23,892 nucleotides of DNA from a virus. The stretch is taken from the IMG/VR virus record IMGVR_UViG_3300036944_000642, positions 1-23,892 of that record. The stretch is one strand, 5' to 3'. The first letter of the stretch is position 1. Every line of letters starts with the position of its first letter. Of this stretch, positions 1 to 23,892 are shown one piece after another. The translations under genes and the position numbers were made by a program. The notes under the pieces were generated by a model. It was not told the origin of the DNA and made no database searches. It worked only from the letters and a program-made list of their open reading frames with translations.

Positions 1-105
1 ATGACGGACATCGGCGGACCTCCCGGCGTGCCAACATACGCTGATCAGGCTTTCTCATTCCTCGTCGTCGGCCCTCCGCGCACTAAGCCAACTTCTCCAA
101 TCTGA
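1..105 (+). CDS. possible end of an upstream ORF (or a tiny ORF)
   Basis: The first reading frame is open from the window edge to a TGA at 103-105 and gives 34 residues. The other two forward frames close early, one at base 2 and one at 42-44. It could be the C-terminal tail of a gene starting outside the window, which fits the tightly packed rightward tail genes that follow. The ATG at position 1 could also start a tiny ORF. No motif is visible and no function can be assigned. Confidence 0.3.
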   Translation: MTDIGGPPGVPTYADQAFSFLVVGPPRTKPTSPI

Positions 106-117
106 AAGGCCCCCACC

Positions 118-477
118 ATGTCCCGCCTCTCCGTCTTCCTCATCTGTCTTCTCGTTGCCGTCGTCGCTGGCACTGGTGTCAGCGCCTTCAACACGCCGAT
201 GCCTGCCCTCAAGACCGGCGCTGTCGTGGCGTGCGGCACCACACCGACCATCATCAACCCAGGCGGCACCGATTCGACGCGGTCAATCTGCGTCCAGAAC
301 ATCAACGCGGTGGCCATCTACGTTGGCGGCGTCGACGTCACCACCACCACGGGCCATGTGGTCCCCGCTGGCAGCCTGACCGACCCCAAGACGATGTGCT
401 TCGACGTCCATCACGGCTGGTGCACCGTCGCCGCCGCCACCGCTGACGCCCGCATCACGTTTGGGAACGCTCAGTGA
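118..477 (+). CDS. small secreted protein, function unknown
   Basis: This 119-residue protein begins with a classic signal peptide: basic MSR, a hydrophobic core over residues 5-20, and a likely cleavage after VSA near residue 23. The mature part is about 95 residues, rich in Gly, Thr and Val with several Cys, which suggests a small beta-rich domain with disulphides. Its TGA overlaps the GTG start of the tail hydrolase gene, so the two are probably translationally coupled. The position suggests a virion or tail accessory protein, but the export signal is unusual for a structural protein. I do not recognise the family. Confidence 0.7.
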   Translation: MSRLSVFLICLLVAVVAGTGVSAFNTPMPALKTGAVVACGTTPTIINPGGTDSTRSICVQNINAVAIYVGGVDVTTTTGHVVPAGSLTDPKTMCFDVHHGWCTVAAATADARITFGNAQ

Positions 478-2156
478 ACGCCGCGCTGCTGTTCTTCATC
501 GCGGCGCAGTCGTTGCGCCCGTTCCCGTCGATGTCCGAGTCGATGCGGCCATATGCGTCGATGTCATCCTCCATGGGTGGCGATGTTGGTGCTGTGCCTT
601 TGGCCATCACCGCCCTGCCCTACACCCGCACGGTGACCTGCACCGGCGACATCACCCTCACCGGCACGGCGACGGGCGCAGGCGCGGTCTCGTGGGCAGC
701 GTCGCCTGACGGCGCTTCAGGCGCTTGCACCGGCACCACTTCGTGGAGTTGTGCGGTTGCCGTGAGCCCAAACGCGGCAGGCGAGGGCGTGGAGACGATT
801 ACGATCACGCAGGGGGCGAACACGGCGAGTGTCGATGTTGGCTTCTACGTCGACGGGGCGCGCGCTTGCTATCTGGCGCAGTCGGTCAACGGCACCTACA
901 ACAACGGACTGGCGGATGCGTCGGCGGTGGCAACGTGGGTTGACCTCGGGAGCGGGGCAAAAAACGTCACGCAAGCCACGGGGTCAGCGCAGCCGTCTTT
1001 GCGGCTGAGCGTCACCAACGGGCAGCCGATGGTGCGGTGGGATGGTGGCGACGGTCTAGCGGCGGCAGCGGCGGCCGACTGGACGTTCCTGCATGACGGC
1101 ACTGGTGCGACGGCGCAGGTTGTGTCGTCGACAACGTCGTCGGGCTTCGGAACGCTCTTTGCGACGTCGCGCGTGACCGATCGTGGTTTCGCGGTGCGGT
1201 ATGAAACGACGTTCAAGGTCGTGACCTATCTCCACGATGGGGCCGTCGTCACGCTCACGGCAGCGTCGACCAACAACACGATCGTGTCTGGCCAATACCA
1301 CGACGTCACCTACACGAATGCTTCGGCCTCGACCCCCGACGTCAACGAATACGTCAACAACACGGTGGTGGCATCGGGCACGCCGACTGCGGTCTCTGCG
1401 CTGGCGCCGTCGAACCCATTCACCATCGGCAAGAGCCCGGCGTCGGGTACGCTCCAGTTCACCGGCGACATGTGGCGCGTCATTCTCTACACGACCGAGT
1501 TGACCTCGACCGAGTTGGGCATCAACAAAGCCGTCGACGAGTGGGCGCTTGGCGGGTCGTTGCCCCTCGTGGCAGCCTTCGACCAGCCACAGCAGAATCG
1601 TTGGGTGTTTCTCGGAGACAGCATCACCCATGGGTCGCAGGGTGTCGTCGCATGGCCCACCAAGTTTGCGACGCGGGTCCCATTCAAGAACTACACGAAT
1701 GCGGCTGTTTCGGGCGCGACGGCGGCGGACATCCGCGCGCAGTTTGATGCCAACTGCGTCTGGCCAGCGTCGTCGATTCCCAGCCGGATCTTCATCATGG
1801 GCGGCGTCAATGACGTCCGCACGGGCGCCACAGCGGCAGCGACGTTCTCCACGATGTCCAGCCTCTATGCGGCGGCGGAGGCTCAAGGGTCCGAGGTCAT
1901 CGCACTGACGGTGACCCCGTTCGGATCGTCGACCATCTACGGGTGGTCCCCAGCGGTTCAGGTGGAACTTGAGGCGCTGAACGCATCGATCCGCACAGCC
2001 AGTGTTGCGGAGGTGGTCGACCTTTACCCGCTGATGGGCGACACCGTCGATCCACAGGATCTCTTGGCACTCTACTCGGCTGCTGACGGAATCCATCCGT
2101 CAGAGGTCGGGAGCCAGTTTATCTCTGACACCGTCGCAACGGCGCTGGGTCTATGA
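474..2156 (+). CDS. tail fibre/spike-like protein with C-terminal SGNH hydrolase domain
   Basis: This 560-residue protein probably cleaves acyl or acetyl esters on host surface polysaccharide during adsorption. The C-terminal part from about residue 375 is an SGNH/GDSL hydrolase: GDSITHG at 381-387 carries the nucleophile Ser383, GGVND at 443-447 is block III with its Asn, and DGIHPS at 538-543 gives Asp538 and His541 of the triad. Residues around 50-120 look Ig-like, and about 125-350 resemble a concanavalin/LamG-type beta domain. The GTG start overlaps the upstream stop as GTGA. SGNH domains are common on phage tail spikes that deacetylate capsule or O-antigen, so the specific substrate is inference. 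The N-terminus has an odd Met/Ser-rich stretch at residues 19-35. Confidence 0.85.
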   Translation: MNAALLFFIAAQSLRPFPSMSESMRPYASMSSSMGGDVGAVPLAITALPYTRTVTCTGDITLTGTATGAGAVSWAASPDGASGACTGTTSWSCAVAVSPNAAGEGVETITITQGANTASVDVGFYVDGARACYLAQSVNGTYNNGLADASAVATWVDLGSGAKNVTQATGSAQPSLRLSVTNGQPMVRWDGGDGLAAAAAADWTFLHDGTGATAQVVSSTTSSGFGTLFATSRVTDRGFAVRYETTFKVVTYLHDGAVVTLTAASTNNTIVSGQYHDVTYTNASASTPDVNEYVNNTVVASGTPTAVSALAPSNPFTIGKSPASGTLQFTGDMWRVILYTTELTSTELGINKAVDEWALGGSLPLVAAFDQPQQNRWVFLGDSITHGSQGVVAWPTKFATRVPFKNYTNAAVSGATAADIRAQFDANCVWPASSIPSRIFIMGGVNDVRTGATAAATFSTMSSLYAAAEAQGSEVIALTVTPFGSSTIYGWSPAVQVELEALNASIRTASVAEVVDLYPLMGDTVDPQDLLALYSAADGIHPSEVGSQFISDTVATALGL

Positions 2157-2509
2157 GATACCTACTCCCGCTGCTCCTTCTCGCGGGCTGTGACCGCTAC
2201 CTCTGCGACGACGTCGAGGCAGCCACCCAAGGCGGCGACATCGTGCGCGAGGTCTACGGGTGGGACCGTCGGATCGACATCATCTGCAAGCCTCTCGCTC
2301 GCGCCAACACAACCTGCCGCACCGACAGTCCCACGCTTGAGGGATGCGCGCCGTTCCCCGGTCGGGCCATCGTCGTCGAGGGGCGAGACACCTGCCGCGT
2401 CATCGTCCACGAGGGCGCACACTGGCTAGACCCGTCTTGCGCCCACAACGACCCGTGTTGGCCAACCGACCTTGAACAAGAGGGCAAATCCCTCTGTGGT
2501 GACCCATGA
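2153..2509 (+). CDS. Cys-rich lipoprotein with HEGAH zinc-protease-like motif
   Basis: This 118-residue protein starts with a short hydrophobic leader ending in LLAGC, a lipobox with Cys13 as the predicted lipidation site. The mature part is very rich in Cys. HEGAH at residues 86-90 matches the HExxH signature of zinc metallopeptidases, with His98 as a possible third ligand. The spacing (HExxH-x7-H) is not the metzincin spacing. The ATG overlaps the stop of the tail hydrolase gene. A membrane-anchored periplasmic hydrolase or an exclusion-type lipoprotein would fit. The usual outer spanin is shorter and Pro-rich, so that reading is unlikely. The lipobox is clear and the protease assignment is tentative. 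Confidence 0.7.
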   Translation: MRYLLPLLLLAGCDRYLCDDVEAATQGGDIVREVYGWDRRIDIICKPLARANTTCRTDSPTLEGCAPFPGRAIVVEGRDTCRVIVHEGAHWLDPSCAHNDPCWPTDLEQEGKSLCGDP

Positions 2510-2868
2510 ACAAAGCACTCGCCGCCCTCGCCCTTGCTTCCGCTCTCGCGGTGGCCATCGCCGTCTCTCCCACAGCCCCGCCACTCGACGACACCCGCCG
2601 CACCGAGTCTCTGGTCGTCTGCGTCCCTGTTGCCGATGCCCCGGCGTTCTGGGACTCGTGGGGCGCGTGGTACTGCGGGGAGGATGCCGCCTGCCTCGCC
2701 GCCAACGCGATCGAGCAAGGCGTGCCGATGTGCGTCGGTGGCCAGCCCGCTGGGTGGGTGCTGCGGATGCCCGCCACGCCTTTCGATGCCGACCGCGCGC
2801 ACCGGGAGGTCGACGGCGCCGTCTGGGGTGAGCCCGAGGCGCTGGGCTGGTCAGCGTGTCCGGAGTAG
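2506..2868 (+). CDS. small exported protein, function unknown
   Basis: This 120-residue protein starts at an ATG overlapping the upstream TGA (ATGA). Residues 1-21 are a lysine-led Ala/Leu-rich signal peptide or membrane anchor. The mature part contains several Cys (around residues 38, 57, 63 and 76) and many Trp, which suggests a compact disulphide-bonded periplasmic domain. It sits between the lipoprotein and the holin candidates, so a lysis, exclusion or envelope role is possible. I do not recognise the family. Confidence 0.65.
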   Translation: MNKALAALALASALAVAIAVSPTAPPLDDTRRTESLVVCVPVADAPAFWDSWGAWYCGEDAACLAANAIEQGVPMCVGGQPAGWVLRMPATPFDADRAHREVDGAVWGEPEALGWSACPE

Positions 2869-2898
2869 GCTAGGGTCGACGTTTCAGGAGCCCATACC

Positions 2899-3117
2899 AT
2901 GCCCGACCTTCTGCTTTCTCTCGCCTCGCCTTCGTCGTTGCAGTCGATGCTGGTGGTCTTGCTGGCGCTCTTCGCCAAGGACTTCATCGTCGGTGCCCTC
3001 CGTCGGGTGGCCAAGAAGTTCCTCACCGACAAGGACCCCAAAAACGACGTCATCGGCGAGGCTCTCGACCAAGCCGCCGACAGCATCGAGCGCGTCGCCG
3101 CCAAGAAGTCCAAGTGA
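2899..3117 (+). CDS. small membrane protein, holin-region candidate
   Basis: This 72-residue protein has one hydrophobic segment at about residues 10-35, followed by a basic patch and a charged helical tail that ends in Lys-rich residues. An AGGAG Shine-Dalgarno sequence lies at 2886-2890, eight bases before the ATG. The gene overlaps the next membrane-protein gene as GTGA. Two consecutive small TM proteins just upstream of a peptidase gene resemble a lysis cassette, so this may be a holin or antiholin. That is inferred from size, topology and position only. Confidence 0.65.
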   Translation: MPDLLLSLASPSSLQSMLVVLLALFAKDFIVGALRRVAKKFLTDKDPKNDVIGEALDQAADSIERVAAKKSK

Positions 3118-3434
3118 CGTCGTCGGTGGCGGACAACGACCGCCCTGCCGCTGGCATCACGCTGCCCATGTGGGCGCTGGGCATCATCGGCACCGTGCTC
3201 ACGGCGTCTGCCGCTTGGGTGAGCTCGTCCTTCTTCTCTCTCCGCGATGACACCATCCGCATGGGGCAGCGGATTGAGGTGGTGGAGCGTGACCTGCGCA
3301 AGGCAGAGGTCGATAGCAAGGGGACGCCAGCCTCGCTGGCGTCGATGTCGTCGGACATCAAGTCGATCAAAGAAAGCATGGCAGACCTTCGTGACGAGGT
3401 CCGACGGCTGTCGACTGGACCGAAGGGGAGATGA
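3114..3434 (+). CDS. one-TM coiled-coil protein, holin/antiholin candidate
   Basis: This 106-residue protein starts at a GTG overlapping the upstream TGA. Residues 1-15 are polar, residues 16-42 form one transmembrane segment, and residues 45-100 form a long charged heptad-like helix. This N-terminal anchor plus coiled coil resembles small phage lysis-cassette proteins of the XhlA or DUF2730 kind; similarity to those families is suggested by architecture, not demonstrated. It could also be an inner-membrane spanin, although no matching outer spanin was identified. Confidence 0.65.
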   Translation: MTSSVADNDRPAAGITLPMWALGIIGTVLTASAAWVSSSFFSLRDDTIRMGQRIEVVERDLRKAEVDSKGTPASLASMSSDIKSIKESMADLRDEVRRLSTGPKGR

Positions 3435-3559
3435 CCGCCTACCGCGTCGTCTACACCGAGGGCGTCCCCCGCGTCGTCATGGCGCACGACATCACAGAGG
3501 CGCTCCGTTTGGGGCGCCTCTATTCCACGTCGACGATCAGGGTGGTGACGAGTGTCTAG
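3431..3559 (+). CDS. tiny ORF in lysis-region operon
   Basis: This 42-residue product starts at an ATG overlapping the upstream stop (ATGA) and ends at TAG 3557-3559. The peptide has a beta-like start (TAYRVVYTEG) and a helical middle. The exact start/stop coupling with both neighbours is the main evidence that it is translated. No family is recognised. Confidence 0.5.
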   Translation: MTAYRVVYTEGVPRVVMAHDITEALRLGRLYSTSTIRVVTSV

Positions 3560-3761
3560 TGCTGCCGACATGACGAGGTCAACGCAGCCTGTTGAGACCG
3601 ACACATTCACGCGGGGGCGTTGGCGTGCTCGTTTCGACGGATCACGGTGGGCCGTCGAGTACCGCAGCGGCTGGCGCAGATGGACCACTGTCGACAGTTG
3701 CGCAACACGACAATCCGCCATGGCTGGTTGGTCCTCTGTCCTCGGAAACACCAATGTCTGA
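3552..3761 (+). CDS. small Trp/Arg-rich protein, function unknown
   Basis: This 69-residue protein starts at a GTG at 3552 and overlaps the previous gene by eight bases; an internal ATG at 3570 is an alternative start. Residues 20-60 contain alternating Trp, Arg and aromatic residues (RGRWRARFDG, WAVEYRSGW), suggesting a small beta-sheet domain. The stop at 3759-3761 overlaps the start of the peptidase gene. No function is assigned. Confidence 0.5.
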   Translation: MSSAADMTRSTQPVETDTFTRGRWRARFDGSRWAVEYRSGWRRWTTVDSCATRQSAMAGWSSVLGNTNV

Positions 3762-4338
3762 CGACCTCCACGGCTGGCCCAAGCCCGCCAAGATCATGGC
3801 CCAAATCAACTTCCCGCAGCCCTACGGCTTGGGTGGCCAAAGCATCGCGGCGTGGGGCTGTCCCGCCGTCGCCCTCGCCGAGGGCCAGCGCATGGCGGGG
3901 ATTCGGGCCGGTGCGACGCCTGTAATGGTCTGTGAGCGGGCTTTGACCTACGTCCCAGCCGTCTGGGCACCCGGACAGTCAGCCGCCGTCCTGGCGCACA
4001 TGGCTGCGTCTGCCGGGTTCACGGTGCGCGAGGCTCTGACGGTGGGCAAGGGCGGCATGAGCGCCCGCCAAGCCTCGGTTGCCATCTGCGACGCCATCGA
4101 CGGCATGGGCCTTTCCCCGAGAAGGGGATTTGGCTGGCTGCAGGTCGACAAGAACGACGACGGCAAGGGCGACCATTGGATTCTGGCCTACGCCTACGAT
4201 GCCGACTGGATCTACTGCACCGACTCGGCACCGGGGAAGGTCACGCCCTTGAACCGCAAGACCTTGCGGGGCCTTGCGGTCTGGGGGTCTGTGGAGAAAA
4301 CGTATCAGGTCACGCGGGGCTATTTGCTGGGGGTGTGA
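3754..4338 (+). CDS. C39-like papain-fold cysteine peptidase, endolysin candidate
   Basis: This 194-residue protein reads like a peptidase C39-like (papain fold) enzyme. The putative nucleophile is in WGCP near residue 30. The His is in DHWILAYAYD in the C-terminal third, followed by YCTDSAPG, which matches the usual 'HWxLxxGYD...DP' pattern that carries the Asp/Asn. The ATG at 3754 is preferred over an upstream in-frame start because it overlaps the preceding stop and the longer N-terminus looks non-coding. Following two membrane-protein genes, it is the best endolysin candidate in the window, cutting peptide bonds in the cell wall. A capsid or tail peptidase role is the alternative. Confidence 0.6.
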   Translation: MSDDLHGWPKPAKIMAQINFPQPYGLGGQSIAAWGCPAVALAEGQRMAGIRAGATPVMVCERALTYVPAVWAPGQSAAVLAHMAASAGFTVREALTVGKGGMSARQASVAICDAIDGMGLSPRRGFGWLQVDKNDDGKGDHWILAYAYDADWIYCTDSAPGKVTPLNRKTLRGLAVWGSVEKTYQVTRGYLLGV

Positions 4339-5341
4339 GGGCGCTACTGCGGCGCCGCACATCCCGCAGGTACAGCCCCGAGATGTGGGCGCAGAGGTCG
4401 CTACAGTGGCCGTCGTGTGACTGAGGCGCGTGGCATCCGGGGCAGACTGGCGTCATGGTCTCCTCAATACGTCGGCACCGACGGCACCGCTGCATCCCGA
4501 GCAGACGGCGACCACACCCGCAGAGCACCTCGACACCAGACAAGACCACCTCAACCTTGCGGCGGTCATTCCTGACCTTGTCGGCTGCGGCCTTCTCGGC
4601 TCGTCGTTTGGCTTTGCAGCTGGCCGATGAACACCATTTGGCACCCGGCTTGACCTCGCATTGGCATCCAAGGCAGTGGACCGGCTTGCGGTTCGCAATG
4701 CGGCGGTCCCGCTTGCGGGCTGCTCTGCACGCAACGGCGCCACAGTAGGACCCGCCAAGGTTGGTCGGCCCTCCGCATGACATGCACTCCTCAACCCACA
4801 GCCTTGGCTGCTCCTTTGGCTGGCCCTCGGTCACGCGTGGCGGCCTCGGTGGCGGATTGGCGAGAAGGTACGCCCTCACTCGTTTGTACTGGCACGGTTT
4901 GGCCTCGCAGTACTTGCGGCGGTCGCTCACCCCGACGCCACACCCTATGCACGGGTGGAGTGGAGTTGCCCTGCTGGGCTGCACTCTCGCCGCTCTCGAC
5001 ACCCTCGCCCGAGCGGTGCGGCACTCTCGCGCGTCACAGAATCGCCCGTCTGACCGGATGGGGGTCCCACAGTGCGCGCACTTGGTCGACCTTGGCGGCG
5101 GGCGTGACTTGCGAGGCTGGGCAGGGCTGGACCGCTGCACCCTCTCGCGCCTGATGAGGCTGGCCTTATCGGACAACACCCGGCCAGGACACATGCTGCA
5201 CGGGCGTAGGTCCTCGTCGACACACGGGGTCCCGGCGTCGGCGCCGCAGTCGTCACAGTAGGCGTAGGCGGTGATGGGCGTGCGGGGTGTCGGGATGCGG
5301 ACGGGGTCCGGCTTGGGGATGGCGGAGTGGTGGAGTCTCAC
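4310..5341 (-). CDS. tandem zinc-finger array protein
   Basis: This 343-residue, highly basic protein is built almost entirely of Cys clusters. Four match C-x2-C-x10-C-x4-C exactly (Cys 88/91/102/107, 131/134/145/150, 186/189/200/205, 223/226/237/242). It also has a first cluster at Cys 29/32/40/48/51 and two variant clusters at 274/276/286/289 and 300/303/313/317. Each core repeat ends in an Arg/Lys-rich helix, as in treble-clef zinc fingers. DNA or RNA binding is therefore likely, but the partner is unknown. The GTG start at 5341 overlaps the upstream stop (GTGA). It is the last gene of the leftward operon, and its 3' end overlaps the convergent peptidase gene by 29 bases. Confidence 0.8.
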   Translation of the reverse strand: MRLHHSAIPKPDPVRIPTPRTPITAYAYCDDCGADAGTPCVDEDLRPCSMCPGRVLSDKASLIRRERVQRSSPAQPRKSRPPPRSTKCAHCGTPIRSDGRFCDARECRTARARVSRAARVQPSRATPLHPCIGCGVGVSDRRKYCEAKPCQYKRVRAYLLANPPPRPPRVTEGQPKEQPRLWVEECMSCGGPTNLGGSYCGAVACRAARKRDRRIANRKPVHCLGCQCEVKPGAKWCSSASCKAKRRAEKAAADKVRNDRRKVEVVLSGVEVLCGCGRRLLGMQRCRRCRRIEETMTPVCPGCHAPQSHDGHCSDLCAHISGLYLRDVRRRSSALTPPANSPA

Positions 5342-5523
5342 TTCGTCGACTCCTGCCAGCCCTTGCCGGGGACGCAGACGAGGGACCCGCACTCGCGGAC
5401 CTCGCTGCACTCGCCGCAGGCTGCTTGGGCGGTCATGTCGGCGCGCTTGTTGCCACCGAGCCAAACACCAGCGAAGAACGCCACGACGAGGAAGATCGCT
5501 GCACCGATCAGATTGTCATTCAC
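5338..5523 (-). CDS. small membrane-anchored Cys-containing protein
   Basis: This 61-residue protein starts at a GTG at 5523 that overlaps the end of the upstream gene. Residues 5-24 form one hydrophobic segment (GAAIFLVVAFFAGVWLGG), followed by a short soluble tail with four Cys between residues 36 and 50. Translational coupling to both neighbours supports it as real. It could be a periplasmic-facing or cytoplasmic anchor protein. The family is unknown. Confidence 0.6.
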   Translation of the reverse strand: MNDNLIGAAIFLVVAFFAGVWLGGNKRADMTAQAACGECSEVRECGSLVCVPGKGWQESTK

Positions 5524-5659
5524 TTTTCACATCCTTGCATTTGATGCCAGTCGGCTTGTCATGATCATCAAGCGGTCGCGGCCCGATGTGCGTCGATGGC
5601 GTCCACCATCCAGAGGCGCCGCATTTGGCGCACGTCCACCGCGTTTGCCGTGTCTTCAC
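5516..5659 (-). CDS. tiny zinc-ribbon-like protein
   Basis: This 47-residue product starts at a GTG overlapping the upstream TGA. A CAKC pair at residues 10-13 and a lone Cys41 near the C-terminus, plus His24 and His33, suggest a small zinc-binding knuckle. No family is recognised. A longer reading from an upstream ATG would run deep into the previous gene and is not favoured. Confidence 0.5.
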   Translation of the reverse strand: MKTRQTRWTCAKCGASGWWTPSTHIGPRPLDDHDKPTGIKCKDVKSE

Positions 5660-6177
5660 TCCCCACCTCCCACCAGTTTGCGCGCGCGGTCCATGATGCC
5701 GAGGGAATCGAACTCGTGCAGCGTCCTTGCCCTGCACATGTCCCGCAAGATGGCCAGCGCCTCGTCACGCTCGCTCGCCAAACACCACCGACCGGCGATG
5801 GGGGCGGCTTTGCCCAAGGTGGTCCCAAGAATGTCCATCCGCTCACCGACATAGGGGCGCTCGGGCTCGTGCCATGCGTCAACGACGCCTTGCGCTGCGG
5901 CGCTGACATCCGCCACCATCTGCTGGGCGGCGTCGCGCTGGCTGGCGAGTACGTCGACGACGGCGTCAAGATCCCGCTTTGCCTCCCTCGCCAGCGCCTC
6001 CGCTGCGTCTCGCTGGACGGTGAGGGAGGCGAGTTGGGCGCAGAGGGCGTCAACCTCTGCGGCTGAATCGGCCAACTCTTCGACTACGTCGCGGACCATG
6101 GTGACGCACTCGTCGGGCAAGCCCATGTTGTCGAGGTCTTCCATCTTGTTAATGACGAAGTCTTCACGGTCGGTCAT
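5656..6177 (-). CDS. coiled-coil protein, function unknown
   Basis: This product of about 173 residues starts at the ATG at 6177 in the TGATG junction with the upstream gene; a GTG one codon earlier is possible. Residues 20-95 are Ala, Glu, Asp and Arg-rich with heptad-like spacing (DSAAEVDALCAQLASL, QRDAAEALAREAKRD), pointing to a long coiled coil. The C-terminal third is mixed and more globular. It is part of the leftward operon of small unknown genes, next to another coiled-coil gene. Confidence 0.6.
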   Translation of the reverse strand: MTDREDFVINKMEDLDNMGLPDECVTMVRDVVEELADSAAEVDALCAQLASLTVQRDAAEALAREAKRDLDAVVDVLASQRDAAQQMVADVSAAAQGVVDAWHEPERPYVGERMDILGTTLGKAAPIAGRWCLASERDEALAILRDMCRARTLHEFDSLGIMDRARKLVGGGE

Positions 6178-7049
6178 CACACACCACCCTTGTCAAAGTC
6201 GGCCAGGAAATCGATCACACGCACGTCATAGGCGTGCTCGCGCAGGAGAGCGACGGCGCGGGCGAGGATTGGGTCAGGCTGGCCGACGTCACCATTGACG
6301 TTGTCAGCGTAGACGCGGCACACGAGATTGGTCGTCACGCACCGTTCAGCCTCGGTCATCGGCCACGACGCTGTCACCGTGCGCGATGGCTCACCAGCTC
6401 GCATCGTCGTCACGGCAGGCGGGGCAGCGCGGCGGACGAGGGTGCAGCCGTCGTCAACGCCCCAGTCGAGGCCCTTAGCATCAAAGACGCAGTCGGTGCC
6501 AATCGAGTGAATGGTGACCTCGGTCCCCTCGTATTCAAACACATCACCCACCATCGGCACCTCTCCGCTCGCGTAGCGTGGGCGGGTGTTTTCGATGAGT
6601 TCGCTTGGGTCGTATTGGATGGCATCGGTGACCTCGCCCCCCACATCACCCGGCACGGCGTCGAAGGCGGCGAGGGCGCGGCGCATGCTGTCAAGGTGGT
6701 TGAGGCCGTCGATTCCCATCGTCGCCACGATGCCGTCACGGTAGGCTGGGCCACTTCTCTCGTGAATCTGCACCATCAGCGACTTCGCCTCGTCCACGCA
6801 CGCCTCCGCCAGTTTCATCCGCGCCTTCAACGCCTCGTGTTGGATGCCGAGGGCGAAGAGTTCGGATTCGGCTTGGTCGGCGCGACGCTCGGCTTCAACA
6901 TGCCGCTTGCTCGTCTCGTCGATAAGCGCCTGCTTCCGGGTGATGGAGTCATCGCGCCATGCCACAGACGCCTCGGCCTTCTCAGCGCGCCTGATGGCGG
7001 CGAGGTACTCGGCCTCACCAATGCCAATGCTCTTCTCAATCTGGCTCAT
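6177..7049 (-). CDS. coiled-coil protein with a small beta module shared with a neighbour
   Basis: This 290-residue protein starts at the ATG at 7049. Residues 10-95 form a charged coiled coil. Around residues 158-205 is a module beginning RYASGEVPMVGDVFEYEG and ending in LVRR, which closely resembles the C-terminal part of the protein encoded at 7198-7551. The shared pattern RYAS-x-EVP-x-VGD looks like the first strands of a small SH3-like barrel. The C-terminal 85 residues resemble neither part. A recent duplication or module transfer inside this operon is likely. The function is unknown. Confidence 0.6.
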   Translation of the reverse strand: MSQIEKSIGIGEAEYLAAIRRAEKAEASVAWRDDSITRKQALIDETSKRHVEAERRADQAESELFALGIQHEALKARMKLAEACVDEAKSLMVQIHERSGPAYRDGIVATMGIDGLNHLDSMRRALAAFDAVPGDVGGEVTDAIQYDPSELIENTRPRYASGEVPMVGDVFEYEGTEVTIHSIGTDCVFDAKGLDWGVDDGCTLVRRAAPPAVTTMRAGEPSRTVTASWPMTEAERCVTTNLVCRVYADNVNGDVGQPDPILARAVALLREHAYDVRVIDFLADFDKGGV

Positions 7050-7201
7050 GGTCTCTTCCCCATCATCTCGCGCAAAAGCGCGTTTTCATGTCGCAAACGG
7101 TCGATCTCGCTGTGCATGGCGTGCCATCGGTCGATGGGCACTTGCACTTGGTCCAGCTCCACCAGCGTGATGCCGAAGAAGGCGAAGAGGCGGCGGATCA
7201 T
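7046..7201 (-). CDS. small amphipathic protein, function unknown
   Basis: This 51-residue ORF has ATG (7201) overlapping the upstream TGA and TGA (7046-7048) overlapping the next ATG. Residues 1-15 are hydrophobic and aromatic (MIRRLFAFFGITLVEL), and residues 30-46 look like a short leucine-zipper helix (HSEIDRLRHENALLREMM). The perfect coupling at both ends is good evidence for translation. The role is unknown. Confidence 0.6.
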   Translation of the reverse strand: MIRRLFAFFGITLVELDQVQVPIDRWHAMHSEIDRLRHENALLREMMGKRP

Positions 7202-7551
7202 GGTCCACCACGTCGCAAAAGGTGAAACTCGCTGGCGTTGATGATGAATGCACCCGATCGCGGCGGGTCAATCGCCGTGATCTGCAGCGTGGCCCCTGCA
7301 CGCTCCACGGTGTCTCCCACGCGGGGGACCTCTCGGCTGGCGTATCGGGTGGGGTCCACCCCAGACGCCTCATGCGCCCGGTCAAGCACCACGCCCATGC
7401 GGGCCTGTGTCGCAGCCAGGGAGGCGAGAGCCTCCCGCAGCAGCACCCGGCAGAGCTTGCTGCGATCGATGCCCCTGCGGGCAGCCTCTGCGTCGAGGGA
7501 TGGCAGGAGGTCGCCGTCGGTGTCGCGTATCCAGATTTGGCGGGTGGTCAT
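7198..7551 (-). CDS. small protein with VGD beta module, possible DNA-binding N-terminus
   Basis: This 117-residue protein starts with a polar beta-like segment and a helical region (AARRGIDRSKLCRVLLREAL) that resembles a ribbon-helix-helix-like dimerisation unit; this is weak. The C-terminal part starts RYASREVPRVGDTVERAG and ends LLRRG, matching the module in the protein encoded at 6177-7049. It overlaps both neighbours by four bases. Regulation or nucleic-acid binding is possible but not shown. Confidence 0.6.
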   Translation of the reverse strand: MTTRQIWIRDTDGDLLPSLDAEAARRGIDRSKLCRVLLREALASLAATQARMGVVLDRAHEASGVDPTRYASREVPRVGDTVERAGATLQITAIDPPRSGAFIINASEFHLLRRGGP

Positions 7552-7757
7552 TCGTCACCGTCGCTGACGTCGTTTTCGCGAGACTCGTAGGCGCGGGTGC
7601 GGAGGGCCTCTTTGAGCACCCGCGCCCACACGAGGATCTCCGCGTCGGTGTCGAGGTAGACAAGCTCGCGAACGGCTTCGTCTTCGTCGTCAACCACGGC
7701 GGCAATGTCGTCGTCGGTCAGTTCGTGTCTGTCGTCGGCTGGGTCACGGAGGTTCAT
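7548..7757 (-). CDS. small acidic protein, function unknown
   Basis: This 69-residue acidic protein starts at the ATG at 7757 in an ATGA overlap with the upstream stop; longer in-frame readings would cover the previous gene. It is rich in Asp and Glu in its first 30 residues and at the C-terminus, with a helix between about residues 38 and 58. Small acidic early phage proteins often mimic DNA or bind host enzymes, but nothing here proves that. Confidence 0.55.
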   Translation of the reverse strand: MNLRDPADDRHELTDDDIAAVVDDEDEAVRELVYLDTDAEILVWARVLKEALRTRAYESRENDVSDGDE

Positions 7758-7984
7758 GAGAGCACCCCGCCGACCCATGCGATATCGCCAGATGCGTTGT
7801 AGCCGGTTGAGCAGGATTTTCTGTCGCACATAAGAAAGCTCTCGCGGCTGATGATCACATCTGGTGTGCAGATGTAGAGCCATCCCGTCGAGAGAGACAC
7901 CATGCTCACCACCATCCCATCGGCGAGGTCGCTTTCATCGATGACGGTGGGCTCAGGCTTGGCTAAAGGCTTCACGGTAATCAT
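7754..7984 (-). CDS. small protein, function unknown
   Basis: This 76-residue product starts at the ATG at 7984, overlapping the upstream TGA. It has a beta-rich middle (DGMVVSMVSLSTGWLYICTP) and two Cys near residues 55-60 (MCDRKSCSTGY). Overlaps of four bases on both sides place it firmly in the operon. No family is recognised. Confidence 0.55.
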   Translation of the reverse strand: MITVKPLAKPEPTVIDESDLADGMVVSMVSLSTGWLYICTPDVIISRESFLMCDRKSCSTGYNASGDIAWVGGVLS

Positions 7985-8133
7985 GGCTCTTGTCCTTCTT
8001 CTTTGGTCTTGCTCATCTTCATTGCCAAATCCAGGGCGCTCCACGCCTCGTCTCTGGTCAGGTTCTCGCGGGTGGTGCCGTTGATGGTGACGGTCCACAC
8101 GTCGAGGGAGAGGCGTTCAGCTGAGAGTTTCAT
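7981..8133 (-). CDS. tiny ORF, function unknown
   Basis: This 50-residue product starts at the ATG at 8133 and overlaps the upstream small ORF by 17 bases. Its sequence is a beta-like start (LSLDVWTVTINGTT) followed by a helix (TRDEAWSALDLAMKMS). The stop overlaps the next ATG. Evidence for translation is gene packing only. Confidence 0.5.
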   Translation of the reverse strand: MKLSAERLSLDVWTVTINGTTRENLTRDEAWSALDLAMKMSKTKEEGQEP

Positions 8134-8254
8134 CTGGCACCCCTTCAAAGAAAAACGCGACAGACCGACAAAACTCCTCGTCGGTGATCTCCTCGCGCTC
8201 GTACTCGCGGTTGTCCATTTCGCAGGCGTCGTCGTGGTTGTGGTCGTCGTGCAT
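8117..8254 (-). CDS. tiny His/Asp-rich acidic ORF
   Basis: This 45-residue acidic peptide opens with a His/Asp-rich run (MHDDHNHDD), which could bind metal. It has a good Shine-Dalgarno, AGGGAG, read on the minus strand at 8262-8267, seven bases from the ATG. The same AGGGAGACA leader occurs at other gene starts in this phage. A hairpin lies just upstream of the leader. The function is unknown. Confidence 0.5.
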   Translation of the reverse strand: MHDDHNHDDACEMDNREYEREEITDEEFCRSVAFFFEGVPDETLS

Positions 8255-8275
8255 GGTGTGTCTCCCTATGCCGAA

Positions 8276-8294
8276 AGCCCCGGCTGTCGGGGCT
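8276..8294 (-). terminator. intergenic hairpin, attenuator or weak terminator
   Basis: On the minus strand AGCCCCG and CGGGGCT form a perfect 7-bp stem with a 5-base loop, followed by TTTCGG. The hairpin lies between the stop of the 59-residue ORF and the start of the 45-residue ORF. The short T-run suggests partial termination or RNA processing. Confidence 0.5.
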
Positions 8295-8320
8295 CGCGGG
8301 TGCAGGTTGTGTGGGGAGGG

Positions 8321-8500
8321 TCAGCGGGCGTCCAGCGCAGCGTGCCAAGCCTTGCGGGCTTCGTTGCAGGCTGCTTCGGCAGCCTTCGCAGCGCGGTAGG
8401 CGGCGTCGTCGAAGATGTTGTTGAGGCTGATGCTGTGCGCGGTACCGGAGGCGCTCCAAGCGAGGGCGTAAGCAGCGAAGGTCGTTTCGACGTTGTTCAT
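8321..8500 (-). CDS. small Ala-rich helical protein, first gene after an internal promoter
   Basis: This 59-residue protein starts at the ATG at 8500 with AGGGAG on the minus strand at 8508-8513, seven bases away. The C-terminal half is an Ala-rich helix (AAYRAAKAAEAACNEARKAW). It is the first gene behind the sigma70-like promoter at 8540-8568 and is followed by a hairpin, so it may be expressed more strongly than its neighbours. The function is unknown. Confidence 0.6.
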   Translation of the reverse strand: MNNVETTFAAYALAWSASGTAHSISLNNIFDDAAYRAAKAAEAACNEARKAWHAALDAR

Positions 8501-8539
8501 GTTCTGTCTCCCTTAGCGGCCTTGCGTGGCCACATCCAC

Positions 8540-8568
8540 ACTGTACGCACTGTCCTTCAGAGCGTCAA
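8540..8568 (-). promoter_or_regulatory. sigma70-like leftward promoter
   Basis: On the minus strand TTGACG (8563-8568) is separated by exactly 17 bases from TACAGT (8540-8545). Transcription would start near 8533 and give a leader of about 33 bases before the ATG at 8500. The spacer and -10 contain a direct repeat ACAGTG-CGT-ACAGTG. The intergenic location and match to the other two promoters support it. Confidence 0.6.
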
Positions 8569-8609
8569 GTGTCGTGGTGCTGTTTGGGTTTCACCGCAGC
8601 ACAATGCGG

Positions 8610-9173
8610 TCAGAACAGCCGGATCTGATCGCTCCTGCCGATCAGTCGACCCGTTTTGGCGTCCCTCACCCGCACGATTCCCGGCGAAAAACGAGGCCCC
8701 ACCAGCACGAGGGCACTGGCGCGGTCAAAGCCGGGCTGTTCCCTGCCCTTGTCGTCGAGGAAGGCGATGCGACCCTCGTAGAAATCGACGGTGCCAGCCT
8801 CCCACGCGCACGGGCGCCAGTAGTTGGCGCTCGTCGAGGCCAGCACCAACAGCGCGGTGTTGATGCCGTACTCCACGGCGTGCCACACCGCTCGAGCCAT
8901 CCAGTCCCCCTGGTCTTCGTAGGGCGGATTGCACCAGCACTGCGGGGCTGCCCACAACGAACTCATCCCGTTGCCAGCCAGATCGTAGAACGCGGGCGCC
9001 TTGGCGTTCGTGGCGTAGGCGGCGACGTCGAGGTCAAACGGGCGCCCGCCGAAAGAGTCATCCTCGACGGCGCGGACCAAGCGCCATGGCGTGGCCCAAT
9101 CCTGTTTGGACGGCTTGCGGGGGGCGTCGTCGGGGCGCGGCTGGAACCTCTCGCCGTCCTCTGAGTGGTTCAT
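8610..9173 (-). CDS. phage Dam-type DNA N6-adenine methyltransferase
   Basis: This 187-residue protein matches the short phage DNA N-6-adenine-methyltransferase (Dam) family, which transfers methyl from S-adenosylmethionine to adenine in DNA. CNPPY at residues 81-85 is motif IV (D/N-PPY), and FDLDVAA at 46-52 is typical of the family's first conserved block. TPW near residue 28 and the later LLVLAS strand also fit. The ATG at 9173 overlaps the upstream stop; a longer in-frame reading would run over the previous gene. It has no cognate restriction enzyme nearby, so protection against host restriction is its likely job. The target site is not readable from the sequence. Confidence 0.85.
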   Translation of the reverse strand: MNHSEDGERFQPRPDDAPRKPSKQDWATPWRLVRAVEDDSFGGRPFDLDVAAYATNAKAPAFYDLAGNGMSSLWAAPQCWCNPPYEDQGDWMARAVWHAVEYGINTALLVLASTSANYWRPCAWEAGTVDFYEGRIAFLDDKGREQPGFDRASALVLVGPRFSPGIVRVRDAKTGRLIGRSDQIRLF

Positions 9174-9514
9174 CTCCGCACCCCGGCTACGTAGTTGATG
9201 GCGGTCACGACGTCCAGCAACTTGCCGTGTCGGTAGTACTCGTGCTCGGTGTGACCGCTGTAGACGACGACATATGGGGTCGACTTGTCGTCGTTGTCGT
9301 TGCCGCCGTGCTCGTACACCTGCCCCGCCAACGTCACCGCCTCCGCTCCCCCCGACTCTCCCCACGTCGTCACCTCTGGCACGTCGAGGGGCTCGACGAG
9401 GGGGATCTCTCGGGACCTGCAGTCGCCACGGTGGGCCACCATTTCTGCGATGTCGCCGAAGCTGAACGACGAGAGGTCCCCACACGTAGGACACCAGTAT
9501 TTTTTAGAGGTCAT
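9170..9514 (-). CDS. small zinc-finger protein, function unknown
   Basis: This 114-residue protein starts at the ATG at 9514, overlapping the upstream stop. CPTCG near residues 8-12, with H28 and C32 (HRGDC), gives a C2HC-type zinc knuckle. The rest is a small beta-rich domain ending in YYRHGKLLDVVTAINYVAG. It lies directly upstream of the methyltransferase gene and is coupled to it. No family is recognised. Confidence 0.6.
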   Translation of the reverse strand: MTSKKYWCPTCGDLSSFSFGDIAEMVAHRGDCRSREIPLVEPLDVPEVTTWGESGGAEAVTLAGQVYEHGGNDNDDKSTPYVVVYSGHTEHEYYRHGKLLDVVTAINYVAGVRR

Positions 9515-9786
9515 GCGCAGGGCTCCAAGGTCTCGCCGTAGGTGCGAGGCGGTGCGGGTGTCGGGTAGGCAGTCGCGGCGAATGCAGCGACTTGGGCGAG
9601 GATGTGCTGGCTGTGGCCGGGCCACCACCGAATGGACCTCGTCGACGGCTCGATAGGTCCAGCCGGGTGGAGGGTGCCGTCAAGGTTGATGACGAGGTCG
9701 AGGCCGGGGCCGATGCAGATGGCGATCGCCACCGGCTTGCCGTCGTCGACGACGACGCCAAAGTCCCCGCGTTGCATGGTGGTCAC
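9511..9786 (-). CDS. small protein, function unknown
   Basis: This 91-residue protein starts at a GTG at 9786 with GGAG close upstream and a GTGA overlap with the previous stop; an ATG three codons in is possible. The N-terminal half is beta-rich (FGVVVDDGKPVAIAICIG) and the C-terminal half is Pro/Ala-rich. No recognised motif. Confidence 0.55.
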   Translation of the reverse strand: MTTMQRGDFGVVVDDGKPVAIAICIGPGLDLVINLDGTLHPAGPIEPSTRSIRWWPGHSQHILAQVAAFAATAYPTPAPPRTYGETLEPCA

Positions 9787-9953
9787 GGCTGCTCCTTCAG
9801 GTGGCGTTTCTTCGGCTTCAGTGCGAGGTCGATGCGACGCAACAGCGCCGCGTTTGCGCGACTCCGTGGCGGGTCCAACAGGTTGATCGTCGGTGAGGAC
9901 GCCTCACGTTTGACGTAGGCTCTGGCCTCGACGAGTAGGGCTCGGGTCTTCAT
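9783..9953 (-). CDS. tiny basic ORF, function unknown
   Basis: This 56-residue basic protein starts at the ATG at 9953 and overlaps both neighbours by four bases. It is helical and Arg/Lys-rich (VEARAYVKREA, RANAALLRRIDLAL), which suggests nucleic-acid or protein binding. No family is recognised. Confidence 0.55.
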   Translation of the reverse strand: MKTRALLVEARAYVKREASSPTINLLDPPRSRANAALLRRIDLALKPKKRHLKEQP

Positions 9954-10078
9954 CGTTCTTCGTCCTTCCAGAAGTTCTCAAGCCGTCTGCGGTGGTCTTC
10001 CTCGGGGTCAGGCCAGCACAAGACGTTCAATGCGATCAGTGCCAGGGCACCGACGCCGATCAGGATGAGGGGGGTCAT
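9950..10078 (-). CDS. tiny single-TM protein
   Basis: This 42-residue product starts at the ATG at 10078 and overlaps both neighbours. Residues 3-22 form a transmembrane segment (PLILIGVGALALIALNVLCW), followed by a charged cytoplasmic-type tail (PEEDHRRRLENFWKDEER). It is a typical phage-encoded small membrane protein of unknown role. Confidence 0.55.
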   Translation of the reverse strand: MTPLILIGVGALALIALNVLCWPDPEEDHRRRLENFWKDEER

Positions 10079-10704
10079 GGGATCCTTTTTTTGAACGAGA
10101 CAGCCCACATCCACGGGTTGGCTGCGATGACGTCGGTTGAGAAGAACGCGAGGAACGCGTCGACGTGCTCAAATCCCTCAGCGACGGCGTCGGCCTCGCT
10201 GATGTCCTGCAGGCGCTGAACGCGGACCTCGGTCACCTCCAGGGTGAGGCGGCTCGCCCAGCGGGGCATGTGGATCGACGGGCGCCAGCGGTGCGGCGTC
10301 CACGCATAGGAGTCGAGGCGGCGGAAGAACGAGGTCTCGCCCTCTTTGCCTGTGAACAGAAGCGCAGCCTTGTCCGCATCGAACATGACGGCGTCCGCGT
10401 CTTCCACGTCATCGACGGGGCCGTCGACCGTGCATGGAGCCCACGTCTCGCGCACCCACAGCCGGTCACCGACGCCGCCGAAGGGACAGCGGGCCAACAG
10501 GTCGTCATGCCGCAGGTCGTTCCACAGATGGGACGGGTTGCGCATGATCCAGTCGTAGCCGGGCGTTTTCGTCGGATGGAACTCGGTCACCTTGCCAAAG
10601 CCGCGACCGAGGACGCTGGTGATGGTCCGCCGCGTCTGCGTCTTTCGTTCGTCGAGGAGTGCGTGCACCATCGGTGCCGACATGAGGATCGGGTGCTCTT
10701 TCAC
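10075..10704 (-). CDS. conserved phage protein, ASCH/PUA-like
   Basis: This 209-residue protein matches a widely conserved phage family recognised by an N-terminal 'ILMSAPMVHALLDERKTQTRR' type block (residues 6-26), GDRLWVRETW at 79-88, and RPSIHMPRWASR at 141-152 followed by LTLEVTEVRVQRLQDI. I associate the family with the ASCH/PUA-like superfamily, which is linked to RNA or modified-nucleotide binding; the assignment comes from memory of the pattern. It is coupled to the VRR-NUC gene upstream. The biochemical role is unknown. Confidence 0.75.
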   Translation of the reverse strand: MKEHPILMSAPMVHALLDERKTQTRRTITSVLGRGFGKVTEFHPTKTPGYDWIMRNPSHLWNDLRHDDLLARCPFGGVGDRLWVRETWAPCTVDGPVDDVEDADAVMFDADKAALLFTGKEGETSFFRRLDSYAWTPHRWRPSIHMPRWASRLTLEVTEVRVQRLQDISEADAVAEGFEHVDAFLAFFSTDVIAANPWMWAVSFKKRIP

Positions 10705-11084
10705 TTCTTCACCTTCTTCAAAGGTTGCCGCGTCGGGACCATCCCGCGCGTGTGCATGATGCCGGTCACAACGTCGATGGCCTGCTGTGTCGAGTAGCAG
10801 ACCTCGACGGTTGCACCGGCTTGGCGCAGTCGCTCGTGGATCTTCTTCTGCTTCGGCTCCACGGTGCCGCCTTTGGCTTTCATCTCAATGAACAGCCCAA
10901 GTTCAACGATCTGCAGGTCTGGCATCCCCGCCACCAAACCCTCGACGACCTTGGCCAGCCCCGTGCGGCTGTTGCGCTTCTCGCCGTTGGGAATCGAAAA
11001 AATGAAGTAGGGCGTCCACTGCCGCACCCACTGCACGAACTCGCGCTGTTCGATGTGTTCGGAACGTTCTTTCGCTTCCTTCAT
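10701..11084 (-). CDS. VRR-NUC domain nuclease
   Basis: This 127-residue protein is a stand-alone VRR-NUC nuclease of the PD-(D/E)XK superfamily, a family with structure-specific or Holliday-junction-type endonucleases. The visible active site is Glu12 in the first helix, GMPD at 53-56, IEMK at 66-69 and Gln79. The ATG at 11084 overlaps the helicase stop (ATGA) and matches the usual start of such short phage versions; the longer in-frame reading is not favoured. Next to a superfamily 2 helicase, it probably processes branched DNA in replication, recombination or packaging. Confidence 0.85.
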   Translation of the reverse strand: MKEAKERSEHIEQREFVQWVRQWTPYFIFSIPNGEKRNSRTGLAKVVEGLVAGMPDLQIVELGLFIEMKAKGGTVEPKQKKIHERLRQAGATVEVCYSTQQAIDVVTGIMHTRGMVPTRQPLKKVKK

Positions 11085-12706
11085 GCCCACGCCCTCCTTG
11101 TGATTCGTTTGTATTTCCCGTCTACGATGTACTGCAGCCACTGCGGGGCCTTGGCCTCCGTCATGGCCTGACACAGTGCCTCGAGGTCCCCCGATGACAG
11201 CACCCCTGGCGGCAAGGTGACCTCTTGAGCGATCTTGGCAATCTCATCCCATGCCTTACGCTCGGGTGGCCCGCCGTGGTTGACGCACAGGTATTGCACC
11301 ACGGGCGGATCGCTCAAGGTGCGCCCATAGTAGGAGACGGCGATCATGTCGACCGGCCGCTTTGTGGCCCGCTGGACCCGCCAGCGCCACCCCTTGACCT
11401 CGACGGTCTTGGCGTCGTCCTCCAGCCCCATGATGTCGTCGTCATGGAGAACAAGCGGCTCCTTGGGTGCTGGCCCCTTCGCCGCAGACTCGAACAGGGC
11501 GCCGCAGGCCGGGCAGACCGTGGCGAACATCAGGCACAGTTCATCGCACGCCTTGCAGGGCTTCATGGGCGTGTCGCCTGCCTTGCCCTTGGTCTTCGGC
11601 GGGTTCACTCGCGTGATAGGGCCATGACGGGACACGACGCCGACGAAGTCCAGCACCAAGCAATGGTCGGTGTGGGGCTTGATTCGCATTCCCCGCACGG
11701 CGCTCTGCAGGTAGAGCCCTGGGGACATGGTGTCGCGGAGGAAAACGATCGTATCCAACGCCGGGAAGTCGTAGCCCGTGGTCAAGATCCCGACGTTGCA
11801 CAGCGCACGGACCTTGCCTGACTCAAAGTCTGCGATCTTCCGCTTGCGGGTGCCCACGGGGTCCTTGCTGTCGACGGCGTCAGCCGTGATCCCCGCCTCA
11901 CGAAAGGCGCCAGCGACGTCTGCGGCGTGCTTGCGACTCGAGCAGAACACCAGCCAATGACGATAGGCGCCAGCCCGCTGGATGACCTCGGACACCACAG
12001 CGGCGTTGTTCTCCAACGTGTTGAACTTGGCAGCCATTTCGCTGGCGACGAAGTCCCCGCCGGACTTGTGGACGCCAGCGGTGTCCATGTGGAACGCGGT
12101 CTGCTTCGACCGCAGAGGCATCAGTTTCTTGCGGTGGATGAGCTCTTCAATCGAGACCGGCTCGAGGATGCGATTGAAGACCGGGCTGTCACCGTCGGTC
12201 AGCATCCCCTGGCTCAAGCGGTAAGGCGAAGCCGAGTAGCCACCGATCCGCATGGCTGGATTGATCTCCAGCAAGCGCGCCACCAGCTTACGGATCGCGC
12301 TGTCGTCGTCGTCTGACATGTCCTGCGCTTCATCGATCAGGAACAGGTCGATATGCCCCAAGCGATCGGCGTGCTTGGCAACGGACCCGGTTGACGCGAT
12401 GATGACCGGCTCCCCCCATTCCTTCTTGCGCATCCCCGAGCACACGACGCCCATCGGCGCCCCTGGCCACAGCTTCCGCAGGGCGTCGGCGTCGTGCTTC
12501 ACCAACTCCATGGAGCGAACCACCATCAGGACGCGGGCTGTCGGCTTCCCTGCCATCGTCTGGCGGATGATCTCGGCATTGACCATGCTCTTGCCGGACC
12601 CGCCGGGCATCGCCAGCACAGGGCGCACGTCGGCGCCGGAGCGCATGGCCTCCCAAAACTGGTCGATGGCGCGGACTTGGTAGTCATATGGCTGGAAATG
12701 GGTCAC
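11081..12706 (-). CDS. superfamily 2 DEAD/DEAH-type helicase
   Basis: This 541-residue ATP-dependent helicase has Walker A PGGSGKS at residues 34-40, the DEAQ box at 125-128 and SAS (motif III) at 158-160. The second RecA domain carries VGILTTGYDFPALD and QSAVRGMR, a variant of motif VI. A four-Cys zinc knuckle (CKAC, later CPAC) follows around residues 385-405. This layout is typical of phage and RecQ/UvrB-like SF2 helicases that sit beside VRR-NUC genes. The GTG start at 12706 overlaps the nuclease stop. It likely remodels replication or recombination intermediates. Confidence 0.9.
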   Translation of the reverse strand: MTHFQPYDYQVRAIDQFWEAMRSGADVRPVLAMPGGSGKSMVNAEIIRQTMAGKPTARVLMVVRSMELVKHDADALRKLWPGAPMGVVCSGMRKKEWGEPVIIASTGSVAKHADRLGHIDLFLIDEAQDMSDDDDSAIRKLVARLLEINPAMRIGGYSASPYRLSQGMLTDGDSPVFNRILEPVSIEELIHRKKLMPLRSKQTAFHMDTAGVHKSGGDFVASEMAAKFNTLENNAAVVSEVIQRAGAYRHWLVFCSSRKHAADVAGAFREAGITADAVDSKDPVGTRKRKIADFESGKVRALCNVGILTTGYDFPALDTIVFLRDTMSPGLYLQSAVRGMRIKPHTDHCLVLDFVGVVSRHGPITRVNPPKTKGKAGDTPMKPCKACDELCLMFATVCPACGALFESAAKGPAPKEPLVLHDDDIMGLEDDAKTVEVKGWRWRVQRATKRPVDMIAVSYYGRTLSDPPVVQYLCVNHGGPPERKAWDEIAKIAQEVTLPPGVLSSGDLEALCQAMTEAKAPQWLQYIVDGKYKRITRRAWA

Positions 12707-13584
12707 GTCATGACCCCAGCCAACAGCCCAAAGACCATGGCGAATGGCATCATCATGTCATGAAGCTCCCATGCATCGCAGCCAGTGCGTTGAAACCCGG
12801 TCGGGATGCCGTCGCGGTCGTACTTCTCGCAGCGCCATGTGCCGTCGGGCTTGGCCGTCGACCACGCACAGATCCGGCAGTTCTTGGCGGCGATGCCGAG
12901 ACCCTGATGACAGAACTTGTAGGCGTCGCAGAACTTGCATTCGTACCAGGATGGGTCGGTGCTCAATGGCGGCGGCATCTCGTCGGCGATGGCGAGGCGC
13001 TTGCCTCGGGCCACCGCTTTTACGGCCACGGCCTCGTCAAAACGGACCCGCTCCACATAGAGCCGGTCGTCGTCCTTGCACACCGCCAGATAGAAAGCGC
13101 GGTCGATGCCAGCGCCGTGCATGTAGACCTGCATCTGCACGTAGTGCATGGGCTTGGACTCTTGGACGCCCTTCTTCTCGAGGTCGTTGAAGCTCTTGAG
13201 CGAATGCGTCTTGAACTCGGCCACATGGGGCTTGGTCGGCGCCTCCGGCACGCCTGACTCAATGATGCCATCCATGGACCCAGACACATGGCTGCCGAAG
13301 TCGACGCGGTGTTGGCCGTCGGCTGACGCGCGGAAGACGAATCCGATCGCCTTCAAGTCCTTCAAGATCTGGTCTTCTTCAAGGTGACCCCGCCTGAAGA
13401 GCCGCAGGATGCGTCCAGGGTGCTTGGCAGGAATGGCCCACCGGAAGCTCAACCACAGCCACCGATCGCAAGCATGGCCCAACTGGCTCACGCCCATGTG
13501 GGGTCTGGGGGCTTCCCGTGCCGCCTCGTGGTGGGCATCGATGGCGGCGATCGATGGGTTGGTGCGCTGGGGGATGGCGGTCAT
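12703..13584 (-). CDS. RecB/Cas4-like PD-(D/E)XK exonuclease
   Basis: This 293-residue nuclease has the RecB-family core: acidic HLEED at 67-71, GSMDG with Asp105, AEFKTHS with Glu123 and Lys125, and a QxxxY-type motif at 150-154 (QMQVY). Cys39 near the N-terminus plus Cys216, Cys219 and Cys225 have the arrangement of the 4Fe-4S cluster in Cas4/AddB-type nucleases. A further Cys group (236, 239, 252, 269) may bind zinc. It probably trims double-stranded DNA ends for the recombination proteins encoded just upstream. The ATG at 13584 follows a hairpin, so its expression may be attenuated relative to the upstream genes. Confidence 0.85.
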   Translation of the reverse strand: MTAIPQRTNPSIAAIDAHHEAAREAPRPHMGVSQLGHACDRWLWLSFRWAIPAKHPGRILRLFRRGHLEEDQILKDLKAIGFVFRASADGQHRVDFGSHVSGSMDGIIESGVPEAPTKPHVAEFKTHSLKSFNDLEKKGVQESKPMHYVQMQVYMHGAGIDRAFYLAVCKDDDRLYVERVRFDEAVAVKAVARGKRLAIADEMPPPLSTDPSWYECKFCDAYKFCHQGLGIAAKNCRICAWSTAKPDGTWRCEKYDRDGIPTGFQRTGCDAWELHDMMMPFAMVFGLLAGVMT

Positions 13585-13591
13585 GGGAATC

Positions 13592-13618
13592 CAAAAGAAA
13601 AGGGGCCACGGGCGCCCC
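13592..13618 (-). terminator. intrinsic terminator or attenuator inside the leftward operon
   Basis: On the minus strand GGGGC (13614-13618) and GCCCC (13602-13606) form a 5-bp GC stem with a short loop, directly followed by TTTTCTTTT. It lies between the 50-residue ORF and the nuclease gene. The short stem suggests partial termination. Confidence 0.5.
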
Positions 13619-13632
13619 GGTTTGTGGGTTGG

Positions 13633-13785
13633 TCAGCGTTCTGACGAACGGCGCATGACGATGACGCCGTCCTCAACGTCGATGCACTGGGTCAACACGG
13701 CCAGCGCCTTGGCAATGGCCTCCAACGCCTCCACCTGTCGGCGCCGCAACGTCTCGGCCTCTGTCTCGTTGGATGGCGCGCCCAT
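13633..13785 (-). CDS. tiny helical ORF, function unknown
   Basis: This 50-residue product starts at the ATG at 13785 in a TGATG junction with the DUF669-type gene. It is mostly one charged helix (ETLRRRQVEALEAIAKALAV) followed by a short strand. Coupling to the upstream gene is the main evidence for translation. Confidence 0.5.
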   Translation of the reverse strand: MGAPSNETEAETLRRRQVEALEAIAKALAVLTQCIDVEDGVIVMRRSSER

Positions 13786-14264
13786 CACTTCTCCCACGGG
13801 GCTTTGGCCTTGGCGGCGGGGGCGGAAGCGCCACCGGACGGCGCAGGCATGGACCCGCCCGACTTGGCGCGGAATCCCTTGACCTCGTTGCCGTCGCCGT
13901 ACTGCTCCGAGGTCTTGACCGTCAGCTTCATGTCGCCGGACTTGCCGATCAGCTGGTCGGTGTCCTCAAGCTTCGGGATGCCAACGGCGCGCAGGAGCTC
14001 GCCAAGCTGCTGGGACCCGATTTCCTCGGCCTTGGGGTTGGGGTTGGTGAGGTTGATGTTCCCGTAGACGACGCGCCCCTGATGGCTGGGGCCGGTCACG
14101 TCGAAACGAATCTTGATGTAGGTGCCGTCGCCCTTCTTGGTGTCCTTCACGTCGCTCTCGGTGATCGTGAAGCCGTACCATCCGCCAGGAAGCGGGCTGA
14201 AGTCGCCACCACCGGAGCCCTTGGGCATGTCGTCAGCAACGTAGCTCTTGGTCAGTTTCGCCAT
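13785..14264 (-). CDS. DUF669-family protein, probable ssDNA-binding recombination partner
   Basis: This 159-residue protein has the DUF669 pattern: a Gly-rich start, LPGGWYGFTITESDVKDTKK at about 25-44, GDGTYIKIRFDVTGP, and NLTNPNPKAEEIGSQQLGEL. The C-terminus is disordered, Pro/Ala-rich and ends PWEK, similar to the acidic or tail-bearing ends of ssDNA-binding proteins. DUF669 proteins are usually encoded beside Sak4-type ATPases and are thought to be their ssDNA-binding partners; this is family knowledge. The start at 14264 is supported by an upstream GAAGG and a 4-base gap from the previous gene. Confidence 0.85.
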   Translation of the reverse strand: MAKLTKSYVADDMPKGSGGGDFSPLPGGWYGFTITESDVKDTKKGDGTYIKIRFDVTGPSHQGRVVYGNINLTNPNPKAEEIGSQQLGELLRAVGIPKLEDTDQLIGKSGDMKLTVKTSEQYGDGNEVKGFRAKSGGSMPAPSGGASAPAAKAKAPWEK

Positions 14265-14268
14265 GGTC

Positions 14269-14646
14269 TTAGCCTTCTTTCTTGGGGACAAATGCAAAGC
14301 TGGGACGGCCCGGCTTGCTGGTGACAGCGCCCAAAAGTGGGCGTGTGATGGACTCGTCTGCGGCTTTCCATGCCGCCTGATTGATCTCCGGCTTCCAGCG
14401 GAAGAGCGATCGCAGGTGCTCTGACAGCCCGTTGGCCGTCGCCAGTTCCTGCAGGCGCTCCGCGTCGACCTTGCGGTCAATGCGCCCCGTGATCTTGAGG
14501 GCGCCGTGTGTGACGGTGCCGTCGAGGTCGGAGGCAAGGTCCACGATGGCGGCGATCGTGTCCTCAATCTGGCGGCGCTCCGCTTGGGCTGCCCCTTCGG
14601 CGTCCTTCGCCTTGCGCCATGCTGCGGTGAGGTCGTCGAGGGTCAT
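14269..14646 (-). CDS. conserved phage protein of the Sak4/DUF669 cluster
   Basis: This 125-residue protein has a charged helical N-terminus (residues 8-35) and a conserved C-terminal half with LSEHLRSLFRWKPEINQAAW followed by KAADESITRPLL and KPGRPSF. I recognise this C-terminal pattern from phage genes between a Sak4-like ATPase and a DUF669 protein. The biochemical activity is not known. The ATG overlaps the upstream TGA. Confidence 0.75.
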   Translation of the reverse strand: MTLDDLTAAWRKAKDAEGAAQAERRQIEDTIAAIVDLASDLDGTVTHGALKITGRIDRKVDAERLQELATANGLSEHLRSLFRWKPEINQAAWKAADESITRPLLGAVTSKPGRPSFAFVPKKEG

Positions 14647-15320
14647 GCCGTCCCCGCGATCTTCTTGATGATGGCCCCGAGGTCTGGGGGCTCGAGCGTG
14701 TCCAACTTGCCCGATCGGTCCTTGGCACTCCAGAGCCCATCCGTCGCCGTCAGCAGTGCCCGCCCGTACGACTCGATGCGCAGCGCAAAGACCTCGTCGA
14801 AGAAGTAGGGCAGTTGCTGGGCGAACTTGTTGCCCGGCAGGCTAGGGGCGTAGGACACGGCGCCAACCTCGTCGGTGCTCTTCTCCATCTTGGCCGAGAA
14901 GTAGACGTGGCGGTCAGGCAGGTCCCGGAAGGCGCGGATGAGGTCGGCCATCTTGTCCTGCATCTCGCCATACGCCTTCATGCCGTGGATCTTCTTGCCG
15001 TCGACCTTGACCTTCTTTTCGGCGGACAAGACCACCTCGCCGATCTCGGAAATCGAATCGAGCGCAATGCTCTCGAAGTGCTTGGCCTCTTCCGACGACG
15101 TCGCCCATTCGTAGGCTTCGTAGAGGTCGGCCATCGTGTTGATCTCGATGTAGGGCAGGTCGGCGCCCTTGATCGACAGCAACCCGGCTTCGGCGGACAG
15201 CACGATTGGATTCGGCAGGGTGGCGATCAGGCTGGTCTTTCCAGACCCGGCCATGCCGTAAACAAGGAACTTGACTTGCTTGACTCCCAGTTGGGAGGTG
15301 CGCTTCAGTGCAACGGCCAT
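14643..15320 (-). CDS. Sak4-like RecA-fold ATPase (AAA_24 family)
   Basis: This 225-residue protein has Walker A GMAGSGKTS at 22-30, a Walker B strand IALDSISE near 99-106, and the usual later block with HVYFSAKME and FFDEVFALRI. This matches the phage AAA_24/Sak4 family, single-strand annealing ATPases that act with an ssDNA-binding protein in phage recombination. A strong AGGAGG Shine-Dalgarno (minus strand, 15325-15330) precedes the ATG, and it is the first gene behind the leftward early promoter. It heads the recombination block with the DUF669 and nuclease genes downstream. Confidence 0.88.
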   Translation of the reverse strand: MAVALKRTSQLGVKQVKFLVYGMAGSGKTSLIATLPNPIVLSAEAGLLSIKGADLPYIEINTMADLYEAYEWATSSEEAKHFESIALDSISEIGEVVLSAEKKVKVDGKKIHGMKAYGEMQDKMADLIRAFRDLPDRHVYFSAKMEKSTDEVGAVSYAPSLPGNKFAQQLPYFFDEVFALRIESYGRALLTATDGLWSAKDRSGKLDTLEPPDLGAIIKKIAGTA

Positions 15321-15372
15321 CTGGCCTCCTTTGTGGCGCGGTCGGAGAATCCGGTTGCGCCTTGTGAGTTGT

Positions 15373-15401
15373 GTTCTAGCCGCAAGTGCGGCAAGAGTCA
15401 A
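15373..15401 (-). promoter_or_regulatory. leftward early promoter
   Basis: On the minus strand TTGACT (15396-15401) lies 17 bases from TAGAAC (15373-15378). Transcription would begin near 15366, about 45 bases before the Sak4-like gene. A GCCGCA/TGCGGC inverted repeat fills the spacer, so a repressor bound there would block RNA polymerase. Confidence 0.7.
15379..15392. promoter_or_regulatory. candidate operator, inverted repeat in promoter spacer
   Basis: GCCGCA and TGCGGC are perfect 6-bp inverted arms around a 2-base centre. They occupy the spacer between -35 and -10 of the leftward promoter and lie about a dozen bases before the ATG of the HTH gene. Such a site could let the HTH protein control both directions. 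Confidence 0.55.
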
Positions 15402-15403
15402 GC

Positions 15404-15598
15404 ATGAGCGACAACAAAAAGATCACCATCGAAGAAATCCGCAGGCGCCTGCGGGATCACAACCTTTCCGCCGTGGCCAAGGCCACCGGCTTGAGCAACG
15501 ACACGCTGTACCGGCTGATGCATGGCGTTGTGACGCCGTCTCCGGCCACCATGACCCTGATCTCCCTCTACCTCGGGGGACCTGATGGCCAAGCTTGA
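15404..15598 (+). CDS. small HTH transcriptional regulator (Cro/CI-like)
   Basis: This 64-residue protein is essentially one helix-turn-helix unit: residues 21-40 (LSAVAKATGLSNDTLYRLMH) read as HTH helices 2 and 3 with the conserved AxxxGxS turn, and TPSPATMTLISLYLGG follows as the next helix. It probably represses the divergent leftward promoter and may autoregulate. The ATG at 15404 is preferred over an upstream GTG, which would lie inside the putative operator. It overlaps the primase-helicase gene by 14 bases, so the regulator and replication genes are co-transcribed. No integrase accompanies it, so Cro-like early control is as likely as lysogenic repression. Confidence 0.8.
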   Translation: MSDNKKITIEEIRRRLRDHNLSAVAKATGLSNDTLYRLMHGVVTPSPATMTLISLYLGGPDGQA

Positions 15599-17558
15599 TC
15601 GCCCGTTCATCGTCCAGCCCCTCGACGACCGGACGCCAGAACAGCAGTTGATCGATGCGATCACCTACGAGGGCCTGATCGCTCCACCGTCGGTGACCCT
15701 CGACGGCAAGATCCACCGCTTCAAGTCGACCCCTGGCAAGGGCCATGACAAAAACGGTTGGTACATCGCCTACAGCGACGGTCGGCCCGCCGGGCACTTT
15801 GGGTGCTGGCGCCGTCAGATTGACGTCTCGTGGCGTGCGGAGGGCGGGCCATCGTGGACGCCAGCTGAGGAGATCGCCCACGCCAAGCGCATGGCCGAGA
15901 TGCGGGCGATCCGTGATGCGGAGATCGCCCGTCAGCGTGAGGTGGTGGCCGAGGTGGTGGAACAGATTTGGGGTGATCTCCCGCTGGCACCAGCCGATCA
16001 CCCATACCTGATCCGCAAGGGGGTCCAGGCGCATGGGTCCCGCATCACCACCGACGGCAAACTCGTGGTCCCGCTCTACGGTGAGGACGGCGGGGTTGCG
16101 TCACTCCAATACATCGAAGGCGACGGCGGCAAGCGGTACCACCCTGGCGGCGAGGTCAAGGGCAAGTTTTGGATGGTGGGCACCCCATCGGACGGCGTGA
16201 TCTACTTGGCCGAGGGCTTCGCCACGGCGGCAACCGTCCACGAGGTGACCGGCAGACCCTGCGCCGTCAGCTACTCGGCTGGCAACCTCGTGGACGTCGC
16301 TGGCGTGCTTGTGGGGCTCTACGGTGACCGGGTCACCACCGTCGCTGACAACGACAAGGGCAACGTGGGGCTTCGGGCGGCGGAACAGGCACTGGCCAAG
16401 CACGGGGTTCGCTATGTGATCCCTCCCATCCCCGGCGACGCCAACGACTATGTGCAGGCGGGCAAGGATCTCGCGGCGTTGCTGTCCCCAAGCACCGACG
16501 GGTGGCTGATCCCGGCTGACGACTTCTGCGCCCAACCGGCACCGATCGCATGGCTGATCCGTGGGTGGGCACAAGCCGAGGCCCTGATGATGGTCCACGG
16601 CCCATCCGGCAGCGGCAAGACGTTTGTCGTACTCGATTGGTGCTGTCGCATGGCCTCGAGCACGCCCGATTGGATGGGCGCCAAGGTCAAGCCGGGCGCC
16701 GTGGTCTACCTCGCTGGCGAGGGACACCATGGGCTGCGGGGGCGCATCGCGGCGTGGAAGATCGCCAACACCAACGCCCCGCTGGCCATGCATCTGTCCT
16801 CGAGCGGATGCGACCTAGACACCATGGCGGGGCTGGTGAAGGCTCGCGACGCCATCGCGGCGTTGCCAACCCGGCCAGCCCTGATCGTGGTCGACACCCT
16901 GCACCGCTTCCTGTCTGGCGACGAGAACTCCGCGCAGGACGCAAAGGAGATGCTGGACTCGTGCGCGGCGCTCATGGCCACGTTTGGGTGCTCGGTCCTG
17001 TTGGTCCACCACACCGGGGTCAATGAAGAGGCACAGGGGCGCGCGCGTGGCTCGAGCTCATGGCGTGGCGCCCTCGACATTGAGGTCAGCGTGACCTGCA
17101 AGGAAGGCACGATCACGATCGCCCAAAAGAAGTCCAAGGATGCCGAGTTGCTCCCGCCAGTCTTTGGCCAGCTCGCCAGCGTGACGATCCCCGGCTGGCT
17201 GGATGAGGATGGGGCACCCGTGACGAGTGCCGTCCTGGCGAGCGCGTCTGCCCCTGTGGCCGCTGCCAAGGAGACCAGCGGGTCCAAGCACCGGAAGGCA
17301 GCCGAGCGCGCGTGGTGGGCATCTGGGGCCGAGATGCGCGCGGGCGCCCCCTACATCAGCCGGGCGGGGCTCAAGGCGTTCCTGATGGATGACATGGGAT
17401 GGGCCGAGGGGACCGTGAATCAGCACATGAAGCCGTCAAACGAGCCAGGGAAGTTCATTCGTGATCTGTTGGACTGTGGTTTTTTTACCGTCCATGAGCA
17501 CGGTTGGACCATCACCGACCCGATCAGGGCATCGGCTTTGGTGCTGGCAAACCGTTAA
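15585..17558 (+). CDS. primase-helicase with Toprim and RepA-like ATPase domains
   Basis: This 657-residue replication protein has an N-terminal region with GWYIAYSDGRPAGHFG typical of phage primase-like proteins. A Toprim domain follows, with Glu210 in YLAEGFATAAT and DND at 255-257 (VADNDKG). Then comes a RepA/DnaB-type ATPase with Walker A GPSGSGKT at 339-346 and Walker B-like ALIVVDTLHRF. It probably primes and unwinds DNA at the phage origin. GGGGGA lies before the ATG at 15585. The gene is directly followed by a GTAC-rich repeat cluster, which fits an origin next to its initiator. The C-terminal 100 residues look like a winged-helix or DNA-binding tail. Confidence 0.88.
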   Translation: MAKLDRPFIVQPLDDRTPEQQLIDAITYEGLIAPPSVTLDGKIHRFKSTPGKGHDKNGWYIAYSDGRPAGHFGCWRRQIDVSWRAEGGPSWTPAEEIAHAKRMAEMRAIRDAEIARQREVVAEVVEQIWGDLPLAPADHPYLIRKGVQAHGSRITTDGKLVVPLYGEDGGVASLQYIEGDGGKRYHPGGEVKGKFWMVGTPSDGVIYLAEGFATAATVHEVTGRPCAVSYSAGNLVDVAGVLVGLYGDRVTTVADNDKGNVGLRAAEQALAKHGVRYVIPPIPGDANDYVQAGKDLAALLSPSTDGWLIPADDFCAQPAPIAWLIRGWAQAEALMMVHGPSGSGKTFVVLDWCCRMASSTPDWMGAKVKPGAVVYLAGEGHHGLRGRIAAWKIANTNAPLAMHLSSSGCDLDTMAGLVKARDAIAALPTRPALIVVDTLHRFLSGDENSAQDAKEMLDSCAALMATFGCSVLLVHHTGVNEEAQGRARGSSSWRGALDIEVSVTCKEGTITIAQKKSKDAELLPPVFGQLASVTIPGWLDEDGAPVTSAVLASASAPVAAAKETSGSKHRKAAERAWWASGAEMRAGAPYISRAGLKAFLMDDMGWAEGTVNQHMKPSNEPGKFIRDLLDCGFFTVHEHGWTITDPIRASALVLANR

Positions 17559-17669
17559 ACGTACTGAACGTACTTCCGTCGTACTTTGTACGTACCGTTA
17601 CCGTGGCAAAGGCACTCACCGGACGTACGTAACGTACTCCCCCCCTTTAGGGGGAGTACGGAAGTACGG
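17558..17669. repeat. GTAC-centred iteron-like cluster, candidate replication origin
   Basis: Nine GTAC tetramers fall within 107 bases (starts at 17561, 17570, 17581, 17588, 17592, 17625, 17634, 17656 and 17664). Four are CGTACT in the forward sense and two AGTACG in the reverse sense; AACGTACT occurs three times and ACGTACGT is a palindrome. It follows the primase-helicase gene. Iteron arrays of this type bind replication initiators or regulators. Confidence 0.6.
17633..17660. repeat. 11-bp inverted repeat, strong hairpin
   Basis: CGTACTCCCCC and GGGGGAGTACG are perfect complementary arms around a 6-base loop. No T-run follows on the plus strand, so a plain terminator is unlikely. Its arms are themselves built from the CGTACT repeat. 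Confidence 0.8.
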
Positions 17670-17723
17670 TGGTGATGCGGGCGTAATGAGTCCGGATGGT
17701 CGATAGAATGGTGGTGGTTGGAG

Positions 17724-17752
17724 TTGACCTCCCCCGCCCCCTGCTGTACCCT
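17724..17752 (+). promoter_or_regulatory. possible promoter upstream of terminator
   Basis: TTGACC at 17724-17729 lies 17 bases before TACCCT at 17747-17752. A start near 17759 would give a transcript of roughly 90 bases ending at the terminator at 17819-17849, with no convincing ORF. The -10 match is modest. Confidence 0.35.
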
Positions 17753-17818
17753 AGCCCTGCGGCTGGCCTCACACCATCGCACCCGCTCCTGACGTCTCCC
17801 CGGTTTCAGAGCAGGTTG

Positions 17819-17849
17819 AAGCCACCGTCTTGCGTCGGTGGCTTTTTTT
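17819..17849 (+). terminator. intrinsic terminator
   Basis: AAGCCACCG and CGGTGGCTT form a perfect 9-bp stem with an 8-base loop, running straight into seven T residues. It probably ends the regulator/primase transcript or a short RNA from the possible promoter upstream. Confidence 0.85.
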
Positions 17850-17976
17850 ATTTGGGGCTTGCCTCTTGGCTGGCGGATGGTCTACCGTCGTCACACGGTG
17901 CCGCCGTGCTCGTCGTCAGGTCCGCCTGACTGACTGCTTCTGAACAGCGGGCCCCGTCTTGCGCTCCGCTGGACCG
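17850..17976 (+). ncRNA. hairpin-rich intergenic segment, structured RNA candidate
   Basis: Between two strong terminators lie three hairpins in a row: CACGG/CCGTG (17894-17908), GTCAGG/CCTGAC (17915-17930) and CAGCGG/CCGCTG (17945-17971). No convincing ORF covers them. With the terminator that follows they could form a small structured RNA, but no confident promoter was found for it. Confidence 0.3.
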
Positions 17977-18029
17977 CCCCTGATTCCCTCCCAGCCGTGC
18001 AAAGCGATTGGGAATCAGGGGTTTTTTTT
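17977..18029 (+). terminator. strong intrinsic terminator
   Basis: CCCCTGATTCCC (17977-17988) and GGGAATCAGGGG (18010-18021) form a perfect 12-bp stem, followed by eight T residues. The loop is about 21 bases. Two strong terminators within 200 bases insulate the replication region from the genes to the right. Confidence 0.9.
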
Positions 18030-18070
18030 GCCTTGTGATCGCTCCTTTCGCTCGGGACAGATCACCGGGC

Positions 18071-18086
18071 AAGCCAGATCTGGCTT
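18071..18086. repeat. perfect 16-bp palindrome, operator candidate
   Basis: AAGCCAGATCTGGCTT is a perfect palindrome 36 bases before the -35 of the next promoter and after the second terminator. The position suggests a dimeric regulator binding site. Only one copy was noticed. Confidence 0.5.
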
Positions 18087-18121
18087 CCTACAGCCCTAGG
18101 ATATTTCTACATGCACAGTGC

Positions 18122-18149
18122 TTGACTTAATAGCCAGGGTGCGTAGAAT
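18122..18149 (+). promoter_or_regulatory. rightward sigma70-like promoter
   Basis: TTGACT at 18122-18127 and TAGAAT at 18144-18149 are separated by 16 bases. A start near 18156 gives a leader of about 30 bases before the ATG at 18187. GCTTGACT and TAGAA match the leftward early promoter, and AACTCAC follows the -10 in both. Confidence 0.7.
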
Positions 18150-18186
18150 GAACTCACGGCACGCAAGCCGGATAGGGAGACACCAA

Positions 18187-18459
18187 ATGACCATCACGCT
18201 GCTCAAGAACACCGAATCCATGAACGCTTGGGCCACGATTGAGGTCTCTGTCTCGTCGACCATCAAGACCATCGACGGTGGCAGCACGGTGACGAACTAC
18301 AGCCTCGACGAGGTAACGACCGTCAACAAGGGCGAGCGCGTGTGGGTCTCCACCGCTGAGAAGACCAACCTCCCCAAGGGCTACACCCGCGAGATGGCAA
18401 CCGATGCCGCTATGCGCCGCGCCGCTTCGCACTGCGACTTTGGATACGCCGCAGTCTGA
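18187..18459 (+). CDS. small protein, first gene of the second rightward operon
   Basis: This 90-residue protein starts at the ATG at 18187 with AGGGAG at 18174-18179. Its sequence is a beta-rich N-terminal half (TIEVSVSSTIKTIDGGSTV) and a helical C-terminus (REMATDAAMRRAASHCDFG). An in-frame upstream start would overlap the promoter and is rejected. It is the first gene behind a good promoter and is followed by a hairpin, so it may be abundant early. The family is not recognised. Confidence 0.65.
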   Translation: MTITLLKNTESMNAWATIEVSVSSTIKTIDGGSTVTNYSLDEVTTVNKGERVWVSTAEKTNLPKGYTREMATDAAMRRAASHCDFGYAAV

Positions 18460-18471
18460 CCCACCCACCCC

Positions 18472-18499
18472 AGCCCGCCGCTCACCCGGCGGGCTCTTT
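18472..18499 (+). terminator. GC-rich hairpin, attenuator or terminator
   Basis: AGCCCGCCG (18472-18480) and CGGCGGGCT (18487-18495) form a perfect 9-bp stem with a 6-base loop, followed by CTTTC. The poor T-run suggests partial termination before the next gene. Confidence 0.6.
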
Positions 18500-18523
18500 C
18501 ACCGACCACCGCAGGGAGACACC

Positions 18524-18853
18524 ATGACCAGCAAAGCCAAAGCCATTGAGGCGGCGATCGCCCGATTGAACGCAGGCGACATCGAAGGGGAACAGCAGAT
18601 TGCCAGTGACCACCTTGCGGGCGTCCACAACGCCCCACGCCCTCGCGGACGCCCGTCCCTCACACAAGGCCGCGCCAAGACCGTCCAGACCTCTCTGAGC
18701 CCGTCTCAGGCCGCGTGGGTGGCATCGCGCGGTGTGCCTGCTGCGGCGTACCTGCGGGGGCTGGTGGAAGAAGACATGCTGATTCAGGAGACGCCCGAGG
18801 AGGTGGAAGCCGCGTTTCAGCGGTTTCTCGTCAAGATCGGCGGTGACGTGTGA
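18524..18853 (+). CDS. small protein with AT-hook-like motif, DNA-binding candidate
   Basis: This 109-residue protein starts at the ATG at 18524 behind AGGGAG at 18513-18518. RPRGRPS at residues 39-45 is an AT-hook-like minor-groove motif. The following segment (KTVQTSLSPSQAAWVASRG) has the strand-helix feel of a ribbon-helix-helix protein, and an acidic helical tail follows. It may regulate transcription or coat DNA. It overlaps the next gene as GTGA. No named family is recognised. Confidence 0.6.
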   Translation: MTSKAKAIEAAIARLNAGDIEGEQQIASDHLAGVHNAPRPRGRPSLTQGRAKTVQTSLSPSQAAWVASRGVPAAAYLRGLVEEDMLIQETPEEVEAAFQRFLVKIGGDV

Positions 18854-19269
18854 GCAAGTTCAGCATTGGTGACCGGGTCCGCATCGTTTGGTCGCTCGAT
18901 CCAGAGTGGGGCCAACCCGGCGAGATCGGGACCATCGTCGACATCGAAGAGGGCGAGGAGGGAGACCTTCACGAGGTTACCGGTGTCGGGGCTCTCTACC
19001 CCGACGGTGAGGGCTGGTTTCATGAAGCGTCGGCGTTGGCGCTGGCATCAGACCCCACCTACACCCGCGACGACCTGATCCGCGTCGTGCTGGGGCAGCA
19101 GTGGGCGGTGGCGATTGCGTTGTACGACCATCGCGGGAACAACAAGAAGCACTCGATCCCGCACTACCTGATGGGGGACATGGGTGGCGACTGGATGAAG
19201 GGTGCCGCCGAAGACCTCGCCGACCTCCCCTGCGCCGTTGACGTGGTGGATGGCAAGGAGGGTGCATGA
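18850..19269 (+). CDS. small protein with SH3-like beta-barrel N-terminus
   Basis: This 139-residue protein starts at a GTG overlapping the upstream stop. FSIGDRVRIVW at residues 4-14, then GEIGTIVDIEEGE near 24-36, is the typical GD-hV-x-G-x-V pattern of SH3/KOW-like barrels. A middle helical region and an acidic tail follow. It is coupled to the membrane-protein gene downstream. The function is unknown; a nucleic-acid or ribosome contact is possible for the barrel. Confidence 0.6.
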   Translation: MSKFSIGDRVRIVWSLDPEWGQPGEIGTIVDIEEGEEGDLHEVTGVGALYPDGEGWFHEASALALASDPTYTRDDLIRVVLGQQWAVAIALYDHRGNNKKHSIPHYLMGDMGGDWMKGAAEDLADLPCAVDVVDGKEGA

Positions 19270-19463
19270 CGCCTCTGGTTGCTGCTGTTGTCTCGTTGGC
19301 GCTGCCTGTCATTGTTCTTGAACTTCTCGCGGCAACACTTTGGGTTGGTGCCGGTCAGAAGTGGGCTCTCTCGTTGGCGGCAGTCCTTGCGGTGCCGTCT
19401 GTGCTCGCGTTCTTCGCTCTCTCGTCCCTCGGCCTCTACCACCTTTTGGTTCAGAGCCCTTGA
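19266..19463 (+). CDS. small two-TM membrane protein
   Basis: This 65-residue protein is almost entirely hydrophobic, with two transmembrane segments (about residues 4-27 and 34-58) joined by a short loop GAGQKW. Its ATG overlaps the upstream stop. Size and topology fit a holin or a superinfection-exclusion protein. It is far from the other lysis candidates, so no role is assigned. Confidence 0.6.
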   Translation: MTPLVAAVVSLALPVIVLELLAATLWVGAGQKWALSLAAVLAVPSVLAFFALSSLGLYHLLVQSP

Positions 19464-19551
19464 CCTCCCACACCCAGCCGTGACAGCCTGACCTCGCTGG
19501 TGAGTCCCCACGATCCAGCACAGACCACGATCATTGGCGCCCCCCACACAG

Positions 19552-19575
19552 CCCCTCTGCAATTCCGCAGGGGGG
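19552..19575 (+). terminator. hairpin before the packaging genes
   Basis: CCCCTCTGC (19552-19560) pairs with GCAGGGGGG (19567-19575), with one T-G wobble and a 6-base loop, and is followed by TTGTCGTTTG. It probably gives partial termination between the small-gene operon and the terminase genes. Confidence 0.6.
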
Positions 19576-19609
19576 TTGTCGTTTGTGGGGTGTGGCGGTA
19601 GGATGCGGT

Positions 19610-20026
19610 ATGGTCCTTGACCCCGTCCGTAAAGCAAAGGCTGATGCTGTGATGGCTGCTGTGGCCAGCGGTATGTCTTTGCGGTCTGCGTCCAAGGAAA
19701 CCGGCGTTCCAGTGCAGACTTTTCTGGATTGGTGCACAGCCGACCCGGACCTTGCCGGACAGTACGCGAGGGCCAGGGACACCATGATTGACGCCATGGT
19801 TGACGAGACCATGCGGCTGGCCGACGAACCACCATCGACCAACCCCATCACTGGCGCCATCGACAGCGCCAGCGTGGCCAAGCAGCGCCTGCAGGTCGAT
19901 ACCCGGAAGTGGCTGCTGTCCAAACTCGCCCCGAAGAAGTATGGCGACCGCCTCGAAGTGGCTGGCGATCCGACGGCGCCGCTCAAGGCTGACCTCACCG
20001 TGACGTTCGTCAAGCCGGGAGCCTGA
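19610..20026 (+). CDS. terminase small subunit (Sf6-like)
   Basis: This 138-residue protein recognises phage DNA and delivers it to the large terminase. The N-terminal helices (residues 8-40) contain an HTH-like unit (GMSLRSASKETGVPVQTFLDW). QYARARD and DETMRLAD follow, and then the hallmark DTRKWLLSKLAPKKYGDRLE of Sf6-type small terminases. The ATG at 19610 has AGGA a few bases upstream. The stop shares its last base with the ATG of the large terminase gene, as usual for this gene pair. Confidence 0.88.
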   Translation: MVLDPVRKAKADAVMAAVASGMSLRSASKETGVPVQTFLDWCTADPDLAGQYARARDTMIDAMVDETMRLADEPPSTNPITGAIDSASVAKQRLQVDTRKWLLSKLAPKKYGDRLEVAGDPTAPLKADLTVTFVKPGA

Positions 20027-22197
20027 TGCAAGCGCGCATGCCTGATTGGGCGTCGGTCTTGTGGCGCCTCGACGTCCGCTACTTCCTGATCCGAGGTGGG
20101 CGAGGGTCATCGAAGTCTCGCTCAGTGGCGACGGCGCTGGTGTTGCGTGCTGCCGCTGGGTGCCTGCGCATTCTGTGCTGCCGCGAGATTCAGGACTCCA
20201 TCAAGGACAGTGTCAAGCGCACCATCGACGACGAGATCGCCCGGCTTGGCCTTGGGTGGTTCTTCACGTCGACCCAGACCGAGATTAGGGGCGCGAACGG
20301 TAGCCTGTTCATCTTCGCTGGCCTGCGCAGCAACGTGACGTCCATCAAGTCCATGGAGGGCATCGACATCTGTTGGGTGGAGGAAGCGCAAACAGTCTCG
20401 CGCAATAGCCTCGACGTGTTGATCCCGACCATCCGTCAGCCTGGGTCGCAGCTGATCTTCACGTGGAACCCGCTGAACGATTACGACGCGATCGAGACCA
20501 TGTTTGCCGTTGGCAAGGATCCGCCCGGCTCGCTGCGCGTTGACGTAAACTACGTCGATAACCCGTGGTTCCCCGACGAGTTGCGGAAGTTGATGGAGCA
20601 CCATCGCGCGACCGACCTTGAGACCTACGCCCACCTGTGGCTTGGCCAGTTCAAGAAGCGGTCAGACGCCCTCGTGTTCCGCAACTGGAGCGTTGCCGAG
20701 TGTGAGCCAAAGCCCGGCGAGCACCTGCGCTTTGGAGCGGACTGGGGCTACGCGCAGGACCCGACGGTGCTCATCCGGTGTTGGACGGAAGGGCGCACGC
20801 TCTACGTCGACCATGAGGCGTACCAAGTCGGGTGCGAGATCGTGAACCTGCCCGAGCTCTTCATGACGGTGCCGCTGTCGGAGAAGTTCCCGGTCACGGC
20901 GGACTCGTCGAGGCCTGAAACCATCTCGCACATGCGGAAGCACTTCTCGAAGAACATCTTCCCATCGGTTAAAGGGACCGGCTCTGTCGAGGATGGGATC
21001 GAGTTCTTGCGCGGCTTCTCCATCGTGGTCCATCCTCGCTGTGTCCACGTGATCGAAGAGTTGGCGAAGTACTCCTACAAGGTCGACGAGGCCAACAGGG
21101 TGCTGCCCATCCTCGTCGACAAAGACAACCACTGCATTGCCGAGGGTGAGCAGGTTCTGTGCGAGCGCGGCTATGTGCCCATCGAAGACGTGACGACGTC
21201 AGACCTAGTGCTGACCCGTGGCGGGTGGCGCCATGTCTTGTTCGCTGGCGTGACCGACTACGACCGCGACCTTGTCCGGGTGACGACGACGATCGGTGAG
21301 TTCCTGTGCACGCCAGATCACAAGGTGTGGACGTCGAAAGGGTTTGTGCGTGCCGATGCGTTGCGCTATGACGATGAGGTCATAGGAGACACGCAATGGG
21401 CAAGCCTGACGACGTCGAAACAGTTGAATGGGGCGGAAAGACTTGGCGCCGATACCCAAGCAGTGAGCACCTGTCCAACCGGCGCTACTTCCAGCGCAGC
21501 GCCAAAGACCGACCCATCTGGCTCCATCGGGCCGTGTGGGCATCCGTCCACGGTCCAATCCCCAGCGGACATCACATCCACCACATCGACGAGAACCCCG
21601 CCAACAACGACATCAACAACCTGCAGTGCCTCACTCCACAGCAGCACATCGACATGCACCCATGGTCTGCCGAGCAACTTGAGCGCCAGTGTGCTCACCT
21701 CGAGCGAATCCGACCGCTCACCAAGGCATGGCACGCCAGCCCTGACGGCCATCAGTTCCACCGACGGATCGGTCGTCTGGCATATGCCAACTTCACCCCA
21801 GAGCCCAAGCCCTGCGAGCAATGTAGCGCCGTATTTGAGCCTGGGGCCGTCGGAAACCGTGATCGCTTCTGCTCAAACAAGTGCAAGGCAGCCCATCGAC
21901 GAGCCAGCGGTGTTGACGACGTCACCCGAGTCTGTGCTTGCGGCGCCTCCTTCGTTGCCAACCGATACAGCAAGCATTCGGCTTGCTCCCGGTCGTGTGG
22001 TGCGCGTGCGAGAGGCAGGACAATGCGCGCGCGTGTACGATCTGACGGTTGAGGAGCATCACGAGTTCGTCGTCGGTGGCGTGCTCGTTTCCAATTGCAT
22101 CGACGCCCTACGCTACGCGTGCGAGTCTGCCCGGCGCACTGCCGCCGTTGCTCGCAAGGCTCCCTCTCCCCCAACTCAAATCGCCTCAAGGTGGTGA
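20026..22197 (+). CDS. terL: large terminase (TerL) precursor with intein
   Basis: This 723-residue precursor contains about 402 residues of large terminase, the ATPase/nuclease that packages and cuts phage DNA. The ATPase has GGRGSSKS at 24-31 (Walker A) and CWVEEA at 116-121 (Walker B). The nuclease has Asp239 in GADWGY, Asp293 in VTADS, and the third acidic residue in CIDALRYA after the intein (Asp693). The usual 'DKDNH-x-IDALRYA' motif is split after His369 by an intein at 370-690. The C-extein starts with Cys691. Without splicing, the nuclease centre would be broken. The gene is coupled to the small terminase and followed by the portal gene. Confidence 0.92.
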   Translation: MQARMPDWASVLWRLDVRYFLIRGGRGSSKSRSVATALVLRAAAGCLRILCCREIQDSIKDSVKRTIDDEIARLGLGWFFTSTQTEIRGANGSLFIFAGLRSNVTSIKSMEGIDICWVEEAQTVSRNSLDVLIPTIRQPGSQLIFTWNPLNDYDAIETMFAVGKDPPGSLRVDVNYVDNPWFPDELRKLMEHHRATDLETYAHLWLGQFKKRSDALVFRNWSVAECEPKPGEHLRFGADWGYAQDPTVLIRCWTEGRTLYVDHEAYQVGCEIVNLPELFMTVPLSEKFPVTADSSRPETISHMRKHFSKNIFPSVKGTGSVEDGIEFLRGFSIVVHPRCVHVIEELAKYSYKVDEANRVLPILVDKDNHCIAEGEQVLCERGYVPIEDVTTSDLVLTRGGWRHVLFAGVTDYDRDLVRVTTTIGEFLCTPDHKVWTSKGFVRADALRYDDEVIGDTQWASLTTSKQLNGAERLGADTQAVSTCPTGATSSAAPKTDPSGSIGPCGHPSTVQSPADITSTTSTRTPPTTTSTTCSASLHSSTSTCTHGLPSNLSASVLTSSESDRSPRHGTPALTAISSTDGSVVWHMPTSPQSPSPASNVAPYLSLGPSETVIASAQTSARQPIDEPAVLTTSPESVLAAPPSLPTDTASIRLAPGRVVRVREAGQCARVYDLTVEEHHEFVVGGVLVSNCIDALRYACESARRTAAVARKAPSPPTQIASRW
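21384..21388 (+). promoter_or_regulatory. Shine-Dalgarno of the nested HNH gene
   Basis: AGGAG lies seven bases before the ATG at 21396. The surrounding ATAGGAGACA closely resembles the ATAGGGAGACA leaders of other genes of this phage (8254 and 18187 starts). This supports independent translation of the HNH frame. Confidence 0.75.
21396..22052 (+). CDS. HNH homing endonuclease nested out of frame in the TerL intein
   Basis: This 218-residue protein is read in a different frame from TerL. The HNH core is LHRAVW at 43-48, SGHHIHHIDENPANNDINNL at 57-76 with His62, His63 and Asp65, and QQHIDMH at 82-88. Two C-terminal zinc fingers follow: Cys 140/143/159/163 and Cys 180/182/197/201, each ending in basic residues. 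The ATG has its own AGGAG site. The stop lies inside the DNA for intein block F, so its last residues share DNA with the splicing domain. It probably cuts terL alleles that lack the intein and so spreads the element. Fusion to the intein by frameshifting is a less likely alternative. Confidence 0.88.
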   Translation: MGKPDDVETVEWGGKTWRRYPSSEHLSNRRYFQRSAKDRPIWLHRAVWASVHGPIPSGHHIHHIDENPANNDINNLQCLTPQQHIDMHPWSAEQLERQCAHLERIRPLTKAWHASPDGHQFHRRIGRLAYANFTPEPKPCEQCSAVFEPGAVGNRDRFCSNKCKAAHRRASGVDDVTRVCACGASFVANRYSKHSACSRSCGARARGRTMRARVRSDG

Positions 22198-22200
22198 CCC

Positions 22201-23892
22201 ATGGCCCGTGAATCCCGCTCTGCCCGCCAAGCCCGCGTCCACGCCGAAGCCCTCAAGGAGTTCGACGACATTCAGAGCGCCTGCCAGGAGGAGCGCCTGC
22301 AGTGCCTCTCGGACCGCCGTTTCTGTGCCGTCCCTGGCGCGCAGTGGGAGGGCCTTGAAGAGCAGTTCAAGAACAAGCCCCGGTTCGAGGTCAACAAGGT
22401 GATGAGAGCGGTGAACAGGATCGTCAGCGAGATGCGAAACAACCCCATCACGTCGACGTTCCAGCCCCGCGACGACAAAGCAGACGACCGCTTGGCTGAC
22501 CTGATGGCCAGCCTGCACCGTGCCGATGAGCAAGACTCGGTGGCCGACGAGGCGTATGACAACGGCGCCGAAGAGGCCGTGATGGGCGGCATCGGCGCGT
22601 GGCGCCTGCGTGCGGTCAAGGTCGACGATGAAGACGACGACAACGACGAACAGCGCATCCGGTTCGAGCCCATCTTTGACGCCGATTCGTCGGTCTTCTT
22701 CAGCCTCGACAGCAAGCGCCAGGACAAGAGCGACGCGCGTTCGTGCTTCGTGCTGACGCCGATGTCCCGCGCTGCCTATGAAGAGGAGTACAACGACAGC
22801 CCCGAAAGCTGGCCTCCCGGCGTGACGCAGACCGAATACGATTGGGCACGTCCCGACACTGTCATCGTTGCCGAGTATTACCTCGTCGAGACGGTCAAGC
22901 GCACCATTCACGTGTTCCAAGACCTGCAGGGCGACGAAGAGGAATACACCGACGAAGACCTCAAGGATGAGGAGTTGGTGATCGAGTTGCGCGACACCGG
23001 CGCCCGCGAGATGCGCCGTCTGAAGAAGAACCACAAGCGCGTGCGCAAGTACACCATGAGCGGCGGCGGCATCCTCAAGGAGGAGATGATCGCCGGGCCG
23101 AACATCCCGATCGTGCCGGTCTACGGGAAGCGCTTCTTCGTCGACGGCGTGGAACGTTGCATGGGGCACGTCCGGCTGGCCAAGGACCCGCAGCGGTTGA
23201 AGAACATGCAGTTGAGCAAGCTGGCGGAAATCTCCGCGCTGTCGTCGGTCAGCAAGCCCATCGTGGCGCCTGATCAGGTGGCTGGCCTTGAGAACGATTG
23301 GCGTGATGACAACGTCGAAAACTTCGCGTTCCTGCGCTTGAACCCGCTGTTTAACGTCGACGGCTCGATGATGCCCGCTGGTCCGCTGGCCTACACAAAG
23401 GTGCCAGAGATTCCGCCCGCGATGGCGGCGCTGCTGCAGATCACAGAGCAGGACATGCAGGAGATCCTTGGCGAGAGCCAGGGCACCGAGCAGATCGTGA
23501 GCAACGTCAGCGGCAAGGCTGTCGACATGACCCAGCAACGGCTGGACATGCCCACCTTCATCTACGCGTCCAACCGCGCCAAGGCGATGAAGCGCAGCGG
23601 AGAGATTTGGAAGGGCATGGCGCGAGAGCTCTACGTTGAAGACGGGCGCAAGATGAAAACGATCGACAAGGCGAACAAGACGAACTTTGTCGAGATGAAC
23701 CGCCCGACCGTCAACGACGAAGGCGAGATCACGAAGGAGAACGACCTATCGTCAGCGGACTTCGACGTCGTTGTCGAGGTTGGCCCGTCGTCCACCAGCA
23801 AGCGTGCCGCCACCGTGCGGGCGCTCACCGGCATGATGCAGCTTGTGGCCAACGACCCCGAGACGATGAAGGTCCTCACCAGCATGTCGATG
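22201..23892 (+). CDS. P22-type portal protein, partial (runs off window)
   Basis: The frame is open from the ATG at 22201 to the window end, giving 564 residues without a stop. It matches the P22-type portal: an N-terminal helical region, FEVNKVMRAVNRIVSEMRNN, then NPITSTFQPRDD, and VMGGIGAWRLRA, followed by the wing-type insertions rich in Asp/Glu, NIPIVPVYGKRFFVDGVERC, and the stem region GESQGTEQIVSNVSGKAVD. The portal forms the ring through which TerL pumps DNA. AGGTGGTGA of the terL end serves as Shine-Dalgarno, with three bases between terL and the start. The C-terminus is outside the window. Confidence 0.9.
   Translation, partial: MARESRSARQARVHAEALKEFDDIQSACQEERLQCLSDRRFCAVPGAQWEGLEEQFKNKPRFEVNKVMRAVNRIVSEMRNNPITSTFQPRDDKADDRLADLMASLHRADEQDSVADEAYDNGAEEAVMGGIGAWRLRAVKVDDEDDDNDEQRIRFEPIFDADSSVFFSLDSKRQDKSDARSCFVLTPMSRAAYEEEYNDSPESWPPGVTQTEYDWARPDTVIVAEYYLVETVKRTIHVFQDLQGDEEEYTDEDLKDEELVIELRDTGAREMRRLKKNHKRVRKYTMSGGGILKEEMIAGPNIPIVPVYGKRFFVDGVERCMGHVRLAKDPQRLKNMQLSKLAEISALSSVSKPIVAPDQVAGLENDWRDDNVENFAFLRLNPLFNVDGSMMPAGPLAYTKVPEIPPAMAALLQITEQDMQEILGESQGTEQIVSNVSGKAVDMTQQRLDMPTFIYASNRAKAMKRSGEIWKGMARELYVEDGRKMKTIDKANKTNFVEMNRPTVNDEGEITKENDLSSADFDVVVEVGPSSTSKRAATVRALTGMMQLVANDPETMKVLTSMSM

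What the first reader, a model, noticed from the sequence alone, without database searches (positions are those of the whole stretch)
21396..22052. HNH homing endonuclease encoded out of frame inside an intein
The splicing blocks of the TerL intein and a complete HNH endonuclease with two zinc fingers are read from the same DNA in different frames. The HNH ORF has its own ATG and AGGAG site, while the terminase frame stays open for about 220 codons as a Ser/Thr/Pro-rich linker. Inteins normally carry their endonuclease as an in-frame domain. Here the two functions seem to be separate proteins from overlapping genes, so the endonuclease can be made without splicing and without the terL start codon. 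I do not recall this arrangement as a standard intein type.
Basis: partly seen in the sequence, partly recalled or inferred. Interest (0 to 1): 0.92.

Follow-up and report, generated by a model that had tools for sequence, protein, structure and literature searches.

The report
Phage intein with overprinted homing endonuclease
In many unrelated phages the DNA-packaging motor gene carries a self-splicing insert whose middle encodes, in a second reading frame of the same DNA, a separate DNA-cutting enzyme that probably spreads the insert, an arrangement I could not find described for inteins.

Summary
In the window, an intein (21133-22095) sits in terL at the conserved DKDNH|CIDALRYA site. A complete 218-aa HNH_3 protein with two zinc fingers (21396-22052) is encoded one base out of phase inside its linker.

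I found 89 loci (76 below 90% HNH identity) with the same layout. All are in terL-type genes, all in the same relative frame, and none has the HNH in frame. The host frame has 0 stops where about 4 per locus are expected. A separate intein-seeded survey gave 66 overlapping HNH (two are remnants), 10 HNH-free mini-inteins and no in-frame HNH.

The HNH frame is under purifying selection (omega 0.07-0.4). The linker frame is near neutral except that it stays open. AlphaFold gives a confident HINT fold with a disordered linker, and a confident HNH. HNH starts carry Shine-Dalgarno sites.

Bacteroides-type phage terL alleles over 99% identical differ by exact presence or absence of the element, and others show a co-conversion-like tract: signs of homing. 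Related loci are split, with the HNH between intein halves, as in 'fractured genes'.

Closest precedent: the ShiLan out-of-frame HNH, which lacks an intein. One relevant preprint could not be read. Splicing, translation and cleavage are inferred.

The parts
20026..22197 (+). terL ORF: N-extein, intein, C-extein in one open frame
   Evidence: Terminase_3 E 9.8e-36, Terminase_3C, Intein_splicing
20026..21132 (+). TerL N-extein (ATPase and most of the nuclease domain), ends ...VDKDNH
21133..22095 (+). TerL intein, 321 aa, Cys1 to Asn321
   Evidence: AlphaFold; fold match to mini-inteins
21133..21399 (+). N-terminal half of the splicing (HINT) domain, residues about 1-89, pLDDT 94-98, blocks A and B (TPDH)
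21400..21972 (+). intein linker read in the TerL frame: low confidence (pLDDT about 43-52 over most of it), no sign of amino-acid selection, only kept open
21973..22095 (+). C-terminal half of the splicing domain (blocks F and G, VYDLTVE...VLVSN)
22096..22194 (+). TerL C-extein, CIDALRYACESARR... (Cys+1; Val in empty alleles of relatives)
21396..22052 (+). overlapping HNH homing-endonuclease-like gene, ATG to TGA, 218 aa, one base out of phase with terL (host frame +1 relative to HNH)
21384..21388 (+). Shine-Dalgarno-like AGGAG, 7 nt before the HNH ATG
   Evidence: dG -7.3 kcal/mol
21519..21647 (+). HNH_3 catalytic domain (residues 42-84)
21813..21884 (+). zinc finger 1 (C140, C143, C159, C163)
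21933..21998 (+). zinc finger 2 (C180, C182, C197, C201)
22050..22052 (+). HNH stop TGA, formed by the Val-Glu codons (GTT GAG) of intein block F
19583..20026 (+). terS (Sf6-like terminase small subunit), context
22201..23892 (+). P22-like portal gene, runs off the window, context

Best explanation
This is a mobile terL intein whose homing endonuclease is a separate protein overprinted in a second reading frame inside the intein linker. Ribosomes started at the terL ATG read through, giving a TerL precursor with a contiguous HINT domain and a roughly 190-residue disordered loop. Splicing removes the intein and joins DKDNH to CIDALRYA (inferred from blocks, fold and empty sites). Independently, ribosomes start at the internal AGGAG/ATG in the -1 frame of terL and make a 218-aa HNH_3 enzyme with two zinc fingers (inferred). 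That enzyme would cut intein-free terL alleles near the conserved NH(x)(x)DA(x)RY codons, and repair copies in the whole element (inferred from exact presence/absence between near-identical alleles and a flanking divergent tract). The only detectable selection on the linker frame is to stay open. The host frame is always +1 relative to the HNH, probably because +2 is full of stops in these proteins. If the host frame acquires stops, the element can survive only as a split intein with its own IntC start, which is what a related group shows.
For: Layout: 89 loci, all host frame +1, 86 with both intein halves detected, none in frame; intein-seeded survey of 78 loci: 66 overlapping HNH in +1 (2 are remnants), 10 mini-inteins, no in-frame HNH. 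Openness: 0 stops against 4.25 expected per locus with each locus's own codon usage, sum log10 P = -189.5; SPLIT 7.75 observed vs 6.7 expected, FREE 7.0 vs 5.2; Met followed by an A-initial codon 0/109 nested vs 36/86 others. Selection: HNH omega 0.07-0.40, host-frame linker 0.45-1.8, much as in non-nested controls. Translation signals: SD dG median -4.4 vs -2.4, p 6e-9; upstream HNH-frame stop within 30 nt of the start in 66%. Structure: splicing halves pLDDT 94-98, linker about 43-52, mini-intein fold hits; HNH pLDDT 95.7, I-HmuI the best but weak PDB match. Mobility: L135 (filled) vs L136 (empty), TerL 99.7% identical; L147/L148/L151 with about 420 bp of diverged upstream flank, then abruptly near-identical; HNH 62% but TerL 19% identical in L057/L060. 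Decay stages with the host frame intact: L195, L197, L240, mini-inteins.
Against: No wet data: splicing, HNH translation and cleavage are all unproven. About half of nested HNH starts have only weak Shine-Dalgarno sites, so some may use other initiation. A strong Foldseek match for the HNH model is missing (best E 0.08). In the window itself the open frame alone could be chance (P about 0.06-0.09). For the window's own lineage no near-identical empty allele was found; the closest empty TerLs examined are about 55% identical.
Confidence: 0.84

Rival explanations
1. The HNH is an ordinary in-frame intein endonuclease thrown out of frame by an indel or assembly error, or a decaying pseudogene.
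For: It is the usual explanation for an endonuclease out of frame; a few loci (L240, L195) do show broken HNHs.
Against: 76 non-redundant loci share the same offset with both frames intact; no in-frame version in either survey; HNH omega 0.07-0.4.
Confidence: 0.01
2. The HNH is made by programmed -1 frameshifting from the terL frame, giving an IntN-HNH fusion, rather than by internal initiation.
For: The HNH lies in the -1 frame of terL, the direction of common bacterial frameshifts; 7 of 74 loci have a canonical slippery heptamer in the permitted interval.
Against: 67 of 74 loci have no such heptamer; an HNH-frame stop lies within 30 nt upstream of the start in 66%; SD sites are enriched at the starts.
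Confidence: 0.07
3. The HNH is a DNA-packaging cofactor of the terminase (HK97 gp74 type) rather than a homing endonuclease.
For: HNH proteins beside terL take part in packaging in some phages (prior knowledge; Kala et al. 2014 is cited by title in PMC10448857); some free relatives sit next to terL (L034, L035).
Against: Best solved-structure match is the homing enzyme I-HmuI; the gene comes and goes with the intein between near-identical phages; mini-inteins without any nested HNH exist.
Confidence: 0.07
4. The HNH frame is the only functional one: the element blocks TerL, or the linker stays open by chance.
For: Linker sequence is near neutral; in the window alone P(open) is 0.06-0.09.
Against: Zero stops in 76 loci down to 29% GC; invariant Cys1, TxxH and terminal Asn, and C/S/T at +1; relatives with stops have separate IntC ORFs.
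Confidence: 0.02

Closest known systems
[quoted passage not shown]
   Same: An HNH with zinc-finger regions in another frame of an insertion that stays open in the host frame; disjunct distribution suggests homing.
   Different: The authors find no intein or intron splicing domain, no RBS and a GTG start; the insertion is thought to stay in the protein. Here a canonical splicing domain flanks the HNH, an SD site is present, the host gene is terL, and dozens of lineages share it. The window HNH found no mycobacteriophage match.
Fractured genes with split inteins and a free-standing endonuclease between the halves (Dassa et al. 2009, cited in PMC8228797; not held)
   Same: Endonuclease is a separate ORF between IntN and IntC; 21 relatives here have this layout.
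   Different: In the window and 88 other loci the intein is contiguous, and the endonuclease overlaps it in another frame. From memory the 2009 endonuclease was Vsr-like, not HNH.
Canonical inteins with an in-frame LAGLIDADG or HNH domain
   Same: Same HINT domain, endonuclease placed between blocks B and F.
   Different: Here the endonuclease is not part of the intein polypeptide. Contrast: TaPaz TerL, an in-frame LAGLIDADG intein; L048 TerL carries an in-frame LAGLIDADG domain and an out-of-frame HNH intein in one gene.
I-HmuI and phrog_15471-type HNH endonucleases
   Same: HNH domain; I-HmuI is the best PDB match, phrog_15471 the best PHROG.
   Different: I-HmuI is encoded in a group I intron (from memory); here the gene is nested in an intein in the other frame.

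Membership tests
Class 1 intein | Nucleophile at position 1 (Cys), block B TxxH, C-terminal Asn, Cys/Ser/Thr at +1 | tested here: met
   C1, T60xxH63, N321, Cys+1; C1, H63 and N321 invariant in 54-57 relatives
Class 1 intein | HINT fold of the splicing domain | tested here: met
   AlphaFold pLDDT 94-98 for both halves; mini-intein fold hits
Class 1 intein | Exteins join to an uninterrupted host protein seen in relatives | tested here: met
   Empty sites in PBR31 and ctGfd272 and in 41 Bacteroides-type phage TerLs
Class 1 intein | Splicing activity | not testable with these tools
   needs bench work
Canonical endonuclease-bearing intein | Endonuclease is an in-frame domain of the intein | tested here: not met
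   Host frame +1 in 89/89 loci, never in frame
HNH homing endonuclease (HNH_3) | HNH_3 domain with catalytic residues and DNA-binding modules | tested here: met
   HNH_3 E 5.7e-16; conserved H62-H63, N75, H84; two four-Cys clusters
HNH homing endonuclease (HNH_3) | Precise presence/absence of the element at one site in near-identical alleles | tested here: met
   Shown in a relative (L135 vs L136), with a co-conversion-like tract in L147; not shown for the window's own lineage
HNH homing endonuclease (HNH_3) | Cuts the intein-free allele | not testable with these tools
   needs an in vitro cleavage assay
Fractured gene / split intein | IntN and IntC on separate ORFs | tested here: not met
   Window frame open 20026-22197; met in 21 relatives
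ShiLan-type out-of-frame HNH insertion | HNH in an alternate frame of an open insertion | tested here: met
ShiLan-type out-of-frame HNH insertion | No splicing domain and no detectable RBS | tested here: not met
   Intein blocks and HINT fold present; AGGAG present

The most novel reading that the evidence does not exclude
A third architecture for endonuclease-bearing inteins, besides in-frame and split: a contiguous intein with its homing endonuclease overprinted in another frame. It is widespread in phage terL, with its own homing cycle and a reading-frame route from contiguous to split inteins through stop codons in the host frame.
Probability: 0.7. Interest if true: 0.85.

Novelty: new variant of a known kind. 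Interest (0 to 1): 0.8.

Why it matters
Intein endonucleases are normally tied to the intein polypeptide, so they can only be made together with the host protein. Overprinting uncouples the two: the endonuclease can be made without terL initiation or splicing, while the intein pays only by keeping a loop stop-free. The family shows empty, filled, decaying, mini and split states side by side, so how inteins acquire endonucleases and how contiguous inteins become split becomes testable. It also explains a class of 'terminase' ORFs with long disordered inserts, and predicts endonuclease genes that annotation pipelines miss: in phages Highwayman and TJE1 only terL is annotated over the HNH.

Tried and rejected
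Indel or pseudogene: rejected by the family. Function in the linker polypeptide: no support, near neutral and disordered. Frameshift expression: disfavoured. Circularity: my first 'nested' set required an open host frame, so zero stops was partly by definition; checking the rest showed 21 of 43 'free' loci were split inteins, and an intein-seeded survey gave the same picture. Highwayman vs BP10 as a recent gain/loss pair: failed, their N-terminal TerL parts differ (27% identity). Dassa 2009 and Gosselin et al. 2025 (bioRxiv 10.1101/2025.01.02.630785) are not held. Ten paper searches found no report of an out-of-frame endonuclease in an intein.

Full report
What is in the window. terL runs 20026-22197 between an Sf6-like terS (19583-20026) and a P22-like portal gene (from 22201). 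Its ORF holds an intein of 321 residues (21133-22095) after ...VDKDNH and before CIDALRYA. Inside the intein, a second ORF 21396-22052 on the same strand, one base out of phase (host codons start one base after HNH codons), encodes a 218-aa HNH_3 protein (E 5.7e-16). It has two four-cysteine clusters, an AGGAG seven bases before its ATG, and a stop codon made by the Val-Glu codons of intein block F.

Is it more than chance? In this one sequence, no: given the HNH protein, an open host frame has P of 0.06-0.09. The family decides. From HNH-seeded scans of viral contigs, phage records and genomes, 89 loci have the HNH nested in a longer ORF. All 89 have the same offset, 86 have both intein halves detected, and none is in frame. 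Reduced to 76 at 90% identity, and down to 29% GC, they hold no stop in the host frame, against 4.25 expected per locus with their own codon usage (sum log10 P = -189.5). Non-nested relatives match or exceed expectation. Methionine followed by an A-initial codon (a forced host-frame stop) occurs 0 times in 109 in nested HNHs and 36 in 86 in the others.

Circularity was checked. The nested class was first defined by an open host ORF. Among the 43 remaining loci, 21 turned out to be split inteins: IntN ORF, HNH ORF, then an IntC ORF with its own start that in most cases overlaps the HNH 3' end in the same +1 frame. An independent survey seeded with the N-terminal splicing domain, blind to the HNH, gave 78 loci: 66 with an HNH overlapping in +1 (two of these are short remnants), 10 mini-inteins without HNH and no in-frame HNH.

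Which frame is selected? In close pairs, dN/dS is 0.07-0.40 in the HNH frame and mostly about 1-1.8 in the host frame of the linker (0.45 in one very close pair). The latter range is also seen in split and free relatives where that frame is not translated across the HNH. Substitutions concentrate at HNH third positions. Linker composition is almost that of synonymously shuffled HNH codons. So the linker looks like a by-product kept open, not a second selected protein. The +2 frame holds many stops in these HNHs, so +1 is the only workable register.

Structure. AlphaFold on 54 family members gives pLDDT 94-98 for intein residues 1-90 and 281-321 (the last residues lower) and about 43-52 over most of the linker, and matches solved mini-inteins. 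The same DNA read in the HNH frame gives a confident fold (mean pLDDT 95.7). The best solved match is the HNH homing endonuclease I-HmuI, by profile E 0.001 and weakly by fold.

Expression. HNH starts are ATG or GTG (one TTG), usually within about 20 nt of the end of the N-terminal splicing domain. Predicted Shine-Dalgarno pairing is stronger than at control starts (median -4.4 vs -2.4 kcal/mol, p 6e-9), and an in-frame stop lies within 30 nt upstream in 66%. Only 7 of 74 loci have a canonical -1 slippery site there. Internal initiation is the likelier route; it is inferred.

Mobility. In Bacteroides-type phages, TerLs up to 99.7% identical differ by exact presence or absence of the element (L135 filled, L136 empty): AATCAC|GGAATAGAT in the empty allele, with Cys replacing Gly at +1 in the filled one. 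Alleles L147, L148 and L151 carry about 420 bp of 57-87% identical upstream flank, then return abruptly to near identity, as expected for co-conversion during break repair. Elsewhere HNH and splicing domain are similar while TerL is not (L057/L060: 62%, 53%, 19%). Decay stages keep the host frame open: truncated HNH (L195, L197), interrupted HNH (L240), mini-inteins. These are the stages of a homing cycle.

Hosts and sites. Nearly all host ORFs are TerL by mutual similarity or Pfam; the remaining partial ones keep the same C-extein motif. Insertion is at four closely spaced positions in the NH(x)(x)DA(x)RY motif of the nuclease domain. Members come from viral contigs, named phages (Acinetobacter Highwayman, Tetrasphaera TJE1) and contigs filed under Bacteroidota, Myxococcota, Omnitrophota, Pseudomonadota and archaea.

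Split relatives. On the HNH tree nested loci are spread widely, split loci cluster, and three changes between the two states suffice. The direction is not settled (many forks are weak), but stops in the host frame plus a new IntC start give a simple path from contiguous to split.

Known or new. The nearest precedent is the ShiLan out-of-frame HNH in a phage methylase, which its authors find has no splicing domain and no RBS (PMC11855218). Fractured genes with split inteins are the nearest for the split relatives. I found no report of a contiguous intein with an out-of-frame endonuclease, but Gosselin et al. 2025 on non-canonical actinobacteriophage inteins could not be read, and subscription papers are missing. 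I therefore call it a new variant of a known kind.

Not shown: splicing, HNH translation, DNA cutting, and homing of the window's own element.

Noticed in passing
L032 1967-2774, L030, L123, L125-L128 and others (21 loci): Split terL inteins with the HNH gene between IntN and IntC ORFs; the IntC start often falls in the HNH second zinc-finger region (GTAGATAATG). In CL2 the deposited annotation lists a terminase followed by an HNH and omits the IntC-C-extein ORF.
   Followed up: partly
window 21994-22155 (C-terminal intein part of TerL); BL3 gp3 (L030 2311-2607): phrog_28563 (98 aa, unknown function) matches IntC plus C-extein and is probably the trans-splicing C-terminal terminase fragment.
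   Followed up: no
L048 509-3838: One terL ORF of 1109 aa carrying an in-frame LAGLIDADG domain (apparently a first intein) and, downstream, an intein with the out-of-frame HNH.
   Followed up: partly
L147, L148, L151 around 3270-3691: About 420 bp of diverged upstream flank ending abruptly, downstream near-identical: a one-sided co-conversion-like tract.
   Followed up: yes
L195 1453-1887, L197 3001-3435: 145-aa inteins keeping only the last 47 or so HNH residues in +1: deletion derivatives on the way to mini-inteins.
   Followed up: yes
L028 2995-3636 (Acinetobacter phage BP10): A free-standing relative of the HNH directly upstream of terS in a phage whose annotated terL (469 aa) shows no intein.
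   Followed up: partly
window 15585-17558: Toprim plus AAA_25 protein, likely a phage primase-helicase.
   Followed up: no
window 474-2156: 560-aa protein with a C-terminal GDSL lipase/acylhydrolase domain at the window start.
   Followed up: no
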